The translations under genes were made by a program, and so were the position numbers. From positions 62,001 through 126,000 of the forward strand of contig JANXCF010000002.1 in NCBI GenBank assembly GCA_025059995.1: 64,000 nucleotides of DNA, in the 5' to 3' direction. The DNA is from Leptospiraceae bacterium (lineage in GTDB: Bacteria > Spirochaetota > Leptospiria > Leptospirales > Leptonemataceae). Of the stretch, positions 1 to 64,000 are shown piece by piece. Below the pieces are notes generated by a model. It saw nothing but the letters and a program-made list of their open reading frames with translations. It had not been told where the DNA came from and did not search any database. Position 1 is the stretch's first letter. Every line of letters begins with the position of its first letter.

Positions 1-460
1 CATATTTTTGAACATCAAAAGAAAGCCCAACTTGTGTAGAAGCTTTGAAAGGTCCATCTAAAAAAAGATATTTATACCCTAATTTTATATCATCAACGTA
101 TGAGTAAAAAAAGTCTTGGGTTCTTTTTTCTGTTTGATTCCCAAAACCAGTTTCGAAGCCAAGCTCAGACTGATTCCCTAAACCATAAGTCAATCTAAAA
201 GTGAAGTTATTATCGAAAACGGGGTTGTTTACACAAACGAGTCCTGTTTCTCCACATTCTTGTAGTTTTTTCGCTTTCCCATTGCTTTGGAAAATTTCGT
301 TAGAGCGAAGCCAGTAAAAATTAACGTCAAACTCATATTTTTCAGGCGATAAAACATTAGCTGTTGGAAGAATGAGTTTTGTAGAGGAAATACCACTAAC
401 ACCCCAAAGCTGTGATGCAATTAGAAAAAAATTTAAAACTAAAATTTTTTGTTTTTTCAT
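1..460 (-). CDS. Probable outer-membrane beta-barrel protein, 3' end cut off by window edge
   Basis: An open frame starts at ATG 460 and runs off the left edge, giving about 153 residues. A GGAGG-like ribosome site lies just upstream. The N-terminus is a signal peptide (MKKQKILVLNFFLIASQLWG). The mature part alternates polar and hydrophobic residues, with Gly and aromatics typical of beta strands (FRLTYGLGNQSELGFETGFG). This suggests a barrel protein sitting in the outer membrane, of the kind annotated as transporter or OMP-like. The family cannot be named without the missing C-terminus. Confidence 0.7.
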   Translation of the reverse strand, partial: MKKQKILVLNFFLIASQLWGVSGISSTKLILPTANVLSPEKYEFDVNFYWLRSNEIFQSNGKAKKLQECGETGLVCVNNPVFDNNFTFRLTYGLGNQSELGFETGFGNQTEKRTQDFFYSYVDDIKLGYKYLFLDGPFKASTQVGLSFDVQKY

Positions 461-480
461 TTTTTCCTCCAAACTTGATT

Positions 481-1236
481 TCATAGTTTTAAAAATTCAT
501 TAATAATGAGACACAATATCAATAACTAAATTTATGTCAATCCAAAAAAAGAATTTTAAACAAAAAGCTGGTGGTTATTATCATCAAACTTTTGTATAGA
601 GAAATGGATTATCGTAATGTGTGATTGATCGTTTTTGGGAACTCAAAGAATTATTTTGATGTATGGGTGATTGTTTCAAAATACATTCATTATCAAATGA
701 GTTTCGATGTTTTTGTGAGTTCATTATAAGCAATACCTAAAGTCATCATGTTGACTCAAGTTCATCATAAAAATCAATACCTACGAATCATCAAGCAACC
801 CGCAAATACCCACTCATCATAATTATGACGAATGAGATTTTCGGCGTGGGAGTTTGCTTCCCGTGTTCCCGTTCTCTCCGGTATTCACTTTGATTCTAAT
901 GATAGCTCACAGAGTACTCTAAAAACGTAAATGAAAAGTTTATCTCACATCAGCAAGAAAAACCCAAATTATTCGTTTTGAGTTGGTATTTTGTTGTGGG
1001 GTTCTTTTTTGGGTGATTTATGATTTCAATCGAGTTTGTTTTGATATTTTTGGTTTTTAATTGTTCGTGGTTTGTGAAATTGTTTTTAATAGCAGATATA
1101 ATGAATGATTGGTCCTTGGGTTTCTACATCATGATTAAAATGAAGAACTAGATCAGATTTAGTTCATCGTGAACTTATCTTTGAGTTCAATCATGATTAC
1201 AAAGTTTTGGGATTTTGTAGGTGCGATCAAACCAAA
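481..1236. other. Gene-poor interval
   Basis: About 750 bases hold no open frame I can support. Two short similar stretches (CAATACCT followed by TCATCA) lie near 735 and 779. A short inverted repeat, AGTTCA-TCG-TGAACT, lies near 1160. Six-frame reading shows no protein motif. It may be a fully eroded gene plus the promoter of the gene ending at 460. I assign no function. Confidence 0.4.
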
Positions 1237-2031
1237 CTAAAAGAAAAAAAATACCACGAAATTTGTGAGGGAATGCGACAAAATCGGTAGCAAAAGGTTT
1301 TCTGTGTAGAGCTTCAAAAAAGAAAAAAACATCCCACTGAAAAAATATAAAATCCCCTGTTCCCATTGAGCTGGAAGGTGTAAAATCGAAAAAATAAAAT
1401 TCGAAATCATGTGCCCCATTATGTTTCTAAAGAAGTCTGAGCCAAAGGCTTCTGGGATTTTGTGTCGAAAAAGAATTTCTTCTGTAATGGGAGCTGAAAT
1501 AACTCCAATACCTAAAATCCACTTTTCGAATTCAGAAAGAAACGTTGGTTGGATGCCTTCAAACTGATTAATGAGTATCAAAATGAAGATTTGGAGATAA
1601 ACATTCAAAAGAAAAAAAAGAAAGTATGTGATTTTCTTGGGAAAAGAAAAAAGCCTATAAATTTCAAATGAAGTCAAACTACTAAGAAAAACAAACGAGA
1701 ATATCCCCATCAATGCGGGCCAAAAGAGGGAAAAGATAAAAAACGGTGAAGCATTAGGATAACGAAGAATATAAAAAAAAAGCCCAAAAACAAACAAAAC
1801 AAGCAAAACAAGAAACACAAGGTAAAACACATTCTTGTAGGGATAACAAAAGATAAAATGGAGTTTGTACTCGAGAGATTTTTTTTCTTCGTAGGGTAGA
1901 GTCTGAATTTCTTTGTAGAGATTTCTTAAAAGATCCTTTTCTGATTCTGATAAAAGGGGTTCTATGGTTTTTTGAATACTTCTTGGAAGTAGAAACCACA
2001 AAATAGCAGCGATTTTTTTGTTTGAATTCAT
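1237..2031 (-). CDS. CPBP family intramembrane metalloprotease
   Basis: A 264-residue membrane protein with several hydrophobic segments and the three CPBP (PF02517, CAAX protease/Abi) motifs: EEILFR at 184-189, a His in FSILH at 218, and HSLTN with His253 and Asn257. These are the metal ligands and catalytic Glu of type II CAAX-like proteases. I chose ATG 2031. Longer readings would run into the asd promoter and start region, and the two genes are divergent with only about 35 bases between starts. Substrate unknown; bacterial members often act in prenyl-protein processing or peptide defence. Confidence 0.8.
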   Translation of the reverse strand: MNSNKKIAAILWFLLPRSIQKTIEPLLSESEKDLLRNLYKEIQTLPYEEKKSLEYKLHFIFCYPYKNVFYLVFLVLLVLFVFGLFFYILRYPNASPFFIFSLFWPALMGIFSFVFLSSLTSFEIYRLFSFPKKITYFLFFLLNVYLQIFILILINQFEGIQPTFLSEFEKWILGIGVISAPITEEILFRHKIPEAFGSDFFRNIMGHMISNFIFSILHLPAQWEQGILYFFSGMFFSFLKLYTENLLLPILSHSLTNFVVFFFF

Positions 2032-2065
2032 AAATGTTTTTTTAAAATTTACCATAGGAGTGGGT

Positions 2066-3070
2066 ATGTCAAAAACAATTGCGATAGTGGGTGCCACTGG
2101 GGCAGTAGGGATGGAGTTCTTGAAGGTTCTTGAGAAAAGAAACTTCCCTATCAAAGAATTGAAGCTCTATGCGTCAAAACGCAGTGCTGGGAAGAAATTG
2201 ACATTCAAAGGAGAGGAAATTCCAGTTGAAGTATTGAGTGAAAATTCTTTTCATAACGTTGAGATTGCCCTTTTTAGTGCAGGAGCTTCGGTAAGCAAAC
2301 AATTTGCTCCAGCGGCAGTGGCTTTGGGCACCGTAGTTGTCGATAATTCCAGTGCTTTTCGTATGGATCCCGAAGTTCCGTTGGTGGTGCCAGAAATTAA
2401 TGCAGAGGAAATCAAAAATCACAAAGGTATCATAGCCAATCCGAATTGCAGCACCATCATCATGCTGATTGCCATCTATCCTATTCATAAACTATATAAC
2501 GTAAAAAAAATCATCGTTTCTACTTATCAGGCGGCATCAGGAGCTGGAGCTTCAGCAATGTATGAGTTAGAAGAGCAAGCAAAAGCATTTCTTGAGAAAA
2601 AAGAAGTTCCTATAAAAGTTTTACCATATCAGTTAGCGTTTAATTTGTTTAGCCATAACTCAGCTGTGGATTTGGAAAGTGGATACAATCAAGAAGAAAT
2701 CAAAATGATCAAAGAAACCAAAAAGATTCTCAATCAACCTGATATACAAGTCAGTCCTACATGCATTAGGGTTTCTACCTTTCGTGCACATGCAGAATCC
2801 ATCACACTTGAGCTCGAGAAACCAGCAGACTTAGAAGAAATCAAAGAAGCATATAGAAACTTCCCAAGTGTTCGACTTGTAGATGATCGACAAAGGAATT
2901 ATTTTCCCATGCCCCTTGATGCAACAGGAATTGATGAAGTTTTAGTGGGTCGTCTTCGTTATGACTTCGAAGACAAAGAACGAAAGCGTATTCATTTGTT
3001 TGCCGTCGGCGATCAGTTATTAAAAGGAGCAGCTCTGAATGCCGTCCAAATCGCAGAATATCTAAAATGA
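2066..3070 (+). CDS. asd: Aspartate-semialdehyde dehydrogenase
   Basis: Makes L-aspartate 4-semialdehyde from aspartyl phosphate with NADPH, the branch point to lysine/diaminopimelate, threonine and methionine. The 334-residue length is normal. The Rossmann motif GATGAVG is at 9-15 and the catalytic Cys128 is in NPNCST. A second substrate-binding part follows (IRVSTFRAHAE). ATG 2066 is preceded by ATAGGAGTGGGT; a longer frame from 2018 lacks a ribosome site. A small reading frame overlaps its stop codon as ATGA. Confidence 0.97.
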   Translation: MSKTIAIVGATGAVGMEFLKVLEKRNFPIKELKLYASKRSAGKKLTFKGEEIPVEVLSENSFHNVEIALFSAGASVSKQFAPAAVALGTVVVDNSSAFRMDPEVPLVVPEINAEEIKNHKGIIANPNCSTIIMLIAIYPIHKLYNVKKIIVSTYQAASGAGASAMYELEEQAKAFLEKKEVPIKVLPYQLAFNLFSHNSAVDLESGYNQEEIKMIKETKKILNQPDIQVSPTCIRVSTFRAHAESITLELEKPADLEEIKEAYRNFPSVRLVDDRQRNYFPMPLDATGIDEVLVGRLRYDFEDKERKRIHLFAVGDQLLKGAALNAVQIAEYLK

Positions 3071-3228
3071 AAAATCAAAAACTTCAAGAAAACGAGCTCG
3101 ATGTCAAACAATACGAAAGAAAAGGGCAAAGGGCAAGGAAGGCCACTGAAGAAATTTTCTTTCTTAGCAAATTAGCAAAAAGGACTTATATTGCGAAATT
3201 ATATTGCATGAAAAATACAATTTTTTGA
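3067..3228 (+). CDS. Small basic protein coupled to asd
   Basis: A 53-codon frame whose ATG overlaps the asd stop (ATGA), an arrangement that usually marks translational coupling. The product is charged and lacks a signal peptide or membrane segment (KQYERKGQRARKATEEIFF). No family is recognised. It could be an ordinary small hypothetical gene or a chance frame. Conservation behind asd in related genomes would decide. Confidence 0.4.
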   Translation: MKNQKLQENELDVKQYERKGQRARKATEEIFFLSKLAKRTYIAKLYCMKNTIF

Positions 3229-3296
3229 GAGATACAAAACTCAAAAGAAACACATTAGTTAATTTGTTTTGAGAAAAATTTTTTAAAGCATGGCAT

Positions 3297-3629
3297 ATGA
3301 AAATCAGAACGTTGATTGTTTTGTTTTTTGCGTGGTTTTGGGTATCATGTAAGATCTTTGATGTTCGTAGTAGTTTTGAACCTCCGACAGGTTGGCTTTA
3401 CCAAGAAACCGTATTCAATCATTCTTACTCACCAAAATCAGAATTAGGAAGTCGGCAAGGAAAAGCTTGTGTGGTATCTTACTTGAGTCTATATACCGTA
3501 GGTGATGCCAGTATTCGGACTGCGGCATCAATTGCGGGAATAAAAGAAATTCGTGCGATCGATTATGAAGTTTATCGATTTTTGGGTTTTGTGTATGAAG
3601 AATTTTGTTTGATCGTGCATGGAGAATAG
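3297..3629 (+). CDS. TRL-like family lipoprotein
   Basis: A 110-residue secreted protein. A hydrophobic signal ends in a lipobox-like WVSC with Cys18. The C-terminal half carries the TRL-family signature: GKACVVSYLSLYTVGDASI, then AASIAGIKEIRAIDYE and a final strand. TRL proteins (PF13146) are small lipoproteins of unknown role, common in Leptospira. The gene stands alone between asd and the RNase P gene; no clear ribosome site is seen before ATG 3297. Confidence 0.8.
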   Translation: MKIRTLIVLFFAWFWVSCKIFDVRSSFEPPTGWLYQETVFNHSYSPKSELGSRQGKACVVSYLSLYTVGDASIRTAASIAGIKEIRAIDYEVYRFLGFVYEEFCLIVHGE

Positions 3630-3633
3630 AGAA

Positions 3634-3993
3634 CAGCTGGAGTGCATAAGCCGGATTCTGTTTTCTGCTATCATTTCTCTTGACTTATGGATTACTCCAT
3701 AAGTTCTTTGCTTCCCACCCGCAGCCTCGACCGGGACAGTCTCAATCGGCTGCTTACTCGGAATTGCACCGGATAGGGTTTGCCGTGCCTCCTCGGTTAC
3801 CCTCGGAGCGGTGAGCTCTTACCTCACCTTTTCACCCTTGCCTGAGCTCTTTCGAGCCATCGGCGGTCTGTTTTCTGTGGCACTTTCCGTCATACCCTGA
3901 TTGGGTATGCCCGGGATTTCCCCGGTATCCTTCCCTGCGGTGTCCGGACTTTCCTCACCCCTCATCGGAGCGCGATAGCATACACTCCAGCCG
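3634..3993 (-). ncRNA. rnpB: RNase P RNA (bacterial type A)
   Basis: Read on the minus strand, the hallmark GAGGAAAGTCCGGAC lies shortly after the 5' end. CCGGCTTATGCACTCCAGC closes the 3' end and pairs with the 5' GCTGGAGTGTATGC to form helix P1. Internal conserved segments include ACAGAAAACAGACCGCC. The length, about 360 nt, fits type A. RNase P trims the 5' leader of tRNA precursors. The ends are inferred from P1 pairing, to within a few bases. Confidence 0.95.
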
Positions 3994-3999
3994 ATAATT

Positions 4000-4027
4000 A
4001 TCGTAATCCAATCTTGATTTTTGTCAA
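4000..4027 (-). promoter_or_regulatory. Sigma-70-type promoter of rnpB
   Basis: On the minus strand TTGACA (4022-4027), 16 bases, then TACGAT (4000-4005), with about 7 bases to the predicted RNA 5' end. The -35 is a perfect consensus. The TGA stop codon of the upstream gmhB frame lies inside TTGACA, so the stable RNA has its own start directly at the end of that gene. Confidence 0.7.
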
Positions 4028-4566
4028 TTTCTTTTTAGTATGTGGTTTTCGATAAACTCAGCGGCATCTTTGAGGTTTCTTGCAACATGGATTAAGTTTT
4101 TTGGTGAGGTTCCATCAGGCTGCAAAGACGAGTCAATCAAAATCCCTTTGATGGAAAGACTTTCTCCTGTTTTGATGTCTGATATTCTATCTCCTATGAT
4201 CCAACTTTGCTGCAAATCAATCTCCGGATATAAACTCAAAGCCTGGTGGATGAGCCCGGGTTTGGGTTTTCTACAAGAACAATTGTCTTTCTCAGTATGT
4301 GGACAATAAAAAATATTTAAAAAATCAATTCCTTCTTTTGATAATAGGGATAAAAGTTTTTGATTGATTTTGAAGAGAGTTTCTTCAGTGAAATAACCTC
4401 TCCCAATCCCCGACTGATTAGTAATGATAATGAATTGAAAATTTAGCTTTTGTAAGATCTTTAAACCTTCTACTACGTAGGGAAGAAGATATACTCCATC
4501 AGGATCAGATAAATACCCAGGATCATAATTCAAAGTGTTGTCTCGATCAAAAAAAATCACTTTCAT
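4024..4566 (-). CDS. gmhB: D-glycero-D-manno-heptose-1,7-bisphosphate 7-phosphatase (HAD family)
   Basis: A 180-residue HAD phosphatase. The nucleophile/acid pair is D7xD9 (FFDRDNTLN). A GmhB-type zinc loop has Cys88, His90, Cys96 and Cys98, followed by KPKPG. Motif IV is GDRISD with Asp126 and Asp130. It removes the 7-phosphate of heptose bisphosphate on the way to ADP-heptose for lipopolysaccharide core. The ATG follows the stop of the upstream epimerase gene without a gap, so the two are co-translated. The related HisB phosphatase domain is the main alternative. Confidence 0.85.
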   Translation of the reverse strand: MKVIFFDRDNTLNYDPGYLSDPDGVYLLPYVVEGLKILQKLNFQFIIITNQSGIGRGYFTEETLFKINQKLLSLLSKEGIDFLNIFYCPHTEKDNCSCRKPKPGLIHQALSLYPEIDLQQSWIIGDRISDIKTGESLSIKGILIDSSLQPDGTSPKNLIHVARNLKDAAEFIENHILKRN

Positions 4567-5499
4567 TTAGTTTTCTACCCGTAGAGAAAATCGAAAAACT
4601 TTTTGATTTCCTTTTGGAACTATTCCATATCCACCATCAAGAAAGGAATTCGTAATGGCAATCATGGGTTCCATACAAAAGAAGTTTTTCCCTTCTTCTA
4701 TGAGGGGACTATACAATTGAAGGACTCTATAGTTGGAATCTAAAAGTAGTTGTAGCTTGTACTTTTCTTGAATAAGCTGAATCGAGATTCCTTCGTTTAG
4801 TTGTGAGATGCCATCAGAAATCAAAAATCCATGATCAAAAGAAAAGTTTAATGAAAAAATATAGTAATACTCTGTCTTTTGAAATGGGATTTGATGTTGA
4901 ATCAAGAAATCCTCAAGAGGGATCAACTTTCCCGTAGGTAGGAGTCGAGGATTGAGCTCTATGACCTTGCTTGTGGGTAGGGCAATCTGAAGGTTTTGTT
5001 TTTCCTGCCACAAACGAAAATAGGGATGAAAACCAAAAGAAACAGGTGTATCCTCAATCCCAATCACAATCAAGATAAAGCGAACTTCTTTTTCAAAAAG
5101 TTGGATAAGATACTTTAAGCAATGAGAAAAAGGGAAAACTTCTTTCCATTTTCCGACAAAACAAAACTCTGCTTCAACTCCACTTGGACCTTGATAAATT
5201 ATTTTCCATTCATTGGATTTTAAAATCAATCCGTGGATCGGAAGGTTGTTGGAGTCTGAAAGAACTTGGTTTTTCGATAAATGGACTGATTGATTTAACA
5301 AAGAAAAACTCCAAGAAGAAAGTCGGTTTGCAAAAGGATACATCAACGGAATCCCCGCCAAACTTTGGTTGATAGAATATTCTTTTTCTGAGAAAGGAAA
5401 ATAAAGTAAGGGTATTCCTTGATAGTAAATCTGAGACACGGTCATCCCTATGTTTTCTAAAATTTCTACACGCCACAGAGAATTTTGAAGGACGATCAT
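4567..5499 (-). CDS. Aldose 1-epimerase (galactose mutarotase-like)
   Basis: 310 residues with the mutarotase signature: FANRL near 56, PIHG with His89 and GFHPYF with His158, the residues that bind sugar and protonate the ring oxygen. Several internal segments fit the large beta-sandwich. It interconverts alpha and beta anomers of hexoses, or acts on a hexose phosphate. It overlaps the end of pncA by four bases and abuts gmhB, so pncA, this gene and gmhB form one transcript. Exact sugar unknown. Confidence 0.85.
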   Translation of the reverse strand: MIVLQNSLWRVEILENIGMTVSQIYYQGIPLLYFPFSEKEYSINQSLAGIPLMYPFANRLSSWSFSLLNQSVHLSKNQVLSDSNNLPIHGLILKSNEWKIIYQGPSGVEAEFCFVGKWKEVFPFSHCLKYLIQLFEKEVRFILIVIGIEDTPVSFGFHPYFRLWQEKQNLQIALPTSKVIELNPRLLPTGKLIPLEDFLIQHQIPFQKTEYYYIFSLNFSFDHGFLISDGISQLNEGISIQLIQEKYKLQLLLDSNYRVLQLYSPLIEEGKNFFCMEPMIAITNSFLDGGYGIVPKGNQKVFRFSLRVEN

Positions 5500-6104
5500 T
5501 CTAAATCTTTGCTTTGAATAAACTTTACGTTATGCTTTTGGAGTTCTTCTTTGATGTTTTGGAATTGTTTTTCATCAATGGCACGTGTAGCATCTTCAAT
5601 CAAAACACAGTCAAACCCCAATTGAACCGCATCCTTTATGCTATAGTAAACACAATAATCTGCTGCAAGTCCTGCGAAGTAAAGTTCTTTGGCTTCTTTT
5701 TCTCTTAGAAATCCTGCAAGTCCAGTGGATTTTTTATGAAGATTATCAAAAAAGCCACTATAACTATCGATATTCGGATTGGTTCCTTTTCGAAAGATGG
5801 TTTCTATGGGTTTGGTATTTAGTGCTGGATGGAAATCAGCTCCTTTGGTTTCTTGAACGCAGTGATCGGGCCACAAGGTCTGTGGATATCCATCAAGATC
5901 AATTACATCGAAAGGTTTTTTCCCAGCGTGATTGCTTGCAAAGCTAATGTGATTTTTGGGATGCCAATCTTGGGTAGCCACTACCAACGAAAATTTTTCA
6001 ATAATACGATTGATGACGGGAACAATTTCATCACCTTTTGGAACAGGTAAAGCTCCATAGGGCATAAAATCATTTTGAACATCAATCAAAATCAACGCTT
6101 TCAT
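5496..6104 (-). CDS. pncA: Nicotinamidase
   Basis: 202-residue isochorismatase-fold hydrolase. The catalytic triad is Asp8, Lys106 and Cys151 (AADYCV). Metal-site residues are in ATQDWH (Asp46, His48) and WPDH (His81). It hydrolyses nicotinamide to nicotinate, which pncB just upstream then uses, so the pair forms the Preiss-Handler NAD salvage entry. Length and motifs match E. coli-type PncA. Confidence 0.93.
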   Translation of the reverse strand: MKALILIDVQNDFMPYGALPVPKGDEIVPVINRIIEKFSLVVATQDWHPKNHISFASNHAGKKPFDVIDLDGYPQTLWPDHCVQETKGADFHPALNTKPIETIFRKGTNPNIDSYSGFFDNLHKKSTGLAGFLREKEAKELYFAGLAADYCVYYSIKDAVQLGFDCVLIEDATRAIDEKQFQNIKEELQKHNVKFIQSKDLE

Positions 6105-6134
6105 GAGAATAAGAATTGTGTTTTTCTTTAGTAA

Positions 6135-7565
6135 TCAAGAATTTTTGTATTTACGGATGAGTTCTTCTCGTAGTTGATATAGTTTTGAGCTGAGTCCCAC
6201 TTTGTAGATATGAGGATTGATAAAGCGTTTGTATTCTTCTGGCAGGGATTTTAGCTTCGCTTTCACTGAGTTCGAGATTTCTTTGATTTCTCTTTTGGGA
6301 TTGACTCGCTTTCCGTTTTCCATGACTTTTTTCATTAAAGATTGTTTTTGGTATTCTTTGATGGACATTTTTTTTAGGGGTTCAAAAGGATGGCGCATTT
6401 CTTCTATTTCTGAAGGGTTTTCTTCTCGAAGACAAACCACATCTCCAATCCAGACTTGATTTTGATCCAACAAGCGATAGATTTGTTTCTTCCCCGGAAT
6501 GGTGATTTTGCTTAGCGAGTCAGAAACTTTGATTTTGGGTTTTCCATCAAAAACAGTAAGCTTATAAACTCCATCTAATGCGGCATCTGGTTTTCCAACT
6601 ATTAGTTTAGTTCCTACTCCGAAAACATCAATAGGAGCATTTTGTTCCAAAAGACTTTTGATGATCCATTCGTCTAACTGATTGGATACAATGATTTTAA
6701 CGTAATCCAACTTTTCTTGATCCAAAATCCTTCTGCATTCCTTCGCTAAATAGGCCAGATCTCCACTATCAATTCGAATCCCTTTGAGTTGATAACCCTG
6801 TTGTTCGAGTTCTTTTGCTACAATAATAGCATTACGCAATCCACTGTTCAAAGTATCATAGGTATCAATAAGTAAGACACAATTCTGGGGATTATACTTA
6901 GCAAACGTTCGAAAAGCCGTCAATTCATCTTCAAACGCTTGGATAAAAGAATGAGCCATGGTTCCCACAACGGGGATTTTAAAGTCTTTTCCAGCTTGGA
7001 CGTTACTTGTAGAGTCAAAACCTCCAATCATGATTGCCCTTGTAGCAAAATAACCTCCGGTTCCTTGGGCTCTTCTCAAACCAAAATCCGAAAGGATTCT
7101 ATCACCTGCTACTAATCGAATTCTACTTGCTTTGGTAGCAATCAAAGACTCAAAGTTTAAAATATTCAAAAGTAAGGTTTCGATGATTTGTAGTTCTGCA
7201 AAATTCCCTTCGACTTGTAGGATCGTTTCATAGGGGAAAACTACTTCTCCCTCATCAAAAGAATAAATGCTTCCTTGAAACCGAAAGTCTTTTAAATATG
7301 CTAAGAATTCTTTTCGAAATCCAATCGAAGCTAAGTACTCGATATCATCTTCACGAAATCTTAAAGTTTCTAAAATATCTAAAACATCTTCTAAACCAGC
7401 GAAGATTGCATATCCACCTTCGTAAGGAAGATGCCGAAAAAAATAGTCAAAGCAAACTTGTTTTTGGTGAAGGTTTTCATAAAACAAAACTTGTGCCATC
7501 GAAAGTTGATAAAGATCAGTATAGATGCCAGAGAAAGAGATCACACTTTCGAAATAGTTTATCAT
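6135..7565 (-). CDS. pncB: Nicotinate phosphoribosyltransferase
   Basis: About 476 residues with the NAPRTase pattern: YTDLYQLSMAQ at the N-terminus, YEGGYAIFAGL, FGLRRAQG, the TMAHSF segment with the His that is phosphorylated in this family, IRIDSGDL, and VGTKL near the phosphate site. It converts nicotinate, PRPP and ATP to nicotinate mononucleotide. I used ATG 7565; a TTG ten codons upstream is possible but has no better ribosome site. It lies 30 bases from pncA on the same strand. The C-terminal extension (about 390-476) is highly charged. Confidence 0.92.
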   Translation of the reverse strand: MINYFESVISFSGIYTDLYQLSMAQVLFYENLHQKQVCFDYFFRHLPYEGGYAIFAGLEDVLDILETLRFREDDIEYLASIGFRKEFLAYLKDFRFQGSIYSFDEGEVVFPYETILQVEGNFAELQIIETLLLNILNFESLIATKASRIRLVAGDRILSDFGLRRAQGTGGYFATRAIMIGGFDSTSNVQAGKDFKIPVVGTMAHSFIQAFEDELTAFRTFAKYNPQNCVLLIDTYDTLNSGLRNAIIVAKELEQQGYQLKGIRIDSGDLAYLAKECRRILDQEKLDYVKIIVSNQLDEWIIKSLLEQNAPIDVFGVGTKLIVGKPDAALDGVYKLTVFDGKPKIKVSDSLSKITIPGKKQIYRLLDQNQVWIGDVVCLREENPSEIEEMRHPFEPLKKMSIKEYQKQSLMKKVMENGKRVNPKREIKEISNSVKAKLKSLPEEYKRFINPHIYKVGLSSKLYQLREELIRKYKNS

Positions 7566-7631
7566 AAACACAGAGTCAATCGTAATTATAATCAAGCAAA
7601 TTTAGTTTTTCGAAGGACTTTCTAAAAAATC

Positions 7632-8876
7632 TTGGATTCTATGAATCTTCCGTTTTCGATCGTTATTCTTGGACTTGTGTTTTTTTTCATTATGTTTCGT
7701 AGATTTGGGAACATTCGCTTTCAAATTTGGCAAATCATGACCATCGGTGCTATTTTAAACCTTGCTACATTTCAGATTTCTCTTTTGGAAGCGATAAAAG
7801 CCATCAATTATGAAATCATTTTCTTTTTGATTGGAATGTTTATTGTTGGGGAAGCCCTCCATCGTAGTGGGTATATACATGTGATTTCTTATCATTTTTT
7901 CTCGAGAGCTGATACTTTTGATAAACTTCTTCTTTATGTGATTTTCATCATGGGGTTTTTGTCGGCTATTTTGATGAATGACACCATAGCCATCATTGGG
8001 ACTGCCATAGTTTTACATTTTGCTAAAACCCATAACATTTCATCGAAGATTTTACTTTTGGCTCTCGCTTTTTCTATTACAGTAGGAAGTGTGATGAGTC
8101 CTATTGGAAATCCTCAAAATCTCCTTATTGCAAGTAGCAAATCCTTTCCTGAACCTTTTGTGAATTTTTTTAAGTATTTATTTCTTCCTACTATTGTGAA
8201 TTTGTTTCTTATTTATTTTGTTTTAAAGATATTTTACCGAAAGCAGTTTCCGAGAATTGTTTTGGTTCATGAAGAACCCACTATTCAAAACGAAAAGCTT
8301 GCTCGTTTAAGCAAAATGGCACTTGTTTTTATCGTGATTTCAATTGGGGTGAAGGTTGTTTTTTATTTACTGAAGATACCGCTGGAGTTTCCTTTGGTGT
8401 TGATTGCTTTGATAAGTGGAGTTCTGATTCTTTTCTTTTCTTCGGATCGGTGGGTGATTTTTCGCTCAATTGACTGGGAAACAATTCTCTTTTTTGTTGC
8501 GATGTTTGTTGTAATGCAGAGTGCTTGGAATGCTCAGTTTTTTCAAAAATACATCCATCAATTCAATATTCATGATTTGTTTATAATTTTTAGCTTGAGC
8601 ATTGTGTTGAGTCAATTCATATCGAATGTTCCTTTGGTGATGTTGTTTTTGGGGTTTTTAGAAATCCAACCGAATGTGAAGGAAATGATTTCCTTAGCTG
8701 CAGCAAGCACCATTGCAGGAAACCTAACCGTCTTAGGAGCGGCAAGCAATGTGATTATCATTCAAAATGCCGAAAAACAAAATCAGCACATTTCTTCGTG
8801 GGAGTTTAGTCGTGTGGGGTTAGTATTAACCCTTCTCAACGGGATTGTTTATTATTTCTTTCTTTTGCTATTTTGA
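7632..8876 (+). CDS. SLC13/ArsB/NhaD-type membrane permease
   Basis: About 411-414 residues, almost all transmembrane helices arranged as two halves. The conserved loops AILMNDTIAIIGTAIV and SVMSPIGNPQNLL are mirrored in the second half by LSQFISNVPLVMLF and AGNLTVLGAASNVI. This internal repeat is typical of the ion-transporter superfamily holding ArsB, NhaD and dicarboxylate carriers. Substrate cannot be told: arsenite, sodium/proton and organic anions are all possible. TTG 7632 lies 14 bases after AAGGA; ATG 7641 is the alternative. It overlaps the next gene tail-to-tail by nine bases. Confidence 0.75.
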   Translation: MDSMNLPFSIVILGLVFFFIMFRRFGNIRFQIWQIMTIGAILNLATFQISLLEAIKAINYEIIFFLIGMFIVGEALHRSGYIHVISYHFFSRADTFDKLLLYVIFIMGFLSAILMNDTIAIIGTAIVLHFAKTHNISSKILLLALAFSITVGSVMSPIGNPQNLLIASSKSFPEPFVNFFKYLFLPTIVNLFLIYFVLKIFYRKQFPRIVLVHEEPTIQNEKLARLSKMALVFIVISIGVKVVFYLLKIPLEFPLVLIALISGVLILFFSSDRWVIFRSIDWETILFFVAMFVVMQSAWNAQFFQKYIHQFNIHDLFIIFSLSIVLSQFISNVPLVMLFLGFLEIQPNVKEMISLAAASTIAGNLTVLGAASNVIIIQNAEKQNQHISSWEFSRVGLVLTLLNGIVYYFFLLLF

Positions 8877-10496
8877 GTTGTTTTTCCAAAATTCAAAGAG
8901 GGTTCTTTTAAGTTGCTTCAGTTGTTCCGTTGGTGTAGCATGAAACTTAGAACTCACAGTATGCAAAGACAAAACTTTTTGAACCCCCAGAAGGGAAGTA
9001 AGCGGATTTTCCTTAGGTGTTTTAGAAAAATAAGATAGCAAAATCCCCACTAATAAATCGCCACTGCCAGCAACTGCCAAATTCGGATTCGGATGATTCC
9101 AAATGAACACCAATGACTCTTCATTGGTCCAATGCACTGAAACAAGAAAAAACGAAATACCTCCTTTGATGAGAATAGAAACTTTCAACTTCTTGTGGAA
9201 TTCTATGATCCTTTTCCAGTTTCCCACTAAATAAGGAAAAGCCCCTCCCATGGCTCGCCATTCTCCCAAATGAGGAGTAATTATCGTAAAGGGTCGGAGT
9301 TCCTCAGGATAATCATTCTCCAAGACAAGCTGGGTAGCAAAAGCATCGAGGATGATAAACGGAAATGGAGGATTTTGAGAGAAATATTTAAGAAAATTTA
9401 TAAAATTTTTCTTATTTTCTAAAAGGTCATTTTTTGAAACTCCAGGTCCTATGGCGATGGCAGAAGGACGCTTGGATGTTGGAAGGTGTTTTTCCCACTC
9501 AAAAAAATGAGTATAAATGATGGCAGGTTCTTTATGTAATAGTAATTCTCTTTGATTCGTAAGATGTAGCCAATGTAAAATTCCCCCTCCTGAGGAAAAA
9601 AAAGCCTTTGCAGAGAGGATGCCTGCTCCTTCCATATTTTGAGAACCAGCAATCAACCACCCATACCCTGCAGTGTATTTGTGATCCTCAGGCTTTTTTA
9701 GAAAAAAAGAAAAATCACTTTGAATCTCCCATTCGGTAAAACGAGGAGACTCAAGTAGAACATTTTTTTGAGCTTGGGGAGAAAATCCAATCGGAAGGGA
9801 AAACACTTGAGAACGAGAAACCAACAGGGGATGAATTGCTAAGCATAGTTTTTTAGGACCGAAATTCAAAACCACATCAGGGACAGGATAACCAAAAAGA
9901 CTCAAAAAGGCATCTTCATGAAAATCTTTATATTCCTCTGAAAGACCGGCAGGCACGTCTAATGCAACACATTTCGTTTCTATCTGTTTTTGTAAAGAGT
10001 TGATCATCTGATTGAGATGAGATAAGATTCTATCATAAGGTTGTTTTGGTTGATCCTTTTGTCCAGTTCCCAAAAGAGCTTCAATAAAAAGAACCCTTTT
10101 GACTTGAGGAAAAGAAAGTAGTTTAGAGACAATCTCAGAAAAAGTTAAACTCAAAAAAGAATCCAGAGGAAAAATGTTTGGTAGTTGTTTTTTTAAATGT
10201 TGATAATAAAATAAAGCAGTTTCACTTTTTATGGGTTCATTGAGGTAAACCCAGATTTGTTCGTTAGAGAGAGAGTTGCTACTCAAAAGTAAATACGCAA
10301 GGGCTATTCCATCTCCCCCATTGTTCCCACTTCCGCACAAAAAAACGTAGAAGCTCTGGGAATTGACAAGCCCCAAGTGTTGTAAAGTAGTGAAAGCAGA
10401 TTGAGCCGCCTGCCCCATAAGAATCCTTTCTGGGATTCCTTCTTCGATGGTGAAAGCATCGATTCTTTTGGCTTGGTCAAAGGTGATGGCTTTCAT
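8868..10496 (-). CDS. nnr: Bifunctional NAD(P)H-hydrate repair enzyme (epimerase + dehydratase)
   Basis: 542 residues. The N-terminal NnrE (YjeF_N) domain covers about 1-215 and contains GSGNNGGDGIALAYLL. The C-terminal ribokinase-like NnrD domain covers about 250-542 and ends with AGSGDLLVGIL, the nucleotide-site motif (AGTGD in most homologues). Together they epimerise and dehydrate damaged NADHX/NADPHX, so this third NAD-related gene fits the pncA-pncB neighbourhood. ATG 10496 overlaps the preceding stop as ATGA, which I preferred over GTG 10502. Whether ADP or ATP drives the reaction cannot be read. Confidence 0.92.
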   Translation of the reverse strand: MKAITFDQAKRIDAFTIEEGIPERILMGQAAQSAFTTLQHLGLVNSQSFYVFLCGSGNNGGDGIALAYLLLSSNSLSNEQIWVYLNEPIKSETALFYYQHLKKQLPNIFPLDSFLSLTFSEIVSKLLSFPQVKRVLFIEALLGTGQKDQPKQPYDRILSHLNQMINSLQKQIETKCVALDVPAGLSEEYKDFHEDAFLSLFGYPVPDVVLNFGPKKLCLAIHPLLVSRSQVFSLPIGFSPQAQKNVLLESPRFTEWEIQSDFSFFLKKPEDHKYTAGYGWLIAGSQNMEGAGILSAKAFFSSGGGILHWLHLTNQRELLLHKEPAIIYTHFFEWEKHLPTSKRPSAIAIGPGVSKNDLLENKKNFINFLKYFSQNPPFPFIILDAFATQLVLENDYPEELRPFTIITPHLGEWRAMGGAFPYLVGNWKRIIEFHKKLKVSILIKGGISFFLVSVHWTNEESLVFIWNHPNPNLAVAGSGDLLVGILLSYFSKTPKENPLTSLLGVQKVLSLHTVSSKFHATPTEQLKQLKRTLFEFWKNNSK

Positions 10497-11608
10497 TTCC
10501 ACTCGATGATGGAATATTGATGCTCTTCAAGTTTGGAAGAGAAGAACCTTCCTTCTTGGTTAATGAAAAAATCACGCCAATAGTTTTCTTCGAATTGGAA
10601 TTCAATTTTGTTGTTTTTGATATAGGAATTTTGAGCATCAAAAATTTCAATCAGTAAACTATCTTCTTCGTTCAAACCCAAATAATAACTTTTATCAGGA
10701 AAGATATGCAACAAAGATAACTGAGGATTTTCTATTTTTCGAATTAGCTTTTGGTCCAAAACAGAGTAAATTTCCTTGTGTTTTGGGCTCAAGTCTTTCG
10801 CATCTCGGATAGAAACTTCTCCCATCACTTCTCTTGATTCTGTTAGAAAAACGTTTTCCCACCAAAGGACCTTATCTTTGTGTTGGTTTTTTAGAAAATC
10901 CAGTGTGAGGATGATTTCATTTAAAGTTTTTGTTGTTATGTCATAAATTAACAGATAAAATTCTTTTTCTGATTTTTGTAGAAGAGCTCCAATAAAATCA
11001 GAATAACAAAAAAGCTTTAATGGATCCGGCAAGGTTTTTTCTGTAATCGAGACAAAAACCCAGTCTTTGTTTTTTTTCAGCTCATCTTTTGAAAAGAAAA
11101 AAAGTTTATAGGGATTGACTTCTTTGGTTTCGGGATATAAAACAGCAGGAAGGCGATTTTCAGGTTCTTCGGGTTCAAGACTTTTGGATGTGTCTTTTGT
11201 TTGAAATACTTGAAACACCAAATATTGATTACCAATGCAACTATTTCCAATGATTCCTTCAGGCAGGACATAAACTGGTTGCTTGGGAAATAGTTTTTTT
11301 ACTTCGTTTACGGATGTTTTCGTTGTAAATATTCCTTCGGGTTCAGACGTGATTTTGGGGAAATACGCAATCAAATTATTCTCAGGCAAAGGTAGTAAAA
11401 TTTCACTTCCCATGATGGTAGGAGTTTGAGGAAGAAAATAAACTAAATTTTCTTTCACACTAATGGGAATGACAAAAGAATCACCTTCTATTTTTTCTTT
11501 TAAGGAGAAGCTTATTAACTCCACCGGAGTCAAATCAAAAACCTGAAACCTTCCGCAATAACTCAAATAACTCAAGACTAAAAACACAAAAGTCAAAAGC
11601 CTTTTCAT
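10493..11608 (-). CDS. Spirochaete-type lipoprotein of unknown function
   Basis: About 371 residues. A signal peptide is followed by a lipobox-like YLSYC (Cys about 18). The mature part is beta-rich with no catalytic motif I recognise. Segments such as KVLWWENVFLTESREVMGEV and DAKDLSPKHKEIYSVLDQK suggest a repeated beta-propeller-like or WD-like fold, but this is a guess. ATG 11608 sits directly after a GTG. The ATGA overlap with the NAD(P)H-hydrate repair gene indicates shared translation; no functional link is evident. Confidence 0.7.
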   Translation of the reverse strand: MKRLLTFVFLVLSYLSYCGRFQVFDLTPVELISFSLKEKIEGDSFVIPISVKENLVYFLPQTPTIMGSEILLPLPENNLIAYFPKITSEPEGIFTTKTSVNEVKKLFPKQPVYVLPEGIIGNSCIGNQYLVFQVFQTKDTSKSLEPEEPENRLPAVLYPETKEVNPYKLFFFSKDELKKNKDWVFVSITEKTLPDPLKLFCYSDFIGALLQKSEKEFYLLIYDITTKTLNEIILTLDFLKNQHKDKVLWWENVFLTESREVMGEVSIRDAKDLSPKHKEIYSVLDQKLIRKIENPQLSLLHIFPDKSYYLGLNEEDSLLIEIFDAQNSYIKNNKIEFQFEENYWRDFFINQEGRFFSSKLEEHQYSIIEWK

Positions 11609-11641
11609 CACTTTAACGATTTCTTTTCAGGTAATGATACG

Positions 11642-12346
11642 TCAAAAACATTCTGGATTGATGGAATTGATGTATTCAGCTGCATATTTTGGGAAATACT
11701 CACTACCTGAGAAATCCAAGTGTTTTTGCATGGCACCTTTTTGGAAATATTCATTCCATTTTTTTTGATAGTTTTTTGCAAGGGGGAAGTAGCTCCAATG
11801 CCATTTTTCTACCTCATGTCCTTGATTTCGATTTTCTGAGTAGGGCATGCAAAATCCAAATCTTTTCGCGTTCTGTTTTAACCAATCGAAAAGAATCTTT
11901 CCTTCTTGGGTTTCGTAGTATGAGTTTTCTAAAACATTTACATCCACGTCAGTGCCCCAGTGATGACGAGAAGCTCCAGGCATGGACGAAAACCTCAGAA
12001 TTTCTTTCACTTTTTCTTCCTCAGAACGATTTTGGTTTTTTTGCCATTTTGATTCCCAGATGGTTTTTTGGTGCCAATAACTTCTTGTAGCACTTGTAAT
12101 CCAAAACGGAATATGTGGGTGTTCTTTTCGGAATGCAAGATACATCTTTTGGAGCTGAAGGGCTGCATCTTTTTGTAAGAAAAGTTCTTTTTGTTTTGTA
12201 GGGATGCCTAAACTTTTGAGGCTTACAAATTCTGGGTGTTTTTGTGGTTCAAACTTCCCCATTAGAAAAAATAGTTCTTCTGTCTCGTTAGAATACAAAA
12301 AAAAAGAGTAAAAAAGTAAAATCAAAGTCAACATTTGCTTTGGCAT
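11642..12346 (-). CDS. D-alanyl-D-alanine carboxypeptidase, VanY/M15B family
   Basis: 234 residues with a signal peptide (about 1-19). The zinc site of M15B peptidases is visible: SRHHWGTDVDVN supplies His and Asp, and EKWHWSYF supplies the second His. SATRSYWHQ is the substrate-binding Arg segment. It would trim the terminal D-Ala of peptidoglycan stem peptides in the periplasm. It is divergent from the DUF218 gene, 51 bases away. It may be co-transcribed with the lipoprotein gene 33 bases downstream. Confidence 0.88.
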   Translation of the reverse strand: MPKQMLTLILLFYSFFLYSNETEELFFLMGKFEPQKHPEFVSLKSLGIPTKQKELFLQKDAALQLQKMYLAFRKEHPHIPFWITSATRSYWHQKTIWESKWQKNQNRSEEEKVKEILRFSSMPGASRHHWGTDVDVNVLENSYYETQEGKILFDWLKQNAKRFGFCMPYSENRNQGHEVEKWHWSYFPLAKNYQKKWNEYFQKGAMQKHLDFSGSEYFPKYAAEYINSINPECF

Positions 12347-12397
12347 TAGGGAGAGAAGATTTTGTTGTCATGTACTCTACAATCAAAAAATGTTTCT

Positions 12398-13198
12398 ATG
12401 TTTTTTTATCTTTCGAAAATCTTTGCTACTTTCTTATTTCCTCTGCCCTTAATGTTTTTTTTGGTCTTGATTTTTTTGGTTTTTAAAAGAAGCCGATTTT
12501 TACTTTTTTTGTGGATACTTTTTGGAGTATTTTCAACAGAAGCGGGAGCAAGCTTTTTGATGAAAAAGCTCGAGGATCTTTATCCACACATCGAACTCCA
12601 AAAAGCAGAATCAGTCGATGCTGTGATTGTATTGGGAGGTTTGAGTAACCCCCTTCGCAAGGTCAGTTCATGGCCTGAGTTTACGGATGGTGTGGATCGC
12701 ATTATCGTAGCAGAACGATTGTGGGAGATGAAAAAAGCCCAATTCGTGATTGTCAATGGAGCTACCGGATACCTTCGACAAACGATACAACCAGAAGCAG
12801 AATCTCTAAAAGAGTATCTACGTTTTCGTATCCCTCCTAAACATCTGATTTTAGAATCAGAATCCCGAAATACGTATGAAAATGCATTATATACCCTAAA
12901 AATATGCAAAGAAAAAAACATCAAAAAAGCGTATTTAGTCACCTCTGCTTTTCACATGTATCGAGCATATCAAACTTTTAAAGACGTTCAAAAGATCCAT
13001 TTTCCAAACTTACAAATAGAAATCATACCTTATCCGACTGATTATCGAAGTTTGAGGGAGCTATCTGGCTTAGAAAGCTACTTCCCAAGTGATACTGGCT
13101 TGATGAAGTTTACGATCTTCTATAAAGAAATGATTGGGATTATATCTTACAAAGTAAAGTCTTACTTAGAAAAAAGAAACTCAAAAAGTTCAAACTAA
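12398..13198 (+). CDS. DUF218 family (ElyC/SanA/YdcF-like) membrane protein
   Basis: 266 residues. Two hydrophobic N-terminal helices (about 3-65) are followed by a cytoplasmic or periplasmic DUF218 domain. The domain has VDAVIVLGGLSN, FVIVNGATGYL, SRNTYENALYT and YLVTSAFHMYRA, in the usual order. ElyC-type members influence envelope biogenesis and undecaprenyl-phosphate use, but the biochemical reaction is not settled. ATG 12398 is chosen over TTG 12362; neither has a strong ribosome site. The divergent neighbour is a peptidoglycan carboxypeptidase, which agrees with an envelope role. Confidence 0.8.
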   Translation: MFFYLSKIFATFLFPLPLMFFLVLIFLVFKRSRFLLFLWILFGVFSTEAGASFLMKKLEDLYPHIELQKAESVDAVIVLGGLSNPLRKVSSWPEFTDGVDRIIVAERLWEMKKAQFVIVNGATGYLRQTIQPEAESLKEYLRFRIPPKHLILESESRNTYENALYTLKICKEKNIKKAYLVTSAFHMYRAYQTFKDVQKIHFPNLQIEIIPYPTDYRSLRELSGLESYFPSDTGLMKFTIFYKEMIGIISYKVKSYLEKRNSKSSN

Positions 13199-13314
13199 TG
13201 TTTTTTAAATTTAACTTGGCTTTTTGGGTGAATTTTTTTATTTAATTAGTAGTAATATTTTATCTAATACCGAAAGAACTTGATTTTGTGATTTCGATAA
13301 GAATTAATGTAATT

Positions 13315-13671
13315 ATGAGTACAATTAGAGAAAAAAGACAAAAAAAGTTAGTCAACCAAGAAGAGATAAAAGAAAAAGAAAAAGAGATAGAAGATTTTGA
13401 ACAAGACAGTGATCAAATGAATCTGATCAAAAGAATGAACCGAATTATAGGTCAAGTTCAAGGAGTAAAAAAAATGATCGAAAATGAAAGAGCTTGTGTG
13501 GATATTTTAAGCCAAATCACTGCCATCAAATCAGCTCTCGATGGAGTTGCTATGGCAGTTTTAGAAAAAGAAGCAGAACAGTGTTTTCAGAATGTAGTTG
13601 AAAAAAATCCCCAAAGCAAAGAGCAAGCCTTGAAGGATTTCATTAGCCTAATACGAAAATACGGGAAATAA
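13315..13671 (+). CDS. CsoR/FrmR/CstR-family repressor with Cys-Glu-Cys sensor site
   Basis: 118 residues. A charged N-terminal extension (about 1-35) precedes the DUF156 four-helix core: LIKRMNRIIGQVQGVKKMI, then ERACVDIL. Copper-sensing CsoR uses Cys-His-Cys. Here Cys61 and Cys90 are present, but the His position holds Glu86 (AVLEKEAEQC). Loss of the copper His with both Cys kept recalls persulfide-sensing CstR. No metal or sulfur gene lies beside it, and downstream is prfA, so its target may be elsewhere. The ATG at 13315 is the most likely start. Confidence 0.85.
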   Translation: MSTIREKRQKKLVNQEEIKEKEKEIEDFEQDSDQMNLIKRMNRIIGQVQGVKKMIENERACVDILSQITAIKSALDGVAMAVLEKEAEQCFQNVVEKNPQSKEQALKDFISLIRKYGK

Positions 13672-13748
13672 TCCGTCCCAGAAGTTTCTTGTAAAAATTC
13701 TTGACATCAAAAGGAGAAACAATTTCAACGTTATAAACAACTTTTTAT

Positions 13749-14861
13749 ATGGACTGGAAACCTCTAAAAGACCATCTTCAAAAAGAGTTAGATCGATTTC
13801 ATGAATTAGAGTATTTGCTTTCTCAGCCTGAAGTTTTGAATGATGGAGAAAAATTCAAAGAGCTATCTAAAGAACATCGAAGGCTATCATCCTATAAAGA
13901 TACTATCCAGAATTTCCTTCAAAAGCTCAAGGCTTACGAAGAAGCAAAGCAAATCTTAGAAGACGAAAATTCAGACAAAGAATTAAAAGAATTAGCAAAA
14001 ATGGAATTGGAGGAAATCGAAAACTACTTAAATGAACATCACTTGGAGATAGAGTCTTTGCTTTTAGAGCCTGATCCCAATGAAGGGAAAAACATTATTA
14101 TGGAAATACGAGCAGGAACGGGAGGAGAAGAAGCAGCCCTATTTGCCGCTGATTTGTTTCGAATGTATAGCAAGTTTTGTGACAAGCAGGGTTGGAAAAT
14201 GGAGATCCTTTCTACCTCAGAAACAGGGTTAGGTGGTTATAAAGAAATCGTCTTTAGTGTGCAAGGCGATAAGGCTTATGAACTTTTGCATCAAGAAGCG
14301 GGAGCACATCGGGTACAGAGGATTCCCATCACAGAAGCCAATGGTAGAATCCACACCAGTGCTGTGACAGTTGCCGTCATTCCCGAAGTAGAAGAAACTG
14401 AATTCGAAATCGATGAAAAAGAACTTCGTATTGATGTGTTTCGTGCGAGTGGGGCTGGCGGACAACATGTCAACAAAACTGAATCTGCTGTGAGGATAAC
14501 TCACATCCCAACGGGGATTGTCGTGAGTTGTCAAGATGAACGTTCGCAGCATAAGAACAAAGCAAAAGCCATGAAAATCTTAAGAGCTCGTCTCAAACAA
14601 CTCCATGATGAACAACAACACAAAGAGATTGCAGATCTCAAGAAAAGCCAAGTCAAAACAGGAGACCGCTCCGAACGAATACGCACCTACAATTTCCCTC
14701 AAGGAAGAGTTACTGACCATCGTATCAACTTCACCATGTATAATTTAGAAGAATTCATGAATGGCGAAATGCTCGAATTACTAAAAGAACTCGTAAAGCA
14801 TGAAAAATTACAAAAATTAGAAGAACTCCGAAAAAACCAAACCATCCAAGCAAAGACTTAG
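13749..14861 (+). CDS. prfA: Peptide chain release factor 1
   Basis: 370 residues. The GGQ motif of peptidyl-tRNA hydrolysis is at 237-239 (SGAGGQHVNK). The stop-codon-recognition segment reads HRVQRIPITE, a PxT tripeptide (P193, T195) where E. coli has PAT. GRIHTSAVTVAV is diagnostic for RF1 rather than RF2. It releases chains at UAA and UAG. It stands alone with no methyltransferase PrmC gene next to it. Confidence 0.96.
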   Translation: MDWKPLKDHLQKELDRFHELEYLLSQPEVLNDGEKFKELSKEHRRLSSYKDTIQNFLQKLKAYEEAKQILEDENSDKELKELAKMELEEIENYLNEHHLEIESLLLEPDPNEGKNIIMEIRAGTGGEEAALFAADLFRMYSKFCDKQGWKMEILSTSETGLGGYKEIVFSVQGDKAYELLHQEAGAHRVQRIPITEANGRIHTSAVTVAVIPEVEETEFEIDEKELRIDVFRASGAGGQHVNKTESAVRITHIPTGIVVSCQDERSQHKNKAKAMKILRARLKQLHDEQQHKEIADLKKSQVKTGDRSERIRTYNFPQGRVTDHRINFTMYNLEEFMNGEMLELLKELVKHEKLQKLEELRKNQTIQAKT

Positions 14862-14898
14862 ATTTTTTCGTATTAGAAAATTTGCCGACTTAAAAAAA

Positions 14899-15672
14899 TC
14901 ACAAATCAGTTTTTAGGGGTGGGATTTTGTATTTCCAAGGTAGTTCAAAGGGATTTCCGATTTGCTTTAAAAATCCCTGAAATTCTTTATGAAGGAAATG
15001 CACACCACTTTTTGGGGGGATCACGTATTCGTAGTTTTTATCTTCGAAAGTGAACTTCATACCATATGAGTGTAAATAGGTTCGATCTTCCCGTCGAGCT
15101 AAACTGGGTTTCCCATATAGAGGATCTCCCACGATAGGAGAACCCAAACTCTTCAGCACAACACGAACCTGATGGGTTTTTCCTGTGATTGGCATTACAA
15201 GAAAAATGCGAAAGTATTTTGCATCTTCTCGAATAAAGGGAAACGATTTAAAAAAAGTATAAGTTGGATTTTCCCTTGTGCGAAGAAGTTTCCATCGACT
15301 ACGTCGATCTTTTTGGATATCCCCTACAATCGCGCCTTGTTTTTTTTTGGGAATTCGATAAGACAATGCCAGATAAATTTTTTTGATTCGGTGAAAGCGA
15401 AAATGATTTCCTAGAATGTTCGAGGCTTTCCTCCCTCTTGCGAAAATGATCACTCCTGACGTAATTTTATCCAATCGATGGACCGGGAAAAGACGTTCTC
15501 CTTCTGGTATTATTTTTTCTTGTTCCATGACTCGAACAATACGAAGAAGGCTAGGAGCTGGGCTTTCTTCATAAAAAGCTAAACCTTCTGGCTTGTATAG
15601 AACCAAAAAATTAGGATTGTGATCGATAATTTCGATCTTGGAAATCCATTCTTCTATGGCTTTGGAATTCAT
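14899..15672 (-). CDS. RluA-family RNA pseudouridine synthase
   Basis: 257 residues with the RluA catalytic motif HRLDKITSGV (Asp68), LVLYKPEGL before it, KIYLALSYR, and the C-terminal substrate loop TGKTHQVRV followed by VGDPLYG. It isomerises uridine in rRNA or tRNA; which site cannot be told. No S4 RNA-binding domain is present, so this is the short RluA/TruC-like form. It overlaps the upstream parvulin-like gene by four bases (ATGA). Confidence 0.88.
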   Translation of the reverse strand: MNSKAIEEWISKIEIIDHNPNFLVLYKPEGLAFYEESPAPSLLRIVRVMEQEKIIPEGERLFPVHRLDKITSGVIIFARGRKASNILGNHFRFHRIKKIYLALSYRIPKKKQGAIVGDIQKDRRSRWKLLRTRENPTYTFFKSFPFIREDAKYFRIFLVMPITGKTHQVRVVLKSLGSPIVGDPLYGKPSLARREDRTYLHSYGMKFTFEDKNYEYVIPPKSGVHFLHKEFQGFLKQIGNPFELPWKYKIPPLKTDL

Positions 15673-17171
15673 ATCTTTCCTTCTTTTAGTCTGTCTTTGT
15701 GGATCTTTACGCTATACTTTTGGAATAAAGTTTGTTTGATTTCTTGAATCTTTTTTTGTCGTTTTTCAGTCAGAAGATTTTGTTTGATTCTTTCTTTTAC
15801 TGCATTTAGGGGTAAAATCATCTCTTGATTGTTATTTATGACCTTGAATTCGTTGTTTTTTCTCAGATTATAGTATTGTATGATTTCTTCTTGAGAAACT
15901 TGAAGGTTGGCATACTCACTCTGGATCAAAAAGTTCGTATAGGTTTGTTTTAGCATCAAATCTTTGAAGTTTTGCTTAAATGTTTCGGATTCGTTTTTAT
16001 AAGGAGATGCCTGCAAAACAACAAAAGACGAATAGACTTGATTCAACAAATTCGCAACTTCAGTAGGAGATAATGCTTCAATCGAAACCTCATATTTTCG
16101 AATCAGATCAAAAAAATCTTTGATTTTATAAGGCTTTTTTTGGTATTCGAAAAGGATTAAATTTTCATCCCAATTTTGAATAGGTGTGGTATTAAGGTGT
16201 TGGATTGTATTTTCGTTCAATCGAAATTCATTTTGTTTTTGGAGCTCAACAAGGTGATTGGTGTAGCTATTTTGTTTTAATAACTTTGCTTGGTGTTTTG
16301 CTTGTTGTTCTGAAATTTCTTCGATCTTTTTTTCGTCGAAAAGTAGTTGCTGTTTTAGATTATTGATTTCTTGTTCTTTGAATTCTTTGGTATAGTTAGG
16401 GTTGTTGAAGAACTTTCTTGCTACGAATTGGCTTTTGCGATGATAATCCTCGTAAAGGTTTTTCAAGGATATTTCTTTTACTTCTTTGATTTGGATCTTT
16501 CGAATAAGCCAATAGCCATTACTATCTTCAATCAGATGGAATTTTTTTTCATCTTCTTTTTCTTTTAAAAGTGGATCGATGAAATGGGATATAGGAGAAT
16601 CACCACAATTCACACAAATGGGATCAACGAGACCTCCTAAGATTTTATAGCGTAGGTTCTCGTTTTTTTCAAAAATGAGTTTTTCAATCTCGTCATCATT
16701 TTGTGTTTTGTTGAGGGTTTCTAAAAGATCTTTTGCTTCCTGCGAGCGATCAAGATTGGGAAGTTTTTTCAAAAACAATAGTTGGATTGTGATCATTTTA
16801 TATGGATGTTCTGATGCTTTTTCTTGTAAAAGAAAATTCATGGCGTTCAAAAATGCTTTTTCTTCTAAGAAAATCAGTGAACGTTTGAGGGAGTTTTCCC
16901 ATTTTTGTTTTTCTTCTGAGGGTAAATTCTCAAAAGCAAGTTTGCCTACACTCAAGAAAGCGAGTTCTTCTAAAATCTGGTTTTGTGTTGCCACGGAAAC
17001 TTCATTTTTGCGAAAACCATTCAGTTCCACGATGAATTGTAAATCTTTTCGTTTGATGGTTTCTATCTGATTTTGATTTTGGTATTCCACTAAAACTTCG
17101 TTCCGATTAGAACAAAAAGAGAGAAGAAAAGCTATGACAAACAACCAAGTTCGAAAACTTTTTACTTTCAT
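15669..17171 (-). CDS. Parvulin-like (SurA/PpiD-type) periplasmic lipoprotein
   Basis: 500 residues. A signal peptide with lipobox LLSFC (Cys20) places it in the envelope. Residues about 120-230 look like a degenerate PpiC parvulin domain: helices around AKDLLETLNK, then LGGLVDPICVNCGD and a final IEDSNGYWLIRKIQIK strand. Long helical parts flank it, as in SurA and PpiD chaperones. It would assist outer-membrane protein folding, possibly without isomerase activity. RBS CAGGAGAAATACA precedes ATG 17171. It follows the gene at 17185 by 13 bases. Confidence 0.65.
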   Translation of the reverse strand: MKVKSFRTWLFVIAFLLSFCSNRNEVLVEYQNQNQIETIKRKDLQFIVELNGFRKNEVSVATQNQILEELAFLSVGKLAFENLPSEEKQKWENSLKRSLIFLEEKAFLNAMNFLLQEKASEHPYKMITIQLLFLKKLPNLDRSQEAKDLLETLNKTQNDDEIEKLIFEKNENLRYKILGGLVDPICVNCGDSPISHFIDPLLKEKEDEKKFHLIEDSNGYWLIRKIQIKEVKEISLKNLYEDYHRKSQFVARKFFNNPNYTKEFKEQEINNLKQQLLFDEKKIEEISEQQAKHQAKLLKQNSYTNHLVELQKQNEFRLNENTIQHLNTTPIQNWDENLILFEYQKKPYKIKDFFDLIRKYEVSIEALSPTEVANLLNQVYSSFVVLQASPYKNESETFKQNFKDLMLKQTYTNFLIQSEYANLQVSQEEIIQYYNLRKNNEFKVINNNQEMILPLNAVKERIKQNLLTEKRQKKIQEIKQTLFQKYSVKIHKDRLKEGKI

Positions 17172-17184
17172 TGTATTTCTCCTG

Positions 17185-17661
17185 TTAGTCTAATTTAAAA
17201 ATAAAGTTTGAACGTTTGATGGTTTTATCATCTTTTCGAGCTTTTTTCTCTTTGATTTCTTTGTCATCTTTATTTTTTGTGTTTTCTTTTGGCTCTTGCA
17301 GCTCTTGGTTTTGAGCTTGTTTTGCTTGATGGTCGGGTTGTGGATGTGTTTTTGGTGTTTCTTGTTGGTTCTGAGATGTTGAAACTTCAAATGTAATCTC
17401 GATACTTTGTTGAGGTTGTTTTTCTTCTTCTGGGAATAAATTTACAAGGAATTCTCTGTGGGTTTCGGGAATATACACTGTTTGTTTGTAAATTTCCTTT
17501 TTAAGTTGATTTAAGCGATGGTATTCATCTAAAAGGGAGTCTTTGAGTTTTGGGAAATATTCTCTATCAGATGGTAGGGTGTTTAACATATTTTGAATTT
17601 CTTCTATATCTCGTTCGATTCTTTCTAGTTTTCTTATGAGATGTATGACCTTTAGATTCAA
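17185..17661 (-). CDS. Hypothetical coiled-coil, Lys/Gln-rich protein
   Basis: 158 residues from a TTG start at 17661. An AAGGAG ribosome site lies six bases upstream on the minus strand, while longer frames have none. Residues about 5-60 form a coiled coil (LERIERDIEEIQNML). The C-terminal half is a low-complexity stretch rich in Gln, Lys and Glu ending in a basic tail. There is no signal peptide. It leads an apparent operon with the parvulin-like lipoprotein and the pseudouridine synthase. No family recognised. Confidence 0.6.
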   Translation of the reverse strand: MNLKVIHLIRKLERIERDIEEIQNMLNTLPSDREYFPKLKDSLLDEYHRLNQLKKEIYKQTVYIPETHREFLVNLFPEEEKQPQQSIEITFEVSTSQNQQETPKTHPQPDHQAKQAQNQELQEPKENTKNKDDKEIKEKKARKDDKTIKRSNFIFKLD

Positions 17662-18122
17662 GATGGGCTCCTTATGGATTTTTTTTTCATACAAAAAATC
17701 GAAAAAATGAGAATGCAATACTTTTTTAAGAAATAGAAAATTTGTTTTAATTCAGATAGAAATTCGACTAATCGTGTAATGAAATATAAATTGTTTTAAA
17801 ATTTTATAAAAAGTTTTATAAATTTTTTTACATAAAAAACTATTATAATTTTGGATTTTGTTCTTTAAATAGGAGAATAACATTTTTGTTTTAGTTATTA
17901 GTTATTAGAAAAAAATTTTACGATTTTCTTAGAAAAAAGTAAAAAAGTGATTGCAAAAAAGATAAAGCCGACTTATTTTTCCTCTAAAATAAATTTAGAA
18001 AAAAATAGAAAACAACCATAAATTGAGTGAAACTTAAGTAAAGGTAGGAAGAGTTTTTGATAAGTGTTATTGAATTTTTTCTGTTGTCCTTATTTAATTC
18101 ATATGGCTAAAGGAGAGAGAGT
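17662..18122 (+). promoter_or_regulatory. AT-rich leader of the porin gene
   Basis: About 460 bases of very AT-rich DNA between divergent genes, with no credible frame. A candidate sigma-70 promoter is TTGCAA at 17951-17956, 17 bases, then TATTTT at 17974, leaving a leader of roughly 140 bases. Dense A/T tracts upstream (17800-17950) could act as an UP element or protein-binding region. AAGGAGAGAGAGT is the porin ribosome site. Confidence 0.35.
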
Positions 18123-19745
18123 ATGAAGCTGAAACTCAAAAAATTGTTAGGATTAGCATTCGCTATCGCGGCTATCCCTTTGTATTCCCAAGAAGAGGGG
18201 ATTAAGTGGGGTGGATACGTCAAGGTTGATTGGTTTCAGGATTCACGAGCTGTAGTGGCTTCACGTGACGATATGTATATTTTCTATCCAGCGCCAAGAA
18301 GGCAAGTAACGGAAGCGCCTGCAGTGATAACAGATCCACAAGCTAAAGAACTCTACATTCTAAGTAACAATCAGGATCTTAATGCGGTTCCTCAAGCCCA
18401 TATCACAACAGTTCAATCTCGTGTGAATTTAACGGCCACAGGACCTACAGCATTTGGAGCGAAAACATCTGGTTTTATCGAAATAGACTTCTTCGGAACG
18501 GCAAACCATGAAGCATGGATGACACGTCTACGTCATGCACATATAACTCTAGACTGGGGTGCTACCAAACTAAATGCAGGTATGAACTGGCATCCTTTGT
18601 TCGTAGCTGGGTATAATCCAGATACTGTACAATTTTCACCATCACCATTTCACGTTTTGAACCGATCTCCATTAGTGCGTTTGACTCAAGATTTAGGAGG
18701 TGGACTAAACTTACATCTATTTGCTGTATATCGAGCTTATCATAGTGAATTCGCCGCACCGGCTACAAGTATTCCAGGAGCCGATGGAACCATTACACAA
18801 ACATGTACTGTCACGGGAGCACCAGGAGCGACTTGTTCTGTTTCACCAATACCTGTTTATTTAACCAGACCCAAACGTTTTGCAAGCCGACCTGATATTG
18901 ATATTCAGTTAGAATACAAATCTGACCTTTTCTCAGGGGGTATCACATTAGATTTCAACGAAATCAGACTTTATCCAACTGTAGTTTCATATGATGGCGT
19001 AACGAGAGATGTTCAAATTGGTAATAACAAAAACAAAGTAAACGGTTTTACATGGCAAATCTTTGGACGTATCAACTTCGATAAAGAAAACAATGGTCAA
19101 ATTCGTTTTGCTTATTTAAACGGAGAAAATACTTCACACCTTCTCATGATTGGTGGATATGCAGAAAAAAGAAATTTTCTTTTAGATAATTTGGGAGCAT
19201 TAGGAGTATCACCTAGTGATGCAGCATTGTTAAGAGCATTTACCCTAAAAGAATACACACCTGTTAAAATTGATGCTTATTGGATACAACCCATTTGGGG
19301 GAAAAGTATCGAATACAGTATTATCCTAGGAAAAACTGACAACAAAGGAACAAAGGATGACTCAGTAGGGGTAACAATAACGACTACGGGAACTCCGCCA
19401 ACACTAACAGCTAGTTTAGCAACTCCTTATTTCGCGAGAGGAACACCCACTCTAAAATCTGCAACATCTATCATACCACAAGTTCGATTCCGTTCAGGAA
19501 AAACATGGATTGGAGTTATGTATGGTATCTTTGAAGCAGAATACTTAGAAGATGACAAAGGATTTAGAACTATATATCAGCAAATCAAGAGAGATGCTGG
19601 TATTGCGACAGGTGATTATAGAGTGTTGAAATTAGATCAATTCTTTATCCCTGATCCTACAATCATTTCTACCAAAGGAGTTCCTCAAAGAACATACAAA
19701 GTGACAGATCGTAGAATCCAGGTATCGATACAGCATAATATTTAA
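18123..19745 (+). CDS. Outer-membrane porin linked to a sodium/solute symporter
   Basis: 540 residues with a clean signal peptide (about 1-22, ending LYS). A beta-barrel body follows: alternating strands, many aromatic girdle residues and a C-terminal strand ending in aliphatic residues (RRIQVSIQHNI). Segments such as WGGYVKVDWFQDSR and TRLRHAHITLDWGATKLNAG resemble channel proteins of the porin-like superfamily. A strong ribosome site and a hairpin terminator after the gene suggest high expression. The symporter subunits follow on the same strand, so the porin probably passes the same solute across the outer membrane. Confidence 0.75.
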   Translation: MKLKLKKLLGLAFAIAAIPLYSQEEGIKWGGYVKVDWFQDSRAVVASRDDMYIFYPAPRRQVTEAPAVITDPQAKELYILSNNQDLNAVPQAHITTVQSRVNLTATGPTAFGAKTSGFIEIDFFGTANHEAWMTRLRHAHITLDWGATKLNAGMNWHPLFVAGYNPDTVQFSPSPFHVLNRSPLVRLTQDLGGGLNLHLFAVYRAYHSEFAAPATSIPGADGTITQTCTVTGAPGATCSVSPIPVYLTRPKRFASRPDIDIQLEYKSDLFSGGITLDFNEIRLYPTVVSYDGVTRDVQIGNNKNKVNGFTWQIFGRINFDKENNGQIRFAYLNGENTSHLLMIGGYAEKRNFLLDNLGALGVSPSDAALLRAFTLKEYTPVKIDAYWIQPIWGKSIEYSIILGKTDNKGTKDDSVGVTITTTGTPPTLTASLATPYFARGTPTLKSATSIIPQVRFRSGKTWIGVMYGIFEAEYLEDDKGFRTIYQQIKRDAGIATGDYRVLKLDQFFIPDPTIISTKGVPQRTYKVTDRRIQVSIQHNI

Positions 19746-19751
19746 AGTTAA

Positions 19752-19775
19752 CGGGGGGGATCATCCCCCGCTTTT
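19752..19775 (+). terminator. Intrinsic terminator after the porin gene
   Basis: A G-run and C-run form a stem (CGGGGG pairing with CCCCCG around GGATCAT), followed by CTTTT. It lies six bases after the porin stop and 47 bases before the symporter small-subunit gene. Partial read-through would give abundant porin and less symporter from one promoter. Confidence 0.75.
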
Positions 19776-19822
19776 ACTATGTACTAATTTAACTCAAGCT
19801 TTATCAATAGGAGGATCCAAAA

Positions 19823-20086
19823 ATGGCAGTAAGTAAGGAAACAATTGATCAATATTGGAAAGAAAATGTGGTCCAGATGTGGATAGTGATGATCATCTGG
19901 TTTTTGGTTTCTTATGGCGCAGCGTTTTTTGCACCATCTTTGAATAAAATAACGTTTTTGGGCTTTCCATTGGGATATTATATGGGAGCTCAAGGTGCAA
20001 TCACGACTTTTGTGATCTTAAATTGGTATTACGCAACTAAAATGAGTAAGATTGAAGAAAAGTATGGATTAAGTGAGGAGGGCTAA
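19823..20086 (+). CDS. DUF4212 small subunit of sodium/solute symporter
   Basis: 87 residues, two transmembrane helices (about 15-38 and 48-70) with a charged C-terminus (KMSKIEEKYGL). This matches the DUF4212 protein that always precedes VC_2705-type SSS transporters. Its FLGFPLGYYMGAQGA loop is typical. It has ribosome site AGGAGG. The large-subunit ATG follows its stop by one base. It is probably an accessory membrane subunit needed for the transporter. Confidence 0.9.
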   Translation: MAVSKETIDQYWKENVVQMWIVMIIWFLVSYGAAFFAPSLNKITFLGFPLGYYMGAQGAITTFVILNWYYATKMSKIEEKYGLSEEG

Positions 20087-20087
20087 G

Positions 20088-22091
20088 ATGACAGTAAAAG
20101 ATCCATTTTATGAAAAACTGAAAAAAGTTTATGGAATATTTACGTTAGGCTTTCTAGGATTCATTATAGTCCTAGGAATAGCCGAATATTTTGGGTTAAA
20201 GAAAGAGTATATTGGTTACACTTACTTGTTCGGAACAATTTTGTTGTATGCCGTGATTGGAGTCATCTCTCGAACTAAAAAAGTAACTGAGTATTATGTA
20301 GCAGGACGAAGGGTTCCCGGAATTTTCAATGGAATGGCTACTGCGTCTGACTGGATGTCCGCTGCTTCTTTTATTGGGATGGCAGGGACTGTTTATGCTA
20401 TGGGATATGATGGTTTAGCCTTCATCATGGGTTGGACTGGTGGGTATGTTCTATTAGCTGTAATGATAGCACCATATTTGAGAAAATTCGGTGCTTATAC
20501 CATTCCAGATTTCTTGGATAGCCGATATGGGGGAAAAATTCCAAGACTCATAGGTATCATTTCCGCATTGATTGTATCTTTTACTTATTTAGTAGCACAA
20601 GTAACTGGAGTAGGAATCATTACATCTCGTTTCTTGGGATTCCCATTTGAGATTGGAGTATTTTTAGGTTTAGTAGGAATTTTAGTATGTTCTTTCTTGG
20701 GTGGAATGAGGGCTGTAACATGGACCCAAGTTGCCCAATATATCATTTTGATCATCGCTTATTTGATACCTGCGATCTTCATGTCCTATAAACAAACAGG
20801 CATACCTATACCACAATTAACATATGGTCAAGCTCTACAAAATATTGAACAAGCTCGTGCAAAATACCGTGAAGATGAAACTGAAAAACAGGTTCGAGAA
20901 ATCCTCAAGCAAAGAGCCGCTGACTTAGAAGCGAAAATCAAAGCATTACCAACTTCTTGGGAAGAAGGGAAAAAAGAACTCGAAGCTAAGTTGGCTGCTG
21001 CAACCGACGAACAAGAAAAAGCGAAAATCCAAGAACAATTAAATAAATACCCCAAATCACCTGAGGAAGCAAAGACCAAGTGGGAAGAAGCAATGAAAGA
21101 CGCTCGTGCGAGATCTGCACCGCCCAAATCTTACGTATCTCCACCTGCAAAAACAGTGGATTATGCTAACTTTATCATATTGACATTTGTATTGATGGTA
21201 GGAACAGCAGGATTACCTCATATCTTGATGAGATTTTATACAACTCCCACAGTTAGAGAAGCAAGATCCTCAGCAGGATGGGCATTGTTCTTCATATTCT
21301 TGCTTTACTTTACAGCTCCAGCGTACGCAGCATTCTATGGAAGTGAGTTGGTTTTGAGTATCGTTGGACAAGCAGTTAATGCTTTACCTGGTTGGGTACA
21401 AAGCTGGGGTAAAGTAGGATTGATCACTATTGCAGACGTAAATGGTGATGGAATCGTTCAATTTGCCGAAATACGAGTGCACCCTGACGCTATTGTATTA
21501 GCTACACCAGAGATTGCCGGTTTGCCTTATGTAATCGCAGGTTTAGTAGCAGCTGGTGGATTGGCAGCAGCGTTATCAACAGCTGATGGATTGTTGATCA
21601 CAATGTCTAATGCGATAGCACATGACCTATACTACAAAATTATCAATCCAAATGTTTCTCCAGATACAAGGGTAAAAATCGGAAAATCCTTGCTATTAGT
21701 GATAGCTGTTATTGGTGCTTATGTGGCAAGCTTCCGATTAGCAATTATCGTTGAGTTGGTTGCATGGGCATTCTCCTTGGCAGCTTCAACGTTCTTCCCA
21801 CAAGTTCTACTGGGTGTCTGGGATAGAAGAAATAACAAACAAGGTGCTATTGCCGGTATGATCGTTGGATTGTTAGTTTGTGGTTTCTACTTGATAGGAA
21901 GTAGGTTCTACGGATTAGATTGGTTTGGTATAAGAACCATTAACTCTGGTATTTTTGGAATGATTGCTAACTTTGTGGTTTCCATTGTAGTATCTCGTTT
22001 AACACCACCACCACCACAAGAAATCCAAGATTTCATCTATCATATCCGACATCCAAAAGGTGAAATTGCTTACAAAGACGTTGAAAATTAA
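20088..22091 (+). CDS. Sodium:solute symporter (SSS, VC_2705 subfamily) with hydrophilic insert and EF-hand-like loop
   Basis: 667 residues with about 13 transmembrane helices. SSS motifs include YYVAGRRVPGIFNGMATASDW near 70 and ALSTADGLLITMSNAIAHDL in the second half. VC_2705-type members are annotated as cation/acetate or organic-acid carriers. Two oddities: a Lys/Glu/Ala-rich, predicted coiled-coil insert of about 110 residues (238-350) between helices, and a loop DVNGDGIVQFAE that fits the 12-residue EF-hand calcium pattern. ATG 20088 follows GAGGAGGGCTAAG; GTG 20073 would overlap the small subunit. Confidence 0.88.
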   Translation: MTVKDPFYEKLKKVYGIFTLGFLGFIIVLGIAEYFGLKKEYIGYTYLFGTILLYAVIGVISRTKKVTEYYVAGRRVPGIFNGMATASDWMSAASFIGMAGTVYAMGYDGLAFIMGWTGGYVLLAVMIAPYLRKFGAYTIPDFLDSRYGGKIPRLIGIISALIVSFTYLVAQVTGVGIITSRFLGFPFEIGVFLGLVGILVCSFLGGMRAVTWTQVAQYIILIIAYLIPAIFMSYKQTGIPIPQLTYGQALQNIEQARAKYREDETEKQVREILKQRAADLEAKIKALPTSWEEGKKELEAKLAAATDEQEKAKIQEQLNKYPKSPEEAKTKWEEAMKDARARSAPPKSYVSPPAKTVDYANFIILTFVLMVGTAGLPHILMRFYTTPTVREARSSAGWALFFIFLLYFTAPAYAAFYGSELVLSIVGQAVNALPGWVQSWGKVGLITIADVNGDGIVQFAEIRVHPDAIVLATPEIAGLPYVIAGLVAAGGLAAALSTADGLLITMSNAIAHDLYYKIINPNVSPDTRVKIGKSLLLVIAVIGAYVASFRLAIIVELVAWAFSLAASTFFPQVLLGVWDRRNNKQGAIAGMIVGLLVCGFYLIGSRFYGLDWFGIRTINSGIFGMIANFVVSIVVSRLTPPPPQEIQDFIYHIRHPKGEIAYKDVEN

Positions 22092-22098
22092 TTAATTC

Positions 22099-22332
22099 AT
22101 GGAATATATAAAACTATTACTTAATTACACCCTATCTTTTTATATGTGGCTCGTGGTAGCACGAGCCATTATTTCTTTATTTACTGAAAATCCTCAAAAC
22201 GTGCTACTCAAAATGTTTTTTACAGTAACAGAACCTGTTTATAAACTATTTCAATTCTTACCATGCTGTAGAACATTCGTTATCATCATCACAATTTTGA
22301 TGTTAAGGCTAATTGTTATACTTTTTTTATAA
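22099..22332 (+). CDS. YggT-like small membrane protein
   Basis: 77 residues with two hydrophobic helices. The central pattern WLVVARAIISLFTENPQN, then VTEPVYKLF, matches YggT proteins (PF02325), which have two such segments; this one is at the single-unit end of the size range. It starts eight bases after the symporter and may be on the same transcript. Some YggT homologues sit near division genes; no such link is visible here. Confidence 0.5.
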   Translation: MEYIKLLLNYTLSFYMWLVVARAIISLFTENPQNVLLKMFFTVTEPVYKLFQFLPCCRTFVIIITILMLRLIVILFL

Positions 22333-22364
22333 ATAAAATTATATAACATACTTTGGTTCGAACT

Positions 22365-24341
22365 ATGGAGACGAAGCAAAATGTTTTTTTGAACATGAAT
22401 TGGTTTTATAAGTTCATTGCTATTCTACATGATATAATTTTTATCTCTGTGGTATATATTTTTTATAGAAAAAATCCTGATTTGTCATTAATAAATCTGT
22501 CGATAATCTTTTTTTCAGTAATTATAATGCTAATACTGAATTTATTCTTATGGGAGAAAACAAATTTCTTTCAAAAAGCGAAATACTTTGTATCTCCTAT
22601 TTTTGCTGTCTTTTTGTATTATTATGCAAATCCATTAGTATTGTATGGTTATATTTTTTTGAGCTTTTTTTTCTTAATTACTTTTGTAAAATCTAAGCTA
22701 TTTTTTTTAAATGTTTTTTTAAGTTTATCAATATTTGTGTTTAGTGCGTATACAACTGGAGAAGTTTATGCTAAGGATTTTGTCTTTTTTTGGGACATTG
22801 CAATATTACTCTTAGCAGCTGTGATAGGATACTTTTTGAATAACTTTTTTCAAAACTTAACATCGCAAAATAAAAAAAATGAAGAACTAATCGAAATCTT
22901 AAAGCAGGATTACAACAAATCACTTTTAGAATATAAAAATCTGAGTTCTGCTTCCGAACAGAATATGTTATACTATCAAAACGTCTCGAAGGATATTTCA
23001 AAAAATACGGATGACATATATAAAAATATCACTGAAATAAAAGACCGTTTGTTAGATCAATCGAAGAACATACAAAATCTAAATCAAACTATCAAAGAAT
23101 TATCAACTAGTATTAACAATACAACATATGAGATCTCAAAGATAGTTGAGTTCTCTGAAAAGTCAACAATAGCAGCTGAGAAAGGAAAAGAAGAAATAAA
23201 AAAGACAGCAAATTATTTAAGGAACTTATCCGAAATTGTCACGAAGACTTTAGATGCGACAAACCGATTAGTTCAGTCCATTCAGAAAATAAATAAAATA
23301 TTACGAACCATAGAGGAAATTGCAGACAAAACAAACTTATTATCATTGAATGCAGCAATCGAAGCGGCACGTTCAGGGGAAGCAGGGAAGGGTTTTGCTG
23401 TAGTTGCTGATGAAGTATCAAAACTAGCGGATAAAACACGAAGTGCAGTAAAAGAGATAAGTAATATGATCTATGAATTACATGAATTAAGTGATGAAAC
23501 ACTTAAGATAATATCAAGTGGTGGAAAGTTAGCAAACGAAGGAATCTTTATATCCATTAATTCTGAAAAACAAATAAACTTTATCATTGAACAAATACGT
23601 TTGGTAAATGAAAAAATACAAGGTATATCTGCAATTACAGAAGAACAAGCACAAAATATAGAAACTTTTGCAGTAAATCTAAACTATATTAGTAACTATA
23701 TTCAAGGTAATGAACAGAATGTAGAAGACATCTTGAAGACTTTAAAATATCTAAGGCAAGATGCGAAAGGGTTAAAAAAGACAGCTTCTGAATTTGAATT
23801 AACAGATGAAACTAAGCATGAAATTGAAAAGATTGGAGAAATTGTCAAGGAGTTCGCACAAGCATGTGCTAAAGTATTAGAAGACGGTGTGAACAAAAAA
23901 CTGATTTCTTTAGAAGACTTATTTGATCGAACTTATATTCCAATCCCTAATACGAACCCTCAGAAATTTCATACTAAATTTGATGCTTTCACAGATAAAT
24001 ATATTCAACCTGTGCAAGAAGAATTCTTACAGAGGCATCCTGCTTTTGTGTTTGCGATTCTCAATGATGATCATGGTTACGTTCCTACCCATAATTTAAA
24101 ATACTCAAAACCATTAACAGGTAATTATGAAATTGATTTAGTTAACAATCGAACCAAAAGGATTTTTGATGACACGACGGGACTCAAAGCAGTGACGAAC
24201 AAATCCAATCAATATCTTTTGCAATCCTATAGACGAGATACTGGAGAAATCATGCATGATATATCTTACCCAGTATATGTCTTTGGAAAACATTGGGGAG
24301 CTGTTCGAATAGGTTTTAAAATAGATTTGTTGAGAAAATAG
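22365..24341 (+). CDS. Methyl-accepting chemotaxis protein with membrane N-terminus and C-terminal HWG-type sensor domain
   Basis: About 658 residues. Four to six hydrophobic helices occupy about 10-165. A coiled-coil signalling domain follows, with the conserved hairpin tip near 320-350 ([20 protein letters not shown]). The C-terminal 145 residues form a separate ligand-binding-type domain: [29 protein letters not shown], and [11 protein letters not shown]. This C-terminal domain recurs in MCPs of other phyla. It is probably cytoplasmic and signals to CheA. No HAMP domain is visible. ATG 22365 is chosen over TTG 22353. Confidence 0.88.
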
Positions 24342-24421
24342 TATAAAACTCTTTTAATCAATATTCGTTTTTAGGTGCAAAAAAGGATTGAGATTTTTCG
24401 AAAAAAGCAAAAATTAGAAAC

Positions 24422-25636
24422 ATGAATATTAAAAACTTTGGTATCATTACATCTGGTGGTGATGCAGGTGGTTTAAATGCTGTCATCAAAGGTGCAGCTC
24501 TGACCGCGTTGAAGTACGGTATCAAAACTTTTATCATCCCTAATGGATATGCGGGTTTGTATAATTTGGATAAATTCAATGAATTAGTAGAACTCACACC
24601 CGAACGATTGGAATTAGTGGATATAACTCTTGCGGGAAGTGAAGCTGGGAACTCTCGAGTCCAGATCAAAAAAATCAAAGATGATCAAAAATACGAAAAA
24701 ATCAAAGAAAACTTAAGGCGTTTTAATATCGATGCATTGCTAATCGCAGGTGGAGATGACACAGGTAGTGTCGTTGCAGACTTGGCGGATAAAGGGATTC
24801 CCTGTGTTCATATTCCCAAAACCATGGATCTTGATTTGATGACTTATAGTGTGGGAGGTGATAGCACCATCCATCGTATTGCTGAGTTTGCACGGGATTT
24901 GAGAACTACGGGAAGAACTCATAACCGTATCATTGTGATTGAGGTTTTTGGACGCTATGCAGGTCATACAGCATTTCGTGGGGGAATTGCTGGTGGAGCC
25001 GATGCAATCTTAATCCCAGAAATTCCTGTTGATTTTGACTATTTGTATGAATTCGTAAAAAAACGATTCATTGAACGAATTGAAAAAAGTGATGTAAAGG
25101 CAGGAACAGTGATTATTGTAGTTGCTGAAGGGCTCAAGGATGCTTCTGGGAAAGAGCTTGTGGATGAAAGTGCACCACCCGATTCTTTTGGACATAAAAA
25201 GCTCATGGGAGCTGGAAAATACGTAGTGAAGCAGATCGAAGACCGTATCAAAAAGGATCCCGAAATCAAAGAGTTTATGATTCGAACAGGTCAGTATGTA
25301 GAAGGAGTTTACGACATTCCAGAAGTTCGAGAAATCCGACCAAGCCATTTGGTCCGCTGTGGTTTTACGACTCCAATTGATGCAAATTTTGGACTCGAGG
25401 TTGGAGCTTCTGCTGTTCATCTCGCTTTAAATGGAATCTTCGGCGTGACTGTTGCTGGTTATTTGAATGGCAAGATTCAATACATGGATATCAAAGAATC
25501 CATCAAACAAAGACTTGTAGACGAAGAATCAGTGTTGATTTACGAGCAAATGGGATTTAACTTTGGACGAAAACCAAAAGAAAAAATCGAATTTACTTTC
25601 GAAAAAATTTCAGGTAAACCCATCCGCCCCTATTAG
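24422..25636 (+). CDS. pfp: 6-phosphofructokinase, predicted pyrophosphate-dependent
   Basis: 404 residues. The first loop is ITSGGDAGGLNAVI. Two positions separate ATP from PPi enzymes: GGDDT at 110-114 has Asp where ATP enzymes have Gly, and PKTMD at 132-136 has Lys where ATP enzymes have Gly. Both predict PPi as phosphoryl donor. The catalytic Asp136 is kept, but the usual TIDND reads TMDLD. It phosphorylates fructose 6-phosphate, reversibly if PPi-linked. ATG 24422 is the likely start and no operon partner is evident. Confidence 0.88.
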   Translation: MNIKNFGIITSGGDAGGLNAVIKGAALTALKYGIKTFIIPNGYAGLYNLDKFNELVELTPERLELVDITLAGSEAGNSRVQIKKIKDDQKYEKIKENLRRFNIDALLIAGGDDTGSVVADLADKGIPCVHIPKTMDLDLMTYSVGGDSTIHRIAEFARDLRTTGRTHNRIIVIEVFGRYAGHTAFRGGIAGGADAILIPEIPVDFDYLYEFVKKRFIERIEKSDVKAGTVIIVVAEGLKDASGKELVDESAPPDSFGHKKLMGAGKYVVKQIEDRIKKDPEIKEFMIRTGQYVEGVYDIPEVREIRPSHLVRCGFTTPIDANFGLEVGASAVHLALNGIFGVTVAGYLNGKIQYMDIKESIKQRLVDEESVLIYEQMGFNFGRKPKEKIEFTFEKISGKPIRPY

Positions 25637-25661
25637 TTTTTTTGTATTCCAATCCCGTAAT

Positions 25662-25684
25662 GCCGCAGAGATTATATCTGCGGC
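25662..25684. repeat. Perfect hairpin after the phosphofructokinase gene
   Basis: GCCGCAGA and TCTGCGGC flank a 7-base loop, giving an 8-bp perfect stem 26 bases after the pfp stop. There is no strong T tract after it, so it may be a weak terminator or a stabilising 3' end. Confidence 0.45.
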
Positions 25685-25745
25685 TATGTATCCCTTTCAA
25701 TTAAAATTTTCAATGGATGGCATTTTATAAAGAAATTGGATTGGA

Positions 25746-26220
25746 ATGGAAATCAACAGAATTGATTTTGAAGCTGCATACGAAAGATTGCTTAGAGAAA
25801 AAGCCATTCAAAATACCTAATATGCGTTAGAAATCCTCAAAAAGCTGGATGATAAAAGTGTTAATATTTTCGGATACACCTTGTAATCTCTCTGGGGAAA
25901 AATATTTAACCTGCAGGCGTGGAAAAATTATCTGAATGTTATAAGGTTCATGGGATCAAATACAAGATATTCATGAATTCAATCGAGCTTGGATGTAGAG
26001 TGCGTAAGGGTTTTAAAAGACACGGTATCTGGATTTCGGGAACATTGCATAATCATCCTTCTGTGGGTGTAATATGAGAGAATTGAAACTCTGGATTATC
26101 AATGATATTATTTGGTTTGAGCCAAATGCTCCCTTTGTTGCAAAAAAATCGATTTGTCCCTCAACTGAGTTGATATGGGTAGCTAGGAAATCGAAGAAAT
26201 ACTACTTTAATTATGACTTG
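25746..26220 (+). pseudogene. Decayed site-specific DNA methyltransferase
   Basis: Reading three frames recovers an N6-adenine/N4-cytosine methyltransferase. ATG 25746 gives MEINRIDFEAAYERLLREKA, then ALEILKKLDDKSVN. A shift gives DTPCNLSGE, a mutated DPPYNLSG catalytic motif, then KGSWDQ-like, IQDIHEFNRAW, VRVLKDT, SGTLHNHPSVGV, LWIINDIIWFEPNAP, CPSTELIWVARKSKK and YYFNYDL. At least three frameshifts and several stops interrupt it, and the C-terminal SAM motif is gone. No restriction endonuclease remnant is seen. The organism may once have carried this as an orphan or restriction-modification enzyme. Confidence 0.85.
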
Positions 26221-26559
26221 TAGGGATTAACCTTCGAATGCATTGAAAAAGCGATAATATAGTGCAAGAAATCTCAAAATAGAATTTCGAATCAAGGGAA
26301 TGGACCTTATGAAACTTTATCAAAAAGTTGAAGGAATTTTGTTATAATTTAGAAGTTTAATTTCGAAAAATCAAAGTTCGTTATTTTTGTGAAAATTATT
26401 GAGTATTGTAGCATGATGTAATTTAACACAATCAAAAAAAATCAACGTTTGCATAAAAAAAGTGTGGAACTTCATAATAATTTTCGTTTTCTTAATAGAA
26501 ACTAAAAAAAATTTGGAAAAATATTTTTATGTTTAGATAGAATAAAATGGAGGGGTTGA
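26221..26559 (+). promoter_or_regulatory. Upstream region of guaB
   Basis: About 340 bases with no recognisable gene. AT-rich sequence includes candidate promoter elements near 26450 (TTGCAT followed by TAATTTT-like sequence), but none is convincing. AATGGAGGGGTTGA just before 26560 is a strong ribosome site for guaB. The missing end of the methyltransferase relic is not found here. Confidence 0.3.
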
Positions 26560-28122
26560 ATGATAATAACGAAAATCCATGAAAGAGAGTATGAAACGAA
26601 ATGGGAAGAAGAAATCCATGATGGTTTTTCTGCGGAAGAAATTTTTAGTAATTTTGAAGGTATCACCTATAAAGATTTGATCATTTTGCCCGGTTATATT
26701 GATTTTAGTCCCAATGAAGTCAGTTTAGAAACTCAGTTGACAAGAAACATTAAAATCCAAAGACCTCTGATTTCATCACCTATGGATACAGTGACAGAAG
26801 ACAAGATGGCTATTGCCTTAGCCCTTTTAGGTGGTATCGGAATCATCCATTACAATAATACTCCTGAAGAACAAGCGGAATTGGTGCAAAAAGTCAAGCG
26901 TTTCAAAAATGGATTTATTACAGATCCGATTGTGCTTTCGCCGGAGCATACCATCGCAGATGTTTACGCCATTAAGCAAAAATACGGATTTTCAGGGATT
27001 CCCATCACTGAAGATGGAACCAGAAATGGGAAGCTCATAGGGATTGTAACAAATCGGGATATTGATTTGGAAAAAGATACCTCCATCAAGCTCAAAGAAG
27101 TCATGACCACTGATCTCATTGTTGCAAAAGAAGGCTTGTCTTTAGCAGAGGCAAACGAAATCCTCAAACGCTCCAAAAAAGGAAAGCTTCCGATTGTTAA
27201 CGAAAATGGTCAGTTAGTAGCTTTAATTTGTCGAAGTGATATTAAAAAACATCGAGAGTTCCCCTTTGCCTCAAAAGATGCAAACAAACGTTTGATGGTA
27301 GGAGCGGCTATTTCCACAAGACCCGAGTCTAAGGAGCGGTTGCGACTTCTTGTGGAAGCAGGTGTGGACGTTGTTGTGATTGATTCTGCTCAAGGAAATT
27401 CTGTGTATCAAGTAGAGATGATCAAATATATCAAGAAAAGATATCCTGATTTAGATGTGATTGCAGGGAATGTGGTAACTCAAGAACAAAGTTATAATTT
27501 AATCCAAGCAGGTGCTGATGCTTTACGAGTGGGAATGGGACCAGGTTCTATTTGTATAACTCAAGATACTATGGCTGTGGGGAGAGCTCAAGCAACAGCT
27601 GTTTACAAAACCGCTAAGTTTGCTCGTAAATATGGAATCCCCGTGATTGCTGATGGAGGAATTACGAACATAGGAGATATAGCGATTGCTTTGGCAATCG
27701 GAGCTTCTACAACAATGATGGGTTCATTATTTGCAGGAACTCACGAAGCACCAGGGGAGTATTTCTACGAAAATGGAGTAAAGGTAAAAAAATATCGAGG
27801 CATGGCTTCTTTTGAGGCAATGAAGGCGGGTGGTGCAAAACGCTATTTTTCGGATGATCAAGAAATCAAAGTCGCACAAGGGGTCTCTGGAACTGTAGTA
27901 GATAAAGGTTCTATGTTTGAGTTTGTTCCTTATTTAGTGCAGGGGCTCAAATTGAGTTTTCAAGACATGGGAGTGCGATCCATCCCTGAACTTCATGAAA
28001 AAATGTATGCAGGAAAAATCCGATTTGAACGACGAACTCTCAGTGCTCAAGTTCAAGGAAGCGTTCACGGCTTATTTAGTTATCAATATCCCGTTTTTGG
28101 AACTTCAGAAAGTAAAAAATGA
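26560..28122 (+). CDS. guaB: Inosine-5'-monophosphate dehydrogenase
   Basis: 520 residues. Two CBS domains are inserted at about 125-240 in the TIM barrel. The active-site loop GPGSICIT contains the catalytic Cys near 332, and GMGS-like phosphate-binding (MMGSLFAGT) and [10 protein letters not shown] flap segments follow. It oxidises IMP to XMP for GTP synthesis with NAD. The protein has a slightly long N-terminus (about 30 residues before FEGITYKDL). The next gene overlaps the stop as ATGATGA. Confidence 0.96.
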
Positions 28123-28895
28123 TGAATTTTGAAAAATTCAAAAAAATCAATGATGAACGCCCCAACTATGGGGAGATAGAAAATGCTTCTGTGGTTTCTT
28201 TTTATCGAAATCAAGGATGTGGCGATGGATATCGCATTTTTCTAAAAATTGCTGATGTAGATGGTAAAAAGATTATTGAGGATGCCAAATATACAACTAC
28301 GGGTTGTTCTTTCAGTATAGCTGCGCTTTCTATGGGTTTAGAAGTGATAAAAGGCAAAACGATTGAACAAGCAGAACAAATTACACAAAGTGATATCGAA
28401 ACTCTTTTTGAATTTCCTGAAAGAAGAAAAAATTATCCTCAATCCGCTGTAGAAGCCATCAAAAAAGCCATACGTGACTATCGCAATGGCAATACGAAAT
28501 ACGTAATTACCAAATCCGAAGTTTTACGAAAGTTAAAAGAGCAAGGACATCTACGAGGTGAGGATTTATCTCAAGTAGTTTTAGAAAAAGAAAACTTAGC
28601 TAATGTTGATTTTTCTTATGCTAAATTACAAAATACTATTTTGCAATTTGCAAATTTGGAAAATGCAAATTTTGAAGGTGCAAACCTTCGTGGTGCCTAT
28701 TTAAACGGGGCAAATTTAAAGAATGCAAACTTTCGGAATGCGGATCTTCGATTTACGAAGCTTGTTGGAGCCAACTTGGAAGGAGCTGTTTTTGATGGTG
28801 CTATCTATGATATTGGAACTCGAGTTGATCCCAAACAAATTTGGATTTTTCAGGTAATGAGAAAAAAAGGTCCTGAAATTTACAAAGAAGACTAA
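28119..28895 (+). CDS. NifU/SufU-like scaffold domain fused to pentapeptide repeats
   Basis: 258 residues. Residues about 5-122 resemble the NifU-N/SufU/IscU scaffold: CGDG with Cys34 and Asp36, and [12 protein letters not shown] with Cys63. At the third ligand position, where scaffolds read R-x-K-C, this protein has Asn105 (ERRKNYPQS). Residues about 150-230 are pentapeptide repeats of A(N/D)L/F type that should form a right-handed beta-helix ([20 protein letters not shown]). The start overlaps guaB. With one ligand missing it may carry no cluster or a different one. Partner proteins are not nearby. Confidence 0.82.
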
Positions 28896-28897
28896 AG

Positions 28898-29095
28898 ATG
28901 ATACAAATAGGTGAACAAAAAAAGCTTATCAAACCGACATTTTTATACAAAGGTGTAATTATATTTCAAAATTCATTAGTCATTGTAAAAGACATACGAA
29001 AAAATGATGATGAAATCACATATGTGGTCGAATATATCGACAGAGAAGGGAATCCCATCTTAGTAGAAGGAATAAAGGAAAGCGAATTAGCATGA
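28898..29095 (+). CDS. Small hypothetical protein
   Basis: 65 residues, beta-rich (KGVIIFQNSLVIVKDIRKND, then YVVEYIDREGNP). It lies two bases after the scaffold-fusion gene, and the next gene's ATG overlaps its stop. It is clearly inside the guaB operon. It has no signal peptide, Cys residue or known motif. The pattern suggests a small beta-barrel such as an SH3-like fold, but I do not recognise it. Confidence 0.6.
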   Translation: MIQIGEQKKLIKPTFLYKGVIIFQNSLVIVKDIRKNDDEITYVVEYIDREGNPILVEGIKESELA

Positions 29096-29454
29096 TCAAT
29101 AAAATATTTTCGAACAAAAAGAATGTTTATTTTGTGATTGAAAATGATCTAAAAATGGAAAATGTTCATTTTTTCTATGAGGATTTCATACGAGAAGATG
29201 ATTTTGTAAGAAAAAGTGTTTTTGTGGATTTGTCAAAAACAAGGTTTATTGATAGTTCTGGTGTTGGTGCTTTGATACAAATTTCTGAGTTCTTAAAGCA
29301 AAAGTCTTCAAAACTCCTGATCATAGGTATTAACAAATCCATCAATACTATGTTCCATTTATCAGGCTTAAATCAGGTTTTTACTATTATTGATAAAGAA
29401 AAATTAAAAAGTTATTTATCCGAAGAAGAAATTTCACTTATTTCTGAACGATAA
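29092..29454 (+). CDS. STAS-domain anti-sigma-factor antagonist-like protein
   Basis: 120 residues with a SpoIIAA/STAS fold. The strand-loop FIDSSGVGALI carries the phosphorylatable Ser (Ser55 by alignment with SpoIIAA Ser58). A later LIIGINKSINTMFHLSGL matches the conserved C-terminal half. Such proteins bind anti-sigma kinases or work in partner-switching. No kinase or PP2C gene is adjacent, but a PP2C phosphatase lies at 45.2-46.0 kb. It overlaps the preceding gene by four bases. Confidence 0.85.
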   Translation: MINKIFSNKKNVYFVIENDLKMENVHFFYEDFIREDDFVRKSVFVDLSKTRFIDSSGVGALIQISEFLKQKSSKLLIIGINKSINTMFHLSGLNQVFTIIDKEKLKSYLSEEEISLISER

Positions 29455-29462
29455 TCGTTATT

Positions 29463-30248
29463 ATGAAAGTCAAGCTTGTGGCTATCTTAGTTTTCGTTTT
29501 TTTTGTTTCGTGTGCCAGTGGTTTTTACAAAAAAAAGAAGATCTATACCTCAGATGACTTGGTGATTTATTTTTTAGATCAAAGCGATTACCCAGATGAA
29601 AAAGAAATTCGAGCTCAGCTGCCACCATTGTTGCCAATCCCAGAAAATAGCATAGAAATTCTTTCTTTTGCCTTGTCAGAGTTAAAAATTGAAAAAAAAG
29701 AAATCTTTGGAAAAAACGAATATCCATTGTTTTATCCAGAACAGCTCTACGAAATCTTGGCTGTGTTTAAGGACATTTTGCCAAATGTACCAGAAGGAAA
29801 GCGATTATTGGTTGTTCAAAAATATGATCCCTTCAAAACCCTTTTTAGTAAGGAAAAACGAACCACCTTTATGTTTTGGTACGATGAGTTTGGCTATAAC
29901 TTGGTAGTAGGTGAATCCCATGAGGATCTACTCATGGATAGTTTTTCTACAAAAAAAGATTGGCTGGATTTTTATCCCGTATCTTTCAAAAGAAACAACC
30001 CAAAATTGAAAATCATAAAGACAGATTTTTTTGAATACAAACAAGTAGGAGATTTTACTCACTACACATGGATAACCTTTCAGAAAGATGTAGTTTCTCA
30101 ATTAATCCCTAAACAAAAAGAAACAAGTGCTCTGGATTTTCCTCAAGTCGAAGAGAAACTAAAAAGACTGAAGGAACTCTATGACAAAAAACTCATAACC
30201 AAAGAAGAATACGACTCCAAAAGAAAAGAAATATTAAAAAATTTTTAG
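29463..30248 (+). CDS. Lipoprotein with C-terminal SHOCT-like domain
   Basis: 261 residues. A signal peptide ends in VSC (Cys17), a typical lipobox. The middle part has a WYDEFGYNLVVGE strand pattern and no enzyme motif. The last 33 residues (VEEKLKRLKELYDKKLITKEEYDSKRKE) fit SHOCT, a short oligomerisation helix pair. It is nine bases after the STAS gene, so it ends the guaB transcript. Function unknown. Confidence 0.7.
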   Translation: MKVKLVAILVFVFFVSCASGFYKKKKIYTSDDLVIYFLDQSDYPDEKEIRAQLPPLLPIPENSIEILSFALSELKIEKKEIFGKNEYPLFYPEQLYEILAVFKDILPNVPEGKRLLVVQKYDPFKTLFSKEKRTTFMFWYDEFGYNLVVGESHEDLLMDSFSTKKDWLDFYPVSFKRNNPKLKIIKTDFFEYKQVGDFTHYTWITFQKDVVSQLIPKQKETSALDFPQVEEKLKRLKELYDKKLITKEEYDSKRKEILKNF

Positions 30249-30334
30249 CAAATTCATTAATAATCATTGAGTTCTCAAAAACTAAAAAAACTAAGTTGAC
30301 TTTGTTTGATTAAAGGAATTTTGAACATGTAATT

Positions 30335-32266
30335 ATGAATGGCGTATATCAAAAAATTATAAAAATTTTTGTTCAATTTTTTTTATTCCTTTGTATGTTG
30401 TAATGGTATTTCTTTCAATTGGATTGTTTTTGCTCGTTCATAAACAACAGGAAGAAATTAATCTTTCTCATGTATTAGATGTGAAAAGCATATTAATCAA
30501 AGATATGGAAGAATTTTCTTTACTTATTAGCTTGGAGTGATTGGCGGGAAAGCACTTTGTATTTTCAAAATAAATATCCTGACTATTGATCGTATTTTGT
30601 TGATTTTACGAAAAGGTATGATATACAACTTTTCGTTTCTATCAATCCTGATAATTCTATTAGAGATATTTTATTTTTTGATAATCATGGAAGTTCAATT
30701 CAAGTTCCTGAAAGCATAAAAGTATTTTTTCAAAGTGGAAGTTTGAAGCACATAGAAAAATCAAACATAAAAAAAGAAGGATTTATCAAAATTCAAGACT
30801 ACATATTCATGGTTGTTGCAAGACCCGTTTCTTTGCTTGAAGAAGATTATAAAAACGTTTATGGAACTTTAGTTTTTGGAAGATTGATGGATAACCAAGA
30901 GATAAAAATTTTGAGTGATTATTTTGATTTAGAAATCTCCATTCATTCAATCGAAGAACTACGTGTTATACCAGAAAAAGATATTTTTTTGAGATCAAAT
31001 AGCCTAACATCAGGAGAAGGTATTTTAATATTAAGGTATCTTGACAATCAACTGGTGGCTTTTCTTTCGCTAAAATTTGATCAGAGATTATTGAAACTCT
31101 TTACAAAAGTTATGGTTATCGTTTTTATTTTAGTCGTTATCATGTTTCTTTTAGCCTTTTATTTTATGAGGAAAGCGATACAAAAGCAAATAACGAATCG
31201 AGTCTCTTCGATGGAAAAACAGATCCAACAAATCCAAAATGAACCTCAAAGAATCAATCAATTTCCCATAGATCAAGAAAAGGATGAGATAAATGATTTG
31301 CAAAGGAGCTTCAAAGATTTATTCTTGAAGTTAATTGAGTATGAGGCTTTAAATCGAAATCTCATCGAATCTATTATCAAATTTATTTACGAACATATTA
31401 AAGATTTAAATGGATTTATGGAAAGATTAATTTCTAATACTAACCAAAGAGCAACTTCTTTTCAAGAAGTAGCTTCGATGGTGGAAGAATTCAATAGCTC
31501 AATCCAGTGGGTATTTAATTTGCTGAATGACCTTAATAAAAGAATCAGCGAGGTTAATGAATTGAAAGAACGTTTGAATCACGTATTACAAAACATCAAA
31601 AATTCTATTGACTAAGTGAAGTTGCAGATATCAAAAACAGAATCTGAATCCAAAGAAGCACAAGACTCTATTAATACAATGAGTGAGAATCTCCAAGAAA
31701 TTCATGATTCTTTTAAAAATATAGGTCAATCCACGGAAATGATAAAAGACATCGCAGATCGCACCAATCTTTTGTCTTTGAATGCTTCAATTGAAGCGGC
31801 AAGAGCAGGAGAATACGGAAAAGGTTTTGCTGTGGTGGCTCAAGAAATCAATAAACTCGCAGAAAGTAGCCAAGAAAATGCAAAAACCATCAATAAAGTC
31901 ATTCAAACCAACAATCAAAAAATTGACAAGATAATACAAAGAATGAACAAGGCAAAAGAACTTTTCCATCATCAAATCATGCAACTGACAAATATGATTT
32001 ATTTTTTCAAAGGACTTCATCAAGAATTTGAATCTCTCATTGCATTCAATAATAACTTAACAAATGTGATTGAAAAAAGCTATGATAGGATCAATGAAAT
32101 ATCCAAACTTTTCCATGAACAAAAAAAGAATTTTGAATTTATAAATAGCGCCATCACGGAAAACGGAAAAGGAATCACAAATATCAATGCTGAGATAAGC
32201 CATTTAAGAGAATCTATCTCGAAGATAGAACATATAATAGAGAAAAGTCATGTTTCTTTTTATTAA
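30335..32266 (+). pseudogene. Broken chemoreceptor (CHASE4-like sensor, MCP signalling domain)
   Basis: From ATG 30335 the protein reads MNGVYQKIIKIFVQFFL and then shifts frame near 30400 into VVMVFLSIGLFLLVHKQQ, the first membrane helix. A second shift near 30535 gives LAWSDWRES, the CHASE4 signature, and a TGA near 30585 precedes SYFVDF. The frame is then open through a second helix near 31100-31170 until TAA 31613. Translation past that stop continues in the same frame into the MCP tip [20 protein letters not shown]. It once sensed an external signal; now it is inactive, unless stops are read through. Confidence 0.85.
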
Positions 32267-32275
32267 AGTGACCAA

Positions 32276-32983
32276 GTGATTTATTTAGAAAAATTTAGTA
32301 TCCTTCGAAACAAAATCCATTTAAACATCCCATTAGTTAAGATTTGTGGGAATAAGTATTTAGACGAGGCTTATAAAGTAGCAAAATTCCACCCGGATTT
32401 CATGGGGTGGATTTTTGCGAAGCAAAGTCCTCGGAAGGTAAATACAGATGAAGCAAAATCAATCATTAAACAAATCAAAAGAGATTTTCCTGAGATTTTT
32501 CATGTTGCTGTTTTTGCGGATAATTCACTTTTCGAAATCATAACCATCACAAAAGAAATTAATCAAAACGAAGATTTGATTGATTTTCTTCAAGTGGTAG
32601 AGGGGGCGGACTTCATTGATGAACTAAGCAAACAGCTCATAGAAAAACAGCTAATGATTCCAATCATTCCTGTGATACGACCCACTTCTGTTTTGACTGA
32701 TCAGAGTTTTTTTTCTTCACCCATGACGTTTTTATGGATTGTGGATCGATATGATCCTAAATTGAAAGGTGGAACAGGAAAAGTAATCCCAAAGGAGCTA
32801 TTTAGCGAACAAGTTTCAAAACCATTTTTGATTGCAGGAGGTATTCAACATACAAATGCAAAAGAAATGTTAAAAGTATCTGGTGCAAAAGGGATTGACG
32901 TCAGTTCAGGGATTGAAGATGCACCTGGGGTTAAAAACGAAAAGAAGTTAGAACTACTTTTCCAAGAAATCAAGAATCTTTAA
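32276..32983 (+). CDS. trpF: Phosphoribosylanthranilate isomerase
   Basis: 235 residues with the TrpF pattern: VKICGN near the N-terminus with the catalytic Cys, FMGWIFAKQSPRKV, HVAVFADNS, LDFLQVVEG-like segments, and PFLIAGGIQHTNA and GIDVSSGIED at the C-terminal phosphate site. It catalyses the Amadori rearrangement in tryptophan synthesis. It starts with GTG 32276 and stands apart from other trp genes. The N-terminus runs about 20 residues before the first strand. It is convergent with phoU, one base apart. Confidence 0.9.
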   Translation: MIYLEKFSILRNKIHLNIPLVKICGNKYLDEAYKVAKFHPDFMGWIFAKQSPRKVNTDEAKSIIKQIKRDFPEIFHVAVFADNSLFEIITITKEINQNEDLIDFLQVVEGADFIDELSKQLIEKQLMIPIIPVIRPTSVLTDQSFFSSPMTFLWIVDRYDPKLKGGTGKVIPKELFSEQVSKPFLIAGGIQHTNAKEMLKVSGAKGIDVSSGIEDAPGVKNEKKLELLFQEIKNL

Positions 32984-32984
32984 T

Positions 32985-33587
32985 TTATACTTGATGACGA
33001 ATGTCTTTGGCTTCTAAGTAATAAATGACATTTTCAGCTATGTTAGCGCTTAGATCCCCAATTCGTTCCATAGCTCTGATAATGAGTCCACTGGGAAGAA
33101 TAGGGTCTTTACTGAGGATTTTTTCTTCCAACTCATCAACATTTAACTCTAATTGTAAACAATCATTAGCAAATTTTAAATCTTCGTAAGTTAGGGCTTG
33201 GATTGCCTTTTGTAGCGCTTCTGTGGTATAATTCACTAAAGACTGAAAATCAGAGTTTCTGTCAATTTCTAAATCGGATTTAAAGCTCCATTTTCCAATC
33301 GTTTTCGATTCATCTCCTATCCTTTCTAAATCTCGAGTAGATTTCATTACACTAATGATATAGCGAAAATCAACGGCATAAGGGTCTTTTAGGGCTAATA
33401 GATTAAGACAAGCATTATCAACATCAACTTCCATTTTGTTCAGATCTTTGTCCATTTCTAAGAGTTCGTTTAGAAGTTTTCGATCTTTTTTTCGTAGAAC
33501 CTCGAGTGAAGTGAAATACATCGTCTCTGTTTTTCTGCACATGAGATGTATCATTTCTTTGAGTTTTTCGATCTCTTTTCTTATCAT
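32985..33587 (-). CDS. phoU: Phosphate-uptake regulator PhoU
   Basis: 200 residues with two tandem three-helix repeats and the PhoU metal-binding motifs: EVDVDNACLNLLAL in the first half, IMKSTRDLERIGDESKTIG, and IRAMERIGDLSANIAENV in the second. It holds PstSCAB and the phosphate sensor kinase in check when phosphate is plentiful. The pst operon is about 26 kb downstream, so phoU is unlinked here. ATG 33587 is chosen; GTG 33602 would add five residues. Confidence 0.92.
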   Translation of the reverse strand: MIRKEIEKLKEMIHLMCRKTETMYFTSLEVLRKKDRKLLNELLEMDKDLNKMEVDVDNACLNLLALKDPYAVDFRYIISVMKSTRDLERIGDESKTIGKWSFKSDLEIDRNSDFQSLVNYTTEALQKAIQALTYEDLKFANDCLQLELNVDELEEKILSKDPILPSGLIIRAMERIGDLSANIAENVIYYLEAKDIRHQV

Positions 33588-33860
33588 AAGGTCAAAATAC
33601 ACATTAACTTTTTGTTTACCATTATTTTTTTAAAAATGAGAAATCTTTGGAAATAAGCAGAAAAGTATTTTACCTCACAATTTCAGTTAAAAAGATTATT
33701 TGATATCAAGTATAGAAAAAAGAATATTTTTTGTGGTAGAAATATATGTTTTATACTTTTTAATTTTAAATAAAAAAATTCGATTAAAAAAAATTGCAAA
33801 AAATTGAAGAAGATATTGTTTATATGATAGCTAAAAGTATCCATTGAATCGGAGGTGTTA

Positions 33861-34889
33861 ATGAAAACTTTTTATCTGAAGTTTCTTGTAGCATTGATTG
33901 CTGCAAGTGTATTTCAATTTGGTTGTTCCCAATTCAATTTAGATATTTTCAAAAAAAACGATGAAGATAAGAAAAGAGCTCAACAAATCACAATTTTAAG
34001 CATTCTTCTACTAAGTCAGCAGGCGGCTCAAGAAGTTTTGAAGCAGAATTATAGGGCAACCATAGCACCTTCTCAAGCGGCGAATGAAGCTGTAAGGGAA
34101 GCCGCTTTAGCGCAAGGAGGGATTACCTATAGGGATCTACAAAAGCCTGAGAAACTCTTGGCTTATGCAAAAGAATCCATCAAGCAAAAATACCCTTTCT
34201 TGAAAATGACAAATTTGGATGCTACCTTGGGAAGTTGTACTTTTAATTTATCGAACTTTTCTTATACATGTGATGCTACAATCTCAGGAACGAGAAATTG
34301 TGTTTTTGGTGGAACGATAAGGTTTAATAATGTGAGAGTAAGAATGAACGGTAGATTTGTATCGTTAGGTGGAGGGGTTCCACAATCATCAAGCTCAGGT
34401 AGTTCTGGTTCAGGAAGTGGTTTAACAGCAAATTTTTCATCAAAAATAGAAGGAAATGTTTCTTTCACTGAATGTAAAACTTACATCATTGATTGGTTTA
34501 GCCAAGATGCGAGTAATCAAGTAACTTTACAAGGAGAAGCTAACTTAGACTCTAAATGGGATCAAACGGGAACATTATCTTCAGAAACAACAGGTTCAGG
34601 AACTACAGGAACAACTATATTAACCTACAACGGAACCAATGTGGAAAGATACACAGTAGAAGTTCGGAATTTTTCTATCGATGGGAATCCTATTCCTAAT
34701 CAAACCAATACTTCAGAAACTAACCTAAGGACTGAAAGTAGAACCGAAGTTTCTTCTACAAGGTGGAAATTTTCTAATACAATTAATGGATTTATAAAAC
34801 TAAATGATATTGTGATCAAAGAATTCAACAATCAAAAAATAGAAGAGGAGGTTAATTTTTCTTCTTTTCCATTTCCATTTGGTTTTTAG
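33861..34889 (+). CDS. Secreted lipoprotein of unknown function
   Basis: 342 residues, ribosome site GGAGGTGTTA before ATG 33861. A signal peptide with lipobox FQFGC (Cys22) is followed by a Lys/Asp-rich linker, then a helical part (about 50-110). The C-terminal domain is beta-rich, with paired Cys residues and a Ser/Gly-rich loop (SSSGSSGSGSG). A short repeated strand pattern suggests a surface-exposed domain. A perfect hairpin terminator follows. No family recognised; such genes are frequent in Leptospira-like genomes. Confidence 0.7.
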   Translation: MKTFYLKFLVALIAASVFQFGCSQFNLDIFKKNDEDKKRAQQITILSILLLSQQAAQEVLKQNYRATIAPSQAANEAVREAALAQGGITYRDLQKPEKLLAYAKESIKQKYPFLKMTNLDATLGSCTFNLSNFSYTCDATISGTRNCVFGGTIRFNNVRVRMNGRFVSLGGGVPQSSSSGSSGSGSGLTANFSSKIEGNVSFTECKTYIIDWFSQDASNQVTLQGEANLDSKWDQTGTLSSETTGSGTTGTTILTYNGTNVERYTVEVRNFSIDGNPIPNQTNTSETNLRTESRTEVSSTRWKFSNTINGFIKLNDIVIKEFNNQKIEEEVNFSSFPFPFGF

Positions 34890-34913
34890 TCGTGGTGGTC
34901 GATTGCAAATTTC

Positions 34914-34941
34914 AAAAAAGTGGGGGTTACTCCCCACTTTT
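34914..34941 (+). terminator. Intrinsic terminator after the lipoprotein gene
   Basis: AAGTGGGG and CCCCACTT pair around GTTACT, and TTTTGT follows on the right side. It directly precedes the protease ATG at 34944, so the protease message must come from read-through, or be nearly leaderless. Confidence 0.8.
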
Positions 34942-34943
34942 GT

Positions 34944-35588
34944 ATGGATAAAAAATTTTTCGTTTTATTATTTCTTATATTCTCGTTTTGCCATGATGGA
35001 AAAAGTCAGATAATCGATTATGAAGACTTCAAAAAATACGTAGTTTCAATTCATTATACGAATGCAGGAAAACCCAATGGGACGGGCTTTTTATTATCCG
35101 ATGGTAAGACCATATTAACTTGTGAGCATGTCATCAAAAACTGGGAGAACTCGCTTTTTGTTTCTTACTTTAATGAAGACTCGAAATTTTATCCTGCGAA
35201 AGTTCTTGGAAAGGACGAAAAAAAAGACTTAGCTTTGCTACAAGTGGTTCATAGTTTGAAAACCCAGCGAATTCCATTCAAAGAAAAACTGAAAGTGGGT
35301 GAGGAGGTGTTTGCTTTTGGCTCGATGTATGGATTTTCTTACACACTCTTAAAAGGGTATGTGTCCCATCCTTTACGAGAAGAAGTAGATTATACGAGAT
35401 TACCTCATATTCACGTTTTTGGTTTGGCATATAGTGGGATGTCAGGTGCTCCTGTGTTTTCACAGGATGGTTATTTTATTGGTTTGATTCGGGGTGTTTT
35501 TGGTTTTGGCATTGACAATGGGAATTCTATGGTAATTCCTATTAGCACGATTCGGGATTTTTTAAGAGAACATAAAATTGAATATTAA
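34944..35588 (+). CDS. Trypsin-like serine protease, probable lipoprotein
   Basis: 214 residues. The N-terminus is hydrophobic, with a lipobox-like FSFC (Cys16). The catalytic triad of the S1C/trypsin-like fold is visible: His62 in TCEHV, Asp95 in KDLALL, and Ser167 in SGMSGAPVF. There is no PDZ domain, so it is shorter than HtrA/DegP. It is probably a periplasmic or surface protease for damaged proteins. GTG 34920 lies inside the terminator hairpin, so ATG 34944 is preferred. Confidence 0.85.
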   Translation: MDKKFFVLLFLIFSFCHDGKSQIIDYEDFKKYVVSIHYTNAGKPNGTGFLLSDGKTILTCEHVIKNWENSLFVSYFNEDSKFYPAKVLGKDEKKDLALLQVVHSLKTQRIPFKEKLKVGEEVFAFGSMYGFSYTLLKGYVSHPLREEVDYTRLPHIHVFGLAYSGMSGAPVFSQDGYFIGLIRGVFGFGIDNGNSMVIPISTIRDFLREHKIEY

Positions 35589-35699
35589 GAGTCAATTTTT
35601 TTGGCTTCATTGAGAAAATTAAAAAATTTGTTAATTTTTACATATTCATAATTGTATGACAATCACTAAGCTTTAGAAGAAAAAATCATCAAGATTGTA

Positions 35700-36013
35700 A
35701 GAAAGCAGGTTCCTTTGATTATTGCGAAAAGCCCTCAAATCCGAAACTTCATAAACAAATCAGCGAAAACGTCATCGTCAAAAAAGCAGAAGAATTGAAG
35801 TTCGAACTTTAAGCTCACAAACAACTTCGAGAAGAACAGAACCAACGATGGGAGGAGACGGAAAGAAATGGGAAGAAAGTGGAGTTCTTTGAGAGGGTGA
35901 ATGATGTGAGGGTAAAAAGGCGGGTTATCATTTCCCCGATGATTGAGCCAAAAGCTGAAGAAGTGATACAAACCTATAGCATCGAAGCTTATACGTATCC
36001 TAAAAAGATTTAA
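35700..36013 (+). pseudogene. Relic of a DUF3782-like (PD-(D/E)XK nuclease-related) protein
   Basis: Two frames together read LHKQISENVIVKKAEELKFEL, then AHKQLREEQNQRWEET, then VKRRVIISPMIEPKAEEV and QTYSIEAYTY before the stop at 36013. The Trp-Glu-rich coiled coil and the I-I-S-P-x-x-x-x-K-A-x-E-x-x ending fit DUF3782 proteins, whose nuclease-like middle is missing, as if deleted. One stop codon interrupts it. Family assignment is tentative. Confidence 0.4.
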
Positions 36014-36068
36014 TCTAGGACGTTTTTTTCTTCTTATCAAAAAAATTACTTCTTAAGAGCTACGATAA

Positions 36069-37619
36069 CTACTTTATCCTCATTACAAAGAAGTCATACC
36101 CACTTGAAGAAGTAAGAACATAACCAGCAACTAAAATATTTCCGTTTGGTAGTATAGCTACGGAGTTGATAACTTCTTCTTCATAATCTTGAAGTTCAGG
36201 GATTAAATCAATCACTAATTTACCGTTGTTTCCAAAAGTATTGTCTAAACTTCCATCCGGATTCAATCGAATTATGAAGATTTTCTCATTGAATCTGTTG
36301 TTAAAGATTTTCTCTGTATATCCAACTACGATGATTTTTCCGTTGGGTTGTAAGGCGACTTTCATGGCAAAATCTTTATCGTAATCACCATAAATATTCG
36401 AGTTGGTTTCATCCATATCTATGATCACCTCTCCACCGTTTCCAAAACTTGTATCCAATGAACCATCAGAATTTAACCTTATGATACCTACATCTCTACC
36501 TGGACCTACACCTTCTGTTGTATTACCAACTACAATAATTTGATTGTTGGGTTGAATTGCTATATCGTAAGCATCATCAACGAAATTGATATCCACATAC
36601 GAAATACCATCACTATCAAATTCTGTATCAGGAATGCCCGATGCATTATACCTCAAAACAAAAAACTCATAATTTGGCAAGCTATTCACTTCACTATCAC
36701 CAACCACTAAGATTTTATCTCCGGGTTGTTGTATTTTGACACTTCTAATATAATCACTACTTCCGAAATCTTCAATAAGATATCCATTTCCATTAAAACT
36801 TGTGTCTAAATTCCCATTAGGCAGAAATCGAAATAAAGCAAAATCATACCCTCTACCTATATAAGAGGCTTTTCCACCTAAAATTATTCTTCCTGCTGAG
36901 TCAATAGCCATTGAAAAAGCTTCATCATACATTGAATAGTTTGACCTAGCTATGCCATTGGTTCCAAACTGTGTATCAATGTTTCCATCTGGATGATACC
37001 TTACTACCGCAGAATCTTGATCTGAAAGTCCTGCTACAAGAATTTTTCCATCAGGTTGTAATACCATTGCTCGTCCTTCTTCAGTACTTCCTGCTCCACT
37101 TACATCTGTTGTTACTTTTCCGTTTAGGCTCGGACCGAAGGAAGTATCGAGGGATCCATCAGGATTCAAACGAACCAAAGCAAAGTCAGAGGAAATAAAC
37201 ACTATAGCGGTACCAGCTAAAAGAATTTTTCCATTTGGTTGTATAGCAATAGCATAGGCCTTATCGTTATTATTGTCAAAATCAATAATCACTTTTCCTA
37301 GCGTTCCAAATGAGGTATCAATCTCGCCTCTCGGTTCAGTATATGTGTTATTATTGTTGTCGTTATTGTTTGAGTTATTGTTATTACTGGAGTTATTAAA
37401 GTTATCTGTGTTAGAGTTGGGATTAGTATTTTCATTTTCAGGATTTGGATTTATATTGTCTTCCGTTTGCTCATTTTGCTCATTTAATAGATTTTGTCTA
37501 AGCAAAGTTCTGAATAATCCAGTTGGAGTAGTAGGATCTGAAGGTAATTCTTTAAATTGTATACAACTGAATACATATAAAATTAAGCCACCTACCAAGA
37601 CTAACTTTTTTAAACTCAT
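36069..37619 (-). CDS. Delta-60 repeat (DUF5122-type) lipoprotein
   Basis: 516 residues. AAAGGAG five bases before ATG 37619 supports this start over a frame from 37658. A signal peptide has a lipobox (VFSC, Cys19). An Asn-rich low-complexity linker follows, about 65-100. Then come seven delta-60 repeats of the form P-D-G-S-L-D-T-S-F-G, each about 50-60 residues, folding as a beta-propeller. Such proteins are secreted or surface-bound with unknown ligand. AT-biased AAT/AAC runs encode the linker and may vary in length between strains. Confidence 0.85.
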   Translation of the reverse strand: MSLKKLVLVGGLILYVFSCIQFKELPSDPTTPTGLFRTLLRQNLLNEQNEQTEDNINPNPENENTNPNSNTDNFNNSSNNNNSNNNDNNNNTYTEPRGEIDTSFGTLGKVIIDFDNNNDKAYAIAIQPNGKILLAGTAIVFISSDFALVRLNPDGSLDTSFGPSLNGKVTTDVSGAGSTEEGRAMVLQPDGKILVAGLSDQDSAVVRYHPDGNIDTQFGTNGIARSNYSMYDEAFSMAIDSAGRIILGGKASYIGRGYDFALFRFLPNGNLDTSFNGNGYLIEDFGSSDYIRSVKIQQPGDKILVVGDSEVNSLPNYEFFVLRYNASGIPDTEFDSDGISYVDINFVDDAYDIAIQPNNQIIVVGNTTEGVGPGRDVGIIRLNSDGSLDTSFGNGGEVIIDMDETNSNIYGDYDKDFAMKVALQPNGKIIVVGYTEKIFNNRFNEKIFIIRLNPDGSLDNTFGNNGKLVIDLIPELQDYEEEVINSVAILPNGNILVAGYVLTSSSGYDFFVMRIK

Positions 37620-37791
37620 AGATACTCCTTTCGGAATTGCTTGTATAGTTTTAGACAAAAAAAGCTTTTGACTTTTGCTTAAGAAAACAAGTTTTCACAG
37701 TTGGATACACAAAAAGTTGGAATTAAGTACTCTTAAGAATAAAATTTAGGGTGTGCAGAAATTTTTACTTATTTTAAGTCTTTCAGTTATG

Positions 37792-38817
37792 TCATGCTTG
37801 TATATCTATCTTTTTTATGATTTTGGAGTTTTCGTCTTTTATACCCCCTTGTATGCTGAGAGATTTTTGCTTTTTTTGTATAATAAGAAAACCATAGTTT
37901 GGTTTTAAGTAAGCTTCAAAAAGACGATACTGGTTCTTTTCTTGAAGAACTTCCTGTTGAAAGCTTTTAGGGAGCTCTTGGTTTAGGCTACTTGCGGTAA
38001 TTTCATAGAGTGAGAAAGGTTTTCCATTTGTCAAGATGTCTTTTTTCGAGATTTCGGCAAAATGCCGATCTCCGCTGATAAAGATAAGATTTTTGATTTT
38101 GAGTTTTTGGATAATTTGTAAGAGTTTTTGTTTTTCATGGGGAAAATTATGCCATTTTTCGAATCGATGTTCTTCAGGTATGACTTGTATGCTACTTGCG
38201 ATGATATAAAAATCTGCTTTTCTTCGGAGTTCTTTTTCTAACCAGTTCCATTGGGTATCTCCGAGAAGAGTTTTTTGGATATCTTCATGTGGCAGATAAT
38301 GTATTACCAAAGGATCTTTTCTTTTTAATGGATCACGAAACCAGCGAGTATCTAATAAAATGACTAAAACTTTGAGTCCTTTCTGATTTATCAAGAAAGA
38401 ATGATATAAGCCTTCTCGTTTTAGCAGCTCTTGATATAGAGAAGGTTGTTTTTGTTTATACCAATAATCTAAGAAGAGCTGTTTTGTGTAGGTTTTTTGA
38501 TCAAACTCTTTCCCGGCATCATTTTTTCCAAAGTCGTGGTCGTCCCAAATCGATAAGATGTTGGTTTTTTCAAAAAACGAACGAAAGGCTTGATTCTGAA
38601 ATAACTTCTGATAAGCAGTTTCGAATTGCTGTTCATTATCTGTATATACATTATCTCCTAAAAAAATAAAATAATCAAAGTTTTCTTTTTGAAGGGTATC
38701 CCAGATTTCGTAGGATCGATTCTGATCGAAACATGATCCAAAGCCAATCCGAACCTCTTGAGCAAGTAGAACAAAAGGCAAAAAAATTAAAGCCGCTACA
38801 AAAAAGTAGTTCTTCAT
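37792..38817 (-). CDS. PhoD-like alkaline phosphatase/phosphodiesterase
   Basis: 341 residues with signal peptide (about 1-19) and metallophosphatase motifs: GSCFDQ at 27-32, LGDNVYTD with Asp55, WDDHDFG at 91-97, SGDRHFAE near 240. These match PhoD-type phosphodiesterases. It would release phosphate from organic phosphates in the periplasm. RBS AAAGGAG precedes ATG 38817. Unlike classical PhoD it lacks a long N-terminal beta-sandwich domain. No pho-box is seen near it, though pstSCAB is in this window. Confidence 0.85.
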   Translation of the reverse strand: MKNYFFVAALIFLPFVLLAQEVRIGFGSCFDQNRSYEIWDTLQKENFDYFIFLGDNVYTDNEQQFETAYQKLFQNQAFRSFFEKTNILSIWDDHDFGKNDAGKEFDQKTYTKQLFLDYWYKQKQPSLYQELLKREGLYHSFLINQKGLKVLVILLDTRWFRDPLKRKDPLVIHYLPHEDIQKTLLGDTQWNWLEKELRRKADFYIIASSIQVIPEEHRFEKWHNFPHEKQKLLQIIQKLKIKNLIFISGDRHFAEISKKDILTNGKPFSLYEITASSLNQELPKSFQQEVLQEKNQYRLFEAYLKPNYGFLIIQKKQKSLSIQGGIKDENSKIIKKIDIQA

Positions 38818-39043
38818 AATAACTCCTTTCAATGGTTGATGAAGATTGTTTCGTAATGGTGGATTTTATCTTGCATTTTTATTTTACATTTTTGTATCAA
38901 GTTTATTATTATAGCTTTGTTTCATAGAAAATAAAATTTGTTAAAAAAACATCCTAAAATTTGTTTAGATAATCTTAATTTTTATTTGACATGTTCTAAT
39001 AAAAAAAGATGTCAAACAATAATTTTGAAATTTTTTGGATTTT

Positions 39044-40234
39044 ATGATTGTTATCAAGGAAAAGGATTTCAAAGTTCCATTAAAAATTTGGACGGATTTG
39101 GAGGAAATCGAAGAAGAAGCAAGACAACAACTTTATAACATTGCACGATTACCTTGGGTTTTTCATCATGTGAGTGTAATGCCTGATGTGCATTTTGGCA
39201 AAGGAGCAACTGTGGGTTCTGTCATAGCCATGAAGGATGCAATATCTCCTGCGGCTGTGGGGGTGGATATCGGATGTGGGATGGCTGCCATCAAAACAAA
39301 CATCAAAGCCAAAGAACTTCCTGATTCATTACGTCCCATTCGTTTAGATATTGAAAAAGCGATACCCGTTGGCTTTGATGAACACAAAATCCCTGTTTAT
39401 CAAGAATACTTACCTGAGTCATTACTCAAAGAAACGAAGGAGTTATTTAAGAACTTTTATCGATTAACAGAAAAGGTTCACAATTTAAGGTCCAAAGCCG
39501 AGATACAATTAGGAACCTTAGGCGGTGGAAACCACTTTATCGAACTTTGTTTGGACACAGAAGAAAATGTGTGGTTAATGCTACATTCGGGCTCTCGTCA
39601 CATCGGACATGAACTGGCAAATTATCACATAGAAAGGGCAAAAAAATTAGCTCACAATCAGAATCTACCTGATCCTGACTTAGCAGTATATTTGGAAGGA
39701 ACCAAAGAAATGGAAGAGTATAAGCATGATTTATATTGGGCACAACGATATGCTTACTTAAATAGAAATGTCATGTTGGAAATTTACAAAAAAGTATTGC
39801 AAAAATACTTCCCTCACTTGAAGGAAGTCGAACGAATTGTTTGTCATCATAATTATGTGGCAGAAGAAATCCACTTTGGGGAAAAAGTGTACATAACAAG
39901 AAAAGGAGCCATACGTGCAAAAAAAGGAGAAATGGGAATCATTCCTGGTTCAATGGGAGCAAAAAGTTACATCGTTCGTGGGTTAGGAAATCCCGAGTCT
40001 TATGAAAGTGCCTCTCATGGAGCTGGAAGAAGAATCAGTAGAAACAAAGCAAAGAAACTCTACACAGAAAAGGACCTGATCGAACAAACTCGCGGTGTCG
40101 AATCAAGAAAAGACAAAGGGATTTTGGATGAAATCCCCGCAGCCTATAAAGATATTGATAAGGTCATGGAACAACAAAAAGACTTGGTAGAAATTGTGTA
40201 TGAGTTAAAACAGGTCCTTTGTGTAAAGGGATAA
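39044..40234 (+). CDS. rtcB: RNA-splicing ligase RtcB
   Basis: 396 residues. The metal-binding motif GVDIGCGM has Cys78, HFGKGATVGSV precedes it, GGGNHFIEL follows, and SHGAGRRISRNKA holds the guanylylated His. RtcB joins 2',3'-cyclic phosphate and 5'-OH RNA ends, repairing tRNA and rRNA. No archease gene is beside it. ATG 39044 is preferred over TTG 39035. It is convergent with a SET-domain gene, with stop codons eight bases apart. Confidence 0.95.
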   Translation: MIVIKEKDFKVPLKIWTDLEEIEEEARQQLYNIARLPWVFHHVSVMPDVHFGKGATVGSVIAMKDAISPAAVGVDIGCGMAAIKTNIKAKELPDSLRPIRLDIEKAIPVGFDEHKIPVYQEYLPESLLKETKELFKNFYRLTEKVHNLRSKAEIQLGTLGGGNHFIELCLDTEENVWLMLHSGSRHIGHELANYHIERAKKLAHNQNLPDPDLAVYLEGTKEMEEYKHDLYWAQRYAYLNRNVMLEIYKKVLQKYFPHLKEVERIVCHHNYVAEEIHFGEKVYITRKGAIRAKKGEMGIIPGSMGAKSYIVRGLGNPESYESASHGAGRRISRNKAKKLYTEKDLIEQTRGVESRKDKGILDEIPAAYKDIDKVMEQQKDLVEIVYELKQVLCVKG

Positions 40235-40241
40235 GAAATCG

Positions 40242-40634
40242 TCAAGTTACGTCTTTCCAATCCTCTCCATAATGAAAGGTGATCTCACAACCAGGATGGA
40301 TAGTTTTGATGGCATATAACTTATTCCCGCGAAATTCTGCATTGGGATTGGAAGAATGATTCAAATATCGGAGTTCGTTCTTCCCATCAATGAGTTTCCA
40401 ACCACCATGCTCTTGTTGCACCCAAAGCACGTAGGTATCATTCTCTAATACAATCACCCCTTCGTAAGTTCCAATATATTCGTTTTTGCGTATCTTTCTT
40501 TTGGCAAATACTCCAAGACCATGGATAGGACTTTTATCCACGTAGACTTTTTTCTTTAGTGATGCTTCAGATCTCTTTGACGGTCGAAATTCTTCTTCTC
40601 GATAGTATTCTTTTTTTTTCGATTTGTTTTTCAT
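40242..40634 (-). CDS. SET-domain protein
   Basis: 130 residues. After a basic N-terminal stretch the SET fold shows HGLGVFAKRKIRKNEYI, LIDGKNELRYLNHSSNPNAE and ITFHYGED, corresponding to the SAM-binding G-x-G and NHS motifs. There is no post-SET Cys cluster. Bacterial SET proteins may methylate Lys of ribosomal or other proteins. It starts eight bases after the fliY stop, on the same transcript. A second SET protein occurs at 49.9-50.8 kb. Confidence 0.85.
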   Translation of the reverse strand: MKNKSKKKEYYREEEFRPSKRSEASLKKKVYVDKSPIHGLGVFAKRKIRKNEYIGTYEGVIVLENDTYVLWVQQEHGGWKLIDGKNELRYLNHSSNPNAEFRGNKLYAIKTIHPGCEITFHYGEDWKDVT

Positions 40635-40642
40635 TTTTCGTG

Positions 40643-41689
40643 TTATCTTCTTAAGCCTAATTTTTCTTTTGTGGAGATGATTTCAGCAATTCTCACACCG
40701 AAGTTTTCATCAATGATTACTACCTCGCCTCGAGCTATTAACTTTCCATTCACTAAAACATCGACATGCTCGCCCGCTTGCTTATCCAACTCGATGACGG
40801 TTCCTTCACCCATTTCTAAAATCTCTTTGATGTATTTTTTGGTTCTCCCTAATTCTACCGTCACAGTCATTTGAACATCCAATAAAAGTTCAATGTTGGG
40901 AGACGTTAAACCTTGTGTTGTCGTGCTTATAGCCGGAAATTCAACGTCTTTAACGGGTATGGTGGGCTCTTCTTCTTTTGTTTCTTCAAGTGTGGTTTCT
41001 ACTTTTGCTTTTTTTTGTAATAGAGAAAGGACCGATCTTGCCATTGAGAAAGGGAAAATTAACAGAAGCCTGGTACTAAAATAGCCTGAGATTTCAAAAT
41101 TATATTGAATTCTAATAAGATACTCTTCACTCAAATCAGATACGAATTCATTTCCATTCACTACTTGTATTCCTAAGAGTGAAAACGTTTCTCCTGTCCT
41201 GGCAGAGAAATAAGAAATCAGCGAATAAATAATTGGATTGAAGGCATCTTTAATAGTTGCCATTTCCGCCGCATCTAATGGGGTGCTTAAATCCTCATCG
41301 CCGTTTCCTCCCATGATGATATTGACGATTTTGTGAGCTTCTTTGAGGGGGAAGATTAAATATGCTTCGCCGTTTACACCACCCGAAACTTTTATGATAA
41401 AAACCACATTGGAACCCTTTAGATCCTTTTGAACTTCTTTCCTTGTTCGAACTTCAGCATAGGGTTCAGTGATGAGGACATTAGCATTTAAGACAATCTG
41501 AAGACCAGATAAACCTTTTGATAGACCTTTCAAAATCTCATCAGCAATTCTATCTCTTTCTAAAGGTGATAGGTCTACTCCTTTTTGAGTGGTAGTTGTA
41601 GTTTGGAAGGTAGATTCTCCCGTTTCTAATAATTCCACATTATTTAGTAGGGCATCAATTTCTTCTTGAGACATTCCTGCATCCACCAT
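40643..41689 (-). CDS. fliY: Flagellar motor switch protein FliY/FliN
   Basis: 348 residues with AGGAGGTTAATC before ATG 41689. N-terminal MSQEEIDALL is the CheY-binding motif shared with FliM and FliY. Residues about 70-210 resemble the CheC/FliM middle domain. The C-terminal SpoA (FliN) domain covers about 270-345 (VELGRTKKYIKEILEMGEGT, then VNGKLIARGEVVII). It is part of the C-ring that reverses the flagellar motor. It is not inside a flagellar operon here, sharing a transcript only with the SET gene. The Pro/Glu-rich linker (about 225-260) may be disordered. Confidence 0.88.
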   Translation of the reverse strand: MVDAGMSQEEIDALLNNVELLETGESTFQTTTTTQKGVDLSPLERDRIADEILKGLSKGLSGLQIVLNANVLITEPYAEVRTRKEVQKDLKGSNVVFIIKVSGGVNGEAYLIFPLKEAHKIVNIIMGGNGDEDLSTPLDAAEMATIKDAFNPIIYSLISYFSARTGETFSLLGIQVVNGNEFVSDLSEEYLIRIQYNFEISGYFSTRLLLIFPFSMARSVLSLLQKKAKVETTLEETKEEEPTIPVKDVEFPAISTTTQGLTSPNIELLLDVQMTVTVELGRTKKYIKEILEMGEGTVIELDKQAGEHVDVLVNGKLIARGEVVIIDENFGVRIAEIISTKEKLGLRR

Positions 41690-41851
41690 GATTAACCTCC
41701 TAATTCATTGTATTCATAACTCCATTTTTATGAAAAGTAAATCAAAAAATCGAGAATTTCACTACATAATTACACATAATATCGAACAAATGGGTAATTG
41801 AGAATAAAGCTTTTTAGTTGACTTATAAATCAATTTTGAAATCCTTTGTTT

Positions 41852-42298
41852 ATGCAATTAAGCAAAGAGCTGATTGGAAGAAAGCTCAAGAGCTACACAA
41901 TCACCGTTGAAAAAGGAAAGATACGTGAATTTTGTATGGCAATTGGGGAAAAGAACCCCATCTTTTTTGATGAAGACGAGGCAAGAAAAGCAGGTTATGA
42001 AGGAATACCTATTCCTCCTACGTTTCAGACCACGTTTCAGTTTTGGGGCTATCCTGAGATTTTCGAAGACATGAGAAGCATGGGAATTGATACAGATCGG
42101 CTTCTTCATATGAAAGAAGAGTACACTTATCTACGTCCCATTTATGCCAATATGACCATCAAAGCCGAGGGAGAAGTAGTGGACGTAAAAACAGGAAAAA
42201 TGGAAATCGTCACCTTTCGAACTACTTATAAAAATGAAAATGATGAGCCTTGTATCATTGCTGAAATGGGAATCATCCTTCGACCCAAAGAATCTTAA
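41852..42298 (+). CDS. MaoC-family hydratase, FAS1-like N-terminal type
   Basis: About 148 residues with the hotdog fold of MaoC_dehydratas_N: REFCMAIGEKNPIFFDEDEAR, IPIPPTFQTTFQFWG and later YTYLRPIYANMTI. The catalytic Asp/His of active MaoC subunits is not in this half, as in HadA/HadC. The next gene supplies the active partner, so the pair probably forms a (3R)-hydroxyacyl thioester dehydratase. ATG 41852 preferred. No ribosome site is visible. Confidence 0.8.
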   Translation: MQLSKELIGRKLKSYTITVEKGKIREFCMAIGEKNPIFFDEDEARKAGYEGIPIPPTFQTTFQFWGYPEIFEDMRSMGIDTDRLLHMKEEYTYLRPIYANMTIKAEGEVVDVKTGKMEIVTFRTTYKNENDEPCIIAEMGIILRPKES

Positions 42299-42310
42299 TC
42301 AGGAGTTCCT

Positions 42311-42715
42311 ATGAAAACTTTTGAAGACTTCCAAGTAAATCAAGAACTTGAACCTTTACGTATAGGACCCATCACCCATATGGATTTGGTGAGATATGCA
42401 GGAGCTTCAGGAGATTTCAATCCCATTCATACCGATCCAGAGTTTGCAAAAAAAGTGGGATTAAATGGAACGATAGCTCATGGAATGTTTGTGATGGCAC
42501 AATTGGGAAGGTTATTAACTAACCATTTTCATCTTCATAAAATTAAATCCTTCGGTGTAAAATTTCGTGGCATGACTAAGTTGGGAGAAACCTTAATCTG
42601 CACTGGAGTAGTAAAAAAGAAAAATGAAGAACAACGAACCATGATTGTGTCATTACAAGCAGCATCCGAGTCTGGAGATATAAAAGCTTCTGGGGAAGCA
42701 GAAATTCAGTTTTAG
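42311..42715 (+). CDS. MaoC-family dehydratase, catalytic subunit
   Basis: 134 residues. The hydratase-2 motif YAGASGDFNPIHTDPEFAK carries the catalytic Asp and His, followed by IAHGMFVMAQLGRLL. It dehydrates (R)-3-hydroxyacyl-ACP or CoA, as in HadB. RBS CAGGAG sits before ATG 42311, 12 bases after the neighbouring hydratase-like gene. The substrate may be a fatty-acid synthesis or degradation intermediate; no other FAS gene is nearby. Confidence 0.85.
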   Translation: MKTFEDFQVNQELEPLRIGPITHMDLVRYAGASGDFNPIHTDPEFAKKVGLNGTIAHGMFVMAQLGRLLTNHFHLHKIKSFGVKFRGMTKLGETLICTGVVKKKNEEQRTMIVSLQAASESGDIKASGEAEIQF

Positions 42716-42720
42716 GAATG

Positions 42721-43182
42721 TTATTTCTGATAGATGACGAAACAGCTACTATGACTTTTGAGGGTCTTTTTCTTCTCATCGCAAGTAGGAGAAGAGTAGA
42801 TAATTTTCGAACATTCTCCATAATGAAGCAAAAAAACCTTTTGTTGGTCATTAAAATACTGAGCTATATCTAATAGACTTAATGGGAATCCTTGTTGATA
42901 TATTTTTGAGAGCGTTTCGACTTGTTGTTGATTGGGCTTAAGTAATGACTCGAGAGTTTGAGCTTGTTCGTGTTGGCAGTTTTTTAAAGTCGCTTTTGAT
43001 AAAAGATAGTGTTTTTGTTGAGGGTGGTTTTGGAATGCCTTTTCAATTTCCTCATGAATACAAGGTATCATTTGGCTACAGAATTGCGTAATCTCACTGG
43101 TCTTTTCTAAGTATTTTGTTATTGACTTTTCATCCTTACAAAACAAGAAAAATACAAAAACTACGATTCTGAGTTTTTTCAT
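42721..43182 (-). CDS. Cys-rich secreted protein or lipoprotein, unknown function
   Basis: 153 residues. A short hydrophobic N-terminus ends in FFLFC (Cys15), a relaxed lipobox. Further Cys residues (CSQMIPC, NCQHE, YGECSK, TCDEK, SCF) suggest disulfide bonds in the periplasm. Helical content is high (about 55-110). It is convergent with the MaoC gene, stops five bases apart, and divergent from the globin gene. No family recognised; it may relate to small cysteine-bearing lipoproteins of Leptospira. Confidence 0.6.
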   Translation of the reverse strand: MKKLRIVVFVFFLFCKDEKSITKYLEKTSEITQFCSQMIPCIHEEIEKAFQNHPQQKHYLLSKATLKNCQHEQAQTLESLLKPNQQQVETLSKIYQQGFPLSLLDIAQYFNDQQKVFLLHYGECSKIIYSSPTCDEKKKTLKSHSSCFVIYQK

Positions 43183-43243
43183 ATAAAATTTTCAATCCAG
43201 AATTTTAATTGCAAATCCACAAAAAAGTAATTTCTTTATTTTT

Positions 43244-43675
43244 ATGCGAGAGGTTTACGTCCCACCATCAGGACCACCAAAAAAAGCACCTCCAGAACTT
43301 TATTCCATCTTAAAGGAAGACGGGATCAGAAAGCTCTTGTGGCTTCATTATAAGAATTTATCCCAATCGAAGATAAGTTTCCTATTTCCACGGAATGAGC
43401 AAGAACTCCTCAAGTCGGCTGAGAAAAATGCAGATTTTTTTATTCAAGTCTTAGGAGGACCTCCCCTATTCACTCAAAAGTATGGTCCGCCCATGATGAG
43501 GGCACGACACATGAAATTCCCCATCACCTACGAACACCGTAATGTTTGGCTTGAGTGCTTTTTCTTAGCCATTGAGGAAATCAAAAAAGAAATCCCATTA
43601 GAAGAAAACCAAGAAAAAGAATTCAAAGAGTTTTTGGAAGACTTCTCCGAATGGATGGTCAACACAAAAGACTGA
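43244..43675 (+). CDS. Truncated haemoglobin-like globin
   Basis: 143 residues. The end of the globin core reads GGPPLFTQKYGPPMMRARHMKFPIT, where the proximal His region (MRARHMKFPI) matches group II/III truncated globins and related bacterial heme proteins. NVWLECFFLAI is the H helix. A Pro-rich N-terminus (VPPSGPPKKAPPE) precedes it. It probably binds O2, NO or sulfide, in detoxification. It is a single gene, with no reductase adjacent. Confidence 0.8.
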   Translation: MREVYVPPSGPPKKAPPELYSILKEDGIRKLLWLHYKNLSQSKISFLFPRNEQELLKSAEKNADFFIQVLGGPPLFTQKYGPPMMRARHMKFPITYEHRNVWLECFFLAIEEIKKEIPLEENQEKEFKEFLEDFSEWMVNTKD

Positions 43676-43879
43676 CACCACCAAAATCAGTTTACCTCAA
43701 AAACCTCAAAAGTAGTTAAAAAATCGAAATGGTGAGGTAAAATACAAGAAACACAAACTTTAAAAATAGCTTTAAAACCGTATTGACAAAGAGTTTGAAT
43801 TCATGTTTCAGTTTGATATTTCATAAAAATTGAGGATTGGTTTAGCAATACCTATCTGATAGCACAAAATAAAAAAAGC

Positions 43880-44208
43880 CTAATTTTCAAAAAAGACCCT
43901 TTTATGCTGAAATCGGTAAGCATTCATGTCGAGTTGGAAGTCGTCAGTCTTCCATCGATTTTCGATAACCCATTGGTAAAGTTTTCTTTACATTCGTTCC
44001 TGCCAAAGGAAAAGCATCAAAAAACCAAAAAGCAAATAAAGGGATAAATGAGATAAAGGTTTCAGTAAGTCAATAAGAGGGTTAAAATAACAAAAATGAT
44101 GGTCCGACCTTTGATGAGGAAGGAATTAAAAGCCATTCGTTTAATGATGTCTTGGACGATTTTGATTTCTTCTAAGAAGAACTTTGCTTTTTGTTCTTTT
44201 TTTAGCAT
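43880..44208 (-). pseudogene. Decayed small membrane protein
   Basis: From ATG 44208 the frame reads MLKKEQKAKFFLEEIKIV, a helix pattern (DIIKRMAFNSFLIKG), then a membrane segment before a TGA. The downstream frame continues as FLLWQERM, a TAA where a Tyr is expected, then RKLYQWVIENRWKTDDFQLD, MNAYRFQHKR. This resembles membrane proteins whose conserved core is FWFLDAYFLRQERMYRKLY, so at least one nonsense and one frameshift have hit it. The last conserved part of such proteins is missing. Confidence 0.65.
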
Positions 44209-44355
44209 GGAGGGAGCTCCCTATTTTATTTAATGATAAGACTTTTTTGTTTAGTCAATAAGTTTGAAATTCTTTACTTCAACTTTTATCTGAAATTGGG
44301 TGAGTGCTTGGTTCTATTAATAGGGCTTTTTGAATATTGTTTTTCTCATGGAAAT

Positions 44356-44440
44356 TGGGCAGGGGAGGATTCGAACCTCCGTAACCCTTTCGGGTGCCAG
44401 ATTTACAGTCTGGTGCCATTAACCACTCGGCCACCTACCC
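44356..44440 (-). tRNA. tRNA-Tyr (anticodon GTA)
   Basis: 85 nt, class II with a variable arm. On the minus strand the acceptor GGGTAGG pairs with CCTGCCC (one G-T). The anticodon arm is CAGACTGTAAATCTG. CGAATCC forms the T-loop. CCA is not encoded. It lies three bases after tRNA-Thr, so the two are one transcript. Confidence 0.97.
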
Positions 44441-44443
44441 AAT

Positions 44444-44516
44444 TGCTGCCTGTAGGCTTCGAACCCACGACCTGCTGATTACAAGTCAGCCGCTCTACCA
44501 ACTGAGCTAAGGCAGC
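44444..44516 (-). tRNA. tRNA-Thr (anticodon TGT)
   Basis: 73 nt. The acceptor GCTGCCT pairs perfectly with AGGCAGC. The D-arm is TAGCTCAGTTGGTAGAGC, the anticodon stem-loop CTGACTTGTAATCAG, and GGGTTCGAAGCC includes the T-loop. The first base of the gene directly abuts the stop codon of the zinc-ribbon relic upstream (44517). Confidence 0.97.
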
Positions 44517-45243
44517 TTATGTGGTATCCATAACAATCAAGCCAAATCCTTCGTCAACAAGAAAATCCCAAAAATTTCCATCACTTTGGGAATTTGTTTT
44601 TTCCAAAAAATATAGTTCATCTTCAAAAATCCATTCTCCCCTCTCCCCTTTGGAAGGATCCTGACAAAGATAAAAGCCCAGAGCTGGATGGATTTTATCG
44701 AAGGCACAACAACGCCAAGCGATGGGAGTTCTTCTTCTGCTTTGTGTTTTCTTTCTTCTTGTTTTCGGTGGAGTTCTTCGAGACGTTTGATTTTCTTTTC
44801 TCTTCGGCTCTGGCTTCTTCACCGTTCCTCAAGAGGTTTCGGATTTGTTCTTCACTTAGTAAAGTCTTTGGGGCGTGGGATTCTTCTTTGAGTTTTTGTT
44901 TTCTTTTTCGAGCTCTCGTATGAGCTTTTCTGTTTCTTCTTTGTGCTCAGTGCTTTGGGTAAAAAAGAGATATTTTTTGAGCGGAAAAGTAGGCACGTGC
45001 CTTTTGCGAGTTTGTGAATTCCTTATCCATGCTCCACACGACTCACAAACATCAGCAGAAGGAGACGAAATCGGATTTCCACATCTAAAGTTTTAGTGTT
45101 TTTTTTTAATGCATGTCCACACTCACCACACAATACGCAATCAAGCTCCTCAAGAGTATGACAATTTGGACAAACCAGTAAGGTTTTTTCTTTTTTGGCT
45201 TTTTGATATTGTTGGTATTAAGTTTGGAATTTGAGATCATCAT
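44517..45243 (-). pseudogene. Decayed double zinc-ribbon and coiled-coil protein, coupled to the PP2C gene
   Basis: The ATG overlaps the PP2C stop as ATGA. Reading across frames gives a first ribbon CPNCHTLEELDCVLCGECG, then CGNPISSPSADVCESCG, then a Glu/Lys-rich coiled coil (RRLEELHRKQEERKHKAEEE-like), and a C-terminal FWDFLVDEGFGLIVMD ending at 44517. At least two frameshifts break it. Zinc ribbons with coiled coils often sit beside kinase/phosphatase modules. It probably once served the neighbouring system. Confidence 0.55.
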
Positions 45244-45992
45244 TCATTGTCAACTCCTTTAATACGGAAAAAAACGCAACTTACATTATCACTCGAGAGA
45301 GGAAGAATTTGCTTCATGAGTTCTTTCCCCAGAGCTTGCATATCAAGGCGAAAATCAAAGTCCTCAGGTAGATATTCCCAAAAACCATCACTACACAATA
45401 AGAAAACGTCATCATTGAAGATTCTTCTTGAGAGCTGATTCATTTCGAAGTAGATTTCGTTCTTGGTTCCCAAGGAGTTCGCTAAAATATTCGATGGAAT
45501 GAAATCATTTTTGGTGAGGTTTCTCAAAGTGTGGTCTTCTGTGATTAAGAGCAGATTCCCGTCTCGAATTCGATATAAACGAGTATCACCAACATGCACA
45601 TAGAAAAACTCACCATAGTAGTTTAAAACCCCCGTGAAGGTGGTTCCCATGTTTTCATATTCCGGGTTTTCTTTGCCTTTTTGGAGGAGGATTTCGTTGG
45701 TTTCTTTCATGATCTTTTTCACTTGTTCCTCGAGTTGAGGGATACTCATCCCCTTGGGTAGATGGGTGGTTTTTTCCGCAATCACCTTTCCGGCGAGTTC
45801 ACTGGCAACATCTCCAGCTCTGTGTCCACCGATCCCGTCCAAAACAGAAATCATAAATACTTTTTCGTGGATGTCTTCGATGACAAAAAACCTTTCTTCA
45901 TCGCGAATGAACTCTTGGTTTACGAAAATGGCATCTTCGTTTCGCCATCGGATAAAGCCTTTATGGGAGTTAGCATAAATTTCGATTTTCAT
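45240..45992 (-). CDS. PP2C-family Ser/Thr protein phosphatase
   Basis: 250 residues with all PP2C motifs: RNED near 17-20, VLDGIGGHRAGDVAS at 51-64, GTTFTGVL, FYVHVGDTRLYR, LCSDGFWEYL and SSDNVSCV. The metal-ligand Asp residues are in place, so it is probably active in the cytoplasm. It is the only intact gene of an otherwise ruined cluster (kinase, AAA ATPase, FHA and zinc-ribbon remnants). It may now serve other substrates, such as the STAS protein at 29.1 kb (speculation). Confidence 0.92.
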   Translation of the reverse strand: MKIEIYANSHKGFIRWRNEDAIFVNQEFIRDEERFFVIEDIHEKVFMISVLDGIGGHRAGDVASELAGKVIAEKTTHLPKGMSIPQLEEQVKKIMKETNEILLQKGKENPEYENMGTTFTGVLNYYGEFFYVHVGDTRLYRIRDGNLLLITEDHTLRNLTKNDFIPSNILANSLGTKNEIYFEMNQLSRRIFNDDVFLLCSDGFWEYLPEDFDFRLDMQALGKELMKQILPLSSDNVSCVFFRIKGVDNE

Positions 45993-45994
45993 TT

Positions 45995-46117
45995 TTAGGA
46001 CCTTAAAGTAGCATTGAGATTCTGAATTTTTACTACAAATTTTATGTCAGCAATTTCTAAGACTCCCTGGTTTTCAAGGACTTGGATTTCATTAGGATTA
46101 AGTTTTTTCTCGTTATA
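45995..46117 (-). pseudogene. C-terminal remnant of an FHA-like domain protein
   Basis: The frame reads KYNEKKLNPNEIQVLENQGV, then LEIADIKFVVKIQN and a stop at 45995. This is like the last strands of an FHA domain (V-N-x-K-x-L-x-P-x-x-x-x-x-L, then I-x-I-x-x-x-x-F). Only the tail survives, joined to the AAA remnant by stops. It is a short match, so the family call is tentative. Confidence 0.4.
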
Positions 46118-46122
46118 CTTTA

Positions 46123-46262
46123 TACTTATACTTGGTGCCAAATGATAACAATAAACTTTCCTCGATCGTCCTCCATACGCTTAAGAAGGGTATCCACTGC
46201 TTCTCCAAAAGAATCCGACCTATTCCACCTATCAGGAAGTTCATACTTGCTTCTTTTTTTTT
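46123..46262 (-). pseudogene. Fragment of CbbX/SpoVK-type AAA ATPase
   Basis: YELPDRWNRSDSFGEAVDTL and LLKRMEDDRGKFIVII match the sensor-side region of CbbX/SpoVK ATPases (usually D-F-G-x-E-A-I-D-T-L-L-K-x-M-E-D-x-R). A stop follows soon after. The Walker motifs are gone. The fragment lies between the FHA remnant and an empty stretch. Confidence 0.65.
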
Positions 46263-46679
46263 CATAAACAAAAACACGAACATCAGTTTTACATATTTAC
46301 ATTAAAGAGAGCTATCATCAAGTTTACTTATTGAAACTTGCATTGACATTTTCATATAGTCAAGCTTAAGCTCAGTTTGATGATTTTGTTTAGAGTTCTG
46401 ATTTTTTTTAAAACACACACTTAGCTCAAAAGACCAACGAAACCGAAACGAAAAGAACGTAGCTCAAACCCAAAGCCCAATCGAGATTTTCGACATCACG
46501 GGGTTATGAAGACGATTTGATTTACAACCCTTCATCGCTATCCACGCAGAAAAAACGTTATGGGGGGATAACCAACATCATCAATCACAGTTCATGATTG
46601 GGGTTTATTGTTGATTTTTTCGATATTTTAAGTAATACTTACCATAATCTGTCCATTTGAGTTCCACTCCTTCGGCTTA
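46263..46679. other. Eroded stretch between AAA fragment and kinase relic
   Basis: No open frame. On the minus strand one frame reads NVFSAWIAMKGCKSNRLHNP, then VMSKISIGL, faintly like a CAP/SCP-domain core (A-W-x-x-S-x-G-H-R). The evidence is too weak to call. The stretch may hold further ruins of the same locus. Confidence 0.25.
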
Positions 46680-49052
46680 GGTTAGGTGTTATCGGGCGTA
46701 GTCTTTTCGTAGTTAAGGTGTTGAATCTCAGCCAAAATATTGTTTCTAATGCTATCTAAGGTGTTCTTATCTAATTTTTTAATGAATGATATGATCTTCA
46801 AAATGGAATAATATAAAGAAATAAAAATAAGTCCGACACCGTCAATTATCAAACCCAAGGGAAGAACAACTTTCAAAAAAAGCACGAGGATTCATCCTGT
46901 CAAATATCCTGCGATTGGACCACCTGAGAAAGCTAACAAAATTAATCGCCAATTTCGTAAAAAAATCCTGCTACGATCAGTCCTGTAAATGACACCATGA
47001 TGCTAACAACTACAACAAATTAATAGGATTATTAGGATCAAGTTTGAAGATTTGATCTCTTCAAGGAGTTTCATTCAAAAAATGAGATACAATCGAGATC
47101 GCTAAGACATATAGCATAATTCTAAAATACTTTTTCACATTGGATTTTGAATAAATGAATTTCTCATTAGTTTTTTCTTTGACTTCTTGCTTGTATCTTT
47201 CAAGATTTGTTCTTCTAATGTTTTTCTCTGAAGTCGTTCCTTAGGGATGGAATGGTTCGCAAGAACTGCCGCTAAGCGGTCTCGATGGGGGAAGTTTTCA
47301 ATTTTATGAAAGCGTTGAATCCAAGTTTCAATCCCATCTTTTGCTTTTCGGACATCGTAATTATCTTCTTCGAAAATTTCTATGATTTGGGTTTGAAATC
47401 TTTTTTTCTCGTTTATGCATTATGCAAAATTAAATCCTACCATTCCTTAATGGGTTTGATGAGGAAGGTATCAGGCTTTAGTTCTGAAAATTGCTGATTT
47501 AGAATCAGATTTCGAATGTAGCTTTTTATATCACTTGTTTTTTTCAAAACGAGACCATTGCAATAAAATTCATGCTCAGGGGACAACGTGTAGTGGAGGT
47601 TATAGTAGTATTTGATGTTAAAACGAAATCTCATACTATCGAATTGCAAGATGATCAAATTCAAGGCTACTTTGGGTGAATATGCTTTAAAGCAACCATA
47701 AAAGATACCAGCAATTTCTTTGACGAGCTTCTAAGTAGAGATAAAAATCATCTTTCGGATGGTAAGGAGCTTCATGTAAGTTTGAAATTCTTTTTCTAAC
47801 AGTCGAGCGAATTCTTCGGAGTTTATTCCTTCTTCTCTTTTTTCGTGGGAGCTACGGGTAGTTTCTTTTGAGATCGGGATAATAAATAGCAAACTTCAGA
47901 CTGGTATCTTGATCCTTGGGAAATCGATTTCCACTATCTTTTCGATCTCAACAAACAAAGGATCGTTGGCTTCTTTTAGCCATCTATAGTTACCATCGAG
48001 TAGAGGTGTCTTTCCCCTGGGTCTGGGTATTCTTCCATTAGGGCGGCTAATTCTTCGGGATTGTTGGCGTACTTTCTTTCATCTTTAAGCATACCGAAAG
48101 GTAAGCGTCTATACTTTATGTGGTTTCGTAGTCAGCTTCATAATGAACTTGGACAGGTTTTCCTTTGAACCAATTCTAGATTTCTTCGTAACCTCATCGC
48201 TTGTCGGGATTTTTTGTCAAGAGTCCTTTGATTAGGTTTTTGAGTTCGTTGGGGATTGAGTCATCGATATGGATATTTCCATCGAGTTTTTTTTCATGAC
48301 GGCATAATCAGATAACCCTCGAAGGGATTTTTCCCAGTATAGAGATATGGCAACGTTATTCCCGAGGCATAATAATCCATTTTTTCGGTGATGATGGTTT
48401 TCCCTTGTTGGCTAATGTAAAGTTCTGGAACTGCGTAAATTTCTGTTCTTGGTATGCCTGTGAGCACTTTGGATTTGTCTTCTTCTACAATCGAGGATAT
48501 CCCATAATCTCCAATCTTGATGTCTTTTTGGGATCTGTCTTTGAAAAAGATGTTTTCTAACTTGATGTCCCTGTGAATGATTTTCTTTTTATGACAGTAA
48601 TTTAGAGTTTCTACGGTTTCAAACAAAATTCGTTTGATTTTCTCTAAATCTGTAAGGGGGATGATGTCCTTTAGACTTCCTCCTTTTGTTTATTCTAAGA
48701 TTTCGAAAAATCTACGTTGATAGTTTCCATAATCAATGAGCTTGATGATGTCAGGATGTTGGATGTTTTTCAAAAACTCGGCGATGTTTTTTTCGGTTGG
48801 AAGTTTTAAAAGTAGAGCTTCGAAACGAATTTTTCTTTTTTAAGATTTTCAATCAAGTAATCTCGCTTTCCCCACTCACAAAAAAAGTTGAAGGAACGTA
48901 TAATCTTGGGAATTTAAAGTGATTGTCTGTCCATCATACAAAGTAGAATCATGACTCGCAACCCTGATGGTACTGTCGGATGTTTTGGTATCAACCCTTT
49001 TGGTTCCTGCGGAATGATCCTGAGGCTCTTTCCTTTTGGTTTCATCTGACAT
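46680..49052 (-). pseudogene. Decayed Ser/Thr protein kinase with C-terminal membrane segment
   Basis: ATG 49052, with GGAGAGGAAGT upstream, starts MSDETKRKEPQDHSAGTKRV. Across frames follow KNIQHPDIIKLIDYGN, CHKKKIIHRDIKLENIFFKD (catalytic loop), GDYGIS (DFG variant), PELYI, a KNPDKR ending, and a long C-terminal part (EEYPDPG, KDQDTSLKFAIYYPD). WIQRFHKIENFPHRDRLAAV leads to a membrane helix near 47110 and another near 46880. At least six frameshifts and many stops are present. The longest open piece is 48294-48626. It was once the kinase partner of the PP2C. Confidence 0.88.
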
Positions 49053-49337
49053 ACTTCCTCTCCACGTTGTTTTATATTGTTTTCTCAAAAAAAGTATCAG
49101 AATCGATGATTTATTCGGCTTTGATTCATTTTCTTGTAAGTTTTTTTTGCGTGAGCCAGTTCTGACTTTGTGAACAAAATTCAACCCATGGTTTCTTCAT
49201 AATTATGAGCAAGGAATTTTTTGAAAACGTTTCTGTTTTTGACTTCTCTTAAGTGGTTTTGATTTTTGATGCTTGATTGAAAAAAAGTCCAAAATTTTTT
49301 TGTAAGATTTCAAAGAAAATGAGATTTTATATCGTGT

Positions 49338-49838
49338 ATGAGAAACCAAGTGGAATTCTTGGCAAAAGAGCTCCATGTCGTGTGTGTAAATCTTAGCCCA
49401 ATGCATTTTCTTTATTTACAGTATCTTGCTCAGAGCAAATTTCAGGGTGATTTTGCAAGGACCGTAGAATCTCTACTCAAAAGGAACTTGGGAAAAATCT
49501 ATCCTAAATCCATATCCCACATCAAACGAACCCTCACCGCAAAATATCAACCAAGAACGAAAAAATACCAACGCTTTTGGATTTCCGTTTCTCCCGTGAT
49601 GTGGGGAAGATTATTTCAACTACGTCTATACATGGGCTATTCCGTGAGTTACCTCATACGAATATTGCTGGAACTCGAGATGATGGGGGAAACAACAAGA
49701 AACAGACACACCGAGATCCCCAGAAGCTCCACAACCGACCACCTCCTCTATCATAATTATGAGGACAGGATCATGGTGGATTGTCTTACGGGGAGTGTGG
49801 TGTTTGACTTCTATGATGGTGTTGTTGCAGTGGGTTGA
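49338..49838 (+). CDS. DUF1564-like hypothetical protein
   Basis: 166 residues, basic, no signal peptide. The middle (about 60-115) reads KYQPRTKKYQRFWISVSPVM, then WGRLFQLRLYMGYSVSYLIRILLELEMMG. This is like the W-x-x-L, G-x-S and L-L-x-L-E helices of DUF1564 proteins, which are nearly restricted to Leptospira and often multicopy. The match is by pattern only. A bidirectional terminator follows. It may be expressed alone. Confidence 0.5.
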   Translation: MRNQVEFLAKELHVVCVNLSPMHFLYLQYLAQSKFQGDFARTVESLLKRNLGKIYPKSISHIKRTLTAKYQPRTKKYQRFWISVSPVMWGRLFQLRLYMGYSVSYLIRILLELEMMGETTRNRHTEIPRSSTTDHLLYHNYEDRIMVDCLTGSVVFDFYDGVVAVG

Positions 49839-49845
49839 TAGGATG

Positions 49846-49872
49846 AAAAAAAACGCCCTATGGGCGTTTTTA
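49846..49872. terminator. Bidirectional intrinsic terminator
   Basis: AAAAACGCCC and GGGCGTTTTT are perfect inverted repeats around TAT, flanked by A-rich and T-rich runs. It can therefore end transcripts of the 49338 gene on the plus strand and the SET-fusion gene on the minus strand; the stop of the latter (49870-49872) lies in it. Confidence 0.85.
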
Positions 49873-50769
49873 GTGCCGTAAGTAAATTTTGCAGTGATAG
49901 TCTTTGGCTTTGAAGAAGTTTTTTGAATATTCTATCACTTCTTTTGGATCATAGTAGGCACAACTGAAGATGTCTAAGTATACGCGGTTTGTTAGGTTTG
50001 CGAAGTGTCCAGAGACTAGGGACGTTTCAATCAATTGAACTAGCGAATACCCAGCGACTCGTTCGTCTTCTCCAAAGTGAACTATGATGGGTTCACCAAA
50101 TCTTTTGACTTTGATTTTCTCACATAACTCTATTGTGTATTGATAGATGGCATCTCTATCCCGAATGAGCTCAGGATCACAATCATGAAGATCCAACGCT
50201 GTCACTAACCCCCAGGCTCCTGTTTGTTCAAATTGGAGTTTGCTGGCTATGGTCTCTGGCTTGATGTTCAATTTTCTTTTGATCCAGCTACTGATGTGGT
50301 TTTCATATTTTTTTTGAATTTCAGGTAAGAAAATGTCTGTTCCATGAATTACTTTCCTACATGTTGGAGATTTGCATTCACAGACAAAACTTTGTTCATT
50401 CAAAAAGATGGTGGCGTAGTCGATCGTTATCTCTTCATCGGGTAAAATATCTCGCAATGCAACGATGGTAAGGTCTCCATCTATTCCTGCATTTGGCTCA
50501 CAAGAGTGGTTAATGTAAAAAAGAGCTGGGATTTCGTAGAAGCTTTCCGGACCAATTAAGATTTCTTCATCAATGGGAATCAAAAAAGATTGTTCTTCTT
50601 TGCTGAGATTTTGAACCTCCTGCTGAGAATAAAATCTGCCGGTAAGAACGCCAATGGTTGTGCCCTTCTTGATGTAGCTATTCGAAAACAAACCCGTCTT
50701 GTGTATGGGTGAAGGACGTAGATCCACATCGACAAAAGTATATTTCAAAGAAGTCATAGTGCGAGTCAT
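49870..50769 (-). CDS. SET domain fused to S-adenosylmethionine decarboxylase-like domain
   Basis: 299 residues. Residues 15-125 are a SET domain: KTGLFSNSYIKKGTTIG, INHSCEPNA at 86-94 and ITIDYA. A post-SET Cys cluster follows (Cys130, Cys132, Cys137). Residues 185-299 resemble SpeD: HFGEDERVAGYSLVQLIETS, SGHFANLTN with His255, and YLDIFSC with Cys270. At the pyruvoyl position of SpeD (E-S-H) this reads E-T-S, so self-cleavage is uncertain. It overlaps speD by four bases. AdoMetDC homologues repurposed as ornithine or arginine decarboxylases are known. Function here is unknown. Confidence 0.85.
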   Translation of the reverse strand: MTRTMTSLKYTFVDVDLRPSPIHKTGLFSNSYIKKGTTIGVLTGRFYSQQEVQNLSKEEQSFLIPIDEEILIGPESFYEIPALFYINHSCEPNAGIDGDLTIVALRDILPDEEITIDYATIFLNEQSFVCECKSPTCRKVIHGTDIFLPEIQKKYENHISSWIKRKLNIKPETIASKLQFEQTGAWGLVTALDLHDCDPELIRDRDAIYQYTIELCEKIKVKRFGEPIIVHFGEDERVAGYSLVQLIETSLVSGHFANLTNRVYLDIFSCAYYDPKEVIEYSKNFFKAKDYHCKIYLRH

Positions 50770-51191
50770 TTCTTCCCTCCTAACATGAGTTCTTTCTCGA
50801 ATTCGTAATCTTTTACTTCGAGATACTTTCTTTTCGCTGGATTCATGATTCCTCTTTCCATGTATTTAACGATCATTTCCTTGGGTAAGAACACATTTTT
50901 TATATGTTCCAGCGCTCTATCTATGTCCATGTTCAGATTGCAAGTGTATAAATCCAAAGCCGCATAACCCAGCTCAGGCCATGTATGGATGCTAAGATGA
51001 GACTCTGCAATCACCACCACTCCTGAGACACCTTGCGGGGAAAATTTGTGGAACTTGCTACTAATGATGGTTGCGCCTGCGATGTCAGCTGAGTAATTTA
51101 AGGCATTCTCGATCTCGGGAAGGTTATCCAATACGGAACTGTTACACCCATACAACTCAATGATGTAGTGGATACCTAGGGGATCTTCCAT
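50766..51191 (-). CDS. speD: S-adenosylmethionine decarboxylase proenzyme
   Basis: 141 residues. IAESHLSIHTWPE contains the cleavage site Glu63-Ser64 that yields the pyruvoyl group; His69 and Cys84 are the other catalytic residues, as in the Thermotoga enzyme. The protein is about 15-20 residues longer than minimal bacterial SpeD at the C-terminus (MERGIMNPAKRK). It makes decarboxylated AdoMet for spermidine. AAGGAGGT lies eight bases before ATG 51191, and an out-of-frame ATG four bases closer opens a 12-codon peptide frame. speE is not in the window. Confidence 0.95.
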   Translation of the reverse strand: MEDPLGIHYIIELYGCNSSVLDNLPEIENALNYSADIAGATIISSKFHKFSPQGVSGVVVIAESHLSIHTWPELGYAALDLYTCNLNMDIDRALEHIKNVFLPKEMIVKYMERGIMNPAKRKYLEVKDYEFEKELMLGGKK

Positions 51192-51354
51192 TCATTGTAC
51201 CTCCTTATTGTTTTTTTGGGATTTCAATAATAGTTGCTTAAAAAAAAATTTAATTTCACATCGACAACAAAATTTTGAATTTTTATGTTAAATTTGTATT
51301 TTTTTTGAATTTTGGTGAAAATGGTTGAAAAAATTTATAAAAACGATTTAGGAA

Positions 51355-51387
51355 GAAATGGGAAATCAATCTTTGATTTCCCATTTC
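51355..51387 (-). terminator. Terminator hairpin overlapping the korB stop
   Basis: A perfect 15-bp stem (GAAATGGGAAATCAA with TTGATTTCCCATTTC, loop TCT) covers the last codons and stop of korB. On the minus strand TTCCTAAATCGTTTTT follows, a usable T tract. It ends the kor transcript before speD begins. Confidence 0.75.
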
Positions 51388-52364
51388 TCACCACTGTAAA
51401 GTATCTGATGTAGGTCGGGTTCTCCTTTTTTTTGTCGACTAGTTTGGATTAGATTTTCTAAATCCTCATCAAACCGATTTCTGTTTTGTTTGTAGAGCAC
51501 ACCAACTGCTACAGGGAAGTTCGGATTGTTTTCATGCTTGATGAAGTTCAAAATGAAATTATCATCTTGGGGGTCATAGATGGCTACTTTTTCTGGTTCA
51601 TCCACTGCAGAGATCACTCGTAGTTCATGATTGACTAGCTCCAATCCTTTTTCTTGATCCTTTCCAAAAAGAAGTTTCTTTCCCTCTTCGACGTAGATCA
51701 TTCTTTCAATGCGATTTTGCTTCTCTGTGATTTCATCATAAACACCATCGTTAAAGATGACACAATTTTGCAAAACTTCAATAAAGGCTGTTCCTTTGTG
51801 TTGATGAGCCAATTTGAATACTTCTTCCATATGGGGAATGTCTTTGTCATGAGTTCTTGCTATGAAGGTAGCACCAGAACCAAATGCCAATTTCACAGGA
51901 GAAAAGGGGTTATCTATGGAACCTTCAGGTGTAGTTTTTGATATGGTTCCAATCTTTGAAGTAGGAGAATACTGTCCTTTCGTTAATCCATAGATTTGGT
52001 TGTTAAATAGTATGATTTTCATGTTGATGTTTCTTCTTAGGACGTGAATAAAGTGGTTTCCCCCGATTGATAGGGCATCCCCATCACCTGTGATCACCCA
52101 AATGTCTAAATCAGGACGAACCAAGCGTAAACCAGTAGCAATCGCAGGAGCTCTACCATGAATGGTATGAAATCCATAAGTGTTCATATAATAAGGAAAT
52201 CGAGAAGAACAACCAATCCCAGAAATGAACACAGTTTTTTCTCTTGGAGCTTGCAAGTCGGCTAGTGCCTTTTGGACGGCATTAAGGATAGCATAATCGC
52301 CACAACCGGGACACCAACGAACTTCTAAATCCGAAGCATAATCTTTTTTGGTCAAAGTTTTCAT
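51366..52364 (-). CDS. korB: 2-oxoacid:ferredoxin oxidoreductase, beta subunit
   Basis: 332 residues with the thiamine pyrophosphate motif (ITGDGDALSIGG) and Cys residues for a 4Fe-4S cluster (RWCPGCGDY, SGIGCSSRF). With korA it decarboxylates a 2-oxoacid, likely 2-oxoglutarate, to the acyl-CoA, reducing ferredoxin. The frame is close to KorB in size. RBS CAAGGAGG precedes ATG 52364. It is 18 bases after korA. Confidence 0.92.
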   Translation of the reverse strand: MKTLTKKDYASDLEVRWCPGCGDYAILNAVQKALADLQAPREKTVFISGIGCSSRFPYYMNTYGFHTIHGRAPAIATGLRLVRPDLDIWVITGDGDALSIGGNHFIHVLRRNINMKIILFNNQIYGLTKGQYSPTSKIGTISKTTPEGSIDNPFSPVKLAFGSGATFIARTHDKDIPHMEEVFKLAHQHKGTAFIEVLQNCVIFNDGVYDEITEKQNRIERMIYVEEGKKLLFGKDQEKGLELVNHELRVISAVDEPEKVAIYDPQDDNFILNFIKHENNPNFPVAVGVLYKQNRNRFDEDLENLIQTSRQKKGEPDLHQILYSGEKWEIKD

Positions 52365-52382
52365 AAGAACCTCCTTGAGTTT

Positions 52383-54251
52383 TTAAAATTTACTTCGAAA
52401 TACGTTGATTAATTCTTCTACCAAGAGGGGTTTTCCTCGAACCTTGGTATATGCTTCTGCGGGCACAAGGTATTTACCGCGAAGGATAAAGGCTAACTGT
52501 CCTAAATTCATTTCTGGAACAATGATTTTTTTGAAGGATTTTAAGATGGTTTCTAAGTTTCTGGGAAATGGATTTAAATATCGCAAATGCACATGCCCTA
52601 TAGAATATCCTTCTTCTAAAAGATGATCCACTGCGGTTCGAACACATCCAAACGTAGAACCCCAACTCACTACAAGTAATTCTCCTTCGCTATGCCCATG
52701 AACTTCTTGATTGGGAATGTCATTCACAATCCGCTGTATCTTTTCGTTTCGCAGTTTTACCATTCGATCGTGATTTTCGGGATCATAGCTGATCTTTCCT
52801 TCTTCGTCTTTTTCTAGTCCTCCAATTCTGTGGATGTGGTGGACGTTTCCTGGTATCACCCATTTCCTTGCTAAAGTCTGAGGATCCCTTTTATATACCT
52901 TGTATCCTTCTATTTTTTCATCTAACGAGGGTTTTTCAATGGGGAAGTCCAAATCTTCAATGTTCGGTAGTCTCCATGGCTCAGAACCATTGGCTAGGTA
53001 ACCATCAGACAAGAAAAAGACAGGAGTCATGTATTTAACAGCAATCTTGATGGCTTCGAAAATTAAATTGAAGTTTTCAGATGGAGTTGCAGGTGCCAAA
53101 ACGGGAACAGGGCTCTCTCCATTTCGACCAAACATGGCTTGAAAGAGATCTGCTTGTTCGGTTTTAGTAGGCATTCCCGTAGAAGGACCACTTCTTTGGA
53201 TGTTGATGATCACAACTGGAAGTTCTGCCATCACAGCTAAATTAATGGCTTCTGTTTTTAGGGCAATTCCTGGCCCCGATGAACCTGTGATTCCAATGGC
53301 TCCACCATAAGCAGCTCCAATCGCCACACTCACGGCTGCAATTTCATCCTCGGCTTGGAACGTATATACATTGCAGTGTTTGTACTTAACAAGTTCATGG
53401 AGGATATCAGAGGCAGGCGTTATAGGATAACCAGCATACAAAACCTTCATTTTAGATAATATGGCACTGGAAACAATTCCTAAGGCTAATGCCGTATTGC
53501 CGTTGATGTTACGATAAACCCCGGGTGGGAACTTGGCTTTTTGGATAATATATCTTTCTTGTAGAGCTTCAATAGTGTCAGCATAAGCATGCCCTGCCAT
53601 CAAGGCTTTGATGTTTGCTTCTGCATAGATGGGTTTTTTTTCGAATTTTTTCCTTAACCAGTCAATCGTTGGTTGTAGATCTCTACTAAATAACCAATAA
53701 GTAATTCCTAAAGCAAAAAAGTTTTTACTACGCTCAATGTCTTTCGCACTTAGTCCAGTGTCTTGAAGAGCAGTTTTCGTCAGAGAAGAGATGGGCACTT
53801 CGATAATACGATATTTTTGATGAAGCGACTCATCGTGAAGGGGGTTTGTGGTATAGCCTACTTTGATGAGATTTCGTTCGTTGAACTCATCCGAATTCGC
53901 AATCAAGACACCGTTTTGTTTTAATGAACTGATATTGGCTTTTAGAGCTGCAGGATTCATCGCCACTAAGACATCCACTGTATCACCAGGAGTAAAGATT
54001 TTGTGATCACCGAAATGAATTTGGAAGCTCGATACACCAGGAATAGTATTTTGCGGAGCTCGAATCTCAGCAGGAAAATCAGGGAATGTCATCAGATCAT
54101 TTCCTGCAAAACCTGTGGTTAACGTGAATTGACTTCCTGCGAGCTGCATTCCATCACCGGAGTCTCCAGAAAACCTGATGGTGACTTCGTCTAATTCTTT
54201 GTAATTTTTGTTTCTACCTGTTTTTTCTGTGAATATTTGTTTTTCGGACAT
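52383..54251 (-). CDS. korA: 2-oxoacid:ferredoxin oxidoreductase, fused gamma-alpha subunit
   Basis: 622 residues. The N-terminal gamma part (1-200) begins EVTIRFSGDSGDGMQLAGS. The alpha part (about 235-622) contains GYPITPASDILHEL and EDEIAAVSVAIGAAYGG, PTKTEQADL and GSTFGCVRTAVDH-like segments. It binds substrate and helps CoA transfer. A fused gamma-alpha chain is usual in many bacteria. RBS GAGAGG precedes ATG 54251. Oxygen-sensitive enzymes of this class fit a metabolism with anaerobic or microaerobic phases. Confidence 0.93.
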   Translation of the reverse strand: MSEKQIFTEKTGRNKNYKELDEVTIRFSGDSGDGMQLAGSQFTLTTGFAGNDLMTFPDFPAEIRAPQNTIPGVSSFQIHFGDHKIFTPGDTVDVLVAMNPAALKANISSLKQNGVLIANSDEFNERNLIKVGYTTNPLHDESLHQKYRIIEVPISSLTKTALQDTGLSAKDIERSKNFFALGITYWLFSRDLQPTIDWLRKKFEKKPIYAEANIKALMAGHAYADTIEALQERYIIQKAKFPPGVYRNINGNTALALGIVSSAILSKMKVLYAGYPITPASDILHELVKYKHCNVYTFQAEDEIAAVSVAIGAAYGGAIGITGSSGPGIALKTEAINLAVMAELPVVIINIQRSGPSTGMPTKTEQADLFQAMFGRNGESPVPVLAPATPSENFNLIFEAIKIAVKYMTPVFFLSDGYLANGSEPWRLPNIEDLDFPIEKPSLDEKIEGYKVYKRDPQTLARKWVIPGNVHHIHRIGGLEKDEEGKISYDPENHDRMVKLRNEKIQRIVNDIPNQEVHGHSEGELLVVSWGSTFGCVRTAVDHLLEEGYSIGHVHLRYLNPFPRNLETILKSFKKIIVPEMNLGQLAFILRGKYLVPAEAYTKVRGKPLLVEELINVFRSKF

Positions 54252-54348
54252 AAATACCTCTCGGAAGGGACAGTTTGGATAAAAAAATTATAGCACTGAA
54301 TTATCTTAAATCAACTACTTTTTAGAAAAAAGTTTGATTTCAAATTCT

Positions 54349-54705
54349 TCAAAAGTCTTCTTGGAAGAAAGAAGGTTTTTGGAAACTATTATGAGTGGGA
54401 TCATAGAACCGAGGATGTTCAGAAATCTTCGAGGGGACCTTGATGTATCGATTGTGGATATTGCCATGTTCTCTGATGAAAAGTCGTTCTATGGTTAAAA
54501 GGATTCCAATGATACCATATGTTTGATAACTTTCAATTGCGTATTGGGAACAAGTGGGATGCATTGGACACTTTACACCATTGTATTGCGTTTCTTCTTG
54601 TTGATAGTTTTTTATGAAGTGAACCAAAGGGTCTGATTGGCAGTGGGGAAGAAAAAAAGCAACTAAAAAAACAAAAAGAAAAGTTAGGATTCGGATAGGT
54701 CCCAA
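54349..54705 (-). CDS. yidD: YidD-family membrane protein insertion efficiency factor
   Basis: 118 residues. The YidD core is PTCSQYAIESYQTYGIIGILLTIERLF, with Cys residues and Arg conserved. YidD aids YidC-mediated insertion at the inner membrane. Here the N-terminus is unusual: a longer hydrophobic segment ends in LPHCQSD, a lipobox-like Cys21. It starts with TTG 54705 inside the end of the preceding gene, an overlap of 22 bases. The C-terminus is extended by about 25 residues. Start uncertain. Confidence 0.8.
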   Translation of the reverse strand: MGPIRILTFLFVFLVAFFLPHCQSDPLVHFIKNYQQEETQYNGVKCPMHPTCSQYAIESYQTYGIIGILLTIERLFIREHGNIHNRYIKVPSKISEHPRFYDPTHNSFQKPSFFQEDF

Positions 54706-55232
54706 TAGGCTTCGGGGTTACTTTGAGGTGAACCTTGAGATATATAAGCAGAAAACGATTCCATTAATAGTCGTTCTTCTTCTTTGATGTTTGCAAGTTG
54801 TTTGAAAAGTATGCGGATATTTGGATCTTCAAATTTATCTGCCATTTTGTTGTAGAAATCTGCTGCATCTTCTAATTGTTGAGTGGCAAGGGCTAATGCT
54901 TCTAGTTCTTGACCTTTGGCATCTTTGTAGGTAACACGATCCAACCTTCGCATAAAAATTTGAATGGATGTACTATTAAATTTTTGAACTTCTGATGCTA
55001 ACTTTAAATTGGGGAGTGCTTCTCCACCTTTGATTTCTGAATACAAATTCGAAATCATCTGGATTTGTTCGTCTTGGTCTTCTGCAAGTTTATAGAATAA
55101 ATTTTTGATGGGACCTTCGGGCAAAGATTCTGCCTGCCGTGTGTAGAATTCAAAAACGTTTTTTTCATGTTGTATGCAAGCAGCCACTGCCTCCAGAAAA
55201 GTTGATTTTTTTACGGGCTTGTATTTTATCAT
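54684..55232 (-). CDS. Ferritin-like/rubrerythrin-related protein
   Basis: 182 residues, all helical. Two repeated halves carry Glu and His of a diiron site: ACIQHEKNVFEFYTRQAE, then LAEDQDEQIQMI, and ATQQLEDAADFYNKMADK, then NIKEEERLLMESF. There is no C-terminal rubredoxin CxxC. It may be a peroxide-scavenging erythrin-like protein, or a member without metals; the second half has Gln/Asp where His is expected. ATG 55232 is used, with TTG 55241 possible. yidD overlaps its end. Confidence 0.7.
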   Translation of the reverse strand: MIKYKPVKKSTFLEAVAACIQHEKNVFEFYTRQAESLPEGPIKNLFYKLAEDQDEQIQMISNLYSEIKGGEALPNLKLASEVQKFNSTSIQIFMRRLDRVTYKDAKGQELEALALATQQLEDAADFYNKMADKFEDPNIRILFKQLANIKEEERLLMESFSAYISQGSPQSNPEAYWDLSES

Positions 55233-55313
55233 AATATTCAAATTTATGGTTTTCCTTTATCATCAAGCAAATTTTGTTGATTTTCTCAAAAAACAGAAGT
55301 TGTCTTTTTTTAG

Positions 55314-56162
55314 ATGAACGAAATAATTATCCAGTGGGATAAAGAACCCTTTACGATTTACAATCCCAAGTTTTCAGTAGAAGAAATCCAAACCCAAATA
55401 AAATCCCTAAAGCCTTTCCGAAAAGGTCCTTATCAAATCAACCAAGTGGAAATACCGTCTCAATGGAATAGCTACATCAAGTGGAAATATCTAAAAGACG
55501 TTTTAGAGAGAATTTTTCGGGATGTTAGCTTTTTGAAAAAAGAAATCCGTCTCTTAGATATTGGAGCAAATAACGGCTATTATTCTTTTTTGATTTACTT
55601 TGAATTTCAACGTAGAACAATAAGTTGTGATATTGATTTGATTGACCCTGTCAGGGATTTTTATGATCAGTTTTTGTTTCTTAAGCAGTTTTTCTCTTCT
55701 GAAGATCAAAAGCATTGGAATTTTCATTTGCTTGGTTGGGAAGATTTAGAAAGGCTACCACATCAGTATGACCTCATACTTCTTATGGGTATTCTTTATC
55801 ATCATACGGATATGGTGGAACTCTTAAGAAAAGTTCATAAAAAACTCAAAACCAACGGGGTTTTGATTTTAGAAACCATAACTATTTCCTACGGGGAGTT
55901 TCCGTTGTTTTTAATGCCAGAAAAAAAATATGCGGGAGCAACGGGGATTTGGTTTTTACCCAATCGTATGGGGGTTTTAACTCTACTCAAAAGAACTAAT
56001 TATCGAAACATTGAATTCATCAACGAACGATTTCTTTTGGAAGAGATGCCAGGAATTGGAGAACTACCATCACTGACAGATGCCATCTCCAAAGAAAATC
56101 CTGAGTTCACCATTGAAGGCTATCCCAAACCTTGTCGTTCTTTTTTCATTGCAAAAAGATAA
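55314..56162 (+). CDS. cmoB: CmoB-like tRNA U34 carboxymethyltransferase
   Basis: 282 residues. LKPFRKGPYQI at 32-42 and WNSYIKWKYL match CmoB. A Rossmann methyltransferase core follows: LLDIGANNGYYSF, LLMGILYHHTDMVEL, VLILETITI, KYAGATGIWFLPNR. CmoB uses carboxy-S-AdoMet to turn ho5U34 of tRNA into cmo5U. Its partner CmoA is not in the window. TrhO, which makes ho5U, is 0.7 kb downstream, which strengthens this call. The alternative is a simple methyltransferase making mo5U. Confidence 0.8.
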   Translation: MNEIIIQWDKEPFTIYNPKFSVEEIQTQIKSLKPFRKGPYQINQVEIPSQWNSYIKWKYLKDVLERIFRDVSFLKKEIRLLDIGANNGYYSFLIYFEFQRRTISCDIDLIDPVRDFYDQFLFLKQFFSSEDQKHWNFHLLGWEDLERLPHQYDLILLMGILYHHTDMVELLRKVHKKLKTNGVLILETITISYGEFPLFLMPEKKYAGATGIWFLPNRMGVLTLLKRTNYRNIEFINERFLLEEMPGIGELPSLTDAISKENPEFTIEGYPKPCRSFFIAKR

Positions 56163-56233
56163 ATTTTTTTATAAAGTAGTTTTAACTTACGAAATAGATT
56201 GATTGTTCTTCTTTGTCAAAAGAATTAGAGAGT

Positions 56234-56770
56234 ATGAACCAAGAAAGAAAATTTATCGTAGGGGTGATTGGTCCTAACCAAGCCCTTTGTCCAAAAGAAA
56301 TTTATGACTTTGGCTTACTTTTAGGAAGACGTCTCATTGATGATGGGTATCTGATTGTATGTGGGGGTATGTTTGGAATCATGGAAGCCGTATGTCGTGG
56401 CGCAAGAAACTCACCAGTTTATAGTTACGGTTGCACCATTGGTATTATCCCTTCCGTGGACAAAAAATCTGGTAATCCCTATTGCGATATAGTTATTCCA
56501 ACTGGCATGGGGTTAGCAAGAAACGTTATCATTGTCAATACCGCTGATGTTTTGGTAGCTGTGGGAGGTGGCTCTGGAACTCTCTCTGAAATCGCTCATG
56601 CATGGCAAACAGGAAAAGAAGTGCTGTGCTACACGGGATTTGATGGTTGGGCAAAAGAATTAGCCAATCGTCAACTGGATACTACCCAAGAAAGGCGCCT
56701 CATCCCAGTTCATAGTATAGAGGAAATTATGAATGAACTACGAAGGATACTATACAAAGTCGAGATATAA
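56234..56770 (+). CDS. LOG-like TIGR00725 family protein
   Basis: 178 residues. Core motifs: VIGPNQALCP, LIVCGGMFGIMEAV, GIIPSVDKKSGNPY, TGMGLARNVIIV, VGGGSGTLSEIAHAW. This is a nucleotide-binding Rossmann protein related to LOG/YvdD phosphoribohydrolases, which hydrolyse nucleoside monophosphates. ATG 56234 with AGAGAG before it is preferred over TTG 56213. It lies between two tRNA-modification genes, but no direct link is known. Confidence 0.82.
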   Translation: MNQERKFIVGVIGPNQALCPKEIYDFGLLLGRRLIDDGYLIVCGGMFGIMEAVCRGARNSPVYSYGCTIGIIPSVDKKSGNPYCDIVIPTGMGLARNVIIVNTADVLVAVGGGSGTLSEIAHAWQTGKEVLCYTGFDGWAKELANRQLDTTQERRLIPVHSIEEIMNELRRILYKVEI

Positions 56771-56819
56771 ATTTAAGATTTCAATTGCTTAAATCGAAAG
56801 CCTAACTTTTTTTATCTTT

Positions 56820-57641
56820 ATGAACATGTATGTTTTACAGTTTTATCAATTTCACCCAATTATCGAAGAGGAACTTTTTTCAGTTAAGGAGTGGTTTTAC
56901 GAGAAATGTGTGGAAAATGAATTAAAGGGTTTGATTTTAATAGCTACAGAAGGGATCAATCTTTCAGTAAGTGGTTCAAAATTAGCATTGATTCGCTTTT
57001 TGAATGAATGTTATCAAGCCCCTTATCCCTTGAAGAAAGAAACCCGTGTTCGGATTATGGAAACAGAAGTGGAAGCATACAAAAAACTTGTCGTTAAAAT
57101 CAAAAAGCAAATCATACCTTTCCCTGTTGAAGTTGATTTAAAACTCAATCAAAATCGATATATCAAGCCGGAGGATTTTCATCAGCTCATGCTAAATGAT
57201 CAGGCTTTGCCTGTGGATACAAGAAATGATTATGAATGGCTGGTGGGAGCTTTTCGAAACGCAGAAAAATTTCCCATAACCAAATTTCGAAATCTACCTG
57301 AACAAATATCTTGGTTTAGAGATATATATGAAAAAAATCACAATCACAAAAAGAAAAAGATTGTGCTATACTGCACTGGTGGGATACGTTGCGAAAAAGT
57401 AACTCCCTTTTTGGTTCTACAAGGATTTGACGTCTATCAACTGGAGGGTGGGATTTTGGATTACTTTCAGACAATTCATCACGAACAAGAACATTTTTGG
57501 GAAGGAGAATGCTTTGTTTTTGATGAGCGATATACGATACTTCCGAATTTCAAAAAGGGGAATACAAAAGCATGCATCATGTGTGGTCAACCCATAGTAA
57601 AGCAAAAATGTGTTCATTGTGGAAATATTCAAATAGCTTGA
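56820..57641 (+). CDS. trhO: tRNA U34 hydroxylase TrhO (UPF0176, rhodanese fold)
   Basis: 273 residues. The N-terminal acylphosphatase-like part ends near 100 (GLILIATEGINLSVSG). The rhodanese domain shows VDTRNDYEW at 132-140 and YCTGGIRCEK with Cys185. A C-terminal zinc pair follows (Cys252, Cys255, Cys264, Cys267). TrhO hydroxylates U34 of tRNA to ho5U with O2. CmoB lies just upstream and can use this product. Two bases after the stop comes a ribosome site for the radical SAM gene. Confidence 0.92.
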   Translation: MNMYVLQFYQFHPIIEEELFSVKEWFYEKCVENELKGLILIATEGINLSVSGSKLALIRFLNECYQAPYPLKKETRVRIMETEVEAYKKLVVKIKKQIIPFPVEVDLKLNQNRYIKPEDFHQLMLNDQALPVDTRNDYEWLVGAFRNAEKFPITKFRNLPEQISWFRDIYEKNHNHKKKKIVLYCTGGIRCEKVTPFLVLQGFDVYQLEGGILDYFQTIHHEQEHFWEGECFVFDERYTILPNFKKGNTKACIMCGQPIVKQKCVHCGNIQIA

Positions 57642-57659
57642 ATGTAGGTGGAGTTCATT

Positions 57660-58745
57660 ATGTTTGCATCCAAAGAAAAACTAAACACAGAAGAAATATT
57701 AGAAAAAGCTCAAAAAGGGATTCGAATTTCCAAAGAAGAAGCCTACGAACTTTACATGAATGGTGATTTTTTAGAGATCCAGAAAGTAGCAAGAGAAATA
57801 CGAAATCGCTTCAACAAAAAAGGAATCGTAAGTTATACTGCTTTTCGAGTGGTTAACTACACAAATTATTGCACGATTGAGTGTAGTTTTTGTTCTTTTA
57901 TGGATGAAGTAAATTCTCAAAGAGGATACGTCCTCACAAAAGATGAGATCCTAAAAAAAATGGAAGAAGCCATTGCAATGGGAGCTCGCCAGATGTTTTT
58001 TCAAGGAGGGGTGAACCCAAGGATTCCGTTTGATTATTATCTGGATGTTCTTTCGAGTGTGAAGAAGGAATTTGGAAAAGACATACACATACGGGGATTT
58101 TCACCTGTAGAACTTATTAACTTAGAGCAAATCACAAAACTTCCTTTAGAGGAGGTTTTGCTTGAGCTCAAGCAAGCGGGTCTGGATTCAGTTCCCGGTG
58201 CAGGTGCTGAAATCCTTACTGAAAGGATGAGATATATCTTGTCTCCAAAAAAGGCTTCTCCATCAGAATGGGTGCGGGTAATGGAAACCTGCCATAAAAT
58301 GGGTCTCAAAGGAAGTGCGAATATCGTCTTTGGCTCAGAAGAAACGAGATGGGAGGTGATCGAACATTTGAACTTAATACGCGAACTGCAGGATCGAACA
58401 GGAGGGTTTTTGTCCTTTATTCCATGGACATTCCAAAAACAAACAAAAACATTTTATGTTCGAAATGTTCCAAGCCAAGAATATTTAAAGGTTCTTGCCA
58501 TCAGTAGAATCTTTTTCGATAATATCCCTCATATTGAGACTAGCCTCATGGTTTTAGGAACAGGTGTTGGGCAAATCGCTCTGCATTCAGGTGCTGATGA
58601 CGTCTCTTCAATTGTGATTGAAGAAAATGTCTTAAAAAGCTATGGAATCAAAACCGAAGAAGGTATCCGACAATTCATCATCGATAGTGGCTTTTTCCCT
58701 GTGAAAAGAGATTTTATGTACAACTATGACTCAGGATTGGTTTAA
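57660..58745 (+). CDS. mqnC: MqnC-like radical SAM enzyme (dehypoxanthine futalosine cyclase)
   Basis: 361 residues. The 4Fe-4S motif CTIECSFC has Cys71, Cys75 and Cys78. Other conserved parts: [57 protein letters not shown], and [12 protein letters not shown]. These match MqnC of the futalosine menaquinone pathway; MqnE is the nearest alternative. AGGTGG lies nine bases before ATG 57660. No other mqn genes lie in the window, as is usual for scattered mqn sets. Confidence 0.82.
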
Positions 58746-58945
58746 CTTTAAATTCTGAATATATGATGTTTTTGCAGTAACCACTGGTATCTTCGGGATT
58801 AATTTTAGACTTGATAAGTCAAATGGAATTTTATCAATAAAATCTTATGTCATGAGGATTGTTAAATGATTTGCTTGTAATAAAATTGAAATAATCATGT
58901 AATTAAAATCAGTAATTTTAAATATTTAATCACTGGGAGATACCT

Positions 58946-59938
58946 ATGAGTTCACGGCTTCATTTTCTTTTTTTCTTTTTGGTTTTGGCATTTTTTGTTG
59001 GCTTTTCTTCTTTCTGTGGAAAAAAGAAGCATAATATTTTGATTGATGGTTCCAGTACCGTGTATCCTATTACTCAAGCCGTAGCGGAAGAGTTTATGAG
59101 GCTAAACAAAGACTACAATGTTTCTGTGGGAATTTCAGGAACTGGTGGCGGATTTAAGAAATTCTGTGCAGGGGAAACAGACATCTCGAATGCATCCAGG
59201 GAAATCAAAAAAGAAGAAATAGAAAAATGCAGAAATAACGGCATTGAGTTCATTGAACTTCCCGTGGCTTTTGATGCATTAAGTGTGATTGTAAGTCATA
59301 ATAATAACTTTGTGGATTATATAACCGTAGAAGAATTACGTAAAATTTATAACAAAGATCAGCCAGCAAAGAAATGGAATGAAGTTCGCCCCAATTGGCC
59401 TGATAAAGAAATCAGAGTCTATTCCCCAGGACAGGATTCAGGAACCTACGATTATTTTGTGGAAGTTATTTTAGGGAAAAACGAACGAATAAGAGCCGAT
59501 GCTCGCTTCAGTGAAGATGATAATGTAATGGTTAAAGGTGTGAGTGAGGACCCCTATGCCATAGCGTTTTTTGGTTTTGCCTACTATGACGAAAACAAAG
59601 CTTTTGTGAGAGCAATCCCCGTCAAAAATCCGAAGACAAAACAAAACATATCACCGAGCTTTGACACGGTTATGAATAGAACTTATGTTCCTTTGTCGAG
59701 ACCTCTTTTTATTTATGTAAACAAAGCATCCTTATCAAAACCAGGCATAAAAGATTTCGTAAACTTCTACATAGAAAATTCTTACGAATTGGTTCGTCAG
59801 GTTAAGTATATACCTTTCCCAAAAGAAGACTACCAAATCCTCAAGGCATATTTCGATATTGGGAAGACAGGTTCTCCTAAAAACGAAAAGCAAGCAGGTG
59901 AATTTTTTAACGTAAAAGAACTATACTCAGCGAACTAA
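58946..59938 (+). CDS. pstS: Phosphate ABC transporter substrate-binding lipoprotein
   Basis: 330 residues. Signal peptide with lipobox FSSFC (Cys24). Phosphate-binding motifs: [10 protein letters not shown] at 34-43, [17 protein letters not shown] and [11 protein letters not shown]. It delivers phosphate to PstCA. RBS GGGAGATACCT before ATG 58946. The 200-bp upstream region is AT-rich; no clear pho-box was found. First of a pstSCAB operon. Confidence 0.95.
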
Positions 59939-59941
59939 TCT

Positions 59942-60913
59942 ATGGAAACCTTACAACAAGAACAAAAACGAATCCTAACTCGTGCTATAACCGAAAGCCG
60001 AGAAAATGTATTCTCGAGATATGGAAAAACTCCTTCTTTTTCACTGACCGAAAGATTATTAAAATATACCCTCACTTTTTTTGGATGGTTAACTGTTGTT
60101 ATCACCCTTTTGATTGCTTATATTCTTATTCAGGATGGAGTGTTGTTTTTTTCTAAAGTTTCTCCTGTAGATTATTTTTTTGGACGAGAATGGGCACCTT
60201 TTGGACAACCGAAAAAATTCGGAGTGCTTCCTTTGGTGAATGGCACATTGATGATTGCCATTGGTTCCATCGTAATTGCTGCTCCATTGGGTTTACTTAC
60301 CGCGGTTTTTTTGACTCAATATGCAACTCGTCAGGTCCGAGAAGTGACAATCCCCTTGATCGAAATCCTGGGGGGAATTCCCACAGTTGTTTATGGTTAT
60401 TTTGCTTTGGATGTAATCACACCTTTGCTAAAAAAGGTTTTTCCTGAGATTGAAATTTTTAATGCTCTTTCGGCAACCATTGTCGTGGGAATATCCTTGA
60501 TTCCTTTGGTTGCTTCTTTATCGGCGGATTCTATTCGAGCCGTTCCCAAAAGCATACAAATGGGGGGTTATGCCTTAGGATTGACCAAATTTCACGTGGT
60601 CACAAGAATTATCGTTCCAGCAGCATTTTCGGGAATTGTAGCATCCGTAATTCTGGCTTTTGCTAGAGCAATTGGAGAGACCATGGCTGTGACTTTAGCA
60701 GCTGGAGCTTCTCCCAAGTTAACTTTGAATTATTTAGAATCTATCCAAACCATGACAGCCTTTATTGTTCAGATTTCCTTAGGTGACACACCTTATGGAA
60801 GCATTGAATATTATACCATTTACGCTGTCGGATTGCATCTTTTTTTGATCACTTTAGCATTTAACTGGCTTGCTTTGCAACTTGTGAGAAAGTATCGAGA
60901 GGTGTATCGATGA
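59942..60913 (+). CDS. pstC: Phosphate ABC transporter permease PstC
   Basis: 323 residues, six transmembrane helices. The EAA loop region reads GGYALGLTKFHVVTRIIVPA, and RAIGETMAVTLAAGASP is the conserved cytoplasmic and helix part. A cytosolic N-terminal tail of about 40 residues is charged. Pairs with PstA to form the channel. Starts three bases after pstS and overlaps pstA by four bases. Confidence 0.95.
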   Translation: METLQQEQKRILTRAITESRENVFSRYGKTPSFSLTERLLKYTLTFFGWLTVVITLLIAYILIQDGVLFFSKVSPVDYFFGREWAPFGQPKKFGVLPLVNGTLMIAIGSIVIAAPLGLLTAVFLTQYATRQVREVTIPLIEILGGIPTVVYGYFALDVITPLLKKVFPEIEIFNALSATIVVGISLIPLVASLSADSIRAVPKSIQMGGYALGLTKFHVVTRIIVPAAFSGIVASVILAFARAIGETMAVTLAAGASPKLTLNYLESIQTMTAFIVQISLGDTPYGSIEYYTIYAVGLHLFLITLAFNWLALQLVRKYREVYR

Positions 60914-61788
60914 GGTATGATCCCAACTTCAAAAATTATAAAAGGTACTACATTTATGGAATCATATTCTATGCTATTACTTTAACAATTAATGTTTTTG
61001 TGATCTTTCTTTTATTTTATCTCTTGATAACCATTACAATTCATGGATTACCTGTGCTTTCGGTGGATTTCTTTCTCAACCCACCATCGAGGTTTGCTGC
61101 AAGATCTGGGATATTCCCAGCAATTATGGGAACATTTTGGTTGATGATTCTTACTGCTTTGTTTTCCATTCCGATGGGGGTTATGGCGGCAATATACTTA
61201 GAAGAATACAGTAGCAAAAGTAGTAAATTCATTGAGTTAGTAAAATTAAACATCCAAAATTTGGCAGGAATCCCTTCCATCATATATGGAATTTTAGGTT
61301 TATCTCTTTTTGTGAGGGGAATTGAATTGGGTAGGAGTTTGATTGCTGGAGCTCTTACCATGTCTTTGTTGATATTACCCACGATTACGATAGCAACTCA
61401 AGAAGCTCTCAGAGCCATACCTGATTCTTTTCGTTTTGCAGGTTATGGTGTTGGGATGACTCGTTGGCAGGTGATTCGTCATCAAGTTCTTCCAGTAGCT
61501 ATGCCTGGAATACTTACGGGTATCATCTTGGGGCTTTCTCGTGCGATTGGAGAAACCGCTCCCCTCATCATGATTGGGGCACTGACATTCGTTGCCATAG
61601 CGCCCACCAGTATTATGGACAGTTTCACAGTAATTCCCATCCAAATTTTTAATTGGACCACCTTGCCTCAAATGGAATTTCATAAATTGGCGGCTGGGGC
61701 TATTTTAGTGTTGATTGTTATGTTACTTATCATGAATTCTTTTGCAATATACTTAAGAATTGTCTTTCAAAGAAAATTAAGTTTATAA
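60910..61788 (+). CDS. pstA: Phosphate ABC transporter permease PstA
   Basis: 292 residues with six helices. GYGVGMTRWQVIRHQVLPVA is the EAA motif and SRAIGETAPLIMIGALTF mirrors PstC. IYGILGLSLFVRG is a typical middle section. It couples to PstB. ATGA overlap with pstC, and 12 bases before pstB. Confidence 0.95.
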   Translation: MRYDPNFKNYKRYYIYGIIFYAITLTINVFVIFLLFYLLITITIHGLPVLSVDFFLNPPSRFAARSGIFPAIMGTFWLMILTALFSIPMGVMAAIYLEEYSSKSSKFIELVKLNIQNLAGIPSIIYGILGLSLFVRGIELGRSLIAGALTMSLLILPTITIATQEALRAIPDSFRFAGYGVGMTRWQVIRHQVLPVAMPGILTGIILGLSRAIGETAPLIMIGALTFVAIAPTSIMDSFTVIPIQIFNWTTLPQMEFHKLAAGAILVLIVMLLIMNSFAIYLRIVFQRKLSL

Positions 61789-61800
61789 AAGGACTCGAAC

Positions 61801-62604
61801 ATGGCAGAAATCAAAATTCAAACTTCTGTGCAAAGTGAATCAAAGGATGAAAAACTACAAGTAGTATTTGATTTGCAGAATGTAAATATGTATTATGGTA
61901 AAGTCCACGCAATCCACGACTTGAATATGCAAATCTATAAAAACAAAGTAACCGCTTTGATAGGACCATCAGGATGTGGAAAAAGCACAGTTCTTAGAAC
62001 CCTTAATCGAATGAATGATTTTATCGAAGGATTTCGCATTACTGGGAAAGTACTTTTAAATGGAGAAGATATTTATGATAAAAAAATCGATCCTGTAGAA
62101 ATACGTTTACGAGTCGGAATGGTGTTTCAAACTCCTAATCCATTCCCCAAATCTATTTACGAAAACATAGCTCTTGGTCCTCGAATCAATGGATATAAAG
62201 GAGACTTAGATGAGTTAGTGTATGAGTCTTTATCAAAAGCGTATTTATGGGATGAGGTTAAAGATAAACTTCATGAAAGTGCCTATTCTTTATCAGGTGG
62301 ACAACAACAACGACTATGCATAGCACGTGCTATTGCTATGCAACCAGAAGTTTTATTAATGGACGAACCCACAGCAAGTTTGGATCCGATTTCTACGAGA
62401 AAAATAGAGGAGTTGATTTTTGAACTAAAAGAATTCTACACCATCATAATTGTTACTCACAATATGCAACAAGCTGCGAGGGTAGGAGATTTTACCGCCT
62501 TGTTCTATCAAGGAAGACTCATAGAATATGATAGTACCTTCAAGATTTTTACCAGTCCAAAAGAAAAATTGACAGAAGATTACATCACAGGTAGATTCGG
62601 TTAA
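61801..62604 (+). CDS. pstB: Phosphate ABC transporter ATP-binding protein PstB
   Basis: 267 residues. Walker [11 protein letters not shown]-loop [17 protein letters not shown], signature [16 protein letters not shown], Walker [14 protein letters not shown], switch His in [12 protein letters not shown]-terminal 20 residues ([13 protein letters not shown]) are extra. It hydrolyses ATP to drive uptake. The next gene starts on the last base of its stop codon (TAATG). Confidence 0.97.
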
Positions 62605-63206
62605 TGGATAGCCAAGAAGCATGGGAAAGTTATTACAAAAACACAAATCACAACTTGATCTATCCCGATGAAAACCTGATCCGAATCATCGAAAAAATAT
62701 ATCAACCCAGCTGGCAAAAGGCATTAGACTTTGGATGTGGAAACGGAAGAAACCTGAGATATTTAAAAACAAAAAACATTCCTTTTCTTTATGGTTTAGA
62801 CTTTTCGCAAGAAATCATAAGAAAAAATCAAGAACGTCCAGCGGGAATAGTTTATCTTCATTATCAAAATCACTCCCATCTACCATTTCCTGATGATGAT
62901 TTTGATTTAGTAATTTGTTGGGGGGTTTTGCATTATAACCCTAAACCTATTAGAGAATTTCTTCTTCGAGAATTTCGTCGTGTTTTAAAATCCGATGGTT
63001 ACTTAGTGGGAACATTTCGTTCAAATCGTGATACATATTTTTATCAGTCTGAAGTAAAAAATGCCTTTATAGAATTCTTTGAGGAACAACAAATTTATGA
63101 AGAACTAAAAGATTTCACCGACATAAAACTTTCTCATGTGGAACGAACTCTATTAGGAGATTTACAAACAAAGATAGCCCATTATCTGTTTGTTTCAAAA
63201 AAATAA
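62604..63206 (+). CDS. Class I SAM-dependent methyltransferase
   Basis: 200 residues. Motif I is ALDFGCGNGRNLRYL, then GLDFSQEII, LPFPDDDFDLVICWGVLHY, REFRRVLKSDGYLVG. The substrate is unknown; the fold is like UbiE/tellurite-type small-molecule methyltransferases. It is translationally coupled to pstB by TAATG, which is odd for a pst operon and suggests co-regulation under phosphate limitation. Confidence 0.85.
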   Translation: MDSQEAWESYYKNTNHNLIYPDENLIRIIEKIYQPSWQKALDFGCGNGRNLRYLKTKNIPFLYGLDFSQEIIRKNQERPAGIVYLHYQNHSHLPFPDDDFDLVICWGVLHYNPKPIREFLLREFRRVLKSDGYLVGTFRSNRDTYFYQSEVKNAFIEFFEEQQIYEELKDFTDIKLSHVERTLLGDLQTKIAHYLFVSKK

Positions 63207-63274
63207 AATTTTAGTAGTATAGAATTAGATTTTTAATTGAATTCACATGATAAATTAATACAATTGTTATTAAT

Positions 63275-64000
63275 ATGAATACTACATTAGATTTTACAAA
63301 AGCAATTGAGATTGCCAAAAATACGTATTGGATTGGAAAGTATTTAGAAAATGACCCATTTCAATGTCATCCCTATTTAATCGTTAACAATAACGAATCT
63401 ATCCTGATAGATCCTGGCTCTATGTTAGAGATTGATGCAATTATAGAAAAGATTAACAGTGTATCTAATATACAAAACATTAAATATATCATACTTCACC
63501 ACCAGGATCCCGACTTAGCAGCAGCGGTTCCTTACTTGGAAACATTAATCCAACGGGATGATTTGGTAATTATTACCCATAGTAGGATGACGTTTTTAGT
63601 GAAACATTATGGAATTAAATCTCAATATTATCGCATTGATCATCAGAACTTCGAGATAGACATAAATGGATATAAATTAAAGTTTTATACAACTCCCTAT
63701 TGTCATTCACCTGGCGCCTTTATGACATATGACGTTCAAACCAAAGTGCTATTTTCAAGTGATTTGTTTGGTGGATTAGAAGAAAGTTGGGAATTCTACG
63801 CAGGTGATGATTATTTCAAAAAAATTGAAGGTTTTCACATGGCATACATGCCAAGTAGAGATATCTTGAACTATTCTTTAAGAAAGATCGAAAACTTGGA
63901 TATTGAACTTATAGCACCTCAGCATGGATCAATCATTACTAAAGACAAAATTAAGCCATTGATTGAGAAAATGAAAGAAATGGAATGCGGCTTGTATATA
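63275..64000 (+). CDS. ODP-type metallo-beta-lactamase-fold protein, 3' end cut off
   Basis: Starts at ATG 63275 and stays open to the window end, 242 codons. An MBL fold appears: HPYLIVNNNESILIDPGS, ILHHQDPDLAAAVPYLE, ITHSRM, YCHSPGAFMTY, VLFSSDLFGG, IAPQHGS. The HxxDPD form, rather than HxHxDH, matches ODP oxygen-binding diiron domains found in chemotaxis and signalling proteins, as in Treponema. A signalling domain may follow beyond the window. Confidence 0.75.
   Translation, partial: MNTTLDFTKAIEIAKNTYWIGKYLENDPFQCHPYLIVNNNESILIDPGSMLEIDAIIEKINSVSNIQNIKYIILHHQDPDLAAAVPYLETLIQRDDLVIITHSRMTFLVKHYGIKSQYYRIDHQNFEIDINGYKLKFYTTPYCHSPGAFMTYDVQTKVLFSSDLFGGLEESWEFYAGDDYFKKIEGFHMAYMPSRDILNYSLRKIENLDIELIAPQHGSIITKDKIKPLIEKMKEMECGLYI

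Follow-up and report, generated by a model that had tools for sequence, protein, structure and literature searches.

Fusion of a SET domain to a SpeD-like domain next to speD

The locus analyzed here raises the question of what a SET domain does when it is joined, in a single bacterial gene, to a SpeD-like domain beside speD, and of what that SpeD-like domain decarboxylates. Such a gene had been described in an earlier note on the window, i.e., the whole stretch of 64,000 nucleotides that was analyzed, and the fusion proved to be real. The region 49870-50769(-) is a single uninterrupted ORF of 299 codons with an ATG start, and both domains score above the Pfam cut-offs (SET, residues 26-118, E 1e-13, 52 bits with a cut-off of 22.4; AdoMet_dc, residues 192-298, E 2.1e-20, 73.5 bits with a cut-off of 25). 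The 5' neighbour of the fusion, speD (50766-51191(-), 141 aa), matches TIGR03330 (2.7e-39, 134 bits, cut-off 75.65), and the reported overlap with an orthodox speD was confirmed: the ATG of the fusion overlaps the speD stop by 4 bases (ATGA, 50766-50769(-)), with AGGAGG located 5' of the ATG, so that the two genes are probably translationally coupled. Directly 3' of the fusion stop, a terminator-like hairpin, AAACGCCC-ATA-GGGCGTTT, followed by a T run can be seen in the sequence at 49846-49869(-). This hairpin had no entry in the consensus scan, perhaps because A-T pairing consumes the T run. The features of the locus are the following:

50766..51191, minus strand: speD, orthodox class 1b S-adenosylmethionine decarboxylase, 141 aa (TIGR03330; ESH core, S64/H69/C84)
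49870..50769, minus strand: SET-SpeDC fusion gene, 299 aa (Pfam; same fusion in genomes of the family and in L. interrogans)
50335..50730, minus strand: SET domain and post-SET, residues 14-145, with NHSCEPN at 87-93 and EEITIDY at 112-118 (Pfam, NSD1/MLL1 fold match, invariant residues)
50356..50382, minus strand: post-SET Cys cluster C130, C132, C137, residues 130-138 (sequence, conservation)
50218..50334, minus strand: helical linker, residues 146-184 (AF2: short helices, lower confidence at about 161-180)
49873..50217, minus strand: SpeDC domain, residues 185-299, predicted pyruvoyl-dependent L-ornithine decarboxylase (Pfam, diagnostic residues, tree, fold)
50020..50028, minus strand: self-processing site E248-T249-S250, with Ser250 as the predicted pyruvoyl precursor (spacing to His255/Cys270 as in SpeD)

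Within the window's family, the full fusion is continuous in 15 of 22 genomes and is thus no assembly error; wherever the neighbourhood was read, it is located directly downstream of speD. The AlphaFold2 model, built from an alignment of 27 relatives, has a mean pLDDT of 86 and a pTM of 0.56, the latter as expected for two domains connected by a loose hinge.

The SpeD-like half belongs with pyruvoyl ornithine decarboxylases

According to Li et al. (2023, J Biol Chem, PMC10407285), certain paralogues of AdoMetDC, termed SpeDC, decarboxylate L-ornithine by means of a pyruvoyl group; they are marked by a Gln, a Thr, a Phe and a Tyr of the central region, in addition to the self-processing Ser, His and Cys, and Spirochaetota have been singled out as a SpeDC-rich phylum. 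The core of the fusion, QLIETSLVSGHFANLTNRVYLDIFSC, contains the full diagnostic set (Gln245, Thr249, Phe256 and Tyr264), which we placed by our own reading of the published text and not from the logo figure. The self-processing/catalytic triad is complete as well: His255 and Cys270 had already been noticed, and Ser250 precedes them by 5 and 20 residues, respectively, a spacing identical to that of S64-H69-C84 in the adjacent SpeD and of S63, H68 and C83 in T. maritima SpeD (PMC10407285). Because the spacing of Ser250 equals that of SpeD, 'ETS' has one residue more ahead of its serine, and the half should undergo processing. The normal core of SpeDC reads 'ETS'; its description in the earlier note as E-T-S in place of E-S-H was a one-residue alignment slip, Ser250 being the counterpart of the pyruvoyl serine.

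A tree of 63 domains groups the C-terminal halves of the fusions (100/100) with SpeDC and with the C-terminal halves of Desulfobacterales SpeD-SpeDC proteins, apart from SpeD. The half from the window is 53-60% identical to the SpeDC of speD-speDC-speE operons within the phylum; with the second domain of a Desulfotignum SpeD-SpeDC it shares 49% identity across 149 residues. In this genus, the C-terminal half of such a protein has been demonstrated to be an ornithine decarboxylase (PMC10407285). The S79/S229 spacing reported for D. phosphitoxidans was also applied to relatives to locate the cleaved residue; most of these proteins have one additional residue. The predicted structure of the half also folds like AdoMetDC, as had been proposed (Foldseek of the AF2 model against T. 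maritima AdoMetDC 1vr7, TM 0.86 over the target, rmsd 1.5 A).

We therefore assign the SpeD-like half, with high confidence, to SpeDC, a known kind of enzyme, with L-ornithine as the inferred substrate. The suggestion that it is an AdoMetDC paralogue of the ornithine or arginine decarboxylase sort was thus borne out. Pyruvoyl formation and substrate had both been left open; the substrate is not wide open, given that both the four SpeDC residues and the position in the tree favour L-ornithine, which also makes it doubtful that the C-terminal half shares in AdoMet-derived chemistry, as had been supposed for both halves. The fusion resembles the SpeDC proteins of Li et al. (PMC10407285) in the diagnostic residues, in the triad and its spacing, in the SpeD fold and in adjoining speD and, in relatives, speE, and differs from them by its N-terminal SET domain, a domain absent from the text of that paper. 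In D. phosphitoxidans SpeD-SpeDC (PMC10407285), SpeDC is likewise the C-terminal half of a fusion in a speD-speE context; however, the partner half there is SpeD rather than SET, whereas in the window speD is a separate, overlapping gene.

A candidate source of putrescine

In most other families of the phylum whose locus was read, SpeDC is a free gene of ~140 codons within a speD-speDC-speE operon, whereas in the window's family the speD-fusion pair stands alone, with speE located elsewhere; in the window's genome, speE is distant from the pair (C4:58344, TIGR00417 3e-99). This genome carries only two AdoMet_dc genes, and its sole PF02784 protein is LysA. Family searches yielded no PF01276 decarboxylase above the cut-off, no member of the arginase/agmatinase family and no agmatine deiminase. 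In the genome as it stands, which is 95.8% complete and leaves room for a missing gene, the fusion is the only putrescine-making candidate that we found. Since the genome encodes SpeD and SpeE and these family searches revealed no further ornithine or arginine decarboxylase and no agmatinase, the SpeDC half probably supplies putrescine.

The SET half resembles protein lysine methyltransferases

The solved folds nearest to the SET half, by sequence and by Foldseek of the model, are the histone lysine methyltransferases NSD1, MLL1 and ASH1L. With these class V enzymes it shares the SET fold, the NHSCxPN and EExTxDY motifs and the post-SET CxCx4C; the Cys cluster reported earlier, Cys130, Cys132 and Cys137 together with Cys90 of NHSC, is as described. 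Unlike them, the SET of the window is bacterial and joined to a decarboxylase, and its GxG motif reads KxG. This substitution of the first Gly by Lys (HKTG) is confined to the window copy, whereas the relatives have HGxG or similar; with this change, and with the faster evolution of the SET half described below, activity of this particular SET is not assured.

Thirteen residues, H88, C90, P92, N93, E112, E113, T115, D117, Y118, C130, C132, C137 and R138, are invariant in the 13 fusions of the window's family, and N87 and S89 are kept in all but one of them. The NG86 dN/dS of the SET half ranges from 0.03 to 0.14 in the family, although dS is saturated in some pairs. The predicted catalytic and zinc residues are thus kept under purifying selection in this family. 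The SET half nevertheless diverges faster than the SpeDC half, with 60, 39 and 37% identity to the window as against 93, 81 and 76%. The favoured assignment of the SET half is a predicted protein lysine methyltransferase tethered to a decarboxylase. A second, smaller SET protein is also encoded in the window (40242-40634(-), 130 aa, NHSSNPN, no post-SET), next to genes that by eye are RtcB-like and flagellar switch protein-like (FliN/FliY type).

The fusion in other spirochaetes

Full fusions were also found in metagenome-assembled genomes named as Leptospiraceae, Leptospirales and other Spirochaetia, and in the sister family in G004, G040 and probably G080, where the contig ends. A scan of 84,980 species genomes, using exact peptide patterns of the window protein that distant fusions may escape, recovered full fusions only in Spirochaetota. 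An origin as a phage- or virus-borne gene was considered and dismissed: phages gave no match to the fusion, and viral contigs of IMG/VR matched the SET half only. The presence of the fusion in close relatives agrees with the earlier proposal; in less close relatives, however, SpeDC is a free gene. One genus of the sister family (G029) likewise carries a free SpeDC, which is sister to the fused SpeDCs in the tree.

In L. interrogans, the gene order is speD, fusion (WP_000054152.1, L174:5974-6840), speE. The 350-kb record in question is filed as a plasmid; we take it to be chromosome II. Although this protein has the same architecture as that of the window, its SET half has lost NHSC, the catalytic Tyr and the post-SET. 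In L. interrogans, G004, G040 and G080 alike, these elements are altered or gone, yet the domain stays in place, with a common SPxHDDG-like motif. Conversely, G187, a genome only 78% complete, encodes the SET alone, the SpeDC half being lost, and contains a gene of the agmatine deiminase family. Given G187 and the Leptospira-type fusions, the SET can persist without the decarboxylase, and the decarboxylase without predicted SET catalysis. Catalysis would hence be dispensable in Leptospira and its relatives, where the SET remains fused without its catalytic residues, and the free SpeDC of less close relatives, together with this decayed SET, implies that methylation is no general partner of SpeDC.

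Comparison with BurB and the SET/SpeD-like gene pairs

Among bacterial entries of the PDB, the SET half matches BurB best (phmmer E 6e-6); BurB is a SET-fold S-methyltransferase of free methionine (PMC12542666). In an 81-domain SET tree, BurB groups with the SETs of SET/SpeD-like gene pairs (100/98) and the fusion SETs fall outside; the fusion SETs also lack the BurB stretch TED.L.R.FECHCG, with Arg133 and His138, in place of which the window has YATIFLNEQSFVCECK. Identification of the SET half as BurB was rejected on the basis of this tree position and missing motif. Also discarded was the idea that BurI is a SpeD homologue, making BurB-BurI the two-gene form of the fusion, given that BurI resembles a PLP diaminopimelate-type decarboxylase. 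The likeness to BurB/MSMT of DMSP synthesis thus consists of the SET fold, the post-SET and the metabolic context, while the clade is separate and the partner of BurB is not SpeD-like.

Two further families of the phylum contain a SpeD-like gene with the core VTSAITIH that is immediately followed by the gene for a SET closely related to BurB (phmmer 1.8e-32; L034:4616-5526, L035-L042). Plasmid p7 of Rhizobium bangladeshense carries an asparagine-synthase-like gene, a BurB-like SET gene and a SpeD-like gene in a row (L175:5730-7642), the pair being in the order SET, SpeD-like. In G192, G154, G066 and G094, the VTSAITIH gene is the only AdoMet_dc gene found and therefore does not serve SpeD/SpeE there. 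Judging from neighbourhood and homology, the VTSAITIH protein is a candidate pyruvoyl S-methylmethionine decarboxylase, and the gene pairs may lead from methionine via S-methylmethionine to 3-dimethylsulfoniopropylamine, the pyruvoyl enzyme replacing the PLP enzyme BurI. The pairs in spirochaetes, whose SpeD-like member is a third paralogue besides SpeD and SpeDC and some of which occur without orthodox SpeD, would accordingly represent a candidate new route from methionine. A broader generalization, namely, that SET and a SpeD-type decarboxylase recurrently form a two-step enzyme for small molecules, in which methylation of an amino acid or polyamine by the SET is combined with decarboxylation by the pyruvoyl part, appears quite unlikely to us; if true, the fusion and, separately, the BurB-type pairs would yield a new methylated amine, e.g., 3-dimethylsulfoniopropylamine or N-methylated putrescine.

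Several further arrangements of SET and SpeD-like genes were observed. In one spirochaete family, a free SET gene and an arginase-family (SpeB-like) gene converge tail to tail in several genomes (L191, L193 and L195; close to each other also in L196 and L198), which may be mere synteny. Spirochaetes also contain tandem pairs of SET genes from two different clades (L190, L212, L213 and L214) and a fused SET-SET protein (L186:1474-2562). A SpeDC-like paralogue without the processing His and Cys (VENSCIAG core; L181:1477-1875, L182:1195-1617) is perhaps a dead regulatory partner.

Proposed mechanism and alternatives

As a whole explanation, we consider it reasonably probable that the gene encodes a two-domain enzyme, a SpeDC ornithine decarboxylase with an intact AdoMet-dependent SET methyltransferase held beside it. 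The proenzyme would cut itself between Thr249 and Ser250 into a 28.5 kDa chain with the SET and a 6.0 kDa pyruvoyl-headed chain, and the SpeDC half would convert L-ornithine to putrescine. The coupled speD would provide decarboxylated AdoMet, which the product of the distant speE would join with putrescine to form spermidine. In the window's family, the SET half would most likely act as a lysine N-methyltransferase on a protein, possibly on polyamine enzymes or on the fusion itself. As BurB shows, a SET fold can act on a small molecule too, and the fusion SET may do so.

The altered SETs of Leptospira and its relatives, which stay fused and share the SPxHDDG-like motif after losing the catalytic and zinc residues, could instead mean that the SET half is structural or senses AdoMet, tuning or holding together the ornithine decarboxylase in response to the supply of AdoMet, and has become purely structural in Leptospira. 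AdoMet is indeed the substrate of the coupled SpeD, and one Gly of GxG is missing from the window copy. We regard this explanation as rather unlikely, considering that in the window's family the catalytic residues, Tyr118 among them, and the zinc cysteines are all kept under purifying selection, and that G187 retains the SET after loss of SpeDC. Also unlikely, and slightly more so, is that the SET half methylates a small molecule (methionine, ornithine or a polyamine) in series with SpeDC, which would decarboxylate the substrate or the product of this step, e.g., S-methylmethionine to 3-dimethylsulfoniopropylamine, or act in a route to N-methylated putrescine. Precedents exist in the activity of BurB on free methionine (PMC12542666), in the BurB-clade SETs of the gene pairs described above, which adjoin a SpeD-like paralogue both in two further families of the phylum and on the Rhizobium plasmid, and in a Spartina ornithine decarboxylase that turned into an S-methylmethionine decarboxylase (PMC11464771). 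Other bacterial SETs are fused to metabolic enzymes, namely, to a cyclodipeptide synthase in Moranbacteria (L082:2007-2900) and to a D-Ala-D-Ala-ligase-like protein in Verrucomicrobia (L080:3431-4846). Against such a role, the fusion SET lies outside the BurB clade and is devoid of its motif, the SET structures closest to it belong to protein methyltransferases, its partner half is an ornithine-type SpeDC, and no other source of putrescine was found in the genome.

Alternatively, the C-terminal half would be either another AdoMet decarboxylase or an inactive, prozyme-like regulatory paralogue. It has the Pfam AdoMet_dc domain and is coupled to speD, and a trypanosome AdoMetDC is activated by a dead paralogue (PMC5201418). 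However, the half scores far below the AdoMetDC equivalog cut-off (TIGR03330, 25.7 bits, cut-off 75.65), its core is ETS..H without WPE, as opposed to ESH..H.WPE in SpeD, and it keeps the three processing/catalytic residues and the SpeDC diagnostics and falls in the SpeDC clade (100/100). A second AdoMetDC was rejected on these grounds, and we consider the alternative as a whole very improbable. The explanation that we prefer thus remains the ornithine decarboxylase with a SET methyltransferase beside it.

Significance

The SET-SpeDC architecture is described in none of the literature searched, which comprised open-licence papers only; within the literature found, it is the first SET domain joined to a polyamine decarboxylase. 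The decarboxylase half is already known as SpeDC, but the joined architecture is new, present in databases and probably mis-annotated. The label of L. interrogans WP_000054152.1, 'S-adenosylmethionine decarboxylase', is probably wrong, the protein being likely an ornithine decarboxylase, and the mis-annotation hides the likely putrescine source of Leptospira. Kept across a bacterial family and decayed yet still attached in Leptospira, the fusion offers a clean case for asking what bacterial SET domains target and whether methylation is tied to polyamine synthesis.
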